From NCBI GenBank assembly GCA_024653355.1, contig JANLFQ010000005.1:1-47923 (forward strand): a stretch of DNA of 47,923 bases, given 5' to 3'. This stretch comes from a candidate division WOR-3 bacterium. Lineage in GTDB: Bacteria > Hydrothermota > Tepidihabitantia > Tepidihabitantales > Tepidihabitantaceae. The notes under the pieces were generated by a model. That model was not told the origin of the DNA. It searched no databases and was given only the letters and a program-made list of their open reading frames with translations. A program made the position numbers and the translations under genes. This document shows positions 1-47,923 of this stretch, in pieces (within the stretch, counting starts at the first letter, position 1; each line of letters opens with the position of its first letter).

Positions 1-960
1 CGCACGGTCATACTCACCCTTCTCGGCATAGGCATTTCCCCGGTTGTAGTACGCCCCAGCGTCGTTCGGGTTTAACTCTATCGCCTTTGCAAAGTCCGCT
101 ATCGCACGGTCATACTCACCCTTTTTGCCATAGGCAAGTCCCCGGTTGTTGTACGCCCCAGCGTCGTTCGGGTTTAACTCTATCGCCTTTGTAAAGTCCG
201 CTATCGCAAGGTCATACTCACCCATCTCGGCATAAGTAATCCCCCGGTTGTTGTACGCCTCAACCAGATTCGGGTTTAACTCTATCGCCTTTGTAAAGTC
301 TGCTATCGCACGGTCAAATTCACCTCTCTCGTAATAGGCAGTCCCCCGGTTGAAATACACCTCAGCCAGATTCGGGTTTAACTCTATCGCCTTTGTAAAG
401 TCTGCTATCGCACGGTCAAATTCACCTCTCTCGTAATAGGCAGTCCCCCGGTTGAAATACACCTCAGCCAGATTCGGGTTTAACTCTATCACCTTTGTAA
501 AGTCCGCAATCGCACGGTCATACTCACCCTTCTCGTCATAGGCAGTTCCCCGGTTGAAGTACGCCTCAGCCGAATTCGGGTTTAACTCTATCGCCTTTGT
601 AAAGTCTGAAATTGCAAGGTCAAACTCACCCCTCTCGTCATAGGCATTTCCCCGGTTGTTGTACGCCTCAACCAGATTCGGGTTTAACTCTATCGCCTTT
701 GTAAAGTCCGCAATCGCACGGTCATACTCACCCTTTCTTGCATGAGCAATTCCCCGGTTGTAATACGCCTCCGCATATTTCGGGTTTAACTCTATCGCCT
801 TTGTAAAGTCTGCAATCGCACGGTCATACTCACCCTTTTTGCCATAGGTTATTCCCCGGTTGTTGTACGCCTGAGCGTAGTTCGGGTTTAACTCTATCGC
901 TTTTGTATAGTTTGCTATCGCCCGGTCAAACTCACCCTTTTGGAAATGCTCGTTTCCGCT
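1..960. repeat. 102-bp tandem repeat (TPR-coding)
   Basis: The DNA repeats with a 102-base period, matching one 34-residue TPR. Units at 271-372 and 373-474 are identical over all 102 bases, and the others differ at few positions. Such identity at synonymous sites suggests recent duplication or gene conversion of whole units. Confidence 0.9.
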
Positions 961-987
961 CTGGAGATAAGACTCAGCGTCGCTCAC
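1..987 (-). CDS. TPR repeat protein (3' end outside window)
   Basis: The minus strand is open from a GTG at 987-985 to the left edge (329 codons, no stop), so the C-terminus is missing. After a short lead (SDAESYLQSGNEHFQKGEF) it is made entirely of 34-residue tetratricopeptide repeats of the type YNNRGxAYxxKGEYDRAIADFTKAIELNPN, about nine and a half copies. TPRs form a right-handed superhelix that binds protein partners; no enzyme domain is visible, so the partner and role are unknown. The start lies 12 bases beyond the stop of the mannosyltransferase gene, so the two are probably co-transcribed. No signal peptide is visible. The repeats are unusually uniform at DNA level, so the copy number may be unstable or collapsed in assembly. 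TPR identity is secure; the exact start is less so because no clear ribosome site is present. Confidence 0.85.
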   Translation of the reverse strand, partial: MSDAESYLQSGNEHFQKGEFDRAIANYTKAIELNPNYAQAYNNRGITYGKKGEYDRAIADFTKAIELNPKYAEAYYNRGIAHARKGEYDRAIADFTKAIELNPNLVEAYNNRGNAYDERGEFDLAISDFTKAIELNPNSAEAYFNRGTAYDEKGEYDRAIADFTKVIELNPNLAEVYFNRGTAYYERGEFDRAIADFTKAIELNPNLAEVYFNRGTAYYERGEFDRAIADFTKAIELNPNLVEAYNNRGITYAEMGEYDLAIADFTKAIELNPNDAGAYNNRGLAYGKKGEYDRAIADFAKAIELNPNDAGAYYNRGNAYAEKGEYDRA

Positions 988-999
988 GCTGACACCCGC

Positions 1000-1716
1000 C
1001 TAAACTTTGCCCAGCAGACGCTGAAGCCGGAGCCGAAGCACCAGGATGAACGCCCGCCAGATGATGCGTTTTGACATCTTGGAAACGCCGGCACGGCGCT
1101 CGGTAAACACGATGGGAATCTCTTTGATTCTGCCGCCTTTGCGCCAGATTAAGAAGTCAATCTCAATTTGAAACCCGTAACCGTCCTCACGCAACTGGTT
1201 TAAGTCTATCCGGCGCAGCATATCACACCGGTACGCCTTGAAACCGGCGGTCAAGTCGCGCACCGGACAACCGGTAACCTTGCGCGCGTAAAGGCAGGCA
1301 AAGTAGGAAAGTAGCAGCCGTTTCATTGGCCAGTTGACGATGGAGATGCCATCTGAGTAGCGCGAGCCAATCACCAGGTCGTAATCTTTTAACCACGCCA
1401 CCATCTCCGGAATCTTTTCCGGCGGATGGGAGAAGTCGGCGTCCATCTCAAAGCAGTAGTCGTAGTTGTGCTCCAGCGCATAGCGGAACCCGAGCACATA
1501 AGCGGTGCCCAGTCCCAGTTTTTTCTCCCGGCGAATCAGATGGACGCGCGGGTTTGTCTCCGCCATTCGGGCAACGATGTCGCCCGTGCCATCAGGCGAA
1601 CCGTCGTCAATCACCAGGACCTCAATCTCCGGCAACTGGTCAAGGACCACCGGTATGATTTTCTCTATGTTCTCCGCCTCGTTGTAGGTCGGCATTATCA
1701 CAAGTCCGCGTGGCAC
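1000..1716 (-). CDS. Polyprenol monophosphomannose synthase-like glycosyltransferase (GT2)
   Basis: GT2-family enzyme of the dolichol/polyprenol-phosphate mannose synthase type, which transfers a sugar from a nucleotide sugar to a lipid phosphate at the cytoplasmic face of the membrane. The N-terminus has LVIMPTYNEAENI, then VLVIDDGSPDGTGD for nucleotide binding, and EMDADFSHPP with the metal-binding DxD-like motif. The DLTAGFKAYR and GYGFQIEIDF stretches are typical of this family. The protein has about 238 residues and no C-terminal membrane domain, as in the short bacterial form. I chose GTG at 1716 because a promoter -10 box ends 5 bases before it; a TTG at 1722 would overlap that box. 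The donor sugar cannot be told from sequence. It heads a leftward unit with the TPR gene. Confidence 0.88.
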   Translation of the reverse strand: MPRGLVIMPTYNEAENIEKIIPVVLDQLPEIEVLVIDDGSPDGTGDIVARMAETNPRVHLIRREKKLGLGTAYVLGFRYALEHNYDYCFEMDADFSHPPEKIPEMVAWLKDYDLVIGSRYSDGISIVNWPMKRLLLSYFACLYARKVTGCPVRDLTAGFKAYRCDMLRRIDLNQLREDGYGFQIEIDFLIWRKGGRIKEIPIVFTERRAGVSKMSKRIIWRAFILVLRLRLQRLLGKV

Positions 1717-1721
1717 AGACA

Positions 1722-1749
1722 ATAATAAAAATCACCCCGCTTTTGTCAA
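1722..1749 (-). promoter_or_regulatory. Sigma-70-type promoter of the mannosyltransferase gene
   Basis: On the minus strand a perfect TTGACA (1749-1744) is followed after 16 bases by TATTAT (1727-1722). The GTG start lies 5 bases further on, so the transcript would begin at or next to the start codon. Confidence 0.65.
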
Positions 1750-1942
1750 GGAGACCAGTTCGGGCTTCATTCGCACAACGACACACCTCTTGCCATCACC
1801 CACCCCGACTTTTCCCCAATCAACCGCACTTCCTCTGTTCCGCAATCGCAGGCTTTTGCCCTCAGACACAGTTGCCTCTGGTTATCTCAATGCTAAGTCG
1901 TTGTAAAATGCAAACTTAACGAATTGCCCCTTCTGTAATTGC

Positions 1943-1970
1943 TTGACATTGAACTTTTCTACTATATTCT
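1943..1970 (+). promoter_or_regulatory. Sigma-70-type promoter of the housekeeping operon
   Basis: TTGACA (1943-1948), 16-base spacer, TATTCT (1965-1970). The first plausible ATG is at 1985, giving a 5' leader of about 8 bases and no room for a normal ribosome site. Confidence 0.55.
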
Positions 1971-1984
1971 ATTTAATTGTGCCA

Positions 1985-2548
1985 ATGTGGACCGCTTTTC
2001 TTGTTCTAATATCTACCGCACTCGTTGCGGCGCAACCGGTTGCGGTGTTTGTGCCCCATGACCTGTTCCGCGACGACGAGTTTGAACGCACCGTTCGGAC
2101 TCTTGAACGGGCAAACTTTACGGTCACCGTTGTGTCCTCGGACACGAATGCGGCACAGGGCATTGACGGGTTGCTAATCAAACCCGACCGATTGCTCAAA
2201 GAGATTACGCCGGATGAGTTTGCCGGGCTGGTTCTGGTCAACGGCTCAGGCATCGCCCCTTACTGGAAGGACACCGTTTTACAGGAGCGGTGCCGGCAGT
2301 TTGCCGCTGCCGGTCGGATTGTGGCGGCGATTGAGCTCGCACCTTTGGTTCTTGCCCGTGCCGGTGTCCTGAAAGGTAAGACCGCCACCGTGTTTCCGGA
2401 CCGATTTGCCCTCAACATCCTCAAAGAACACGGCTGCCGGCATAAATTCCAGCCGGTGGTGGTTGATGGCAACATCATCACCGCTGCCCGCGCCGAACAC
2501 ACGCCGGCTTTTGCCCGCGCGATTGTCCGGAAACTGAAAGGCAGGTGA
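1985..2548 (+). CDS. Exported DJ-1/PfpI-like protein without the nucleophile Cys
   Basis: The fold is recognisable from VAVFVPHDLFRDDEFERTV at the N-terminus, FAGLVLVNGSG in the middle, the helix-leading AAIELAPLVLARAGVLKGK, and VVVDGNIITA followed by a C-terminal helix. In active DJ-1/PfpI proteins the elbow reads AICHGP with a nucleophilic Cys; here it is AIELAP, so Cys, His and Gly are all replaced. The N-terminus from ATG 1985 (MWTAFLVLISTALVAAQP) is a good signal peptide, which is unusual for the family. A TTG at 1943 would add 14 residues but lies on the promoter. It is first in a run ending with radA and the PIN/TRAM gene, and dtd starts directly after its stop. It is probably non-catalytic; its function is unknown. 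Confidence 0.72.
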   Translation: MWTAFLVLISTALVAAQPVAVFVPHDLFRDDEFERTVRTLERANFTVTVVSSDTNAAQGIDGLLIKPDRLLKEITPDEFAGLVLVNGSGIAPYWKDTVLQERCRQFAAAGRIVAAIELAPLVLARAGVLKGKTATVFPDRFALNILKEHGCRHKFQPVVVDGNIITAARAEHTPAFARAIVRKLKGR

Positions 2549-2992
2549 ATGGTGCGGGCGCTGATTCAGCGGGTTTCAAGGGCAAAGGTGACGGTTGACG
2601 GCACCACCACGGGTGAAATTGGACCCGGCTTGCTCGTTTTTCTCGGTGTCGGCAAGGAAGACAACGAAGCAATCTGCCGGCAACTGGCATCACGCATCGC
2701 CCGGCTGCGCATCTGGGACGATGAAGCGGGCAAGATGAACCGTTCGCTCCTTGATACCGGCGGTGCCGCGCTCGTTGTTTCCCAGTTCACCCTTTACGCC
2801 GACACCCGGCACGGCTTGCGACCCTCTTTTTCTGACGCCTGCGAACCGAACCGCGCCCGGGAACTTTACGAGCGGTTTGTAAGCGAGTTGCGCTATCTCG
2901 GTGTGCCGGTCCAGACCGGCAGTTTCGGTGCCCGGATGGATGTGGAACTGGTGAACTCCGGACCGGTGACGATAATGCTGGAAGAGGTGTAA
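2549..2992 (+). CDS. dtd: D-aminoacyl-tRNA deacylase
   Basis: Hydrolyses D-amino acids (and glycine mischarged on tRNA-Ala) from tRNA in the cytoplasm. The 147-residue length is typical. Diagnostic motifs are present: SQFTLYADTRHGLRPSF at about residues 78-94 and the C-terminal NSGPVT at 136-141, which contains the Gly-cisPro pair that excludes L-aminoacyl substrates. The ATG follows the upstream stop with no gap, so translation is likely coupled. Its neighbours are yicC and gmk, a common type of translation and nucleotide housekeeping group. Confidence 0.96.
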   Translation: MVRALIQRVSRAKVTVDGTTTGEIGPGLLVFLGVGKEDNEAICRQLASRIARLRIWDDEAGKMNRSLLDTGGAALVVSQFTLYADTRHGLRPSFSDACEPNRARELYERFVSELRYLGVPVQTGSFGARMDVELVNSGPVTIMLEEV

Positions 2993-2994
2993 AT

Positions 2995-3870
2995 ATGCTG
3001 CGCAGTATGACCGGTGTTGGCCGCGCCGAAGCGGTGCTCAAACCTTCGGGTGCGAAACTGACCATCGACATCCGCTCGGTAAATCACAAGTACTTTGAAC
3101 TGGTGGCAAAACTACCGCCCCAGTTTGCCGCTTACGAACGGGAGATTCACGAACTGGTGCGCCGCTCCCTACATCGCGGTTACATCCAGTTGCAGATGAC
3201 CCTGGACGAATCGGTATCGGTGCCTGCCGTTACCGTTGACCGGCAACTGGTGCAGGAGTATTTGCGCCTTGCCCGGGAATTGAAGACCCGGCACCATCTG
3301 GAAGGCGAACTGAACATCAACACCCTTCTCACCCTGCCCGGCGTCATCACGACGAAAAAGGCAAACGCCAACTCCTCCCGGTTCTGGCTTGCCAGCCGCC
3401 GGGTTTTGAATCAGGCGCTGCGCCGCCTCGTCAAGATGAAGCAGGCAGAAGGTGCCGCTTTAGCCCGGGATTTGCGCAAGCGCATCAGTAAAATCCGGCG
3501 TGCGGTGCGGCAGATTGAAGAACGGGTGCCGAAAAGGCTTGCCGAGCGCCGCGAGAACCTTTTGGAACAACTGGAGAACCTGAACATTCAGGCAAACCCG
3601 CGCCGCGTCCTGGAAGAAGTGGCGTTCATCGCCGAAAAGGTGGACATCCACGAAGAGTGTGTCCGGCTCAAGAGTCACTGCAGCCTTTTCCTGCGGGCGC
3701 TGCGCAGTTCTGCCACCTCGGGCAAGAAACTGGACTTCATCGCCCAGGAGATGCTGCGGGAAACCGACACCCTTGCTGCCAAGGCGCGCGATGTGATAAT
3801 CTCGCGCCGGGCGATTGAAATCAAGGGCGAGATTGAAAAGTTGAAGGAGCAGGTGCGGAATGTTGAGTAA
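2995..3870 (+). CDS. yicC: YicC/YloC-family endoribonuclease
   Basis: Stress-associated RNase family; E. coli YicC is linked to decay of small RNAs. The protein is 291 residues, the usual size. It begins with the family signature MLRSMTGVGRAE and the IDIRSVNHKYFELVAKLP stretch. It ends with GKKLDFIAQEMLRETDTLA, matching the conserved C-terminal block, followed by a helical tail. The start is 2 bases after the dtd stop, and its 3' end overlaps gmk by 11 bases. The yicC-gmk-rpoZ-coaBC order is widely conserved, which supports the call. Confidence 0.95.
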   Translation: MLRSMTGVGRAEAVLKPSGAKLTIDIRSVNHKYFELVAKLPPQFAAYEREIHELVRRSLHRGYIQLQMTLDESVSVPAVTVDRQLVQEYLRLARELKTRHHLEGELNINTLLTLPGVITTKKANANSSRFWLASRRVLNQALRRLVKMKQAEGAALARDLRKRISKIRRAVRQIEERVPKRLAERRENLLEQLENLNIQANPRRVLEEVAFIAEKVDIHEECVRLKSHCSLFLRALRSSATSGKKLDFIAQEMLRETDTLAAKARDVIISRRAIEIKGEIEKLKEQVRNVE

Positions 3871-4477
3871 ATTACAGCACCAGCCGTTTATGGTCATCCT
3901 CTCCTCGCCTTCCGGTGCGGGCAAGACCTCAATCTGTCAGGCGGTCGTGCGCCAGGACCGAAACATCTTCTACTCGGTCTCCGCAACCACCCGGCCGCGG
4001 CGCCCCAACGAGCGCCACGGTAAGAGTTACCTGTTTTTGACCGAAGGACAGTTTCAGCGCCTGCTCAAGCGTGATGCCCTTCTTGAATCGGCATGGGTTT
4101 ATGGCTACCATTACGGCACCCCGAAAGCACCGGTGCTGAAGGCGTTCCGCGCCGGTAAAGATGTTATTGCTGACCTTGATATCCAGGGTATGCGTTCCTG
4201 CAAGCGGGTGCTGGGCGCGCGCGCCATCGGGATTTTCATCCTGCCGCCCAGCCTGAAGGAACTGCAGCATCGCCTTTTAAAACGGGGCACCGAAGACCCG
4301 GCGGTACTGGCACGGCGCCGTGCCGCCCTGAAAGAAGAGCTCGGTGCCATCCCGGAGTTTGACTATCTGGTAATAAATGATAAACTTGAACAGGCGGTCG
4401 GTGATGTTTTGACCATCATTCGTGCCGAGCGACTGCGCACATCCCGCCGCCGGAAATTAAAGGAGGTTTCAGTATGA
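3860..4477 (+). CDS. gmk: Guanylate kinase
   Basis: Phosphorylates GMP to GDP with ATP. The P-loop SSPSGAGKTS lies at residues 15-24; the GMP-binding block is seen as SATTRPRRPNERHGKSYLFL and in ESAWVYGYHYGTP, with DLDIQG as the Walker B region. Its 205 residues match the family. ATG 3860 overlaps the yicC 3' end by 11 bases, and a GGAG about ten bases upstream may serve as ribosome site. Its last four bases (ATGA) overlap rpoZ, so the two are translationally coupled. Confidence 0.96.
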   Translation: MLSKLQHQPFMVILSSPSGAGKTSICQAVVRQDRNIFYSVSATTRPRRPNERHGKSYLFLTEGQFQRLLKRDALLESAWVYGYHYGTPKAPVLKAFRAGKDVIADLDIQGMRSCKRVLGARAIGIFILPPSLKELQHRLLKRGTEDPAVLARRRAALKEELGAIPEFDYLVINDKLEQAVGDVLTIIRAERLRTSRRRKLKEVSV

Positions 4478-4728
4478 AATGGGTTTCACTGGAAGAGTTG
4501 TGGCGAACCCAACCTAATAAATATCTGGCTTTGAACATCGCCGCCCTTGAAGTGCGACGGATTATTGAAGCGATGACCCGGGACGAGATTCAACTCCCGA
4601 TGAACATCTACCACTATGCCCTGAAACGGCTCCTCCGGGGCGAACTGAAGTACGCCCCGCTTACTGAAGAAGAACTGGCGGCGCTGAGCCAGAAGACATT
4701 TGAAGAGCTCACCACCCGCCGTTCCTGA
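4474..4728 (+). CDS. rpoZ: RNA polymerase omega subunit
   Basis: Small (84 residues) subunit that helps assemble beta-prime. It has the family's NKYLALNIAALEVRRI block, followed by a divergent middle and LTEEELAALSQKTFEEL near the C-terminus. It starts in an ATGA overlap with gmk, behind a strong AAGGAGG ribosome site in the gmk coding end. Position between gmk and coaBC is the canonical one for rpoZ and backs up the weak sequence signal of such a short protein. Confidence 0.85.
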   Translation: MKWVSLEELWRTQPNKYLALNIAALEVRRIIEAMTRDEIQLPMNIYHYALKRLLRGELKYAPLTEEELAALSQKTFEELTTRRS

Positions 4729-4765
4729 AGCCAAAAGTTAACCCCGGTCTTTTCGGAGCACGGCG

Positions 4766-5965
4766 GTGAGCAATCCGGAAGCTTTATTGGGCGTCACCGG
4801 CAGTATCGCCGCCTACAAGGCGCTGGAACTGGTACGCCTGTTCAAACAACACAACTGGGGCGTAACGGTCGTGATGACCCGTGCCGCAACCAAACTGGTC
4901 GGCGTGGAGTCGTTTCGCACCCTGACAAACCGCCCCGTTGCCCTGAAACTTTTTCCGGCACAGCGCCCGTTCTCCGCAACGGTTGAGCACATTGACCTTG
5001 CCACGGCGCCCGACTTAATCGTCGTCGCGCCGGCAACCGCCAACATCCTTGGCAAACTCGCCGCCGGTATCGGCGATGACCTCCTCTCCACCTTGCTCCT
5101 TGCCGTGCCGCAGGAAAAGGTCGCGGCGGGCAGGGTGCTGTTTGCGCCGGCGATGAATGTGAATATGTGGCGCAACCCGATGGTCCAGGCAAACATCGCA
5201 AAACTGAAATCCGCTGGTTACACCTTTATCGAACCGCAGTCAGGTGAACTTGCCTGCGGTACCATCGGTACAGGCCGGATGGCAGAGCCGGCAGAAATCT
5301 TCGCCCGCTGCCGGGCAGCGCTGGAAGCGTTGCCCAACCTGCACGGCGTTTCGGTGCTCGTCACCACCGGCAGAACCGAAGAGCCTCTGGACCCGGTGCG
5401 CATCATCACCAACCGCTCTTCGGGTTTACTGGGCGTGGAAATCGCCCGGGCGTTTAAAGCCGCCGGCGCCACAACCCGTCTCATTGCCGGTGCCGTTTCC
5501 GTACCCCTGCCCGAAGATGCGATTCGAGTCCAAACCGCCGCGGCGATGGCAAGGGCGGTTTTAGAAGCGCTTCCCGGAACCGACATTTTAATTATGTGCG
5601 CCGCGGTCGCCGACTACCAGCCAGCAAAGGTGGCGCAGGAGAAACACCACGAGACCGATTTAACCTTAAAACTCGTCCGCACCCCGGACATCCTTTCCCT
5701 TGTTGCCGGCCAGAAGGAGAAGCCGTTGCTTGTTGGCTTCTCCCTTGACTCCTCCTGGGAGCGGGCAAAGGCAAAACTGCGCACGAAAAAACTTGACCTT
5801 ATCATCGCCAATCCGCCCGTTACTGCCGGCAGTGAAAAAATTCAGGCACGACTGCTCTTCGCCACGGGCAAACAGCAGCGCCTTCCCGAAATGACCAAAG
5901 ATGAATTTGCCCGCAAACTGGTAAAGATTGTTGGCGCACTTTACCGGAAGGGGAAGAAAAAATGA
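4766..5965 (+). CDS. coaBC: Bifunctional phosphopantothenoylcysteine decarboxylase / phosphopantothenate-cysteine ligase
   Basis: Makes 4'-phosphopantetheine from phosphopantothenate, cysteine and CTP in coenzyme A synthesis. The CoaC half has GVTGSIAAYKALELVR (flavin binding), the catalytic His in ATVEHIDLATAPD (about H75), the PAMN motif (128-131), and the substrate-clamp Cys in ELACGTIGTGRMAEP (about C164). The CoaB half begins near residue 195 with VLVTTGRTEEPLDPVR, then NRSSG and MCAAVADYQPA. 399 residues is normal. GTG 4766 follows GGAG at 4755-4758. It overlaps dnaB by four bases. Confidence 0.96.
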   Translation: MSNPEALLGVTGSIAAYKALELVRLFKQHNWGVTVVMTRAATKLVGVESFRTLTNRPVALKLFPAQRPFSATVEHIDLATAPDLIVVAPATANILGKLAAGIGDDLLSTLLLAVPQEKVAAGRVLFAPAMNVNMWRNPMVQANIAKLKSAGYTFIEPQSGELACGTIGTGRMAEPAEIFARCRAALEALPNLHGVSVLVTTGRTEEPLDPVRIITNRSSGLLGVEIARAFKAAGATTRLIAGAVSVPLPEDAIRVQTAAAMARAVLEALPGTDILIMCAAVADYQPAKVAQEKHHETDLTLKLVRTPDILSLVAGQKEKPLLVGFSLDSSWERAKAKLRTKKLDLIIANPPVTAGSEKIQARLLFATGKQQRLPEMTKDEFARKLVKIVGALYRKGKKK

Positions 5966-7392
5966 GCACCAATCGTGCCCAAAGCCAGATTGAACGTAAA
6001 CCACCGCAGGCGGTTGAAGCCGAAGCCGCGGTGCTCGGCGCAATTCTCCTTGACGCCGAAGCCCTGCCCCGGGTGCTACCATTTCTGAAACCGGAACATT
6101 TCTATACCCCAGCCCACCGCCGGATTTACGAGGCGATGCTCAATCTATTTGAGCGCAAGGAGCCCTACGACATCATCACCGTGACGAACGAACTGCGCCG
6201 GATGAAAGAACTGGATAGCGTGGGCGGCCAGACTTATCTCTCAAGTCTCCTTGATACGGTGCTCACCGCTGCCCATTGCGAAGAGCACGCCCACCTCGTG
6301 CTGGAAAAGGCGATTCAGCGCCAGTTGATTCAGACCGCAACCGAAATCGTCCAGACTGCCTATGAGGAGGGCAGCAGTGCGGAGGAACTTTTGGAACAGG
6401 CCGAGAGTAAAATCTTCCAGTTGCGCCAGGCCGGCGAACGTAAGCGCTTCACCCTCGTGCGCGAGATGTTGATGGACGAGATGGAACGGATTGAAAAAGC
6501 CCGGGCGGAGAAAAGGTTTATCACCGGCGTTGAAACCGGATTTCGCGACCTTGACGCTTTAACCTCCGGTTTCCAGCCCGGCGACTTCATCATCATCGCC
6601 GGCCGACCGGGAATGGGCAAAACCGCCTTTGCCTTAAACATTGCGGTCAATGCTGCCATCCATATCAGCCAGCCGGTACCGGTCGCCATCTTCAGCCTTG
6701 AGATGTCAACCGAAAGTCTCATCCAGCGGCTCATCTGCTCCGAGGCTTATGTCTCCCAGACCAAACTGCGCCGCGGCATGCTCAACCATGAAGAATACAA
6801 ACGGATTGTCGATGTGATTGGACCGTTATCCGAGGCGAAAATCTACATCGACGACTCACCGGGGCTGAACGCCCTTGAAGTGCGGGCACGCGCCCGCCGG
6901 CTCAAAGGTGAACACCCGGACCTCGGTATGGTGGTCATTGACTACCTCCAGTTGATGGAGGTGCACGGTGACCGGCGCCGGGAGCGCAACCGCCAGCAGG
7001 AGATTACCGAAATCTCCCGGGCACTTAAAGCGATGGCAAAGGAACTGAATGTGCCCGTGGTTGCCATCTCCCAGTTGTCACGCGCGCCGGAAAGCCGGCA
7101 GGACAAAAGACCGCAACTCTCTGACCTGCGCGAGTCCGGAGCGCTCGAGCAGGATGCCGATGTGGTCCTGCTCCTCTTCCGTGAGGCGGCTTACCGGAAA
7201 AAGGAATGGGCCGCACTGGACGAAAATAAACGCCGCGCCGCTGAACTGAACATCGCCAAACAACGCAACGGACCCACCGACACCATCCCGCTGGTCTTTC
7301 TCTACGAGTATATGCGCTTTGTCAATGCTGAAACCCGCTATGTTCAGGAACCGGCCGAAGAAGAAATCTCCGAAGAAGAGTTCAACATCTAA
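5962..7392 (+). CDS. dnaB: Replicative DNA helicase
   Basis: Hexameric helicase that unwinds DNA ahead of the replication fork. The N-terminal collar domain starts at EAEAAVLGAILLDAEALPRV and includes ITVTNEL. The RecA-like domain has Walker A GRPGMGKTAF (about 214-223), FSLEMS, Walker B MVVIDYLQLM, SQLSR, and the C-terminal SDLRESGALEQDADVV plus KQRNGPT with the arginine finger region. No intein is inserted. The 476-residue size is standard. It begins in an ATGA overlap with coaBC and is followed 6 bases later by radA. Confidence 0.97.
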   Translation: MSTNRAQSQIERKPPQAVEAEAAVLGAILLDAEALPRVLPFLKPEHFYTPAHRRIYEAMLNLFERKEPYDIITVTNELRRMKELDSVGGQTYLSSLLDTVLTAAHCEEHAHLVLEKAIQRQLIQTATEIVQTAYEEGSSAEELLEQAESKIFQLRQAGERKRFTLVREMLMDEMERIEKARAEKRFITGVETGFRDLDALTSGFQPGDFIIIAGRPGMGKTAFALNIAVNAAIHISQPVPVAIFSLEMSTESLIQRLICSEAYVSQTKLRRGMLNHEEYKRIVDVIGPLSEAKIYIDDSPGLNALEVRARARRLKGEHPDLGMVVIDYLQLMEVHGDRRRERNRQQEITEISRALKAMAKELNVPVVAISQLSRAPESRQDKRPQLSDLRESGALEQDADVVLLLFREAAYRKKEWAALDENKRRAAELNIAKQRNGPTDTIPLVFLYEYMRFVNAETRYVQEPAEEEISEEEFNI

Positions 7393-7398
7393 CGCCCG

Positions 7399-8757
7399 AT
7401 GAAGAAGACCCACTTCATCTGCCAGAACTGCGGTTACGAATCTGCCCGCTGGCTGGGACGATGTCCCAACTGCGGTGAGTGGAACAGTCTCGTTGAAGAG
7501 GAACTGCCGACAAAAAAGGCAACAAGGAGCACACCCGCTCCTTCCCTTGCAACCCGACCGGTACCTCTCAACGATGTGGCGCTGGAAAAAACCGCCCGGA
7601 TTTTAACCGGCATCGGCGAACTGGACCGGGTGCTGGGCGGTGGTGTTGTGCCCGGCTCGCTTTTGCTGCTGGGTGGTGAACCGGGCATTGGTAAATCAAC
7701 CCTGCTTTTGCAGGTCTGCAACACCCTTGCCCGCCGTGGTATCCGCATCCTCTATGTGACTGGTGAAGAGTCACCAGAACAGGTCCGGCTCCGTGCCGCC
7801 CGACTGGGAAAAGTTGCCCCCGAACTGTTCGTCCTCGCCACCGTTGAGGTCGAAGAGGTGCTGGGCGCGGTGGAAGAAGTCAAACCCGGACTTCTGGTTA
7901 TCGACTCTATCCAGACCCTGGCGACGAGCACGCTTGCCAGCGCACCGGGTAGTGTCGCCCAGGTCCGGGAGTGTACGGCGCAACTTCTCCGTCTGGCAAA
8001 AAGCCGCCGCCTCACAACCTTCATCATCGGTCATGTGACCAAATTCGGCGCAATTGCCGGACCCAAAACCCTCGAGCATATGGTCGACACCGTCCTTTAC
8101 TTTGAAGGAGAAACGAACCTCAACTATCGGATTGTCCGGGCGGTAAAAAACCGCTACGGTTCAACCAACGAAATCGGGGTGTTTGAGATGACCGAATCCG
8201 GTTTAAAAGAGGTGCAAAACCCTTCAGAGTTTTTCCTTTCCGGACGCCGGCTTGATGTCTCCGGCTCCGCGGTGGTGGCAACGCTCGAGGGTACTCGCCC
8301 CCTTCTGGTGGAGATTCAGGCACTTGCCGCACCAACACCATTTGCCCTGCCCCAGAGGGTGGCAACCGGTTTTGACATCCGCCGGCTGGCGCTACTCCTC
8401 TGCATCCTTGAGCGTCGCGCCGGCATCGCCACCACCAGTAAAGACATCTTTTTGAACATCGCGGGGGGCATCAAACTAAACGAACCGGCGGTTGACCTGG
8501 GAATCGTTGCGGCACTCGCCTCGGCACTGCGCAACACACCCCTTCCCCCGGACATCGTCCTTTTTGGCGAGGTGGGGCTTGCGGGTGAAATCCGTTCGGT
8601 CAGTCGTACCGAGTCGCGCATCACCGAAGCAGCACGATTAGGGTTCAAGCGCATCCTTTTACCCGAGCGCAGCCCGCAACTGAAGAACACCAACCTGAAA
8701 CTGGTGCCGGTGGACACGCTCACCACCGCACTCAAGGTGTTGGGGTTAAAAAGATGA
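7399..8757 (+). CDS. radA: DNA repair protein RadA
   Basis: RecA-like ATPase that promotes branch migration in recombination. An N-terminal C4 zinc finger has Cys at residues 8, 11, 22 and 25. The ATPase core has Walker A GGEPGIGKST (about 92-101), Walker B GLLVIDSIQ and the RadA-specific KNRYGSTNEIGVFEM. The C-terminal Lon-like domain (NIAGGIKLNEPAVDLGIVAA) follows; its peptidase Ser-Lys dyad is not expected in RadA. 452 residues is normal. The stop is TGA, relevant to the TGA decoding question elsewhere in this window. Confidence 0.96.
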   Translation: MKKTHFICQNCGYESARWLGRCPNCGEWNSLVEEELPTKKATRSTPAPSLATRPVPLNDVALEKTARILTGIGELDRVLGGGVVPGSLLLLGGEPGIGKSTLLLQVCNTLARRGIRILYVTGEESPEQVRLRAARLGKVAPELFVLATVEVEEVLGAVEEVKPGLLVIDSIQTLATSTLASAPGSVAQVRECTAQLLRLAKSRRLTTFIIGHVTKFGAIAGPKTLEHMVDTVLYFEGETNLNYRIVRAVKNRYGSTNEIGVFEMTESGLKEVQNPSEFFLSGRRLDVSGSAVVATLEGTRPLLVEIQALAAPTPFALPQRVATGFDIRRLALLLCILERRAGIATTSKDIFLNIAGGIKLNEPAVDLGIVAALASALRNTPLPPDIVLFGEVGLAGEIRSVSRTESRITEAARLGFKRILLPERSPQLKNTNLKLVPVDTLTTALKVLGLKR

Positions 8758-8778
8758 CATTGAATTTGGGAGGATTTT

Positions 8779-9351
8779 ATGTTCTTGCTTCGTGCCAAAA
8801 CTTTTATCTTAGATTTGGACACCCTTGCCGACCCAAAAATTGTCCAGTTCCTCTCTTTGGGTATCGTTACCGGTCAACTCCTTGTACCCAAACCGCCCGA
8901 ACCCAAAGGAGAAAACGACTATGTTGCCCGCAGGGCGGCGGAAAACCTTGAACGGCTGAAAAGTATCCGGGGTTTAAAAATCAAAACCCGGGAGGATTTA
9001 ACTTCAACCGCCCAACTTTTGCAAACCGCCCGGCAGAAAAAGGCAACGATTATCACCAACCGCCCGGATGTTAAAGCAACAGCCGACGGTATCACGGTGG
9101 TAACCACCTTCGACCTGTTCAACATTTTCCGGCCCAGTTATCTGCCCGGCACGGTGCTCAAGGTTAAAATCACCAAGCGGGGCAAAGAGAAAAATGAGGG
9201 TATCGGGTACCTCGAAGGTGGCATCAAAGTTGTGGTGGAAGACTGCGGCGATGAGGTGGGCAAAGAGCTCGAAGTGGTAATTAAAGGTGGCATCGACACC
9301 GATGTTGGCCAGGTGCTTTTTGCTCAACCCCGATTTCTTGAAGTAAAATAA
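8779..9351 (+). CDS. PIN/TRAM domain protein (YacL-like) with degenerate PIN site
   Basis: The C-terminal part is a TRAM RNA-binding domain: FNIFRPSYLPGTVLKVKI, then GIGYLEGGIKVVVEDC. The N-terminal part (about residues 8-115) aligns with the PIN domain of YacL-type proteins (ILDLDTLADPKIVQFLSLG, then TSTAQLLQTARQKKATIITN). Family PIN domains carry four acidic metal ligands; here the first Asp survives, but the one in VDAKL is TSTAQ and the last, in TND, is TNR, so nuclease activity looks lost. The membrane segments of full YacL are absent. The ribosome site GGGAGG lies about 6 bases before the ATG. It closes the run started by the DJ-1-like gene; radA followed by a PIN/TRAM gene is a known arrangement. 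Confidence 0.8.
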   Translation: MFLLRAKTFILDLDTLADPKIVQFLSLGIVTGQLLVPKPPEPKGENDYVARRAAENLERLKSIRGLKIKTREDLTSTAQLLQTARQKKATIITNRPDVKATADGITVVTTFDLFNIFRPSYLPGTVLKVKITKRGKEKNEGIGYLEGGIKVVVEDCGDEVGKELEVVIKGGIDTDVGQVLFAQPRFLEVK

Positions 9352-9456
9352 CGACGCCGGGTTTCTCAACCCGGTATTCGGCTGCGCTGGCGCCGCGTGC
9401 CTGTCCCGTGGTTAATCTGAAAACCCCGGCGTCTTAACACCCGTTAACAAAATGGT

Positions 9457-9526
9457 GGGCTGCCGTGCGGAATAACGCAGCTTCAAGGGCGGAAGTTGAC
9501 CGGTTTGGTCACCGCAGCGACAGCCC
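9457..9526 (+). ncRNA. Candidate structured RNA (multi-branch fold)
   Basis: By eye the sequence folds into nested stems: GGGCTG (9457-9462) with CAGCCC (9521-9526), TGCGG (9466-9470) with CCGCA (9512-9516), and inside these two hairpins, CTTC/GAAG (9481-9495) and TGACC/GGTCA (9497-9511). This is a compact closed multi-branch shape. I do not recognise it as SRP RNA, RNase P RNA, tmRNA or a known riboswitch, and the strand is assumed. It may be chance pairing in GC-rich DNA. Confidence 0.3.
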
Positions 9527-9793
9527 AAAAATTTCTGCGCACCCTTTATCAGTTCACCCAACTCACACCAGCCAATTTGAACTACAAACGCTGTGCCCAA
9601 GATTTAGCAAACCGCTATTGAAGTTAACCACTGGCAGATTAAGAAGTTGTCCTTTTATTCTGCCTGAGTCTCTCTGGCATTGCTGGCGTTGGCTTTTGAC
9701 CTAACTGCTACCGATTGTTTGACTTGTCCCGCTGCGACCGCAAGAAATGAGACCCTGCCCGTACGAGTAGTGTAGAACATCCCTCATTGTTTC

Positions 9794-9821
9794 TTGACAC
9801 CTCTACGCCGTCCCTTAAAAT
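9794..9821 (+). promoter_or_regulatory. Sigma-70-type promoter of the M24 peptidase gene
   Basis: Perfect TTGACA (9794-9799), 16-base spacer, TAAAAT (9816-9821). The ATG at 9832 is 10 bases past the -10 box, so the leader is only a few bases. Confidence 0.65.
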
Positions 9822-9831
9822 CTCCCGTAAT

Positions 9832-10890
9832 ATGGTAAATAGAATACGCGCCCTGCAAAAAGCGCTGACAGAAAAAAGGCTCGACGGTTATCTCGTAACC
9901 AGTCTGACCAATATCCGCTATCTCTGCGGCTTTACCGGCTCAAACGGGATGATGCTTGTGACCCGTTCCCGCGCAACATTTTATACCGACTTCCGTTATC
10001 AGGAGCAGGTCAAAACCGAGGTCAAAGGTTGTGCCAAACGGGTCCTGGAACGTGACCTGTATGCCGGTTTCCCGGTTGAGGAGTTAAAAGGGGTGCGGCG
10101 CCTCGGTGTGGAAAAGTCTCATCTGACGCTTGCCCGGTTTGAACTGCTCCGGCAGCAGATAAAGAAAACAAAACTTATTCCCTCAGAAGATTTGGTTTTG
10201 CAGTTACGCCGGAAAAAGAGCCCGCAAGAAGTCGCCTTGATTGAAAAAGCCCAGCGGGTAACTGAACAGGCCTTCGCCCGGGTCCTGAAATTGATTAAAC
10301 CGGGAGTTACCGAAAAAGATTTAAGTTTGGAGATTGAGTTTCAGTTCCGACGGTTTGGCGAACCGGCATTCGGGATTATCGTCGCCTCGGGCGAAAATGC
10401 CGCAAAACCGCACGCTCGGGCTGGCAACCGCCGATTGAAAAAGGGTGATTGTATCACATTTGATATTGGCTGCCGGATTGACGGTTACTGCTCGGATATG
10501 ACCCGCACCGTCTTTCTGGGCAAACCGAGTGACGAAATGCGCCAGGTTTACGAGGCGGTCCTCAACGCTCAGAATGAGGCGCTGGCGGTAATCGAACCGG
10601 GTGTGCCCTGCAAACTGGTTGACCTTGCGGCGCGCGACTACCTCAACCGGATCGGACTGGGCAAATTTTTTGGCCACAGTCTTGGCCATGGGGTCGGGCT
10701 GGAAGTCCACGAAGAACCCCGGCTGGCAAAGACCAGTAACCAGACCCTTGAAATTGGTGATGTTGTAACTGTTGAACCCGGAGTTTATCTCCCGGGAAAG
10801 GGTGGGGTAAGAATTGAAGATATGGTTTATGTGACCCGAAAAGGGTTTATCAATCTCACCCGAGCATCAAAAAAACTTTTAATACTATGA
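9832..10890 (+). CDS. M24-family metallopeptidase (Xaa-Pro aminopeptidase type)
   Basis: Cytoplasmic peptidase that cleaves the residue before proline. The N-terminal creatinase-like domain (1-125) contains YLVTSLTNIRYLCGFTGSNG. The pita-bread catalytic domain has all five metal ligands: D211 and D222 (TFDIGCRIDGYCSDMTRT), H286 (GHSLGHGVGLEVHE), E315 (VTVEPGVYLP) and E329 (RIEDMV), plus H194. ATG 9832 gives 352 residues, the usual size; an upstream TTG at 9787 would lie ahead of the promoter. It sits before efp, an order common in many bacteria, with a strong hairpin between them. Confidence 0.93.
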   Translation: MVNRIRALQKALTEKRLDGYLVTSLTNIRYLCGFTGSNGMMLVTRSRATFYTDFRYQEQVKTEVKGCAKRVLERDLYAGFPVEELKGVRRLGVEKSHLTLARFELLRQQIKKTKLIPSEDLVLQLRRKKSPQEVALIEKAQRVTEQAFARVLKLIKPGVTEKDLSLEIEFQFRRFGEPAFGIIVASGENAAKPHARAGNRRLKKGDCITFDIGCRIDGYCSDMTRTVFLGKPSDEMRQVYEAVLNAQNEALAVIEPGVPCKLVDLAARDYLNRIGLGKFFGHSLGHGVGLEVHEEPRLAKTSNQTLEIGDVVTVEPGVYLPGKGGVRIEDMVYVTRKGFINLTRASKKLLIL

Positions 10891-10915
10891 AGATACAAAG
10901 TCGACAGGAAGCGCT

Positions 10916-10944
10916 ACAGTCCGGCAAACTTGCTTCCGGACTGT
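10916..10944 (+). promoter_or_regulatory. Strong hairpin between the peptidase gene and efp
   Basis: ACAGTCCGG (10916-10924) pairs perfectly with CCGGACTGT (10936-10944) around an 11-base loop. No run of T follows, so it is not a standard intrinsic terminator. It ends 34 bases before the efp start and could be an RNA-processing or stability element. Confidence 0.5.
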
Positions 10945-10978
10945 CTGGCTATCAAGCAATTAGGAAGGAGTGCTAATT

Positions 10979-11536
10979 ATGGTAACACCGAACGATTTTC
11001 GCACCGGTCTTCTAATACGGTACAACAACGAAATCTATGAGGTCCTTTCTTACCAGCGGACCAGGACCGCACAGCGGCGGGCGCGGGTATTGACCAAAAT
11101 TCGGAATATTCGTACCGGTGCAACGATTGAGGAAAGTTTTGAATCAGAAATCAAACTGGAAACGGTTGATATGGAGCGGCGGCGGGGCCAGTTCCTCTAT
11201 GCCGATGACTCCGGATACCACTTTATGGACCTCGAAACCTATGAACAGTTCCCGATTAGGAAAGAGGCGCTGGGTGATAAGGTTTTTTATCTCACCGAAG
11301 GTCTTGAGGTTGAAATTGGCTATATCGACGGCGTCCCGATGCTTATCAATCCGCCCCTGTTTATCGTCCTCGAGGTGGTTGATACCGAACCGAACTACCG
11401 GGGCGATACCGCAACCGGAGGTGGAAAACCGGCGCGGCTCAGTACCGGTCTCGTGGTCGATGTCCCATTTTTTATCAAGGTTGGCGACCGGGTGAAGATT
11501 GATACTCGGACAAACACCTATGTAGAGCGGGCATAG
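10979..11536 (+). CDS. efp: Elongation factor P with non-canonical tip loop
   Basis: EF-P relieves ribosome stalling at polyproline. Three OB-like domains are present: NDFRTGLLIRYNNEIYEVL at the start, then LYADDSGYHFMDLETYEQF, and the C-terminal GDTATGGGKPARLSTGLVV with VDTRTNTYVERA. The length (185 residues from ATG 10979) is standard. The domain I loop that carries the modified residue, PGKGG in most EF-Ps, reads TAQRRA at about residues 30-35, so the position of Lys34 is Gln32. A GTG at 10970 is possible, but AAGGAG ending 8 bases before ATG 10979 favours the latter. Identity is firm; the mode of tip modification, if any, is open. Confidence 0.95.
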   Translation: MVTPNDFRTGLLIRYNNEIYEVLSYQRTRTAQRRARVLTKIRNIRTGATIEESFESEIKLETVDMERRRGQFLYADDSGYHFMDLETYEQFPIRKEALGDKVFYLTEGLEVEIGYIDGVPMLINPPLFIVLEVVDTEPNYRGDTATGGGKPARLSTGLVVDVPFFIKVGDRVKIDTRTNTYVERA

Positions 11537-11538
11537 GC

Positions 11539-12861
11539 GTGATTGAAAAGTTGCTCGTCGCCACCCGGGGCAACCCGGCTTTGCGCATTGTCCGCACCTG
11601 CCGGGAAATGGGGATTAAAACGGTCGCGGTTTACTCGGAAGTTGACCGGGACTCTCTTCCAGTTCTCCTTGCTGATGAGGCGGTGTGCATCGGCAAGCCC
11701 GACCCCAGAGACAGTTATCTTAACATATCCCGCATTCTCTCCGCGGCAGAAATTACCCGGTGTAATGCCGTCCATCCCGGCTGGGACTTTCTTGCCACTA
11801 ATGCCGAGTTTGCCGACGCCGCCCAGAGCACCGGTATCATCTGGATTGGACCACCACCTGACCTGCTGCGCCTGCTGAGTTCCCGGCTGGCGGTCCGCAA
11901 TCGCATCGCGGCCGCTGGGGTTCCAATAGTTCCCGGCACCGAAGAACCACTCAAAAACCCTCAGGAGGCAATCGCAACCTGTCAGTTACTTGGTCTGCCG
12001 GTTGTGGTTCGGCCCGTTGCCGAGTACCTCTCCCGCACACGGATAATCAGTAAAGAGAAGGACATCGAAACGCAAATCCGAATGTGTCAGGCAGAAATCA
12101 GGGCCGATTCGGAAAGCGATATGAGTGGCGGTATCGTTTCCCCGGAGGTTTACATTGAGAAACTGATTCCCGATGCCCGGCTGATTGAAATTCAGGTTGC
12201 CATCGATCGGCAGCGCCGAACCCTCTTTTTTGACGACCGGGAGATAGTGGAGCATCACGGTAAAAAGTTCATCGCCTGCGCGCCATCGCCCGGAATCAAA
12301 CCGAGCCAGCGGCGGCAACTGTTCACCTGGGCAGAAAAAGCCACCCGGGCACTCAACTGGACAGGCATCAGCACAGTCAGTTTCCTCCTCGACAAAAACG
12401 GTCACGCCTACTTTTATCGCTTCACACCCCATCTCACCGTGTTCCACCCCGTGACTGAAATCCGCTATGGCATCGACCTTATTCAGAACCAGTTGCTCAT
12501 CGCCCTTGATAAAATATCTGAACCCGAACAACCGAGTACGGTGCCCGCAGTTGCCAATGCCGACTTTATCATCACCGCTCAGTTTTTTGCCGAAAACCCT
12601 GACGCCGAGTTTGAGCCATCGCCCGGCACAGTCACCGGTCTTTGTTTGCCCGGGGGACCGAACATCCGAATCGACACTGACCTCATCCCCGGCAGTCAGG
12701 TCACCCCACACTACGACTACGCACTCGGCACCATCTCCGCCTGGGCACCAGAGAAAAAGAACGCCCTCAACCGGTTTCAGCGTGCCCTCGCCGAAACCAC
12801 CATCACCGGCATCCAGACCAGTATCCCGTTTCTCAGCAAGCTTGCCCGAAACCTATTGTAA
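11539..12861 (+). CDS. Biotin carboxylase-like protein lacking catalytic residues
   Basis: Full-length (440 residues) homologue of the AccC biotin carboxylase subunit, which normally carboxylates biotin with ATP and bicarbonate. Family blocks are clear: IEKLLVATRGNPALRIVRTC, AVHPGWDFLATNAEFA, IEIQV, APSPGI, HPVTEIRYGIDLIQNQL, PSPGTVTGLCLPGG. However, compared with E. coli AccC the active site is gone: Lys159 is R158, the Gly-rich ATP loop is VAEYLSRT, His209 is L215, Glu276 is S281, Glu288 is R294, Asn290 is T296, Arg292 is H298 and Glu296 is F302. It follows efp by 2 bases, the place where accB-accC lie in many bacteria, but accB is absent. The frame is intact, so it is probably a retained pseudoenzyme; its role is unknown. 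Confidence 0.85.
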   Translation: MIEKLLVATRGNPALRIVRTCREMGIKTVAVYSEVDRDSLPVLLADEAVCIGKPDPRDSYLNISRILSAAEITRCNAVHPGWDFLATNAEFADAAQSTGIIWIGPPPDLLRLLSSRLAVRNRIAAAGVPIVPGTEEPLKNPQEAIATCQLLGLPVVVRPVAEYLSRTRIISKEKDIETQIRMCQAEIRADSESDMSGGIVSPEVYIEKLIPDARLIEIQVAIDRQRRTLFFDDREIVEHHGKKFIACAPSPGIKPSQRRQLFTWAEKATRALNWTGISTVSFLLDKNGHAYFYRFTPHLTVFHPVTEIRYGIDLIQNQLLIALDKISEPEQPSTVPAVANADFIITAQFFAENPDAEFEPSPGTVTGLCLPGGPNIRIDTDLIPGSQVTPHYDYALGTISAWAPEKKNALNRFQRALAETTITGIQTSIPFLSKLARNLL

Positions 12862-12886
12862 CTGAGCGGCACAATGGCAGTTTTTC

Positions 12887-12915
12887 TTGACCTGTCGTGC
12901 ATTGCTTGATATATT
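12887..12915 (+). promoter_or_regulatory. Sigma-70-type promoter of the TPR-GNAT operon
   Basis: TTGACC (12887-12892), 17-base spacer, TATATT (12910-12915). Start candidates are TTG 12937 and ATG 12952, neither with a good ribosome site. Confidence 0.55.
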
Positions 12916-12951
12916 TATATTTAATTTCGGTGCGGTTTGACTATTGAACGG

Positions 12952-14661
12952 ATGCGAAGCGATAGCGCGGTTACACCTCAACTCCTCCAGGAAGCAATCC
13001 AGGCGGTTGACTTCCTGCTAAAGAGAAGTGTTACCCGCTATCCGGAATGCCTGTCAGTTGCTCATCCTTCCCGCTTAACCGCATGGCGCGCTGGAGAAGC
13101 AAGCCGTCTTAACGAACTGTATCCTGCGAGTTTCGATGTTAAACCGGAACTGCGTAATGCAAGGAGGTTTGAAGAGTTAAACCCGCTGCAGCGCGAACTC
13201 GAACTACACCGCTGCTATGCTGAAGCCCTGCTTGTTGCCGAACAGTTGCATCAACTTGAACTCGACGCCGAAAAGCGGGAGGAACTTGTGCAGCGTGCCC
13301 TGGGGATACTTCCGTCGTCTGAAGCCCGCCGCTTTGGCGAAATCCATTCCTGTCCGGCGGTTCAGCCCCGACAAATTGCCGATTCAACCTCCACCCTGCT
13401 CCAGGCGCTGGAACTGGTCACGCAGGAGATGGGGGCAGCAACCGCCCTCGCCTATGGTATGTTTATCGTTGCGGGCTTGAGGGCGCGCACCGAATTTGAG
13501 AAGTACGGGCAGAGGCTCGACACCCTTTTTAACCGCATCATCTCCGCACCTGAGGTTATGCAAGTTCTTGATATGGTGACGCTTAATGGCCGGCGGGCAG
13601 GATTTGAACCCCAGTTCCGGCTGCTTCTGGCGGTCCGGGAACAGCTCTGGAAACTCAAGCCCCATCGCCTTGCCCCCACCGGATTCCTCCTCACCAAAAT
13701 CATCGACGCCTACCTCTCCAACCGGCCCAATGTTGGCAACCTCCTTGGCATCACCATCTTGGATAGCATAATCATTGGTAAGTTAGGATTTGAAGTCCGT
13801 TACATCTACGAAGACAAGAAGCTCTGCCTGGAAACGCTCATCGACACCCGAAGTGTCTACTGGGACCCGGCGCAACCCATCCCTCTTTCATTCACCCCGA
13901 TTGTCAGCGGCAAACGGCTCCAGGTATCCGACCTCATCGCCCTAATCTACGCTAGCCTCGCAAACTCTTACTTCACCCAGACCTTCTGGGACAAAGCGAT
14001 TGAAAACTACGAAAAGGTCATTGAACTCATTCCGGACTCGACCGAAACCTATACCGACATCGCCGTCTGTTATCTGCGCAAAAATCTGCCGGACAAAGCG
14101 ATTGTTGCGCTCCAGCAGGCGCTGAAATTAACCCCAAACTCGCCTACGGTCCATCACATCTTGGGCAACGCCTATGCGATGGCGAATCAGTGGCGTCAGG
14201 CGGTGGCTTCATATAAAAAGGCGATTCAGCACAGTCCGAAATTTCCCGAAGCCTGGTACAATATGGGCCTTGCTTATGAGAAACTGGAGATGTTCGAACA
14301 GGCGGTTGCCGCCTTCCAGATGGCAACCGAACTCAAACCCGACTACACGCCCGCTTACCTCGCCCTTGGCAACCTCGCGCTGGAGCGCTCTCAGCCCAAG
14401 GAGGCGATTAAACACTACCGGGAACTACTAAAGCATGACCCCAACAATGTCGCCGCCTACTACAACATCGGTCGGGCTTATTACGAACTCAAAGAACTTG
14501 ACAACGCCATTCAGTTCTACCAGAAGGCGGTAAAACTAAACCCGAAACATGCCGGTGCCTGGTACAACCTTGGCATCGCCTACCGTGACAAGGGCCAAAA
14601 AGAAAAGGCGGTCCAGGCGCTGGAACAGGCAATCGCTTTAAACCCCAACCTGTTGAGGTAA
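12952..14661 (+). CDS. TPR protein with helical N-terminal domain
   Basis: About 569 residues. The C-terminal 235 residues are seven consecutive TPRs, from SLANSYFTQTFWDKAIENYEKVIEL (near residue 335) to NLGIAYRDKGQKEKAVQALEQAIALNPN at the end. The first 330 residues are mostly helical. A stretch near 250-325 (PNVGNLLGITILDSIIIGKLG, then DTRSVYWDPAQP) faintly recalls the transglutaminase-like fold of the SirB1 family, but I see no catalytic Cys. No signal peptide is visible, so it is probably a cytoplasmic scaffold. ATG 12952 is preferred; TTG 12937 would add five residues. The GNAT gene follows after 3 bases, so they share a transcript. Confidence 0.8.
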   Translation: MRSDSAVTPQLLQEAIQAVDFLLKRSVTRYPECLSVAHPSRLTAWRAGEASRLNELYPASFDVKPELRNARRFEELNPLQRELELHRCYAEALLVAEQLHQLELDAEKREELVQRALGILPSSEARRFGEIHSCPAVQPRQIADSTSTLLQALELVTQEMGAATALAYGMFIVAGLRARTEFEKYGQRLDTLFNRIISAPEVMQVLDMVTLNGRRAGFEPQFRLLLAVREQLWKLKPHRLAPTGFLLTKIIDAYLSNRPNVGNLLGITILDSIIIGKLGFEVRYIYEDKKLCLETLIDTRSVYWDPAQPIPLSFTPIVSGKRLQVSDLIALIYASLANSYFTQTFWDKAIENYEKVIELIPDSTETYTDIAVCYLRKNLPDKAIVALQQALKLTPNSPTVHHILGNAYAMANQWRQAVASYKKAIQHSPKFPEAWYNMGLAYEKLEMFEQAVAAFQMATELKPDYTPAYLALGNLALERSQPKEAIKHYRELLKHDPNNVAAYYNIGRAYYELKELDNAIQFYQKAVKLNPKHAGAWYNLGIAYRDKGQKEKAVQALEQAIALNPNLLR

Positions 14662-14664
14662 CCG

Positions 14665-15504
14665 ATGGGCTTAACCGACCTGCCGATAATCCGTTCTTTT
14701 GCCGCACTGTTTCGCCGTGCCTTTATCCGGGAGAAGCCGTTCATCTGGAACCCGGGCCGTATCGGACCGCGCTTCGACTGGCTTGACTACAACCATATCC
14801 TGATTCGCGAAGGTCCCCTCAGTGGAAAACAACTGGAACTCACCACCGAAATTCTGCCCAACAAAGCCAGTATCTATGCCGCCCTTGACGGCCAGCAGAT
14901 TGGCCGGGCTTACATCGAACGCGACCCGCCGGGCGTCGGCGTCATTCTCTGGGACATCGCGGTCAAAGAGGGTTTTCGCCGCAAGGGAGTGGCTTCGATA
15001 ATGACCTACTGTATCTTCCGGGAACTGCTCTCTATGCAAAAAACCGCCTTCTTTAAAATCCGAATGATGCGTTTGATGAAACCGGGTGAAAAGAACATTG
15101 AACTTCAGAATGTCGGCATCGGCGTCATCGGAAATCGGCTCGGATTCACACCCGAATTTAATCTTGACCGTTTACTCCGTCCCGACAACATCGTCGGTTT
15201 GGAGGTTCTGCCGGCAAAAGGCGACTTTCCCCCCAGTTTCAAAATCGTCATCAAGACATTCCCGCTGGTCTTAATCGCCTTTGTCCTCGACCCGGACACG
15301 ATGAAACCGGTTGACGACTTCCGCACCTATGTCCAGCTCACTAAAGACGAATCCACAATTTACAACTGGGTTCGCCGTGGCCTAATTGTCATCGGCAATG
15401 GCAACTACTGGCTCCGCAGCAATGGTCTTGACCAGTTCGTAAATCACCTCGCAACCGACGAGTGGGAAGCGATTCAATTCCGCCGCAAACTGCGGGGCGT
15501 TTAG
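14665..15504 (+). CDS. GNAT-family acetyltransferase-like protein
   Basis: Residues about 50-150 form a GNAT core: YAALDGQQIGRAYIER, then LWDIAVKEGFRRKGVASIM, whose R-R-K-G-V-A is the acetyl-CoA pyrophosphate loop. The remaining 130 residues have no recognised domain. GNAT proteins move acetyl or related groups to amines; the substrate here is unknown. The gene starts 3 bases after the TPR gene. Its 3' end carries an AGGAGG (15503-15508) spanning the stop codon that probably serves the next gene. Confidence 0.72.
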   Translation: MGLTDLPIIRSFAALFRRAFIREKPFIWNPGRIGPRFDWLDYNHILIREGPLSGKQLELTTEILPNKASIYAALDGQQIGRAYIERDPPGVGVILWDIAVKEGFRRKGVASIMTYCIFRELLSMQKTAFFKIRMMRLMKPGEKNIELQNVGIGVIGNRLGFTPEFNLDRLLRPDNIVGLEVLPAKGDFPPSFKIVIKTFPLVLIAFVLDPDTMKPVDDFRTYVQLTKDESTIYNWVRRGLIVIGNGNYWLRSNGLDQFVNHLATDEWEAIQFRRKLRGV

Positions 15505-15512
15505 GAGGCATC

Positions 15513-16169
15513 CTGCCGGAAAAACTGCGCATCGACAGCCACCGTTCGATTGAAATCAACTTTAACCGTATCAGCCCGCGCATCGGCTGTGGCTTGATGC
15601 TCGCCACACTGCCGCGCTTTGAGTCGATTGACGCCCTGAACAACATAATGAACAACTACGGCTACAACCGCATCCACGCCGACAAACCGGCGCAAAAGAC
15701 CCTTAGCAATTCTGCCCTTTTGAAACAGTTCTACGACAACGCCTTTATAAACAAGACATCCCTGCAGCAAAATTTCCGTTCCACCTACGGCCATCTCGAA
15801 ATCTATCTCGCCTTTGACCCCAACGCGAAATCAGCCTGGTTTATATCCGACCCGCAGAATAAGATTGCCCTGATCAACTACTACCGGGATGCGGTCGCGC
15901 TTGGACTGAAGGCTGATGGGATTCTTCTGCTTGGCTCGACGCCGAAGTTGACGCCCGTGGGCTGGCAGAATCTGCACGACCTGCTGACACCCGAATTTTT
16001 TCAGAAATACGGACCGATTGAGCGGGTGGAGATAATGAGCCTTTTGTCCGGGGCGCGCTGGCGTCCGCCTTCGCTGGGGCTCGGGGTATCACTTTTGAAT
16101 TTGAAGGAACTGAAGGAGGTCAGGGGCGCGGTAGAAAAAGCGATGCAGGGTGAAGATGCAACCCAATAA
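15513..16169 (+). CDS. Hypothetical protein with unusual start
   Basis: I do not recognise the family. The frame is open from GTG 15462, inside the GNAT gene, but that codon has no ribosome site. A perfect AGGAGG at 15503-15508 points to a start soon after; the only in-frame candidates there are ATC 15510 and CTG 15513, both rare. The next ATG is at residue 46 of the long form. The protein is soluble and charged with no signal peptide; it contains NNIMNNYGYNRIHADKPA and HLEIYLAFDPNAKSAWFISD, and ends in a helix KELKEVRGAVEKAM. It is third in the TPR-GNAT unit and probably works with them. Coding is supported by length, composition and lack of stops. Confidence 0.6.
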   Translation: MPEKLRIDSHRSIEINFNRISPRIGCGLMLATLPRFESIDALNNIMNNYGYNRIHADKPAQKTLSNSALLKQFYDNAFINKTSLQQNFRSTYGHLEIYLAFDPNAKSAWFISDPQNKIALINYYRDAVALGLKADGILLLGSTPKLTPVGWQNLHDLLTPEFFQKYGPIERVEIMSLLSGARWRPPSLGLGVSLLNLKELKEVRGAVEKAMQGEDATQ

Positions 16170-16177
16170 GGTAGGGC

Positions 16178-16205
16178 TTGTGAGCCTTCTGGGGTAATGT
16201 ATAAT
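16178..16205 (+). promoter_or_regulatory. Promoter of the PurM/HypE-like gene
   Basis: TTGTGA (16178-16183), 16-base spacer, perfect TATAAT (16200-16205). The ATG at 16212 lies 6 bases on, where transcription itself should start, so the message is probably leaderless. Confidence 0.6.
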
Positions 16206-16211
16206 TGTTTT

Positions 16212-17252
16212 ATGATGTTACCGCGCATTGGTAAGCTGGATACCGAGGCGTTTGAAAGGTTTATCTTCCCGTATCTCGGTGCCGAATCGTCGCGGGTTAT
16301 TCTTGGTCCCCGGCACGGCGTTGACGCTGCGGTGATTGCCCTGGACGATGCACCGGCAGGAAGCAGAAGGGTAATGGTTGTTGCCGAAGACCCGACCTTC
16401 GGCATGCCGGTTCTGCTTGATAATTTTGGCTGGGGGATTGTGCACATCTGCGCCAGTGATGTTGCCGTGATGGGAATTAAACCCCAGTTTCTTTCTATCT
16501 GTCTTCTGTTGCCACCAGACACCGAACCGGCACTGCTCGACCGTATCTGGCGCCAAGTGGATGAGGAGTGTAAAAGGCTGGGCATCGCCATCGTCGGTGG
16601 TCACACCGGTGTTTATCCCGGTATCGCCTATCCGTTGAATGGCGGCTGCACTGTGTGGGGTTTTGGTAATGAAGGCGAACTCACCCCGGCTTCAGCGGCA
16701 AGACCGGGTGATGCTCTGGTGGTGACCAAGGGACCGGCGATTGAGGCAACAGCAATCCTTGCGCTGCAAGCCGAAGAAGAGTTAAAGGCAAAACTCGGTA
16801 TCCAGATGGTTGAAGATGCCAAGGCGCTGTTCTACCAGATGACGGTGGTGCCGGATGCGCTGCTTTGCCGGAATTATGCCCGGGCGATGCACGATGCAAC
16901 CGAAGGCGGGCTACTGGGCGGTGTTTATGAAATGGCGGCGGCAAGCGGCATTGGCGTCACGGTTTATGAGGAAAAGATTGTTACCAATGACGCGGTAAAG
17001 GCGGTGTGCAATTATTTTGAAATTGACCCGCTGGTTGCAATCAGTGAAGGGACGCTCGTCTGTGCGGTGCCACCCGAAAGGGTTAATGAGTTAAAGGCGG
17101 CCGCAGGGCAAGCAGGACTGCCGCTGTATGAGATTGGTGAGTTTACCGCCGGCATCCGGCGTTTTATTCGGCGTAACGGCAAGGAGGAGCCGCTACTGCC
17201 GGTTAAGGAAGACCCGTTCTGGCAGGCGTATTTTAAAACGGTGATGAAATGA
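16212..17252 (+). CDS. PurM-like (AIR synthase/HypE-related) ATP-binding protein
   Basis: Belongs to the PurM superfamily (AIR synthase, HypE, ThiL, SelD), which binds ATP in a two-domain fold. Motifs include RVILGPRHGVDAAVIAL near the N-terminus, IVHICASDVAVMGIKPQF, AIVGGHTGVYPG, ARPGDALVVTKGPAIEATA and MHDATEGGLLGGVYEMA. It most resembles the HypE-like proteins common in Archaea. True HypE ends in a PRIC-type Cys tail needed for hydrogenase cyanide ligand synthesis; this one ends YFKTVMK, so it is not a HypE for hydrogenase maturation. ATG 16212 fits the promoter; ATG 16197 lies across the -10 box. It overlaps thiN by 4 bases, suggesting a link to thiamine synthesis, but the reaction is unknown. 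Confidence 0.8.
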   Translation: MMLPRIGKLDTEAFERFIFPYLGAESSRVILGPRHGVDAAVIALDDAPAGSRRVMVVAEDPTFGMPVLLDNFGWGIVHICASDVAVMGIKPQFLSICLLLPPDTEPALLDRIWRQVDEECKRLGIAIVGGHTGVYPGIAYPLNGGCTVWGFGNEGELTPASAARPGDALVVTKGPAIEATAILALQAEEELKAKLGIQMVEDAKALFYQMTVVPDALLCRNYARAMHDATEGGLLGGVYEMAAASGIGVTVYEEKIVTNDAVKAVCNYFEIDPLVAISEGTLVCAVPPERVNELKAAAGQAGLPLYEIGEFTAGIRRFIRRNGKEEPLLPVKEDPFWQAYFKTVMK

Positions 17253-17839
17253 ACAACTCCCGCGAAGAGGTTCGCAACCGGCTCAGCGCTGCTGTTGCGC
17301 TTCTTGAATCTTGCCCGGAATTTGCCCGGTTGATACCCGAAGTGCGCACCAATATCGTCTTTGCATCGGTTGATGCCCGAACCCCGGCGGATATCGCTGC
17401 GGTCGATGGCCGAATCACCGTTGTCGGCGGCAAGCCCAAAGCCAGCGGGCCGGTCCAGTTTGGTGCCTCAGACCATCTTGCCCGACTGGTACTTGAATTA
17501 CGCCAGTTTCAGCCCGCAATCCGCACCGCCCTCAACTTCCGCTGGAATGAGCAAATACTCAGTTTTGTCACCACCTGGGCAGCACAGCACGGAAAAAAAC
17601 TCGGCGTGATCGACCGAACCAAGGAACCGGACACGGTAATCGGCAAAGACCGGATGTCAATCCCCTGGAAGGTGAAAGAACTGCTCGCCGGCACCGGAGG
17701 TACTGTACCCGAACTTTTTTATGAAACACGGGGCTGGGGAAAGGAACCGCTGTTTATCATCGTCGGCACCGACCCGGTAGTAATTGTTGAAGAGGTCACC
17801 GCCCTTGCCCGCGCTTATGCCCAGTTTCAACCGGAATAG
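17249..17839 (+). CDS. thiN: ThiN-type thiamine-phosphate synthase
   Basis: ThiN joins the thiazole and pyrimidine phosphates to form thiamine phosphate. It is the archaeal counterpart of ThiE, usually fused to ThiD. Here it stands alone (196 residues). Family blocks: LIPEVRTNIVFASVDARTPA, VDGRITVVGGKPKA, PVQFGASDHLARLVLEL, ALNFRWNEQIL, DRTKEPDTVIGKDRMSIPW and LFYETRGWGKEPLFIIVGTD. It starts in an ATGA overlap with the PurM-like gene. A free ThiN domain can also act as a regulator in some archaea, but no DNA-binding domain is present here. Its 3' end overlaps the S55 peptidase start by 23 bases. Confidence 0.85.
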   Translation: MNNSREEVRNRLSAAVALLESCPEFARLIPEVRTNIVFASVDARTPADIAAVDGRITVVGGKPKASGPVQFGASDHLARLVLELRQFQPAIRTALNFRWNEQILSFVTTWAAQHGKKLGVIDRTKEPDTVIGKDRMSIPWKVKELLAGTGGTVPELFYETRGWGKEPLFIIVGTDPVVIVEEVTALARAYAQFQPE

Positions 17840-19541
17840 CGGCCGGCGTTTGGTTGCTTCTTTTCAACCGGCGTTCCGCTTATCCCTACTAATTTTCCTC
17901 TTTATCGGTCGGTTTTGCCTATCGTCGCCCTTTCTGCCGGTGGACAGCGTCAAACCGGGGATGAAAGGGTTTGGACTTTCCGTTTTCACCGGAACGCGCA
18001 TCGACACCTTTCAGGTTGAGGTGCTTGATGTGATGAAGAAGGTTTCCCCGCGCGGTGACCTCGTTCTCTGTCGGCTTTCCGGTGCCGGGCTCGAAAACTC
18101 CGGCGTCATCGCCGGAATGTCGGGAAGCCCGGTTTATATTAATGACAAACTACTGGGTGCGGTCGCCTATGCCTGGTCCTGGGCAAAAGAACCAATTGCG
18201 GGCGTAACGCCGATTCAGGAGATGCTTGACATCTGGCAGGCACAATCCGGCTCGCGCCCGCGGTCCAAAGCACCGCGCTCCAATCTACCGCACCTGCCCA
18301 TACCGATTGCCATCTCCGGTCTCAATCCGGAACTGGAACAACTGCTCACTCCGACATTGGCAGCCCTGGGAATGAAACCGGTTGCCGGCGCCAGCGGTGG
18401 CGGTACAACCGACACCAACGGGTTTGTGCCGGGCGGTGTTATCGGCGTCTCGCTGATTGACGGCGATGTGCGCGCCGCGGCGGTGGGCACAATTACCTAT
18501 CGGGAAGGAAACCGCATCCTTGCCTTTGGCCACCCCTTCTTTCAGGGCGGCGATGTCCAACTGCCGATGACCAGTGGTGTCATTCACTCAATCCTGCCTT
18601 CATTCGCCACTTCATTCAAACTATTTTCACCCGGACCACCGGTTGGCACCGTAACCCAGGACCGGGCGCCTGGTATTGCCGGCACAATCGGCACCGTGCC
18701 ACCCATGCTACCGGTTCGGGTTGTTGTCAACTCCCCAAAAACCCGTGACACTTACAACTTTCGCATCGCCATCCACGAACAACTAACCCCGGAATTTATG
18801 CCCATCGCGCTTGCCGAAGCGGTTTTACAAACCGAAGGCACCCTCGAAGAGGTAACATTAAACAGCAACCTACTTTTACGTTTTACCGATGGCATCACCA
18901 CCCAAATCCGCCACACCTTTGCCGGCATCAGCCCCGTTTCCGCCTTGCTGGAGAACACCCGCAATGAGTTGAAATTTCTCTTTGCCAACGACATCAAACC
19001 GGTTGCGCTCGAAACGGTGGAAGCAATAATAAACATCACCCCGGGACGCACCAGCGCCGAACTGATTGCCGCAGTGCCGGAACGCACCTGGGTTCATCCC
19101 GGTGAAACCCTGGCGATCCATCTTGAAATCCGGGACTATCGCGGCACCGAAACCGAACAGATTGTCCGAATACCCATACCGGCAACAACACCCCCCGGCA
19201 CCATCAATGTGAGCCTGACCAGCGCCGCCGAGTTCTTTAATCAGCAAATTCAGCGCCTGCCCCGGCTTGCCAACCCAACATCGCTCACCCAACTGCTAAA
19301 ACTGCTCGAGGATTCCGGAAGGGAAGACGAACTGATTGTTGCCGGATTTCTTACCCAGCCGGCGCTGGCGTTAGGCGAACGCGAAATGCCCAATCCCCCG
19401 CCCTCAATCATCCAGATTTTTTCCTCAGGTAAAAAAGGCGGTCGAATTCAGCCGGTGCCCAACAGCCTGCTCTTCAAAATTCCTGTTAGACTTAATCGGG
19501 TGATTCAGGGGTCGGTAAGTTTTGACCTGGAGGTCAAATGA
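17817..19541 (+). CDS. SpoIVB-like S55-family serine peptidase, exported
   Basis: A signal peptide or N-terminal anchor is visible (FRLSLLIFLFIGRFCLSSPF). The S55 domain follows: VKPGMKGFGLSVFTGTRI, then GVIAGMSGSPVYINDKLLGAV, which contains the catalytic Ser of SGSP, and NRILAFGHPFFQGGDVQLPM with a conserved His. In B. subtilis, SpoIVB cleaves a regulator in the intermembrane space during sporulation; no spore genes are visible here, so the role differs. The last 300 residues look like beta-sandwich modules. About 575 residues, longer than SpoIVB. ATG 17817 lies inside thiN; TTG 17784 is an alternative. It overlaps the next gene by 4 bases (ATGA). Confidence 0.78.
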   Translation: MPSFNRNSGRRLVASFQPAFRLSLLIFLFIGRFCLSSPFLPVDSVKPGMKGFGLSVFTGTRIDTFQVEVLDVMKKVSPRGDLVLCRLSGAGLENSGVIAGMSGSPVYINDKLLGAVAYAWSWAKEPIAGVTPIQEMLDIWQAQSGSRPRSKAPRSNLPHLPIPIAISGLNPELEQLLTPTLAALGMKPVAGASGGGTTDTNGFVPGGVIGVSLIDGDVRAAAVGTITYREGNRILAFGHPFFQGGDVQLPMTSGVIHSILPSFATSFKLFSPGPPVGTVTQDRAPGIAGTIGTVPPMLPVRVVVNSPKTRDTYNFRIAIHEQLTPEFMPIALAEAVLQTEGTLEEVTLNSNLLLRFTDGITTQIRHTFAGISPVSALLENTRNELKFLFANDIKPVALETVEAIINITPGRTSAELIAAVPERTWVHPGETLAIHLEIRDYRGTETEQIVRIPIPATTPPGTINVSLTSAAEFFNQQIQRLPRLANPTSLTQLLKLLEDSGREDELIVAGFLTQPALALGEREMPNPPPSIIQIFSSGKKGGRIQPVPNSLLFKIPVRLNRVIQGSVSFDLEVK

Positions 19542-21511
19542 AACATTTTATCACCATAGGACTTTTTTTGTTTGTTGCTTTTGGCACAAACGCCGCAGTA
19601 TGGACGACAGCCGGGACCGAAGAACTTTTCGACAACCTGGACGAGATTGAGTTCCAGAATGTCCAGTTGCCGGCAACCGGTGCGATAAAACTGGCGCCCG
19701 CGGTACTGCCGCTCCTCACGCTTGAGGAAAACGCCGTCTGGCAGATTGTTGCCGACCGCAAAAACACTCTCTATCTCGGCACCGGTGACCGGGCAAAACT
19801 TTTCCGTTACTCGGTCTCGGGCAAGCGCCTCGATTCGCTCTGGTCCGGTGCCGAAGGCGCCATCACCGCCCTGACCACGGGCGCTGACGGAACGGTTTAC
19901 TGGGGGACAACACCGGAAGGAAACATCTACCGCCTTTATCCCGGTGCCGAAGTCGAACTGTTGACCACGACCGAAGCGACCTTCATCTTTGCCCTTAGCG
20001 CGGCGCCCGACCGTTCGCTGCTCTGCGCCACCGGTCCTGAAGGCAAACTTTTCCGTGTGCTCCCCGACCGCCGAAAAGAGGTTTTGTTTACCGCCCCTCA
20101 GGCACACCTCACCACCCTGCACTGGCTCAAAGAAGGCAAAGAACTGCTCATCGGCACTTCGCCCGATGGAATCGTGTACCGGTTAACCATCCCTTACGGT
20201 TTCACCCGCGCCTCGGTTACAACCTTTTACGACACACCATTAAACGAAATCCGCGCCTTAGCCCGCGACCGAACCGGAAACATCTATATCGCGGCAAACC
20301 CCGCCGACGATTCGCAGCCGGCGGTCTTCTGCGTTGATACCAGCGGCATCCTGCGCTGGAAATGGAACTGCCCGGACTCGGTGATTTTTAACATCCATTA
20401 TGAGGCGCACCAACTCTATGTCCTGACCGGCAACCGGGGTATCGTTTATTCCCTTGACTCCATTGGCAACCCGACCCTGCTCTCCCGGCTTGACGCCCGC
20501 CAGTTGATCGCCCTTTTACCCCTGAAAGACAACCTCTACATCGGCACCGGCAACCCCTGTCAACTCTATCGCCTCTCCTCTGTTTATGCCGATTCCGGAT
20601 TCATCACCAGTTTGCCCTTTGACCTCGCCAACCCGGCACGGTTTGGCCGCCTTGACCATTTCGCCCGCATTCCCGCCGGCACCGAAATAGCTTTCGCCAC
20701 CCGCTCGGGCAATTCCGAAAAACCCGACTCAACCTGGAGCCCCTGGCAACCAGCCACCGGCAAAGTCAACTCTCCCCCGGGCAGATTCCTTCAGTGGCGG
20801 GCAAACCTGTTTACCCGCTTTCCCAACATTAGTCCGGAACTGGAACGGGTAGACATCTATTATGCGGCGGTCAACCGTCCCCCCTTGATTTCCCGACTGG
20901 AAATCGCTCCCCTGTCAGAATCCGACGCCCGCAAGGGCAATGCTGAACCCCGCCGCACCGTATCCTGGTCCGCCTCAGACCCTGATGGGGATTCGCTTAC
21001 CTTTCAGTTGTTCATTCTGCCCGTTGACACCGGCGCGGCAACACCCAAAACATTGGGGCAAAAAATTGCCCAGGACCTGACCGAAACCCGTTACGAACTT
21101 GACACCCGTACCCTGCCCGATGGCTGGTACCGGCTACGCCTTGTCGCCTCGGATTGCGCCGACCGCCCGGCAACTTCTTGCCTGACAGGCGAGCGGCTGA
21201 CACCGATTTTCCTTATCGACAACACCCCACCCCAGATTGTCGGATTAAAAATTGAACCGAGCCGAACAACCCAATCAACCGCTTTTGTCCAGTGGAAAAT
21301 TACCGATGCCATCTCGCCGATCGTCTCCTGCCGGATTTCGCTTAACGCCGGGCCCTGGCTGCCGCTCGAACCACGGGATGGAATTTTCGACTCACCGCAA
21401 GAACTCTTCTCCTATTCTCTCTCGCTCGCACCCGGCACCAACACCATCGCGATTTGGGCGACCGATGCCAGCGGCAACTCAACCACCGCCCGCACCTTTT
21501 TCAACCGCTAA
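19538..21511 (+). CDS. Secreted beta-propeller protein with C-terminal beta-sandwich domains
   Basis: The signal peptide is MKHFITIGLFLFVAFGTNA. Residues about 60-350 have repeated blade-like stretches such as NTLYLGTGDRAKLFRYS, GTVYWGTTPEGNIYRLYP, KELLIGTSPDGIVYRLT and DNLYIGTGNPCQLYRLS, typical of WD40/YVTN-like propellers. The C-terminal part (about 450-657) carries fibronectin-like domains, with SWSASDPDGDSLTFQLF and IWATDASGNS. It probably lies at the cell surface or in the periplasm as a binding protein; the ligand is unknown. It is last in the run with the S55 peptidase, overlapping it by four bases, so it may be a partner or substrate. Confidence 0.75.
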   Translation: MKHFITIGLFLFVAFGTNAAVWTTAGTEELFDNLDEIEFQNVQLPATGAIKLAPAVLPLLTLEENAVWQIVADRKNTLYLGTGDRAKLFRYSVSGKRLDSLWSGAEGAITALTTGADGTVYWGTTPEGNIYRLYPGAEVELLTTTEATFIFALSAAPDRSLLCATGPEGKLFRVLPDRRKEVLFTAPQAHLTTLHWLKEGKELLIGTSPDGIVYRLTIPYGFTRASVTTFYDTPLNEIRALARDRTGNIYIAANPADDSQPAVFCVDTSGILRWKWNCPDSVIFNIHYEAHQLYVLTGNRGIVYSLDSIGNPTLLSRLDARQLIALLPLKDNLYIGTGNPCQLYRLSSVYADSGFITSLPFDLANPARFGRLDHFARIPAGTEIAFATRSGNSEKPDSTWSPWQPATGKVNSPPGRFLQWRANLFTRFPNISPELERVDIYYAAVNRPPLISRLEIAPLSESDARKGNAEPRRTVSWSASDPDGDSLTFQLFILPVDTGAATPKTLGQKIAQDLTETRYELDTRTLPDGWYRLRLVASDCADRPATSCLTGERLTPIFLIDNTPPQIVGLKIEPSRTTQSTAFVQWKITDAISPIVSCRISLNAGPWLPLEPRDGIFDSPQELFSYSLSLAPGTNTIAIWATDASGNSTTARTFFNR

Positions 21512-21856
21512 ACCGCACCCGGCTGCTCGCGATTAGTTTACAGCCGGCGCCGACCAACGCCCCACTTCAAATTGATATTCCATCTCTTATCCGGAATAAA
21601 CAAAAACCCACCGTAATTTTAATTTCCCATACCATCCTGGATACTACCCCAGGGATGGGTAGGGAAAATCGCTCCCCGGCAAATTAACCCATCAAAATAC
21701 AGAGGGTTATGTTATTGGCTACAAATATGCCCTGTATACTTTAAAGTATACTTACCCGCCGTGGCAAACCCGCCCCAAAATCCGCTTTTCACCGCCTATC
21801 CGGTTCCGGGTGATTGCCCATAAAATCCTTACGCCCTTTATCGCTTCTGCTGCTGT
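21512..21856. other. Convergent intergenic region with palindrome and imperfect hairpin
   Basis: Lies between the 3' ends of the propeller gene and surE. It holds an 18-base palindrome (listed separately) and, at about 21630-21658, CCATCCTGG facing CCAGGGATGG, an imperfect stem that may help end transcription. I see no gene. Confidence 0.5.
21734..21751. promoter_or_regulatory. Perfect 18-bp palindrome
   Basis: GTATACTTTAAAGTATAC is its own reverse complement over all 18 bases, and a second AAGTATACTT palindrome overlaps it at 21744-21753. This looks like a dimeric protein binding site, although it lies between two converging genes, where an operator would be unexpected. Confidence 0.45.
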
Positions 21857-22615
21857 TTAAGTTGTCAACCCTAGGTGCCGAAACGCCCGCTCCAGCCGCG
21901 TAACCTCCTGATGGTGCGTCATATCAAGGTGCAACGGTGTCACCGAAATGTATCCGGCGTAAACCGCCTCAAAATCCGAACCCGGGGTCGGGGCAAACCC
22001 CATCTCGCCATCAATCGTCCAGCAAACTCCGCCGTCCGGTAAACGTTTTTTGACCGCCATATCCCGGTAAATTCTTTTACCCAGTCGGGTCACCTTCACA
22101 CCGCGCACCGGTTCTGCCGGTACATTAACATTGAGCAGGCACTTTTTCGGCAGCAACCCGTCCAGCAAAAGCGGCACCAGGGCTCTTAAAAACTTTAGCA
22201 CCGGCTCCCGATTTACACCCGCCTTTAGATAAGAAACCGCTACTGCGGGCACGCCGAGCAGTGCGCCCTCAATCGCCGCTGCCACAGTCCCGGAATACAG
22301 TACATCATCCCCCATATTCGGACTGTCATTGATGCCGGAAACCACGAGGTCGATATCCTTTTTCAAAATCCCGTGATGCGAAATCAGAACACAATCGGTC
22401 GGTGTCCCGTAAACCGCAAACCATCCCGGACGCAACCGCCGCACCTGGATCGGTTTGCGCAAAGAAAACGAGTGGCTTGCTGCCGATTGATTGACCGCTG
22501 GTGCCACGACAAACCGGCGCCCTAACCCCCGCAGCCCGTCGTAGAGCTCCTTAAGCCCCGGCGCCTTGATGCCATCGTCGTTGGTGATTAGAATCAGCGG
22601 TCTTTTCTCTTTCAT
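21857..22615 (-). CDS. surE: 5'/3'-nucleotidase SurE
   Basis: Metal-dependent phosphatase acting on nucleoside monophosphates, linked to stationary-phase survival. The metal-binding ITNDDGIKAPG starts at residue 10, followed by VVAPAVNQSAASHSFSL, VYGTPTDCVLI and SGINDSPNMGDDVLYSGTVA. The usual G-x-N around the second metal site is recognisable, with SPN in place of GxN. 252 residues is the normal size. ATG 22615 is the first Met. Transcribed leftward from a promoter at 22632-22660, back to back with the tRNA gene. Confidence 0.95.
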   Translation of the reverse strand: MKEKRPLILITNDDGIKAPGLKELYDGLRGLGRRFVVAPAVNQSAASHSFSLRKPIQVRRLRPGWFAVYGTPTDCVLISHHGILKKDIDLVVSGINDSPNMGDDVLYSGTVAAAIEGALLGVPAVAVSYLKAGVNREPVLKFLRALVPLLLDGLLPKKCLLNVNVPAEPVRGVKVTRLGKRIYRDMAVKKRLPDGGVCWTIDGEMGFAPTPGSDFEAVYAGYISVTPLHLDMTHHQEVTRLERAFRHLGLTT

Positions 22616-22631
22616 ATCTTATCGGATTGAA

Positions 22632-22660
22632 ATGTTACCCCCTGAATGGGGCAAAGTCAA
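22632..22660 (-). promoter_or_regulatory. Probable promoter of surE
   Basis: On the minus strand TTGACT (22660-22655), 17-base spacer, TAACAT (22637-22632). The surE ATG is 16 bases further, giving a leader of about ten bases. Confidence 0.45.
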
Positions 22661-22714
22661 ATCGGCAAATCGAATTTCAAAATTTTCCTGGTCGGTAAAC
22701 CGTCCCTTATCCGC

Positions 22715-22742
22715 TTGACTTTATCACTCCCCCGATTAAAAT
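22715..22742 (+). promoter_or_regulatory. Promoter of the tRNA gene
   Basis: TTGACT (22715-22720), 16-base spacer, TAAAAT (22737-22742), placing the start of transcription a few bases before the tRNA 5' end at 22755. Confidence 0.6.
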
Positions 22743-22754
22743 TGCAAGATGCTG

Positions 22755-22827
22755 GGTGGCGTAGCTCAGATGGCAGAGCAGTGGAATCATAATCCACGGG
22801 TCAGGGGTTCGATTCCCTTCGCCACCA
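22755..22827 (+). tRNA. tRNA with CAT anticodon (Met, or Ile2 if lysidine-modified)
   Basis: A full cloverleaf of 73 bases: acceptor GGTGGCG/CGCCACC, D arm GCTC/GAGC, anticodon stem GTGGA/TCCAC with loop ATCATAA, T arm AGGGG/CCCTT with TTCGATT, and discriminator A at 22827. The CCA end is not encoded. The anticodon is CAT. The acceptor begins with a normal G-C pair, so it is not the usual initiator; elongator Met and the AUA-reading Ile2 cannot be told apart by eye. Confidence 0.95.
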
Positions 22828-22885
22828 TTAACAAAACGCAAACGGAACCGGTGGTACGGTTGATTATCGTAACTAAAAACGGGTT

Positions 22886-22914
22886 GCGGGACCAGAGGGT
22901 CCCGCTTTTATTTT
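22886..22914 (+). terminator. Intrinsic terminator between the tRNA and ilvE
   Basis: GCGGGACC (22886-22893) and GGTCCCGC (22898-22905) form an 8-bp stem with an AGAG loop, followed by TTTTATTTT. It ends the tRNA transcript, but since it lies only 13 bases before the ilvE start with no promoter between, it could also act as an attenuator for ilvE. Confidence 0.8.
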
Positions 22915-22927
22915 AAAAGGAGGCGCA

Positions 22928-23857
22928 ATGGGTTTAGAAGAAACCAAGTCAAAGTTCATCTGGATGAACGGCAATTTCGTCCCCTGGGAAGATGCCCGAA
23001 TCCACATCTGCTCCCATATTATTCACTACGGCACCGGCGTATTCGAGGGGTTGCGGTGCTACAACACCCCTAAAGGTCCGGCGATTTTCCGGCTCCAGGA
23101 CCACACCGAAAGACTTTTCAACTCGGCAAAAATTTACCGCATGGAACTGCCGTTCACAAAAGAAGAAATCAACCAGGCAACTGTGGAACTGATTAAGAAA
23201 AACGAACTCAACGAATGCTACATCCGGCCGATTGTCTATCGCGGCTACCAGGAACTTGGTGTCAACCCATTTACCTGTCCGGTAGAAGTTGCCCTGATAA
23301 CCTGGAAATGGGGTAAGTACCTCGGACCCGAAGCGCTGGAACAGGGAGTAGATGTGATGGTATCCTCCTGGAACCGAATGGCACCCAACACATTCCCGGC
23401 GATGGCGAAGTGTTGCGCCAACTATATGAACTCACAGTTGATCAAAATGGAGGCGCTCACCTATGGCTTTGTTGAAGGTATCGCCCTTGATGTCTCGGGT
23501 TTCGTGTCTGAAGGCTCGGGCGAGAACATCTTTGCGGTCCGTAAGGGAGTTATCTACACCCCACCGCTTCATGCCACCATCCTTCCCGGCATCACCCGTG
23601 ACACCGTCATCACCCTTGCCCGGGAACTGGGTTACGAGGTCCGGGAGACCAGTATGCTGCGCGAATTTCTCTACCTTGCCGATGAACTGTTCTTCACCGG
23701 TAGCGCGGCGGAAGTAACTCCGATTCGTTCGGTTGACAGGATTCCCATCGGCACGGGCAAATGCGGTCCGGTGACCAAGCGCCTTCAGGAAGAGTTCTTT
23801 GCCCTGATTGAAGGTAAAAGAGCCGACCGCTACAACTGGCTGACCTTTGTAAAGTGA
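22928..23857 (+). CDS. ilvE: Branched-chain amino acid aminotransferase
   Basis: PLP enzyme of fold class IV that makes valine, leucine and isoleucine from their keto acids. Signature regions: IHYGTGVFEGLRCYNTPKGP at the N-terminus, YIRPIVYRGYQELGV, the PLP-binding lysine K161 in FPAMAKCCANYMNS, and VSEGSGENIFAVRKG with HATILPGITRDTVI. The 309-residue length is standard. A strong AAAAGGAGG site precedes ATG 22928. It overlaps rpiB by 4 bases. Confidence 0.96.
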   Translation: MGLEETKSKFIWMNGNFVPWEDARIHICSHIIHYGTGVFEGLRCYNTPKGPAIFRLQDHTERLFNSAKIYRMELPFTKEEINQATVELIKKNELNECYIRPIVYRGYQELGVNPFTCPVEVALITWKWGKYLGPEALEQGVDVMVSSWNRMAPNTFPAMAKCCANYMNSQLIKMEALTYGFVEGIALDVSGFVSEGSGENIFAVRKGVIYTPPLHATILPGITRDTVITLARELGYEVRETSMLREFLYLADELFFTGSAAEVTPIRSVDRIPIGTGKCGPVTKRLQEEFFALIEGKRADRYNWLTFVK

Positions 23858-24321
23858 AGATTGCCCTCGGCGCCGACCACCGCGGCTACAAACTGAAAGA
23901 ACAATTGAAACAATATCTCCAGCGGCTGGGCTATACGGTTATCGACACCGGTCCTGACACACCGGAAAAGGTTGACTATCCCGACTACGCCCTTGCCGTG
24001 GCGCAACTGGTGGCAAAAGGCAAAGCGTCCCGTGGTATTTTGATTTGTGCCACCGGCATCGGGATGTCAATCACCGCCAACAAACTGCCTCGGATTCGTG
24101 CTGCCCTCTGCACCAGTGTCAAGATGGCGCGCCGGTCCCGGGAACACAACAACGCCAACATCCTCTGCCTTGGTGCCGACCTTCTCAACTTTGCCCAGGC
24201 AAGAAAAATGGTCCGCGTCTGGTTGACAACCGACTTCACCCGCGGTCGTCACACCCGCCGGTTAAGGAAAATCAGCGCTATCGAATCAGCGCTGCAGAGC
24301 GATAAGAGAAATCAAGATTGA
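23854..24321 (+). CDS. rpiB: Ribose-5-phosphate isomerase B
   Basis: Interconverts ribose-5-phosphate and ribulose-5-phosphate. Residues KIALGADHRGYKLKE include Asp8-His9; the catalytic Cys65 lies in LICATGIGMSI and the base-pair region is REHNNANILCLGA with H98. GRHTRRLRKI binds the phosphate. 155 residues is normal. GTG 23854 overlaps the ilvE stop. The last 36 bases overlap the 3' end of the opposite-strand export gene. Confidence 0.95.
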   Translation: MKIALGADHRGYKLKEQLKQYLQRLGYTVIDTGPDTPEKVDYPDYALAVAQLVAKGKASRGILICATGIGMSITANKLPRIRAALCTSVKMARRSREHNNANILCLGADLLNFAQARKMVRVWLTTDFTRGRHTRRLRKISAIESALQSDKRNQD

Positions 24322-25620
24322 TGCGGTAGGAATACCGACCGCGGAAAGAATCGTAGCGTAATCCTGCCACCACTTTACGGTATAACGGGGCACCATCACG
24401 ACATCACCTGGTTCCACGGTTGGATTGCCTTTACCAGAAATTCGTTTACCCTGCCGGAGAATCCACACCCGGGAAAGGTGCCCGTACTCGGTTGGACCAC
24501 CTGCCTGTCCGATGTAATCGGCAACTCTTAGATTGGGAGTGTACAGAAACGACCCGGGGTTGTTTACCTCACCTTCCACATATACATAACTGTTTATCGG
24601 CGGCACGACCAGAATATCGGCGTTAACCATTTCGATGTTCTGCGTTGAGTCGCCGGCAAACAAAACCTCGTGCAGGTTAACCGGAATCTTTTGCCGGGCG
24701 CCCGAACCACCCAGGATTAGCCGTTCGATATAACAGTTGTGTAAATCCGCCCAGGGCGTAACACCACCCGCCTTGCGTAGAATGTCAAACACCCGTTCTC
24801 CCGGCTTCAACTCGTAAGTGCCTTCACTCATCCGTTCCTTTTCCGTGGTGAGCGCCGATGTCCGAATCCGGTACTCACCCCGGCCAAAAACCGCCCCGCG
24901 CACCGTAACCAGCCCTTCAACCGGCGGCACATATATCACATCACCCGATTCGATGAACGGATTGGCATTGAGGTCCCCCTCCTGCTCAAACCGTTCAATA
25001 TCAACCTTGGCAAAAGGCAGCCCGCCGCGTAAAAGCATGATATTGGTTTTCGAACCGAGCGGCGAAAGCCCGCCCGCCCGGGCAACAACTTGAGAAACAC
25101 GCTCCACGGGCGATGCGTTGTAAGCACCCGGATACTGCACTTCGCCCGTAACAAACACAATCGCCGAACGCAACCCGACCAGCGTAAGTTTAACCGTTGC
25201 ACCCTTAAAATACCGCTGGATAATCTTCGTCATCGTATCCTGCGCCTGCCTTAAAGATAGCCCGGATACGGTAATCGCATCCACCACATCAACCGTTGCC
25301 CCTTGTCCCACATTGCTCGTTGCAATACCGGTTAAAGGCATATTAACGGTGATTTTGCCCTCATAGGTAACCGCACTCTGATACGAGTAAGTAACGCTCC
25401 CGGCAACCGTTACCAAAAGCCGGTCCCCGGGCATCAAAATGTACTTGTCAGAAATGATTGGGCTCTCCACGCCCACCAGACTGGGCAACGGCGAAACCCC
25501 TGATTGCGTAATCCCCGGAATGTTGACACCACCGATACCGGAAAAAACCGCTGAGCCGACATCCTGAGTCCAGCCCGCACTAAGCACCAGAAGCGAAATC
25601 AGTAACGCCTTTTTAAACAC
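24286..25620 (-). CDS. Polysaccharide export protein with SLBB domains (Wza type)
   Basis: The signal peptide MFKKALLISLLVLSAGWTQ is followed by a Poly_export domain (YILMPGDRLLVTVAGSVTYS, then GKITVNMPLTG) and three SLBB beta-grasp domains: VFVTGEVQYPGAYNASP (about 165), VTVRGAVFGRGEYRIR (about 240) and VYVEGEVNNPGSFLYTP (about 345). It ends with a hydrophobic helix, ILSAVGIPTASILISLIAL, that could anchor it in the outer membrane. There is no lipobox Cys, unlike E. coli Wza. Such proteins form an outer-membrane channel for capsule or exopolysaccharide. No Wzc or polymerase is adjacent. It is last of a leftward unit and overlaps the upstream gene by 8 bases. Confidence 0.87.
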   Translation of the reverse strand: MFKKALLISLLVLSAGWTQDVGSAVFSGIGGVNIPGITQSGVSPLPSLVGVESPIISDKYILMPGDRLLVTVAGSVTYSYQSAVTYEGKITVNMPLTGIATSNVGQGATVDVVDAITVSGLSLRQAQDTMTKIIQRYFKGATVKLTLVGLRSAIVFVTGEVQYPGAYNASPVERVSQVVARAGGLSPLGSKTNIMLLRGGLPFAKVDIERFEQEGDLNANPFIESGDVIYVPPVEGLVTVRGAVFGRGEYRIRTSALTTEKERMSEGTYELKPGERVFDILRKAGGVTPWADLHNCYIERLILGGSGARQKIPVNLHEVLFAGDSTQNIEMVNADILVVPPINSYVYVEGEVNNPGSFLYTPNLRVADYIGQAGGPTEYGHLSRVWILRQGKRISGKGNPTVEPGDVVMVPRYTVKWWQDYATILSAVGIPTASILISLIALQR

Positions 25621-27817
25621 GCTGGATTGTAAAATTATATTTTCGGTTTGTCAACAATTGACTCACCGCACTTGCCAGTTTAAACAGCGCAATCAGACCA
25701 ACCGCACCAATCACCCCAGCAATCGGCAAAACCCCAAGCGCCATCACAAATCCACCAGCCGCACCGCCTGCCCAATCAAGAACCGTTAAATAACCGGCGC
25801 GCCGCGGCTCAGCCATCGTCGTTAACTCCTCGCTTGCCAAAGCAAACTGTCCGCCTAAACAGATTCCCACCACCAGAACGAGCAAGAAGAAAAAAATCTG
25901 CCCGCCCCCTTTTACCAGAAACCAGACCGTACCTGTGCTCATTAGTATCATCAAATCAAAGAGCGCAAAAATCGCTGCCGGGCGTTTCGGACACCACCGG
26001 TTTATCAGACCCGCGCCGAGAACCGAACCGAACATAAACGACGCCAGCAGCAGTGCCACCCCGGTATATACCGAACCAAATCGGCTCGCATAAACAAATA
26101 TCGTCAACAGTGAGACGCCGGCGCCCGCAAACCCCGAGGTAAAAATACCCAGTCCCCGTGCTGGAGCAACGCGCTGGGTTTTTCTTCCCCATAAAACCAC
26201 GCCCAACACCGCGCTAAGAAGAAAACCAACCACTGGCAACAGTAATCTTCTCAATGTGTTGGGCAACGTACCGTAAAAACGGCTGAACCCCGGGGAAGAA
26301 CGCTGGTGCTCCCAAACCATATTGAGAAACAACTCCCGGGGAACAAGGTCGGTGTTGGGTGGGGCAACGGTCAATTTTCTTTTCACTATCGCCTGGCGAA
26401 ATGGATTCAGCAAACCAGCAAGGTAAGCAGGTGTTAACACGCGCGTGTCAATTCCCATCCGCTCCCAGCGCGTTACCACACTCTCGGGAGAAGTTTCCAA
26501 CCGTTCACCGGCAACAAGCAACGGAAAGTCCAGCGCGACCAACTCCGTTTTCGGAAACACCTGGCAAAGCGTTCCGTAGCGCGTTTTCAAAACCTCAAGC
26601 GCCGCTGGCTGCAGCCCTTCAAACGTTCCGGGCGTTCTGGTGGCTAAAATCCCATTCGCCTTCAACCTGCTCCGGCACAACCGGAAAAAATCCATGGTAA
26701 ACAGACGATTGGCACCGAGGTTTTCTGGCGCCGCGTCGGTGATTATAATACAGTCAAAACTGTCAACGGTTCTCTTGAGAAACTGCCGTGCATCAAGGGC
26801 TACCACCTTAACTCGGGGGTCAGCAATTTCCTCTGCCACCAACCTGCCACCGGTGCGCCGCGCCTCGTCAATTAACCACCGGTCAAGAACAACCATCTGC
26901 ACATCGGTTACCGGCCATTTGAGAATTTCGCCCACGAGCCCACCTAAACCCATACCTAAAATCAGGACCCGCTGCGGTGCCGGATGCAACAAAAGCGGAA
27001 TGTGCGCCATCTCCTCCACACCGGTCACATCCGGATTCGGCACCACTAGCGCCACGCTGCCATCGTAAAGCAGTTGCCGTTGCCCTTCGCGCTCTACGGT
27101 CACCAGTTTAGCATAAGGCGAATCCCGCACTCCGAGAACCCGCTGCCCCTGCCAGGTTTGCTCCCACAGCCATCTCTCACCTTCCATTCCTATTGTCAAA
27201 AAATAAAGCAAGAAAACACCCCCGCCCAGCGCCAGAACACCTTCTATTAGAGACCGGCGCTCCACTATCATAACAACGCCCAGTACCCCCATCAACACCG
27301 CACCCATCAGCGCAACAATTCCCAGGTTGGGGACCCGGGATAAAAGCCCAAAGTAAAGGACAACCGCTGTCAACACCGTGCCCAGCCCTTCGTAAAAGTA
27401 TACCCTTGCCACCACGCCCCGCTCTTTACGCAAAGCGGTCCCGAGGACAAACAACGCCCCGTGAGTTGCTCCGGGTAAAAACACCACAAGTAGAGTAATA
27501 AGGAATAGGGCTTGCAGGCTTAAGTTCTCCCCGGGCAGAAGCCCGAGGAAACGCCGGGCATAAACCACCAGCGCACTTGCTGTTGTTGAACTCAAAGCCG
27601 ATACAAAACCGAGGACGGTCAGCGAGTATTTCCGGGTAACAAGATGTGCCGCATGTTGGCTGAACAACCAAGCGCCCAGACCCTCACTTAAAAGCCAGAT
27701 ACTGAGAAAAACACCGCTTGACACCTCATTTCCGGCAAAAGCCGCCAGCAGTTCCCGCAAAATTACCACCTGGGCGGCGAGTCCGAGCCCGCCAACCGCC
27801 ATCATTATTACGGGCAT
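25613..27817 (-). CDS. Spermidine synthase-like multispan membrane protein
   Basis: 734 residues with three parts. The first 210 residues have about seven membrane segments (MAVGGLGLAAQVVILRELLA onward). The middle (about 225-500) is a Rossmann methyltransferase fold of the spermidine-synthase family: VLILGMGLGGLVGEILKW binds the nucleotide, VVLDRW and VVALDARQFL follow, and DCIIITDAAPENLGANRLFT replaces the aminopropyltransferase core. The last 210 residues have about six further segments. Such fusions are common in uncultured bacteria, but the substrate is unknown; polyamine synthesis should not be assumed. It lies between the DUF362 and SLBB genes in one leftward unit. Confidence 0.8.
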   Translation of the reverse strand: MPVIMMAVGGLGLAAQVVILRELLAAFAGNEVSSGVFLSIWLLSEGLGAWLFSQHAAHLVTRKYSLTVLGFVSALSSTTASALVVYARRFLGLLPGENLSLQALFLITLLVVFLPGATHGALFVLGTALRKERGVVARVYFYEGLGTVLTAVVLYFGLLSRVPNLGIVALMGAVLMGVLGVVMIVERRSLIEGVLALGGGVFLLYFLTIGMEGERWLWEQTWQGQRVLGVRDSPYAKLVTVEREGQRQLLYDGSVALVVPNPDVTGVEEMAHIPLLLHPAPQRVLILGMGLGGLVGEILKWPVTDVQMVVLDRWLIDEARRTGGRLVAEEIADPRVKVVALDARQFLKRTVDSFDCIIITDAAPENLGANRLFTMDFFRLCRSRLKANGILATRTPGTFEGLQPAALEVLKTRYGTLCQVFPKTELVALDFPLLVAGERLETSPESVVTRWERMGIDTRVLTPAYLAGLLNPFRQAIVKRKLTVAPPNTDLVPRELFLNMVWEHQRSSPGFSRFYGTLPNTLRRLLLPVVGFLLSAVLGVVLWGRKTQRVAPARGLGIFTSGFAGAGVSLLTIFVYASRFGSVYTGVALLLASFMFGSVLGAGLINRWCPKRPAAIFALFDLMILMSTGTVWFLVKGGGQIFFFLLVLVVGICLGGQFALASEELTTMAEPRRAGYLTVLDWAGGAAGGFVMALGVLPIAGVIGAVGLIALFKLASAVSQLLTNRKYNFTIQRV

Positions 27818-27843
27818 CTTAGAAACGGCTCGGCATCAGCCCT

Positions 27844-28953
27844 TTAATGAAGCAAGCAGCCTTTCTTCTCGTACTCCTGAAACAACCGGCCCCAGCCGGT
27901 TTCCTGCCGCCAGCGCTCAAAAATCTTTCGTTCCTTCAGGGGCCAGTGTACGAAGTCGTGATTAAACTCCGAGATAAAAATCGGGATGTTTACCAGCCAG
28001 GTGCGGAATATCAACTTTTGCAACACCCGGGTGGGACCGTACCAGGAGAGCCAGCCCAGAAACCGGTGAAACGAAACACCAACCTCAAAATGCCAGTTCT
28101 CCTGAGAAATGTCATCACCGACAATCTCAATCTCCTTGACATCGCCCACGCCCAGACCCTGCTCATGCGCCAGCCGGATGTACTTAATCGCCATCGGGTC
28201 AAAACCCATCATCTTTGCCGCTACTGCATCAATCGCCACCTGGTCCGCCGATGCTAAAATAACATTCTTCACCACCGGTTTGACCGTTCTTGGTCCCGGA
28301 CCGTTGCCCGCGGTTGTACCATCCATCACCGCAAAAATGCCCGGGTGAATCTCCTTTTGAATCGCCAGCAGGTCAACCAGCGTCTCGTGAATCCAGGTGT
28401 GGGTGTAATGCCGGTGCGTGGACAAAAGCCCGCCGAAGGCGTTTTTCATCGCGCCGGTGGTTGTAGTATAGATATGACACTTCACCGTCGGCAGGTGAAC
28501 GATATTCTTGCCGATGAAGTAGTCGGGAATCCGCAGACCTTCCGGGTAGATATGGTTTAGCGCCAGCATTTTTGCCTTGGGCGTAAACGGAATCCACTTC
28601 ATATCGGTTTCCTTGAAGTTGTAGCGCACCGGAATCCCGCAGCGCTGAAAAATCGGCACATAACGATTCAGGTCCTCACCCTTATGCGTGTCGATAACCA
28701 CCGTCTTATTCTGGACAACAACCAGGTCATCGTACCCCAGTTTCCTCAACCCGACAATTGTACCTTCCAGTTGCCAAGGGGTCGTATTTGCCCCGGGCAT
28801 CGGATAGTGCCAGGAGATGTTGTCCTTGAGAATTGTTGTCACGCCGGGCTTCAAAAACTTATCCGCCTCCGCCATTTTAATCAAGCGGACATAGTCATCC
28901 AGCACCGTTTCTGGCCTGGTAAAAAGAACCGCAACCTTTGAACGACTACCCAT
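27844..28953 (-). CDS. DUF362-domain protein
   Basis: About 369 residues. The DUF362 signature is seen in HLPTVKCHIYTTTTGAMKNAFGGLLS and in ILASADQVAIDAVAAKMMGF, with an N-terminal KDNISWHYPMPGANTTPW. Many members carry a ferredoxin domain with 4Fe-4S clusters; none is present here. The biochemical role of the family is not established. ATG 28953 is 7 bases past a perfect TATAAT, so the mRNA is probably leaderless. The stop is 26 bases before the start of the membrane methyltransferase-like gene. Confidence 0.82.
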   Translation of the reverse strand: MGSRSKVAVLFTRPETVLDDYVRLIKMAEADKFLKPGVTTILKDNISWHYPMPGANTTPWQLEGTIVGLRKLGYDDLVVVQNKTVVIDTHKGEDLNRYVPIFQRCGIPVRYNFKETDMKWIPFTPKAKMLALNHIYPEGLRIPDYFIGKNIVHLPTVKCHIYTTTTGAMKNAFGGLLSTHRHYTHTWIHETLVDLLAIQKEIHPGIFAVMDGTTAGNGPGPRTVKPVVKNVILASADQVAIDAVAAKMMGFDPMAIKYIRLAHEQGLGVGDVKEIEIVGDDISQENWHFEVGVSFHRFLGWLSWYGPTRVLQKLIFRTWLVNIPIFISEFNHDFVHWPLKERKIFERWRQETGWGRLFQEYEKKGCLLH

Positions 28954-28960
28954 CAAAATT

Positions 28961-28988
28961 ATTATACCCGAGGAAGGCGCTAAGGCAA
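28961..28988 (-). promoter_or_regulatory. Promoter of the DUF362-membrane protein-SLBB unit
   Basis: On the minus strand TTGCCT (28988-28983), 16-base spacer, perfect TATAAT (28966-28961), then 7 bases to ATG 28953. The -35 box lies in the last codons of the upstream gene. Confidence 0.6.
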
Positions 28989-30350
28989 CACTAGCACCCG
29001 GCGTCCACTCAAAGAGAAGTATATCCCGCTTCCCAGTTGCGCCCGCTGGGAAAACCTTACCCTTCGTCCAGCCGCATCGAAAACCACATCAGATATCTCA
29101 CCGGACAAAAATAGGGTTTTTGCGTCCCAACGCCTGAGCCCGGTTTCCCCTACTTCTACCCCTGCCCTCATCTGTGCTTCCTGCTCCGTAGCATCACTCT
29201 CCAGTGCCAGCCGGGCACAGGTTACCGCCATACTCACATTCATCCGTGCCACCGGCACACCAGCGATTGCCCTAATCACCACCTCTCGCACCGCCGGCTC
29301 GAACTTTGCCAGTGCCGTCCACATTTCCAGCGCATAAACGGTATCAACGCCACCCGAACCATTGACAAATCGGCGTAACACAAACCGGTCGCTATGCCGG
29401 TCCAACACCAGTTTCCATAAACTCCGCCCCATCCCCTGCAAATCCTGTTCTTGAAATACAAACCCGCGCCCACCAGCCTCGAGCGCAAATGAAATATCAA
29501 GATTCGCATGGGCAATATCCTCCCAGCGTGGCTTGCCTGCCCGATGTCCCCAGACAAGACAGTCGTTTTCCAAATCAAGAATCAAATTGTCGTGGAACGC
29601 CTTTGCCATTGAATCGGGCACCTGCTCATAAAACCAATCGGGCAGGGAAAATTTACCGGGCTGATAAAATGGCGAACGCCGAATATCATTGAACACAAGA
29701 ATTAATTCACCCATACTCAACGCCTGGTTCCATGGAAGATTCTCCCAGCCACCAAAATGTTCCAGATCTTCGCCCGTGCCACGCGCTGCCTTCCAGTTGA
29801 TAAACCACTTGGCAAGCACCTGTTGTTCAACCACCAACTGATAAACCCGCGCTTGTTCCCAAAACCTCAACCTTAAACCTGGGTTCTCGTAGACCATCAG
29901 CACAAAACGCGCCAGCGGCAGGCAGATAACCGCATCGTGCACTAAGTACTCCTGATACCGCCCTTGAGGGTCGTAAACGGTAGTACCCCAACCCAGAAAA
30001 CCGTCCTGGTAACCCTGCCAGTAAACTCCTTCTGCCGGTACATCCCGCATTAACCGCACAACCGAATCGGCGTGAAACACAAACCGCTCCAGCCACACCG
30101 TATCACCGGTTGCCGAAAAAAGATAAAGATAGGAACGCAGAATTGGTGCCTCAAACCAGGCGAGATTTGCCGAATGCGGACTCCTCAAAGCCCGCATCTC
30201 GTTAACGGTGTGCCAGATGGAAAAACGCTCAACCCAGCCACCTTCAGGGGAAATCGCCGTATTCGAGAAACCGCTACCGACTACCAGTAGCAGCAGTCCG
30301 CACAAAGTTGTCCCTGTCCAGTACCTGGACACGAAAAAGAACCCACGCAC
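28980..30350 (-). CDS. Secreted protein with sorting-type C-terminal tail
   Basis: 456 residues. A signal anchor (LCGLLLLVVGSGFSNTA) is preceded by a charged start. The body is mostly helical with many Trp and aromatic residues (YWQGYQDGFLGWGTTVYDP, HFGGWENLPWNQALSMGELI), suggesting an alpha/alpha-barrel of the kind found in polysaccharide lyases and glycosidases, but I see no defining motif. The last 60 residues (DVVFDAAGRRVRFSQR, GSGIYFSL) match the C-terminal tail of proteins exported by a type IX-like route. GTG 30350 has AGGAGG five bases upstream. A leader of about 120 bases with a possible attenuator precedes it. Confidence 0.68.
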   Translation of the reverse strand: MRGFFFVSRYWTGTTLCGLLLLVVGSGFSNTAISPEGGWVERFSIWHTVNEMRALRSPHSANLAWFEAPILRSYLYLFSATGDTVWLERFVFHADSVVRLMRDVPAEGVYWQGYQDGFLGWGTTVYDPQGRYQEYLVHDAVICLPLARFVLMVYENPGLRLRFWEQARVYQLVVEQQVLAKWFINWKAARGTGEDLEHFGGWENLPWNQALSMGELILVFNDIRRSPFYQPGKFSLPDWFYEQVPDSMAKAFHDNLILDLENDCLVWGHRAGKPRWEDIAHANLDISFALEAGGRGFVFQEQDLQGMGRSLWKLVLDRHSDRFVLRRFVNGSGGVDTVYALEMWTALAKFEPAVREVVIRAIAGVPVARMNVSMAVTCARLALESDATEQEAQMRAGVEVGETGLRRWDAKTLFLSGEISDVVFDAAGRRVRFSQRAQLGSGIYFSLSGRRVLVLP

Positions 30351-30410
30351 CTTAGCCTCCTGAACAAATCTCCCCCGGACTTAGGTTTATGAAAAGATGG
30401 CGGCGGTAGT

Positions 30411-30432
30411 GATAAAAGGCGGTGAGACCGCC
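30411..30432 (-). terminator. Terminator-like hairpin in the leader of the secreted-protein gene
   Basis: On the minus strand GGCGGT (30432-30427), loop CTC, ACCGCC (30423-30418), then TTTTATC. The same left arm, extended to GCGGCGGT, can pair instead with ACCGCCGC at 30407-30400, so two exclusive structures exist between the promoter and the gene. Confidence 0.5.
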
Positions 30433-30478
30433 GCTGCTTATTTACTGCGCCACCGTGCTTTGTCTTAGCCTCGGCTAA

Positions 30479-30506
30479 AGTATATATCAAATTCGTCTCC
30501 GGTCAA
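30479..30506 (-). promoter_or_regulatory. Promoter of the secreted-protein gene
   Basis: On the minus strand TTGACC (30506-30501), 16-base spacer, TATACT (30484-30479). Transcription would begin near 30472, giving a leader of about 120 bases before GTG 30350. Confidence 0.6.
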
Positions 30507-30532
30507 CGCCGCCGCAACTAAAAAATTTTTGA

Positions 30533-30560
30533 TTGCCAAAATCTAAAAAAGTGCTAATCT
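30533..30560 (+). promoter_or_regulatory. Promoter of the rightward propeller-MFS unit
   Basis: TTGCCA (30533-30538), 16-base spacer, TAATCT (30555-30560), then 6 bases to ATG 30567. It is divergent from the promoter at 30479-30506, and the message should be leaderless. Confidence 0.55.
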
Positions 30561-30566
30561 AAACTG

Positions 30567-31991
30567 ATGATGAAATTCGCTATCGCACTACTTTTCTTCA
30601 TCGTTATTTTTCAAACCAGCATCCACGGTGTCGAATGGGACCCCATCGTTCGCCTCACAAACAACCCCCAGAGTCAGGTCCTTGGTTACAGTTATCAGCG
30701 CAGTATCACGGTTGACCCTAGTAGAAATGTGTGGGTTTTCTGGCTCGACTACCGGAGTTCACCAAACCAAATCTGGTACCGGAAATTTGAATGGGCAAGT
30801 GGCAGATGGCTGCCCGAAGCACAACTCACCGCATCCCCCGTCAACTGTTTTAAACCTTCGGCAACCTGTGACCGAACCGGTAATATCCATCTGGTCTGGC
30901 ACACCGAACTCTATCCATCAAAAGGCATCTGGTATAAAAGGTTCGATGCCCGTGAAGGACGTTGGTTTAACGACACTCTTCTTGACTCGGCAGTCTATAG
31001 TATTAAAAAATATCCGATGGTGGCTACGAAGCCCAATAGCGAAGAAATTCACATCGTCTGGTGCGGAAATCCGGACACCGCGGGTGTGCCCCAAGTCTTT
31101 CATAAACAATTCCAACCCGACACCGGCTGGTTACCGGCAGAGCAGATTACCAGTTATCCCAACACCCACGCTGCGGCGACAGTTGCCGTAGACAGTCTCG
31201 GCAACCTCTGCGTTGTCTGGATAGGAAGGGACTTCAACAACTCTTCTGACCAGGTGTTCTGCCGGCGCCGCATCAACGGCGTCTGGTCCGACATCGAACT
31301 GGTTTCCGACTTCGCGGGCACATACCAGCAAACATCGCCTGCCGTCGCCGCCGGCCCGACAAACAACTTTCACATCACCTGGGCAGGAACCAACTCCTCG
31401 ACATACTATGCGCGGATTTTTTACCGCCAGCGCACCCCGGAAGGCTTTACCCCAATCTTCACTGTAAGCCAGGGTTTGCAATTTGAGCAGGGAAGCCCGT
31501 CCATCTCCTGCCGGCAGGAGAATGAATGCCATCTGGTCTGGCGCGGTAGAACCGCGACTCCGCCCAGTCCTTATCAACTAATCTATGCCTCCTGTGACCA
31601 TCTTGGATACTGGACGCCACCCGAACAGTTGACCGCGCTGACAAATGGCGATGTCGACCAGCCAGCGATTGTTTGCGACGCCGGTCGTGGGTTGCATATC
31701 GTCTGGCAAGACGAAAGTTCTAACAACCTTGACCTGTACTACATTTACGGCCAAATCCCGGAACTGGCGGTTGGTGAAACACCCTGCCCAATCCCCACAA
31801 CCGTTCATACCCTTGCCACCTTGTTACGCTCTTATGCTCTATTTGGCTTTGGCTCCCGGCCCGAGATTTACGATGCGCTGGGCAATAAGTTAAGAACCCA
31901 CAATTTGCCTTCAGGTGTTTATCTCATCAAACAGCCCGATTCTCGTACCGGCAAATTTCAAAAACTAATCGTTATCTCTGGTGATAGATAA
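30567..31991 (+). CDS. Secreted BNR/propeller-type repeat protein
   Basis: 474 residues with signal peptide MKFAIALLFFIVIFQTSIHG. The body repeats a blade motif of the type DxxGNxHxVWxxxxxxxxQIWYRKF: for example SRNVWVFWLDYRSSPNQIWY, TGNIHLVWHTELYPSKGIWY, LGNLCVVWIGRDFNNSSDQV, ENECHLVWRGRTA and GRGLHIVWQDESSNNLDLYY, about six blades, as in sialidase-like propellers. The sialidase active-site residues are not evident. The end (IYDALGNKLRTHNLPSGVYL) resembles a type IX sorting tail. The ligand is unknown. Its last 11 bases overlap the MFS gene. Confidence 0.75.
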   Translation: MMKFAIALLFFIVIFQTSIHGVEWDPIVRLTNNPQSQVLGYSYQRSITVDPSRNVWVFWLDYRSSPNQIWYRKFEWASGRWLPEAQLTASPVNCFKPSATCDRTGNIHLVWHTELYPSKGIWYKRFDAREGRWFNDTLLDSAVYSIKKYPMVATKPNSEEIHIVWCGNPDTAGVPQVFHKQFQPDTGWLPAEQITSYPNTHAAATVAVDSLGNLCVVWIGRDFNNSSDQVFCRRRINGVWSDIELVSDFAGTYQQTSPAVAAGPTNNFHITWAGTNSSTYYARIFYRQRTPEGFTPIFTVSQGLQFEQGSPSISCRQENECHLVWRGRTATPPSPYQLIYASCDHLGYWTPPEQLTALTNGDVDQPAIVCDAGRGLHIVWQDESSNNLDLYYIYGQIPELAVGETPCPIPTTVHTLATLLRSYALFGFGSRPEIYDALGNKLRTHNLPSGVYLIKQPDSRTGKFQKLIVISGDR

Positions 31992-33381
31992 CAGGGCGCG
32001 CAACCGATTGACTGCCGCCATCGCCGCGGGCATAAGCTCCTTTCTCACGCCCTTTATGAGTTCATCGATAAACATCGCCCTGCCCGCACTTAGTCAAGAG
32101 TTGCATCTTGATGCGATTACTCTGGGCTGGGTGGCAAACATCTCCCTTTTGAGTGCCGGTATCTTCCTTGTACCCTTTGGCAGACTGGCAGACATAGCTG
32201 GTCGCAAACGCATCTTTGCCCTTGGCTTGAGTTTGTACTCAGCGGCTTCCCTTCTCGGTATGATTGCCCGTAACCCCGAGCTTTTACTCATTGCCCGATT
32301 CCTCCAAGGAATGGGTGGGGCGATGGTTTTTGGAACCGGCGTTGCCATTCTCACTTCGGTTTATCCCCCGGCGGAAAAAGGTCTCGCCCTCGGCATCAAC
32401 ACCGCGCTGGTTTATACCGGTCTTTCTGTTGGCCCATTTCTCGGCGGAATAGTTACCCAGCACTTTACCTGGCGGGCAATATTTGCCCTGAATTTACCCT
32501 TGAGCCTTGGCGCCCTACTTATCGTCCTGTTCGGTCTTAAGGGTGAATGGGCAGAAGCGCACGGAGAAAAGTTTGACCTGATTGGCTCCTTGATTTACGG
32601 AACCGGGCTTATGCTCTTGATGTTCGGATTCACCCTTTTGCCCAAAGGTTATGCGGTGCTGTTGATCGGCACCGGAGTATTGGCTGTGTTCGGATTCGTA
32701 ATTTTGGAACTGAAAATAACAAATCCGGTTTTCCCGTTTCAGCTTTTTCAGGGTAATTTAATTTTCACATTCTCCAACCTTGCCGCCCTCATCAACTACG
32801 CCGCGACCGCCGCCGTCGGTTTCCTCTTGAGCCTGTATCTCCAGTATATCAAAGGGCTAACTCCTCAATCAACCGGCCTTTTACTTGTGAGCCAGCCGGT
32901 GGTAATGGCGCTATTCTCGCCCCTTGCGGGCCGATTTTCTGACCGAATTCAACCCCGGCTCATCGCCTCAATCGGAATGGCGATTTCAACGCTCGGTTTA
33001 TTTCTCTTCTCATTCTTAACCGCAACAACCAATTTGCGACTTCTTATTGCCGGACTGGTTCTCGTTGGGTTGGGCTTTGCTCTGTTCTCGGCGCCCAATA
33101 CCAATGCGGTGATGGCTGCAGTTGCCGCCCGGCATTACGGCATCGCCTCAGCAACTCTGGGCACGATGCGGCTTTTAGGTCAAATGTTCTCGCTCGGCCT
33201 GGCACAGATGCTCATCGCCCTGTTTGTCGGTCCAGTCCGGTTAAGTACTACCAATCATACCGGACTAATTTCAACTGTCCGGGTTGCGTTCATCATCTTC
33301 AGTGTACTGTGCGGGGCGGGGATTTTTGCCTCTCTCGCCCGGGGTAAGGTTAACGCTGGCGCCGGAACCGCAGCCGCGTAG
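31981..33381 (+). CDS. MFS drug-efflux-type transporter (DHA2 family)
   Basis: 466 residues with about 14 membrane segments. N-terminal motifs of the drug/proton antiporters are clear: SSINIALPALSQEL in helix 1, GRLADIAGRKRIF (motif A) between helices 2 and 3, ARFLQGMGGAMVFG (motif B) and GLSVGPFLGGIV (motif C, antiporter motif). It exports an unknown compound using the proton gradient. GTG 31981 overlaps the propeller gene by 11 bases. The 3' end overlaps the opposite-strand ABC permease by 32 bases. Confidence 0.9.
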   Translation: MIDNRARNRLTAAIAAGISSFLTPFMSSSINIALPALSQELHLDAITLGWVANISLLSAGIFLVPFGRLADIAGRKRIFALGLSLYSAASLLGMIARNPELLLIARFLQGMGGAMVFGTGVAILTSVYPPAEKGLALGINTALVYTGLSVGPFLGGIVTQHFTWRAIFALNLPLSLGALLIVLFGLKGEWAEAHGEKFDLIGSLIYGTGLMLLMFGFTLLPKGYAVLLIGTGVLAVFGFVILELKITNPVFPFQLFQGNLIFTFSNLAALINYAATAAVGFLLSLYLQYIKGLTPQSTGLLLVSQPVVMALFSPLAGRFSDRIQPRLIASIGMAISTLGLFLFSFLTATTNLRLLIAGLVLVGLGFALFSAPNTNAVMAAVAARHYGIASATLGTMRLLGQMFSLGLAQMLIALFVGPVRLSTTNHTGLISTVRVAFIIFSVLCGAGIFASLARGKVNAGAGTAAA

Positions 33382-34624
33382 TAAGAACCAGGTCGCTGGA
33401 GAAAAACCGGGCGGCGATGAAAATCGTCACCGCAGAGAAAATTGTCATATAAACAAGCCCACCAATTATCAAGGGATAGTTGCCGAACAATATCGCCTGC
33501 GGAATCAGAAATGGATAGGAAAACGGAATGAGAAAGAGCAAAATTTTCAGGGGCAGCGACAGCGTCTGGATGTTAAAGAACATCGTGAAGAAGTAAGGTA
33601 AAAGACAGAGCATCATCAATGGCGTCAATGCCGCCTGCGCCCCACGGGCATCTTCCGACAGAAGCGCCAGCAAGGTTGCCAGGGCAAGTGCGGTAACAAT
33701 CGCCAGAAACAAAGTGACGCTCAGCAGAAAAATCGCCTCCGGGCTCAAGGTCAATCCCAGCCGCAACGCAATCGACATATCCGGAGTTCGGCTGGGTACC
33801 CCTTCGGCAAATGCTGTAGTATAATACCCCAGTGCCAGCATAAACATTAGCGAAAAAACCACCGCCACCAACACTGCACCGAGCATCTTGCCGACGACGA
33901 TTGTCACCCGGTTGATGGGCACGGTAAGAAGTGTCTCCAGCGTTTTATTCTCCTTTTCTTGACCGATGGATGCGGCAAGCGTTTGACTGGCATATAAAAG
34001 CACCATCAAAAGAATCAGCGGAATGATAAAGGTCTGCGCCAGCGCCATTCCCTGCACCGCTTCTGCACTGCCGGCTGCCATCCGGTCCCGGAGAATTACA
34101 AACTCGCTGGTCTGGATAGGATTCTGTATGTTCTCGCCCGGGATATCAGGTATAAGCCGTTTGAGGTTATATGCCGTGAGTTCGGAATTAATTCGGGCAA
34201 AAGCCGCCTTCACCTTCACACTGCGCATCGTCTGGGTAAAAGAGAAACCCTTTAAAATGGCGTAGGCTTCAATCAGCACCGGCTGGAACCGGTCAATTCG
34301 GTAATCAAGGCTTTCGGGCAGCACGAGTAGAAGGGAAAACCCGTCTTGTTGTGCCTGCTTCCGGGCTTGCTCTTTTGTAACATTGGTAACGGTCACAGAA
34401 AAATTTTCCTCTTTCAGCCGGCGGATAATTGTATCGGCAAACCGGGATGAGTCCGGGACAACAACCAGTACCGGCTGGGGTGCATTTGCCTTTGTCCGCT
34501 CCCCGCGCAGCGCCCGCCCGATAAACAGAAAAATCACCAGCACCGCAATAAATGGGGTCAAGGTTCGTAAGGTTAAAAGTTCCCGCACCTCTTTCCAGAC
34601 GAGATTGGCGATTATCCTCATCAT
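33350..34624 (-). CDS. ABC-2 type permease
   Basis: 424 residues in the NatB/ABC-2 arrangement: helix 1 (TPFIAVLVIFLFIGRAL), a soluble extracytoplasmic domain of about 150 residues, then five or six helices from MALAQTFIIPLILLMVLLYAS. The IGQEKENKTLETLLTVPI loop is the typical ABC-2 coupling region. It pairs with the ATPase gene directly upstream, whose stop TGA shares a base with the ATG at 34624. The exported substrate is unknown. Confidence 0.88.
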   Translation of the reverse strand: MMRIIANLVWKEVRELLTLRTLTPFIAVLVIFLFIGRALRGERTKANAPQPVLVVVPDSSRFADTIIRRLKEENFSVTVTNVTKEQARKQAQQDGFSLLLVLPESLDYRIDRFQPVLIEAYAILKGFSFTQTMRSVKVKAAFARINSELTAYNLKRLIPDIPGENIQNPIQTSEFVILRDRMAAGSAEAVQGMALAQTFIIPLILLMVLLYASQTLAASIGQEKENKTLETLLTVPINRVTIVVGKMLGAVLVAVVFSLMFMLALGYYTTAFAEGVPSRTPDMSIALRLGLTLSPEAIFLLSVTLFLAIVTALALATLLALLSEDARGAQAALTPLMMLCLLPYFFTMFFNIQTLSLPLKILLFLIPFSYPFLIPQAILFGNYPLIIGGLVYMTIFSAVTIFIAARFFSSDLVLTTRLRFRRQR

Positions 34625-35343
34625 CAATCCGCCTTGAGAAACACCTCTTCAAGGTTCCGTGCCGCCCAGCGTGCCTTCAACTCTTCAGGCGTACCCAGGG
34701 CGATGAGCCGCCCCTGACGCAAAAGCGCAACTCGCTCGGAAAGAAACTCAACCTCCAGCATATTGTGCGAGGACAGTAGAATCGTTGTTCCCCGGGCAGC
34801 AAACTCCTTAATCTTCTGTCTAATTACCATCGCGTTCTCAACATCCAGTCCCGATGTTGGTTCGTCAAGAATCGCCAGTTTTGGGTTACTCATCAGCGTC
34901 CGGGCTAAAAGCAGTTTCCGCGTCATACCTTTGGAGTAAGTCCTTACCTTGTCTTGAATCCGGCGCCCCAAATCGGCAATCGCCACCGCCCGTTCTACCA
35001 GTTTGTCCCGCGCCACCGTATCCGCGGCGTAGAATGTCGCCATAAACCGCAAATAGTCAATCCCGGAAAGATTCCGATACGCCCCTGCCTCTTCGGGTAG
35101 ATAACTCACCAGTCGCCGCACCGCTGGCGCCTTTTTCACTACATCCAGACCAAAAACCTCAACTTGGCCCTGACTCGGTTTCAGCAGGGTCGCAATGACC
35201 CGCAAAGTCGTGGTCTTGCCCGAACCATTCGGACCGATGAGCCCGAAAACCTCGCCCGGTTTAATCTCAAACCCAATGCCATCCACCGCCCGCAACGCAC
35301 CGTAGTCCCGAACCAGATTTTGGACGACTACCGCCCATTCCAT
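34624..35343 (-). CDS. ABC transporter ATP-binding protein (export type)
   Basis: 239 residues from ATG 35343. Walker A GLIGPNGSGKTTT, Q-loop SYLPEEAGAYRNLSG (Q replaced by E), signature TYSKGMTRKLLLAR, Walker B LAILDEPTSGLD and the H-loop LLSSHNM. The YSKGM signature and EEAG are usual in NatA-like exporters. An earlier in-frame start at 35397 would add 18 residues, but a TATCAT box 5 bases before ATG 35343 favours the shorter form. It forms a two-gene unit with the permease. Confidence 0.92.
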   Translation of the reverse strand: MEWAVVVQNLVRDYGALRAVDGIGFEIKPGEVFGLIGPNGSGKTTTLRVIATLLKPSQGQVEVFGLDVVKKAPAVRRLVSYLPEEAGAYRNLSGIDYLRFMATFYAADTVARDKLVERAVAIADLGRRIQDKVRTYSKGMTRKLLLARTLMSNPKLAILDEPTSGLDVENAMVIRQKIKEFAARGTTILLSSHNMLEVEFLSERVALLRQGRLIALGTPEELKARWAARNLEEVFLKAD

Positions 35344-35348
35344 AGCCG

Positions 35349-35376
35349 ATGATAACAAAAAAACACCGCCGGTAAA
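35349..35376 (-). promoter_or_regulatory. Promoter of the ABC exporter unit
   Basis: On the minus strand TTTACC (35376-35371), 16-base spacer, TATCAT (35354-35349), then 5 bases to ATG 35343. The weak -35 makes this less sure than the others. Confidence 0.4.
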
Positions 35377-35421
35377 TAAACACCCGTTACAATTCACAGT
35401 ACTGCCCAGCAGTTGATTTAT

Positions 35422-35449
35422 TTGACATTCAATTATTTAGTGCTACTAT
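35422..35449 (+). promoter_or_regulatory. Promoter of the metal-uptake cluster
   Basis: Perfect TTGACA (35422-35427), 16-base spacer, TACTAT (35444-35449). Unlike several others here it has a normal leader with GGGAG before ATG 35481. TAGTGCTACTA at 35439-35449, an inverted 4+3+4 repeat over the -10 box, could be an operator, but I see no clear NikR-type GTATGA/TCATAC site. Confidence 0.6.
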
Positions 35450-35480
35450 TTCAAAAAAAGTAACACGAAGGGAGTAAAGT

Positions 35481-35819
35481 ATGGCATGCTTTCTTGTCCC
35501 CGCTGCTGCCGCAACGGCAACAACCGTTCTGCAGCGTAAGATACCGCAACGATTACACCCCGAGTGGCTCAATTCGCTCCTCTGGGGTGGTGTGGCGATG
35601 CTCGCCGTTGAGCACATCGCCCATCAGGAGGTCGTTCCCTATCCGCCGTTTTTAACCGCGATGAAAAACCCCGGCGAAATCCCTGTTATGCTCAAAGAGA
35701 TGGTCACCGTCGGCGGTACAATGACCCTCGCAATCTTTGCCCTGTGGCTGACAATGGTCTGGATTGCCAGTCGAAGGGTAAGCACAACCCAAACCGGAGC
35801 AAGGCGATGGACTGGCTGA
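35481..35819 (+). CDS. Small membrane protein, first gene of metal cluster
   Basis: 112 residues with two or three membrane helices: one near the start, LNSLLWGGVAMLAVEHIAHQE at about 30-50, and VGGTMTLAIFALWLTMVWIA near 80-100. It belongs to no family I recognise. The motif LWGGxxMLxVEHI, ending one helix with Glu-His and followed by His-Gln-Glu, is matched in the next protein, so the two are paralogues. Acidic and His residues at a helix end could bind metal, which would fit the NikR, TonB receptor and ABC importer genes downstream, but this is inference. Ribosome site GGGAG. Confidence 0.75.
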   Translation: MACFLVPAAAATATTVLQRKIPQRLHPEWLNSLLWGGVAMLAVEHIAHQEVVPYPPFLTAMKNPGEIPVMLKEMVTVGGTMTLAIFALWLTMVWIASRRVSTTQTGARRWTG

Positions 35820-36082
35820 CCACGACACTCATCGCTGCGGTCGTTTCAACCCTGTTATATTGGCTGTCCCGGGGCCGGTTCAAGTTGGGGTTGTTAAGTT
35901 TAATGCTCTGGGGTGCGACGGTGATGATTCTTGTCGACCATATCCTTGGCTATGAAGGCGGTCCTTTTTTCGAAGCCCAGACCGACGGTCTGATTAAAAA
36001 CGGCGCTGTACTGGGCATTGTGATGCTCCTGCCGGTAATTTTGTTCTGGCTGGGCGCCATTTTGTTAAACCGGAGGCGTTGA
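35807..36082 (+). CDS. Small membrane protein, paralogue of the preceding one
   Basis: 91 residues from ATG 35807, with GGAG a few bases upstream; a TTG at 35744 would extend it into the previous gene. Three helices: TTTLIAAVVSTLLYWL, LGLLSLMLWGATVMILVDHI and GAVLGIVMLLPVILFWLGAIL. LWGATVMILVDHILGYEGG matches the LWGG-VEHI motif of its neighbour. It overlaps that gene by 13 bases and precedes nikR by one base. Family and function are not recognised; a role in metal transport is suggested only by context. Confidence 0.72.
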   Translation: MDWLTTTLIAAVVSTLLYWLSRGRFKLGLLSLMLWGATVMILVDHILGYEGGPFFEAQTDGLIKNGAVLGIVMLLPVILFWLGAILLNRRR

Positions 36083-36083
36083 G

Positions 36084-36521
36084 ATGGGTAAAAGAAAAGA
36101 AGCCGAACGTTTCGGCGTCTCTTTTGAACCGGACCTGCTGGCGCAGTTTGACCGGGAAATTGCCCTTGCCGGTTACGAATGCCGGTCCGAAGCACTGCGC
36201 GACCTGGCGCGGCAGTGGCTCTCCCAGCGGCAACTGAAACGGGGTAAAGGTCCGGCAGTGGGTGCGGTCGCCTTTTTATTCAACCACGAGCGCCGTGAGG
36301 TATCAAGACGCCTCACCCATCTGGGCCACAAATTCCATGCTGCCGTCGTCACAACTGTCCATATCCACCTTGACGAACACAACTGCCTTGAGGTCCTTAT
36401 CCTGCGCGGTAAGGCAGAAGAGCTTCAGAGCCTTGCCGACCGGATGCGGGCATTAAAGGGAGTTGAGCAGGGGGGTCTCGTTTTACTGGGATTGTCTAAA
36501 AACAAAGAGGCAGAAGCATGA
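36084..36521 (+). CDS. nikR: NikR-type nickel-responsive ribbon-helix-helix regulator
   Basis: 145 residues. The N-terminal ribbon-helix-helix DNA-binding domain is RFGVSFEPDLLAQFDREIAL plus a second helix (RSEALRDLARQWL). The C-terminal ACT-like domain has the nickel ligands in the family pattern: His in HKFHAAVV, then VHIHLDEHNCLEVLIL, matching His87, His89 and Cys95 of E. coli NikR. Nickel-loaded NikR usually represses uptake genes. It is third in the cluster and overlaps the receptor gene by four bases, so it probably controls its own operon. A wider metal specificity cannot be excluded. Confidence 0.88.
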   Translation: MGKRKEAERFGVSFEPDLLAQFDREIALAGYECRSEALRDLARQWLSQRQLKRGKGPAVGAVAFLFNHERREVSRRLTHLGHKFHAAVVTTVHIHLDEHNCLEVLILRGKAEELQSLADRMRALKGVEQGGLVLLGLSKNKEAEA

Positions 36522-38338
36522 AACTCACCTTAATAATCATCAGCCTACTATGCGGTGTACTAAATGCGGCACCGGGCGATTCCGTGGTGTTGACCCTACC
36601 TGAGGTTGTCATCACCGCAGAACGGGTGCCCCATCACATCCACGACATTGCGGCATCGGTCAGTGTCGTAACTGGGGAACAGTTGCGTTCCTCTGGTGCC
36701 CGCACCGCCACCGATGGCCTTGGTATGTTGCCCGGCGTCTTTGTCCAGCGCACGGGCCAGTTTGGCAGAACCGACATCGACATCCGAGGCGTTGGGGATA
36801 AAGGCACCCAGATTGCGGTCTTGATTGATGGCCGACCCGAAAAGATGTCGCTCTTCGGCTGCACCGTTACCCAAACCCTGCCTTTGAACAATGTGGAACG
36901 GATTGAACTGGTGCGTGGTCCGCTTTCGGCACTCTACGGCTCTGATGCTTTGGGCGGCGTCATCAACATCATTACCCGCAAAGCCACCAAACCGCTTGAC
37001 CTCAACGCCCAGCTTGCTTACGGCTCATTTAAAACATTCCAATCACGCCTCAGTGCGGGCACCCGATGGCAAAATGGCCACACCCTCATCTCCTTTGCTA
37101 AAGACATCTCTCAGGGTCATCTGCCCAACTCCCAGTACAACGGCAACGACATCGCGCTCCGCTCTGGTTACGACTTCTCTCCAGCATTCGGCTTGGAGTT
37201 CAGCGGCAAGTACTTCACCGGCGTCAAACACGAGCCCCAAAAAGCAACCGACCCTGAAACATTAGTCGCAACCGGCTGGAACCAGTATAGCCGCGGCGGG
37301 CTTGACTTAACCCTTGACCTCCGGCAGAAGATAAATGGCATCGTCAAACTGTACCGCAACTTTGGCGAACATCAGTTCGACCCGAAAGACGGCTGGCACT
37401 CAACCGATTACACCAACGGCGTGCTCTGCCACCTGCACCACCGGTTTGCCTTCAACAATCTCTTCCAGGGTGGAGTTGAGTTTAAAAAACTCGGCGGCAC
37501 CTGGATTAAATCAGACACCAGTAAACCATCCTGGTCCCGGAATCAGTTTGACATCTTCCTTGCTGATGAACAGACCATCGGGCCGCTCATTGCAACTCTT
37601 GGTGCCCGCTTTGCGCGTGACAACATCTCGGGCAACGCCTTTGCCCCCAAGTTCGGCTGTGTGGGCAAAACCCCCTTTGGCACCGCGCTGCGCCTCAATA
37701 TCAACAAAGGGTTTCGCTTCCCACCCTTCAACTACACCAGCATCTTCCCGCCCAAAAATGCCGAACTACTGCCGGAAATTACCTGGAACTATGAACTGGG
37801 CTTGAGCCAGGAGATTGCTCCAATTCTCAAACTGGACATCGCCGGCTTCATCCTTAAAGGCGACAATCTGATTGAACTCGCCCCAAATCCGACACCGCCG
37901 CCCCCGGTTAAGTTTCAGAACAAAGGTGCGTTCCTATTCAAGGGAATTGAAACAGCGCTTGAGTTGAACTACCGCTTTATCACCCTGAGCGGAACCGCAA
38001 CGGTCAACGACTTCGGCGTCCACACCAGAGCCCGGCCCGGCCAAAAATTTAACTTTGCCCTTTCCCTGCATCCGGGCAGATTCTCCGGCACAATCCATTT
38101 CAACGCCGTTGGCCGCTACTACGCCGATGACTCAAGCAAGAGCCCCATCCCTTCGTACCAGACCGTTGACCTTCGCTTACGCTATCGGCTCTTAAAGCAA
38201 CTTCACATCTCAGCCGCAGTAGAAAACATCTTCAACCGCAACTATCAGGCGTTCGCCAGTTTACCGGACGAGTCCGCAACTGGACTTTATCAGATGCCCG
38301 GTCGCGCCTGGACAATAGGCATTGACTTCAACAATTGA
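36518..38338 (+). CDS. TonB-dependent outer-membrane receptor
   Basis: 606 residues. Signal peptide MKLTLIIISLLCGVLNAAPG, then a TonB box region (LPEVVITAERVPHHI), plug domain (ARTATDGLGMLPGVFVQRTG, DIRGVGDKGTQIAVLIDGRP, VERIELVRGPLSALYGSDA, GGVINIITRKA) and a 22-strand barrel ending GRAWTIGIDFNN. The size suits cobalamin, heme or small metal-chelate receptors. TonB, ExbB and ExbD are not in the window. Linked to nikR by an ATGA overlap and to the ABC importer downstream, so nickel or another metal chelate is the likely cargo. Confidence 0.92.
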   Translation: MKLTLIIISLLCGVLNAAPGDSVVLTLPEVVITAERVPHHIHDIAASVSVVTGEQLRSSGARTATDGLGMLPGVFVQRTGQFGRTDIDIRGVGDKGTQIAVLIDGRPEKMSLFGCTVTQTLPLNNVERIELVRGPLSALYGSDALGGVINIITRKATKPLDLNAQLAYGSFKTFQSRLSAGTRWQNGHTLISFAKDISQGHLPNSQYNGNDIALRSGYDFSPAFGLEFSGKYFTGVKHEPQKATDPETLVATGWNQYSRGGLDLTLDLRQKINGIVKLYRNFGEHQFDPKDGWHSTDYTNGVLCHLHHRFAFNNLFQGGVEFKKLGGTWIKSDTSKPSWSRNQFDIFLADEQTIGPLIATLGARFARDNISGNAFAPKFGCVGKTPFGTALRLNINKGFRFPPFNYTSIFPPKNAELLPEITWNYELGLSQEIAPILKLDIAGFILKGDNLIELAPNPTPPPPVKFQNKGAFLFKGIETALELNYRFITLSGTATVNDFGVHTRARPGQKFNFALSLHPGRFSGTIHFNAVGRYYADDSSKSPIPSYQTVDLRLRYRLLKQLHISAAVENIFNRNYQAFASLPDESATGLYQMPGRAWTIGIDFNN

Positions 38339-38340
38339 CG

Positions 38341-39141
38341 ATGAAACACACCCTTACCTTACTTATCCTCCTTGCGCTGCTTATCCCCGCCTGCCAGCCC
38401 CAGCCTGGCAAACGGCAGTTAAAGGTCGTGGCATCAACCGCACTCATCGGTGCCATTGTCCAAACCGTTGGTGATGGCAAAGTCCAGGTCACGACAATCG
38501 CTCCCGCAGGAATGTGTCCGGGCCACTTTGACCTCCAGCCCCAGTCAATCGCTGCCGCTCAGGAGGCGCAACTCCTCCTCTATCACGGCTGGGAAGGCTG
38601 GATGAACAAACTAAAAGAGGAAATAAAAAATCCCGCTGGAAACTGGATTGTTGTTCAAACCCGGGGCAACTGGATGGTGCCACCGGTCCAAAAAAAGGCG
38701 ACCGATGAACTGACCGCGCTCCTCATCAAAACCGCACCTGCCGATAGTGCCTTCTTTGAAAAAAATCGCCAGCGCTACCTGTTGCAGATTGACTCGGTCG
38801 CAAGCGTCCTCAATACGATGTTCGCGGACAAAAACCTGCCCCGGGTCCTAGCCAGCGAACATCAGGCGGAATTTCTCCGCTGGCTGGGATTCCGGGTTGT
38901 CGGCACCTATGAACGGGCAGAACAGTTCACCGCCCAGGAACTTTCCCGTCTTGCCCGGGTGATGGTTGATTCTGCTGTGGGCTTGGTTGTTGACAACCTC
39001 CAGTCCGGACCGGATGCCGGCAAACCGCTTGCCGAAGCGGCTGGGGTCCGGCATGTCACCCTGTCCAACTTTCCTCTTGAAGGCGACTACCTCAAAACCG
39101 TGCTTGAAAACGGCAATCGCCTGCTTAAAGTTATTGAGTGA
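38341..39141 (+). CDS. Metal ABC transporter substrate-binding lipoprotein (ZnuA/TroA family)
   Basis: 266 residues. LLILLALLIPAC is a lipoprotein signal ending in Cys (the Pro before it is unusual), so the protein should be anchored in a membrane. The cluster A-1 fold is seen in KVVASTALIGAIVQTVGD, the metal His of CPGHFDLQPQSI, ASEHQAEFLRWLGFRVVGTY (second His) and VVDNLQSGPDAGKPLAEAAG. The His-rich loop of zinc carriers is absent. ATG 38341 is preferred over TTG 38335, which overlaps the receptor stop. It binds a divalent metal after passage through the receptor; which one is unclear. Confidence 0.88.
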   Translation: MKHTLTLLILLALLIPACQPQPGKRQLKVVASTALIGAIVQTVGDGKVQVTTIAPAGMCPGHFDLQPQSIAAAQEAQLLLYHGWEGWMNKLKEEIKNPAGNWIVVQTRGNWMVPPVQKKATDELTALLIKTAPADSAFFEKNRQRYLLQIDSVASVLNTMFADKNLPRVLASEHQAEFLRWLGFRVVGTYERAEQFTAQELSRLARVMVDSAVGLVVDNLQSGPDAGKPLAEAAGVRHVTLSNFPLEGDYLKTVLENGNRLLKVIE

Positions 39142-39872
39142 TAACACCGGCGATTGTCATCAAAGATGTCACCGTCAGTTACTATGAACACATCGCCCTG
39201 CGCAACATCTCGCTCACCGTCAACCCGGGCGAATTTGTCGGTATCATTGGGCCCAACGGCGCCGGTAAAACCACCCTCTTGACCGTTGTCAACGGTCTCG
39301 GCCGTTTGCACGCCGGCACCGTTTATTTGTTCGGCGAAAAAATTACCCGCGGCAACATCCACCGCTGGCGCCGGACGATAGGATATGTGCCCCAGCAACT
39401 GCGCCTTGACCCGCGCGTACCCTTTGCGGTCTGGGATGCGGTCCTCATCGGTGCCTATGGCAAACTGGGGCTTTTCCAGCCGGTGGGCAAAAAGGAGCAA
39501 AATCGGGCTGAAGAACTACTCAACTTCTTTCACATCAGCCACCTGCGCAATCGGCCCGTGGGTCAGATTTCAGGTGGTGAAATGCAAAAAGTCGCCCTGG
39601 CACGGGCACTTTTGCCGGAACCGAAAATCCTCCTCCTTGACGAGCCCACCGCAAACCTTGACCCGCCTTCGGTGCAGGAAATTGTCGACCTCCTGACCAC
39701 AATTTACCAGCAGTTCCACCTCACCATTCTGATGGTCACCCATCTGATTGAACACCTGCCGGCGCCCTGCCAGCGTTTCGTCCTGATGAAAGACAGCCGC
39801 ATCATCTTTGATGGTCCCCGCTGCACCGCGCTGGAACCGGCGTGGCAACAAAAGGTGTTTGGCAATGGTTGA
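39138..39872 (+). CDS. Metal ABC transporter ATP-binding protein (ZnuC type)
   Basis: 244 residues. Walker A GIIGPNGAGKTTLL, Q-loop GYVPQQLRLD, signature QISGGEMQKVALARALL, Walker B ILLLDEPTANLD and the H-loop MVTHL. The Q-loop and ISGGEMQ signature match the ZnuC/MntB import family. GTG 39138 overlaps the lipoprotein stop (GTGA), and its 3' end overlaps the permease gene by 8 bases. Confidence 0.94.
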   Translation: MITPAIVIKDVTVSYYEHIALRNISLTVNPGEFVGIIGPNGAGKTTLLTVVNGLGRLHAGTVYLFGEKITRGNIHRWRRTIGYVPQQLRLDPRVPFAVWDAVLIGAYGKLGLFQPVGKKEQNRAEELLNFFHISHLRNRPVGQISGGEMQKVALARALLPEPKILLLDEPTANLDPPSVQEIVDLLTTIYQQFHLTILMVTHLIEHLPAPCQRFVLMKDSRIIFDGPRCTALEPAWQQKVFGNG

Positions 39873-40686
39873 GTGGCAAATCTTTACGCGGCCCTTGATT
39901 GCCGCCCTGCTCGGTGGTATTGTCTGTGGCATCATCGGCGTCTGGGTCGTGCTCTTAAACATCCCGTTTGTCGGTGTGGCGATGTCCCATGCGGCGTTTG
40001 CCGGCGCGATACTGGGCTTACTCCTCGGCATCGACCCGCTCGGCACCGGCATCCTGTTCTGCCTCCTTACCGCATTACTGATTGGTCCCATCGCCGAAAA
40101 GGCGGACTTTGAGCCCGGGGTTGCTTTGGGCGTGATATTCTCCCTGATGCTCGGGCTTGCCTTTCTCGGTATCGGGCTCTTAAAAGGACCACGCACCGAA
40201 GCCTTCAAATTCATCTGGGGCAACATCCTTCTCGTCTCCCGCCGCGACATCATCATCCTTGGCGTTCTTTGCCTTGCCGTGCTTGGCTTCCTCTTCGCCT
40301 TCGCCAAAGAAATCCGGGCGGTGCTCTTCAACCGCGAAATCGCCCGTGCCGTAGGCATCCCGGAAAGGGCAATCTTCTTTGCCCTCATCCTTTTGACCGG
40401 CATTGCGGTCACCGTCAACCTCAACACCGTGGGTGGCTTACTCGTGTTCAGCCTCGTTGTCAGCCCATCATCTGCCGCCTATCAACTCACCTACCGCCTG
40501 CGCACGATGTATCTACTCTCGGTAATCTTTGCGGTGGGCGCCTGCCTTATTGGACTTTTTCTCTCCTACCTGTTCAACCTGCCCACCGGTGCCTCAATCA
40601 TCTGCATCGCCAGTATCATCTTCGGCGCTGCGCTCCTCTTCTCACCCAAACGCCGCCGCAAACTTCCGCTATCGTCCGCAAATTAA
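39865..40686 (+). CDS. Metal ABC transporter permease (ABC-3, ZnuB type)
   Basis: 273 residues from ATG 39865 with about eight helices. ABC-3 features: VVLLNIPFVGVAMSHAAFAG near the start, GVALGVIFSLMLGLAFLG, FNREIARAVGIPE (coupling helix) and GGLLVFSLVVSPSSAAYQL. It completes the importer with the lipoprotein and ATPase. A GTG-less upstream extension to 39808 is a frame artefact inside the ATPase gene. Last gene of the seven-gene cluster. Confidence 0.92.
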   Translation: MVEWQIFTRPLIAALLGGIVCGIIGVWVVLLNIPFVGVAMSHAAFAGAILGLLLGIDPLGTGILFCLLTALLIGPIAEKADFEPGVALGVIFSLMLGLAFLGIGLLKGPRTEAFKFIWGNILLVSRRDIIILGVLCLAVLGFLFAFAKEIRAVLFNREIARAVGIPERAIFFALILLTGIAVTVNLNTVGGLLVFSLVVSPSSAAYQLTYRLRTMYLLSVIFAVGACLIGLFLSYLFNLPTGASIICIASIIFGAALLFSPKRRRKLPLSSAN

Positions 40687-40693
40687 AATTGAT

Positions 40694-40722
40694 TTGACAC
40701 CGGGCGTTGTTTTCAATAACTT
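40694..40722 (+). promoter_or_regulatory. Promoter of the AICAR transformylase gene
   Basis: Perfect TTGACA (40694-40699), 17-base spacer, TAACTT (40717-40722), then 6 bases to TTG 40729. Again no leader. Confidence 0.6.
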
Positions 40723-40728
40723 ATTACC

Positions 40729-41898
40729 TTGGACGAAATCAAACTCCGTTACGGCACCAACCCTCATCAGAAATCGGCGCGCATCTTCCTGCCCGAAGGC
40801 AAACTACCGCTCAAAATCGTCAACGGCGAACCCAGTTACATCAACATCATCGACGCCCTCAACTCCTGGCAACTCGTCCGGGAGTTAAAACAACTTACCA
40901 ACATCCCGGCGGCGGCAAGTTTCAAACACACAAGTCCGGCTGGTGCCGCAATCGGCAAACCGCTCTCCCCGGAACTCAAAAAGTCACTCTTCGTCTTCGA
41001 CATTGAACTTTCGCCCCTTGCTGCTGCCTATGCCCGCGCCCGTGGTGCCGACCGGATGGCAACCTTTGGCGACTGGGCAGCATTCTCCGACCCTGTTGAC
41101 ATCACCACTGCCCAGCTCTTAGCGGGCGAAGTGTCCGACGGTTGCATCGCACCCGATTACCAACCCGAAGCCCTTGCCATCCTCAAACAAAAGAAAAACG
41201 GCAAATACCCTGTGCTGCAGATTGACCCCGATTACAACCCGCCCCCCTTAGAAATCCGTCAACTGTTTGGCATCTACCTTGAACAGGAACGCAACAACGC
41301 CCCGATTGACGAAACCCTGCTCCAGAATGTCGTCACCCGGGAAAAAAACATTCCGGAACAAACCAGAATTGACCTTCTCCTTGCCCTCATCACCCTAAAA
41401 TACACCCAGTCCAACTCGGTCGTCTTAACCTACGATGGCCAGGTTGTCGGTGTCGGCGCCGGTCAACAGTCCCGCATCCATTGCACCCGACTCGCCTGCG
41501 CCAAAGCCGACAAATGGTTTTTACGCCTTCACCCCCGAATCCTCAACCTCAAATTCCTCAAAGGCACAACCCGCGCCGAAAAGGCAACCGCCATTGACAT
41601 TCTCCTTGAAGAAACCGCCACCCCGGAAGAACTCCAGCCCTTCCTTGCGCTCCTTGCCGAACCACCCCAACCATTCACCTGGGAAGAAAAACGCTCCTGG
41701 CTCGCAAACTTTTCCGGCATCTGCCTTGGCTCCGACGGCTTCATCCCCTTCCGCGACAACCTTGACCGTGCTGCCCGTTCCAATGTCCGCTATGTCATCC
41801 AGCCGGGCGGCTCAACGCGGGACCAAACCATCATCGACGCTGCCGACCAGTACCGGATGGTGATGGTATTCACCAACCTCCGCCTCTTCTACCATTAA
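40729..41898 (+). CDS. purH: AICAR transformylase (PurH C-terminal domain only)
   Basis: Transfers a formyl group from 10-formyl-THF to AICAR, the ninth step of purine synthesis. LRYGTNPHQKSARIFL and the catalytic Lys-His of AASFKHTSPAGAA identify the AICARFT domain, followed by YARARGADRMATFGDWAAFS, DGCIAPDYQPEAL, YTQSNSVVLTYDGQVVGVGA and SDGFIPFRDNLDRAA. At 389 residues it lacks the N-terminal IMP cyclohydrolase domain of normal PurH (about 510-530), so the final ring closure must come from another enzyme. The start is TTG 40729, 6 bases after the -10 box. Bounded on the right by a minus-strand terminator. Confidence 0.88.
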   Translation: MDEIKLRYGTNPHQKSARIFLPEGKLPLKIVNGEPSYINIIDALNSWQLVRELKQLTNIPAAASFKHTSPAGAAIGKPLSPELKKSLFVFDIELSPLAAAYARARGADRMATFGDWAAFSDPVDITTAQLLAGEVSDGCIAPDYQPEALAILKQKKNGKYPVLQIDPDYNPPPLEIRQLFGIYLEQERNNAPIDETLLQNVVTREKNIPEQTRIDLLLALITLKYTQSNSVVLTYDGQVVGVGAGQQSRIHCTRLACAKADKWFLRLHPRILNLKFLKGTTRAEKATAIDILLEETATPEELQPFLALLAEPPQPFTWEEKRSWLANFSGICLGSDGFIPFRDNLDRAARSNVRYVIQPGGSTRDQTIIDAADQYRMVMVFTNLRLFYH

Positions 41899-41925
41899 AA
41901 AAAGCGGGGCAGAAACCCGCCCCGC
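41897..41925 (-). terminator. Intrinsic terminator of the Omp28-like gene
   Basis: On the minus strand GCGGGGC (41925-41919), an 8-base loop and GCCCCGC (41910-41904) are followed by TTTTTTT (41903-41897). It lies 20 bases after the stop at 41945; its T run reaches the last codon of the opposite purH gene. Confidence 0.85.
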
Positions 41926-41944
41926 AATCTCTGCGCCTCAGCCG

Positions 41945-42961
41945 TTATTCGTAAACCACCAGTTTCCCGGTGTGGCTCTTACCCGCCACCACAACCCGAT
42001 ACAGATACACCCCACCGGCAAGGCTTTGCCTCAACTTCAGACTGGTCTCGCCTTCGGCAACACCGGCAAACCTTTCTACCAGCCTGCCGTCCGAAGACAA
42101 CACTGCAACCTCATAAGGTGCCCTGCCGGTAGTTGCAAACTGAAAACTTGCCCTGCCCCGGCAAGGATTAGGTGTCACTCGCAACGAGTGCAACGCCGCG
42201 CGCGCTGGCTTCTCCTCCTTCACACCAACCAGGTCCAGAACCCGCACCTCGGCACCCTGAAAAACGGGATAAGACGAATCTGCCGGCACCATCGTTGTGC
42301 TCTGGGCATAAACCACCACCTTACACCTCTCCTCATTCCAGTTACTGGCGATGGTAAACGGCTGCTCAACCGAATCCATCCCGCCTGCCGGAATCGTCAA
42401 CACCGTGCCCGACTGATTCGGGATATAGTCCCGACAAACATGATTGTGCCACGGGTCCCCATTCGGTCCTGCATAATAGCAGGAGTCCTCGGTAATCACC
42501 ACCGAAACCCGGGCGGTGATATCATCGGTAGAGTCGTTCTGAATCAGCGCCTTAATTGTGCCATTCCGGCTTGACTGGTCATAACTGCCAACCACTGTAA
42601 TCTGCACCGGTGTTGGCACCGTAATCTGCGCTGCAACATAACTTGCCCACAGATTATAGTTATACCCGCGCTGGCGTCCATCAACCCAGAGCCAAGGCGT
42701 CGCATAACTACCATTGTAGGGAGGTGGGTACATAAACCACTTCGCCCTGCCCTCTGCTGAATAAAGCGGATAGGACGAAGATACATGCCACTCCACCGCC
42801 ACTACATAACCGGCATAATCATTGCAAATTTGGTCCAGCCGACCGCTGGCAGGATTACAGGAGCCTCAACCCTCCTGATAGGCTTCTTCCAGCACCACCA
42901 CCCGCTGGTATCCGGCGGACACAGCGAGCAATAGCGCCGTTAAAACTAACACCTTCTTCAT
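41945..42961 (-). CDS. Omp28-like secreted protein with in-frame TGA (probable selenoprotein, UxxC)
   Basis: ATG 42961 follows GGAGG and starts a signal peptide (MKKVLVLTALLLAVSAGYQ). The frame then reads VVVLEEAYQEG, a TGA at 42868-42866, GSCNPASGRLDQICNDYAGY, and continues to the stop at 41945, 338 residues in all. Without the TGA being read, the open part would begin only at 42802 with no ribosome site and no signal. Omp28-family proteins have a thioredoxin-like EExTxxWCxxC motif at this place; the TGA falls on the first Cys, giving UGSC. A SECIS-like hairpin follows 16 bases later. The C-terminal 80 residues (VTPNPCRGRASFQFA to GGVYLYRVVVAGKSHTGKLV) are a type IX-like sorting tail. It is probably a secreted thiol-redox protein; a sequencing error or early stop remains possible. 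Confidence 0.78.
42835..42849 (-). promoter_or_regulatory. SECIS-like hairpin after the in-frame TGA
   Basis: On the minus strand CCAGC (42849-42845), loop GGTCG (42844-42840), GCTGG (42839-42835). It begins 16 bases after the TGA and the loop 21 bases after it, within the range of bacterial SECIS elements, whose loop usually contains GGU as in E. coli fdhF (AGGUCU). Confidence 0.6.
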
Positions 42962-42984
42962 AATACCTCCAGTTTGTTTATCCT

Positions 42985-43012
42985 ATTCTATCACCCAAAC
43001 CCAAACTGTCAA
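42985..43012 (-). promoter_or_regulatory. Promoter of the Omp28-like gene
   Basis: On the minus strand perfect TTGACA (43012-43007), 16-base spacer, TAGAAT (42990-42985). A leader of about 18 bases with GGAGG precedes ATG 42961. The -35 box is 27 bases from the last CRISPR repeat. Confidence 0.7.
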
Positions 43013-43258
43013 TAACCCTGCTCTTCTCTCTGCCCAACTTACCACATCCTTGTTTTAATGGAAGTAGCATAACAACATTAAACTCAACCAGTCAATTGCG
43101 TCCTCAATCGGTGTTTCAATCCTTGTTTTAATGGAAGTAGCATAACAACCCTATACCGCATTGACGCACGATTACCTGACAGGGTGTTTCAATCCTTGTT
43201 TTAATGGAAGTAGCATAACAACAACCACATCGGCAATCGTCTCCGGAGGAAATTCACC

Positions 43259-43443
43259 GTTTCAATCCTTGTTTTAATGGAAGTAGCATAACAACCGAAA
43301 CATACTCCCCAGACCCACACACAGGATAGGGAAGTTTCAATCCTTGTTTTAATGGAAGTAGCATAACAACAACGACGACGAAGAAAACGACGATGAAGAA
43401 AGGAGTGTTTCAATCCTTGTTTTAATGGAAGTAGCATAACAAC
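43259..43443. repeat. CRISPR segment duplicated at 43776-43960 (two spacers)
   Basis: Three repeats and two spacers (43296-43333 and 43371-43406) recur identically over 185 bases at 43776-43960. Confidence 0.95.
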
Positions 43444-43478
43444 CACAATAAGCCCGACGCTGAAATCAAAGTCTACTC

Positions 43479-43736
43479 GTTTCAATCCTTGTTTTAATGG
43501 AAGTAGCATAACAACAGTGTCAAGCAGAGCCAGTTCCGCCGTGTGCTTTACTGTTTCAATCCTTGTTTTAATGGAAGTAGCATAACAACTGCGTGACACG
43601 GCGTTTGGGCGTCCGTCGCAGGTTGGTTTCAATCCTTGTTTTAATGGAAGTAGCATAACAACCATTTTGTCCTCCTTTGTTTTGCCATCGTTATAAGACG
43701 TTTCAATCCTTGTTTTAATGGAAGTAGCATAACAAC
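43479..43736. repeat. CRISPR segment duplicated at 44438-44695 (three spacers)
   Basis: Four repeats and three spacers (43516-43552, 43590-43625, 43663-43699) recur in the same order and identically over 258 bases at 44438-44695. Confidence 0.95.
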
Positions 43737-46270
43737 AACGACCTTACCCATACCATCACCTCCTTGTCGTGTAATGTTTCAATCCTTGTTTTAATGGAAG
43801 TAGCATAACAACCGAAACATACTCCCCAGACCCACACACAGGATAGGGAAGTTTCAATCCTTGTTTTAATGGAAGTAGCATAACAACAACGACGACGAAG
43901 AAAACGACGATGAAGAAAGGAGTGTTTCAATCCTTGTTTTAATGGAAGTAGCATAACAACCCACCAACACACGCTCACCGTGCAGCATACCCTTGGTTTC
44001 AATCCTTGTTTTAATGGAAGTAGCATAACAACTTTTCACGGTATTGATAATCACTTTTGCGTTCCGCAGTTTCAATCCTTGTTTTAATGGAAGTAGCATA
44101 ACAACGCGACGATTGATGAACTGAACGACACGGCACAAAGAATGTTTCAATCCTTGTTTTAATGGAAGTAGCATAACAACCACTTTTCTGTTTCGGGTTC
44201 AGTGATGGAGCACCAAGTTTCAATCCTTGTTTTAATGGAAGTAGCATAACAACACCGAACGCTTATTCTGAACGATATTCACAACTCCCTGTTTCAATCC
44301 TTGTTTTAATGGAAGTAGCATAACAACAAGGCGATTTGAACCACGCCATCCGTCTTTGCCCCGCGTTTCAATCCTTGTTTTAATGGAAGTAGCATAACAA
44401 CCAGGTATCATCTTGTTATCCTGAATTTTCAGAAGGTGTTTCAATCCTTGTTTTAATGGAAGTAGCATAACAACAGTGTCAAGCAGAGCCAGTTCCGCCG
44501 TGTGCTTTACTGTTTCAATCCTTGTTTTAATGGAAGTAGCATAACAACTGCGTGACACGGCGTTTGGGCGTCCGTCGCAGGTTGGTTTCAATCCTTGTTT
44601 TAATGGAAGTAGCATAACAACCATTTTGTCCTCCTTTGTTTTGCCATCGTTATAAGACGTTTCAATCCTTGTTTTAATGGAAGTAGCATAACAACATTCG
44701 AGCGGTGTTTCGTGCTGTTTGTGTGTTCACGTTTCAATCCTTGTTTTAATGGAAGTAGCATAACAACAATGCGGGCAGTGCTAAAATTCTAATTTACAAC
44801 TGGGAAGTTTCAATCCTTGTTTTAATGGAAGTAGCATAACAACAAGCGTTAGGGCAAAAAATACTTGAAAAGTTATTATGTTTCAATCCTTGTTTTAATG
44901 GAAGTAGCATAACAACTTGCCTTTGATGGCGTGGAGCAAATTGTGCGGGGCAAGTTTCAATCCTTGTTTTAATGGAAGTAGCATAACAACAATTTTTAGG
45001 ACGCCTGAACATACCGCTATTTGAACGTTTCAATCCTTGTTTTAATGGAAGTAGCATAACAACAAGGGAACTGCTTGCCGATTCAGGTTACAATGTTGTG
45101 TTTCAATCCTTGTTTTAATGGAAGTAGCATAACAACTTTTCGGCTTAATTTAATTTCACTACCTAACTTTTTACCGTTTCAATCCTTGTTTTAATGGAAG
45201 TAGCATAACAACCAAGTTTGTCAAGGTATGTCTTTTTGGCTACTTGAGTTTCAATCCTTGTTTTAATGGAAGTAGCATAACAACTTCGGTTTCCAGTTTC
45301 GCATCCTTGGGAACATAGACAGTTTCAATCCTTGTTTTAATGGAAGTAGCATAACAACGGACAACGAAACGCAGATTGTTTTCAGCATCACGGAAGTTTC
45401 AATCCTTGTTTTAATGGAAGTAGCATAACAACCGTTCTGGTCATCGGCATTTTTCATATCCTGAATTAGTTTCAATCCTTGTTTTAATGGAAGTAGCATA
45501 ACAACGCAGACCACCTGAAACACCCTTCTACCCTGCGGATAGTTTCAATCCTTGTTTTAATGGAAGTAGCATAACAACGCGGTAGCGGAAGTGAACTACG
45601 ACTTGACATACGGTTTCAATCCTTGTTTTAATGGAAGTAGCATAACAACCTCTAAATTTAATTTTATCTTTACCGTCTTGTCGGGTTTCAATCCTTGTTT
45701 TAATGGAAGTAGCATAACAACTACGCCGGGAGTGCCGAACAGGATTCAATACTACCGTTTCAATCCTTGTTTTAATGGAAGTAGCATAACAACCAAAACA
45801 GGCAAAACCCGTCAGGATTGGTGCGTTTAGTTTCAATCCTTGTTTTAATGGAAGTAGCATAACAACGCTGGTGGTTGATATGCGGAACGCCGGCGGGTCT
45901 GTGTTTCAATCCTTGTTTTAATGGAAGTAGCATAACAACTCAGCGAACCAGTCGGCAGTGAGTAGTTCCCCTCGTGTTTCAATCCTTGTTTTAATGGAAG
46001 TAGCATAACAACCGAGAAAAAAAATATATGGTAAACATTCTGTATTTCAGTTTCAATCCTTGTTTTAATGGAAGTAGCATAACAACCGGGGACACCGCAC
46101 ATTAAGACTTGACGGCGAAATTTGTTTCAATCCTTGTTTTAATGGAAGTAGCATAACAACTGTTGTAATTTCCGTCATTGCTGTGTCTCCTGCAGCAGTT
46201 TCAATCCTTGTTTTAATGGAAGTAGCATAACAACATCCCTACCGCTTTTTCGGTGGCTGCTGTTGTTCAT

Positions 46271-46380
46271 GTTTCAATCCTTGTTTTAATGGAAGTAGCA
46301 TAACAACGATGTCAAGATCAAGCAACCGTATGAGTATGCACAGGTTTCAATCCTTGTTTTAATGGAAGTAGCATAACAAC
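46271..46380. repeat. CRISPR segment duplicated at 46418-46527 (one spacer)
   Basis: The spacer at 46308-46343 is identical to that at 46455-46490, with one other spacer between them. Confidence 0.95.
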
Positions 46381-47923
46381 CTGGCATATTTCCGCTCCAA
46401 AGACTCCAAGGTGCGGTGTTTCAATCCTTGTTTTAATGGAAGTAGCATAACAACGATGTCAAGATCAAGCAACCGTATGAGTATGCACAGGTTTCAATCC
46501 TTGTTTTAATGGAAGTAGCATAACAACTGGAGAGATTTTTTTCTGCCTTTTCCATCTTCTGGGTGGTTTCAATCCTTGTTTTAATGGAAGTAGCATAACA
46601 ACGCCGAATCCCGCAAAAACTTGACAGCAACTGCACCGTTTCAATCCTTGTTTTAATGGAAGTAGCATAACAACGAATCAGGAAACAGACTACGATATGA
46701 ACTTCCCTCTGTTTCAATCCTTGTTTTAATGGAAGTAGCATAACAACGGTTTACGCACGCACTAATGCCGATACAATTTAAGTAGTTTCAATCCTTGTTT
46801 TAATGGAAGTAGCATAACAACATATAACTTGTCGTTTGGTAAAAACTTGCCTCATCAAGTTTCAATCCTTGTTTTAATGGAAGTAGCATAACAACTCAGC
46901 GGATGCTTGCTTCTCTGGAGGGGCAATTAGTTTCAATCCTTGTTTTAATGGAAGTAGCATAACAACACCTCGGCGAACCAAGAAAAATATATCACCCGCC
47001 GTGTTTCAATCCTTGTTTTAATGGAAGTAGCATAACAACGGCTTAATTTTGGCAAGTGGTTTGCTTGTGGTGGGTTTCAATCCTTGTTTTAATGGAAGTA
47101 GCATAACAACTACACACGACGAAACCCAATTATCAACCATTTGAGAGTTTCAATCCTTGTTTTAATGGAAGTAGCATAACAACGCAGTTTTTTCAATATC
47201 CAACCTGATGGCAGTTGCGTTTCAATCCTTGTTTTAATGGAAGTAGCATAACAACCCCGGTAGGATTTCAGGAGAGCATAGATGGAAATAGTTTCAATCC
47301 TTGTTTTAATGGAAGTAGCATAACAACGATTGTGTAGTAATTTCCTTCATTGCTGCGTCTCTTGGTTTCAATCCTTGTTTTAATGGAAGTAGCATAACAA
47401 CTCTGATAGGAGAGTCTGGCAAGCCGTCCTGTTTAGTTTCAATCCTTGTTTTAATGGAAGTAGCATAACAACACTTCAAGCATTGTTGCCCGATATTGTT
47501 GATATGCGTGTTTCAATCCTTGTTTTAATGGAAGTAGCATAACAACATCGTCAAGGCGATTGATAATATCGTCAAGGCGTTGTTTCAATCCTTGTTTTAA
47601 TGGAAGTAGCATAACAACATTTTAATATCGCTATCGCCGTTATAAAAACTTATGTTTCAATCCTTGTTTTAATGGAAGTAGCATAACAACCAACCTCAAT
47701 GTTGCTGCTCTTCGAGAGGGTGAAGAGTTTCAATCCTTGTTTTAATGGAAGTAGCATAACAACCATTGACAGGATAAATTTTTGGCGTTGATATCAGTGT
47801 TTCAATCCTTGTTTTAATGGAAGTAGCATAACAACCTATCTCCAAATCGCTTCACAGACTTATCCCATTGTTTCAATCCTTGTTTTAATGGAAGTAGCAT
47901 AACAACAGTTCTGGGACTGCTGG

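Follow-up and report, generated by a model that had tools for sequence, protein, structure and literature searches.

A predicted Omp28-like selenoprotein with a type IX secretion tail in candidate division WOR-3 bacteria

A 47,923-nucleotide stretch from the genome of a candidate division WOR-3 bacterium (here called the window) carries a reading frame with a well-formed start that meets an in-frame TGA at its 32nd codon and then continues for some 300 more. The question raised by this locus is whether the codon is a stop, an error or, as had been proposed in an earlier reading of the sequence alone (here, the original prediction), a codon for selenocysteine (Sec) in an exported redox protein. 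Several independent lines of comparison suggest that the gene very probably encodes a selenoprotein in which the UGA at positions 42868-42866 is read as Sec, a reading that, short of an experiment, has close to the strongest support that genome comparison can give.

A single TGA in an otherwise regular gene

The gene occupies positions 41945 to 42961 of the minus strand and, on the basis of its frame, profile matches and homologues, is predicted to encode an Omp28-like protein of 338 residues, including Sec32, with a type IX secretion system (T9SS) tail. Translation proceeds from an ATG at 42961 to a TAA at 41947-41945, and with the lone TGA (42866 to 42868, minus strand) read through, the N-terminal part of the product is MKKVLVLTALLLAVSAGYQRVVVLEEAYQEGUGSC. 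The TGA falls on the first cysteine position of a thioredoxin-like CxxC motif, yielding U-G-S-C, whose last residue, Cys35, is encoded by a TGT (42857 to 42859, minus strand). A Shine-Dalgarno sequence, GGAGG, lies upstream of the ATG (42966 to 42970, minus strand), and a candidate sigma-70-like promoter, TTGACA-16-TAGAAT (42985 to 43012, minus strand), which is a consensus match at 11 of 12 positions, lies 24 bases upstream of the ATG. An intrinsic terminator (41904 to 41925, minus strand) follows the full-length frame rather than the TGA. The single frame, with its ribosome-binding site, start, lone TGA and stop at 41945, is thus as the original prediction described it, and the claim that protein of one family lies on both sides of the TGA is borne out by the longer Omp28 models, of which NF033782 covers residues 15-220, although at 51 bits it falls short of the cut-off of 150.

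Such a frame would also stay open if UGA were generally reassigned in this lineage, for instance to Trp, Gly or Cys, a possibility for which we found no points in favor. TGA truly ends radA, nikR and the gene for the TonB receptor, and it is the stop of 13 of the 33 likely genes in the window; as originally argued, UGA is therefore not generally reassigned. Several members of the family under study themselves terminate with TGA, the in-frame TGA aligns with Cys only, and the genome has a tRNA-Sec with a TCA anticodon (see below). The TGA stops refute a general change of code, which we regard as vanishingly improbable.

Conservation of the TGA codon among homologues

A search of 147 genomes of the WOR-3 phylum, with the TGA read through, recovered homologues of the window protein in 112, and among the best matches over 70, with identities from 89% down to 33%, carried one in-frame TGA. 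After the collected loci were read in all frames and aligned on the motif, 118 distinct genes remained, which have TGA (81 genes), TGC (19) or TGT (18) at the Sec32 column; no other codon was found there among these 118 WOR-3-phylum homologues. The comparison that the original prediction had called for, namely, whether homologues carry TGA or a Cys codon at this column, hence places the in-frame UGA opposite the Cys of homologues, with 81 TGA against 37 TGC or TGT codons. The Sec homologues always have U-x-x-C, mostly UGSC, and the Cys homologues have T-W-C-T-Y-C and similar motifs. The column of Cys35, the partner of Sec32, is invariant in the aligned homologues.

In a tree built by a quick method with the Sec/Cys column masked, and containing one very long branch, the window gene belongs to a clade of 73 genes, all 73 with Sec (SH-aLRT 99), and at least four to five changes between Sec and Cys are required across the wider family. 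The family accordingly presents one clade in which no Cys was found, with several Sec/Cys exchanges around it. Comparison with the sister species gives a dN of 0.086 and a dS of 0.66 before the TGA (dN/dS of about 0.13) and a dN of 0.058 and a dS of 0.40 after it (dN/dS of about 0.15), so that the gene is under purifying selection on either side of the codon.

These data bear on the suspicion that the TGA is a sequencing error for TGC, TGT or TGG or marks a pseudogene born of a fresh nonsense mutation. The records are indeed metagenome assemblies, and TGC becomes TGA by a single substitution in the sequence, but 81 distinct genes, drawn from many assemblies, share the identical TGA, purifying selection persists downstream of it, and the terminator sits after the full frame. 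That so many distinct homologues (81) retain the TGA at one and the same position is far beyond chance; the conservation of the TGA refutes an error or a decayed gene, an explanation that we consider highly improbable.

Viral contigs yielded no relatives of the window protein, and a scan of genome contigs queried with the single window protein returned no loci. The same scan queried with the family alignment returned 32, nearly all named WOR-3 or Stahlbacteria. The named records of the clade are from candidate division WOR-3 or "Candidatus Stahlbacteria," apart from three labeled uncultured bacterium, Desulfuromonas sp. SDB and Latescibacterota.

Selenocysteine machinery

The genome that contains the window (1.88 Mb in 6 contigs, 98% complete) encodes SelA (483 bits), SelB (387 bits; cut-off, 242), SelD twice (357 and 337 bits; cut-off, 125) and a tRNA-Sec (74 bits) with anticodon TCA. 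The sel genes that the original prediction asked for are therefore present together in one genome, and the second selD gene, which adjoins selB, carries a TGA of its own. An open reading frame in the window at 16197-17252 was considered as SelD and rejected (78 bits against the cut-off of 125); it is an AIR-synthase-type gene, probably a relative of the HypE/ThiL type. On contig C3 of the same genome (L125:5879-15300), a second selD lies in a run with a 599-residue Cys-containing Omp28 paralogue and a 254-residue Cys-containing Omp28-like lipoprotein. Genes that we named by reading their sequences as coding for a class I methyltransferase, a corrinoid protein and MtaA-like, RamA-like and HgdB-like proteins belong to the same run, and it is unusual to find a selD next to a corrinoid methyltransfer cluster.

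SelB exceeds its cut-off in 61 of the 147 WOR-3-phylum genomes, namely, 41 of the 45 that have the TGA clade versus 20 of the other 102 (Fisher P = 9e-17, uncorrected for kinship). It was undetected in four genomes with TGA homologues (G071, G083, G112 and G118); each of these assemblies is either fragmented or incomplete, and a tRNA-Sec is present in one.

A covarying hairpin downstream of the TGA

Immediately after the TGA, we identified a bacterial SECIS-like hairpin (42834 to 42850, minus strand) with the stem CCAGC/GCTGG and the apical loop GGTCG, which is recognized by comparison and is the centroid structure in folding. Its six pairs, from +18/+34 to +23/+29 with the T of the TGA as 0, were counted in the 80 TGA genes that lack unknown bases, and 413 of the resulting 480 cells hold standard pairs. 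Protein sequence does not explain this pairing, because shuffles among synonymous codons of the same gene (n = 500) give only 240 +/- 10 paired cells, with a maximum of 269. The Cys homologues pair in 110 of 222 cells at the same positions. Sliding the 3' side by 1 to 3 bases leaves 80 to 216 paired cells versus 413 at the true register, where two-sided, compensatory changes number 48 versus 7 to 28 when slid. G occupies loop position +25 in 75 of the 80 genes, and the loop starts 21 bases past the UGA, a distance inside the known range of bacterial SECIS elements. Since the window hairpin folded alone is no more stable than its dinucleotide shuffles (z = +0.7), the support for a SECIS is comparative. 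A conserved, covarying hairpin with a G in its apical loop thus follows the UGA at short distance, as is expected of a bacterial SECIS, and the search suggested by the original prediction was successful in this regard. Together with the sel genes and the TGA/Cys column, it favors the Sec insertion proposed there.

The hairpin also weighs on a third alternative, under which translation stops at the UGA and reinitiates at a GTG at 42802, so that the product is a 285-residue protein without UxxC and the Sec site is at most a switch. The 285-residue frame exists, and Sec insertion is usually inefficient. Nevertheless, the stop would fall inside the thioredoxin fold, just past its first strand, the hairpin is conserved, dN/dS is low in the short upstream part as well, and the Cys relatives comprise the whole protein in one chain. 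We therefore judge truncation with reinitiation to be quite improbable and favor a full-length selenoprotein. Annotation would mostly truncate such genes at the UGA or discard them.

Domain architecture and predicted export

The predicted selenoprotein starts with a putative signal peptide (MKKVLVLTALLLAVSAGYQ; about residues 1-19, 42905 to 42961, minus strand), part of a hydrophobic N terminus that is conserved in homologues. Downstream of the TGA, a profile search matched Pfam Omp28 (PF11551) at residues 87-219 (42305 to 42703, minus strand) with 50.5 bits against a gathering cut-off of 34.9. The C terminus matched the T9SS type A sorting tail (TIGR04183) at residues 262-336 (41954 to 42178, minus strand) with 26.3 bits (cut-off, 23). 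The genome also encodes the T9SS translocon protein SprA (455 bits; cut-off, 200) and has 78 matches to the sorting tail. Because the tail, SprA and these further matches are all present, the protein likely reaches the cell surface through the T9SS, in agreement with the exported surface protein originally envisaged.

An AlphaFold model of the protein (pLDDT 93) has as its best PDB match the T9SS-exported thioredoxin-like HBP35 of Porphyromonas gingivalis (5y1a), with which the sequence profile agrees; the overall rmsd of 16.9 Å is high and fits shifts between domains, not a tight match. The next thioredoxin-like match is 2axo from Agrobacterium.

Gene neighborhood and a probable second Omp28-like selenoprotein

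Several genera of the family have the Sec-Omp28 gene at the end of a codirected run, which codes for DUF6029, a NapH-like membrane protein with 4Fe-4S clusters, lipoyl synthase (LipA), an MFS transporter and Sec-Omp28 (one genome lacks the MFS gene); the Sec-Omp28 gene often faces purH. Two genomes from another family of the class likewise have DUF6029 and NapH-like genes in the vicinity of the Sec gene. In the window, the convergent neighbor is likewise an AICAR transformylase (PurH-like) gene (40729 to 41898, plus strand), which is also found beside or near the Sec gene in relatives; it is of the PRK07106 type, with the AICAR transformylase part alone, unlike the bifunctional form in which two parts are fused.

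In the window genome, the DUF6029-NapH-like-LipA-MFS run lies on another contig, C2, and not beside the window Sec gene. It is preceded there by a TlpA/AhpC-TSA gene and, as the first gene of the run, an Omp28-like lipoprotein gene with an in-frame TGA in the motif DEUAYC (C2:335943-336725, equal to L182:1944-2726). A strong hairpin follows this TGA. In many WOR-3 genomes, relatives of the lipoprotein also carry a TGA, and a strong hairpin follows the codon in those that were read. We take it to be a likely second selenoprotein of the same superfamily; its gene and the window-type gene are at most 10 kb apart in 16 of the 17 genomes that have both on one contig.

The separation of the two loci has a plausible cause. 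A Cas_TM1802 gene follows the run on C2, and in the window a CRISPR array at the end of the contig lies directly next to the Sec gene. Insertion of a CRISPR-Cas locus between the MFS and Sec genes, in the genus of the window, would explain this most simply. The array (43040-47923), in which a repeat of 37 bases occurs about 67 times, reaches the window end and includes large, exactly duplicated blocks of spacers (e.g., 43259-43444 equals 43776-43961, and 43479-43737 equals 44438-44696). The sister species, too, has a CRISPR array next to its Sec gene at this position (L133:8180-9667); its repeat is a different one, and it likewise lies at a contig end.

Separately, Omp28-like proteins with a length of about 600 residues were observed at L062:412-2214 and in genomes G074, G076, G077, G078, G082, G086-G090 and G114-G118. 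Some of them have TGA and others Cys; the TGA column was checked in L062 only, where the motif is TATTUPYC. In several genomes, these genes lie 5-14 kb from selB, which may reflect a conserved neighborhood.

A possible selenium-dependent redox module of the envelope

On the basis of these observations, we favor a mechanism in which SelB and tRNA-Sec, guided by the hairpin just downstream, decode the UGA as Sec, the signal peptide exports the product, and the C-terminal tail directs it through the T9SS to the cell surface. There, the thioredoxin-fold domain with its Sec32/Cys35 pair would act as a thiol/selenol-disulfide oxidoreductase or a peroxide-reducing redox protein, with Sec32 attacking an extracellular substrate (a disulfide, a persulfide or a peroxide) and Cys35 resolving the adduct. 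Its probable partners would be the products of the ancestral operon, i.e., the Omp28-like Sec lipoprotein, the TlpA/AhpC-TSA protein, DUF6029 and the NapH-like 4Fe-4S membrane protein, the last of which could feed electrons via TlpA and the Sec lipoprotein to the window protein. A redox role of the protein together with these partners seems to us somewhat better than an even proposition, and the ancestral linkage likely denotes a surface thiol/selenol redox module.

An alternative is that the main task of the selenoprotein is not disulfide exchange at the surface but, for example, binding of metal or heme. HBP35, itself a T9SS client, binds heme (PMC2907840, PMC3120885), and genes for NikR, a TonB receptor and ZnuA lie within a few kilobases in the window. 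In other genera, however, the gene is paired with DUF6029, NapH-like, LipA and MFS genes rather than with the metal cluster, which among the loci examined adjoins it in the same genus only. We therefore regard a metal- or heme-binding task as unlikely, though less so than the alternatives to Sec decoding.

Returning to the redox reading, its fullest form would be a selenium-dependent envelope module of WOR-3 that comprises two Omp28-like selenoproteins, a lipoprotein (U-A-Y-C in this genome, C2:335943-336722) and a T9SS-exported surface protein (U-G-S-C in the window), driven by the NapH-like and TlpA/AhpC-TSA proteins with DUF6029. We offer this tentatively, as a scheme with slightly less than an even chance of being correct in full. 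If true, it would amount to a selenium-based electron or disulfide relay that extends to the cell surface. More broadly, the family indicates that Sec use in exported proteins with T9SS tags extends over much of this uncultured phylum, with many genomes having several copies, which would tie selenium use to the cell surface and offer a concrete operon for study.

Relationship to known families

UxxC thioredoxin-like selenoproteins are an already known kind. The nearest described group is NF045500, "Omp28-related selenoprotein," which, according to a 2026 review (PMC13188914), is the "hypothetical protein GOS_C" of Zhang and Gladyshev 2008, reported from the Global Ocean Sampling data with 74 Sec and 312 Cys sequences and a thioredoxin-like fold (PMC2398784). 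The window protein shares with it the Omp28/thioredoxin-like fold, the UxxC motif, a predicted bacterial SECIS and the coexistence of Sec and Cys homologues. Because it scores just 39.6 bits against the NF045500 cut-off of 200, and no gene in the 147 WOR-3-phylum genomes reaches that cut-off, we consider it a relative and not a member; its motif context, EEAYQEGUGSC, is unlike that of NF045500, and its named records are almost all from WOR-3. The view that this was not a described selenoprotein family hence needs amendment, in that an Omp28-related selenoprotein family exists, but holds insofar as the window protein represents a distant subfamily below its cut-off. A search of the open literature for selenoproteins with Omp28, WOR-3 or Stahlbacteria returned no relevant paper, and the sole co-match with "type IX secretion" was unrelated. 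The "UGSC-containing protein" family NF041046, considered for the motif, was rejected, as it gave no match at E values up to 1 and shares just the letters U-G-S-C.

Among families with Cys, the window protein shares the Pfam Omp28 match with the Omp28 outer membrane lipoproteins (NF033782/PF11551), but it stays below the NF033782 cut-off and is distinguished by Sec in place of Cys, the lack of a lipobox and the presence of the T9SS tail. HBP35, the best fold match, resembles it in combining a thioredoxin-like motif with a T9SS C-terminal domain; however, it is only 14% identical, has Cys rather than Sec, has a reported heme-binding role and comes from a different phylum. Against this background, the lineage-wide, all-Sec, T9SS-tailed WOR-3 subfamily and its linked second selenoprotein appear to be undescribed, and they extend NF045500.
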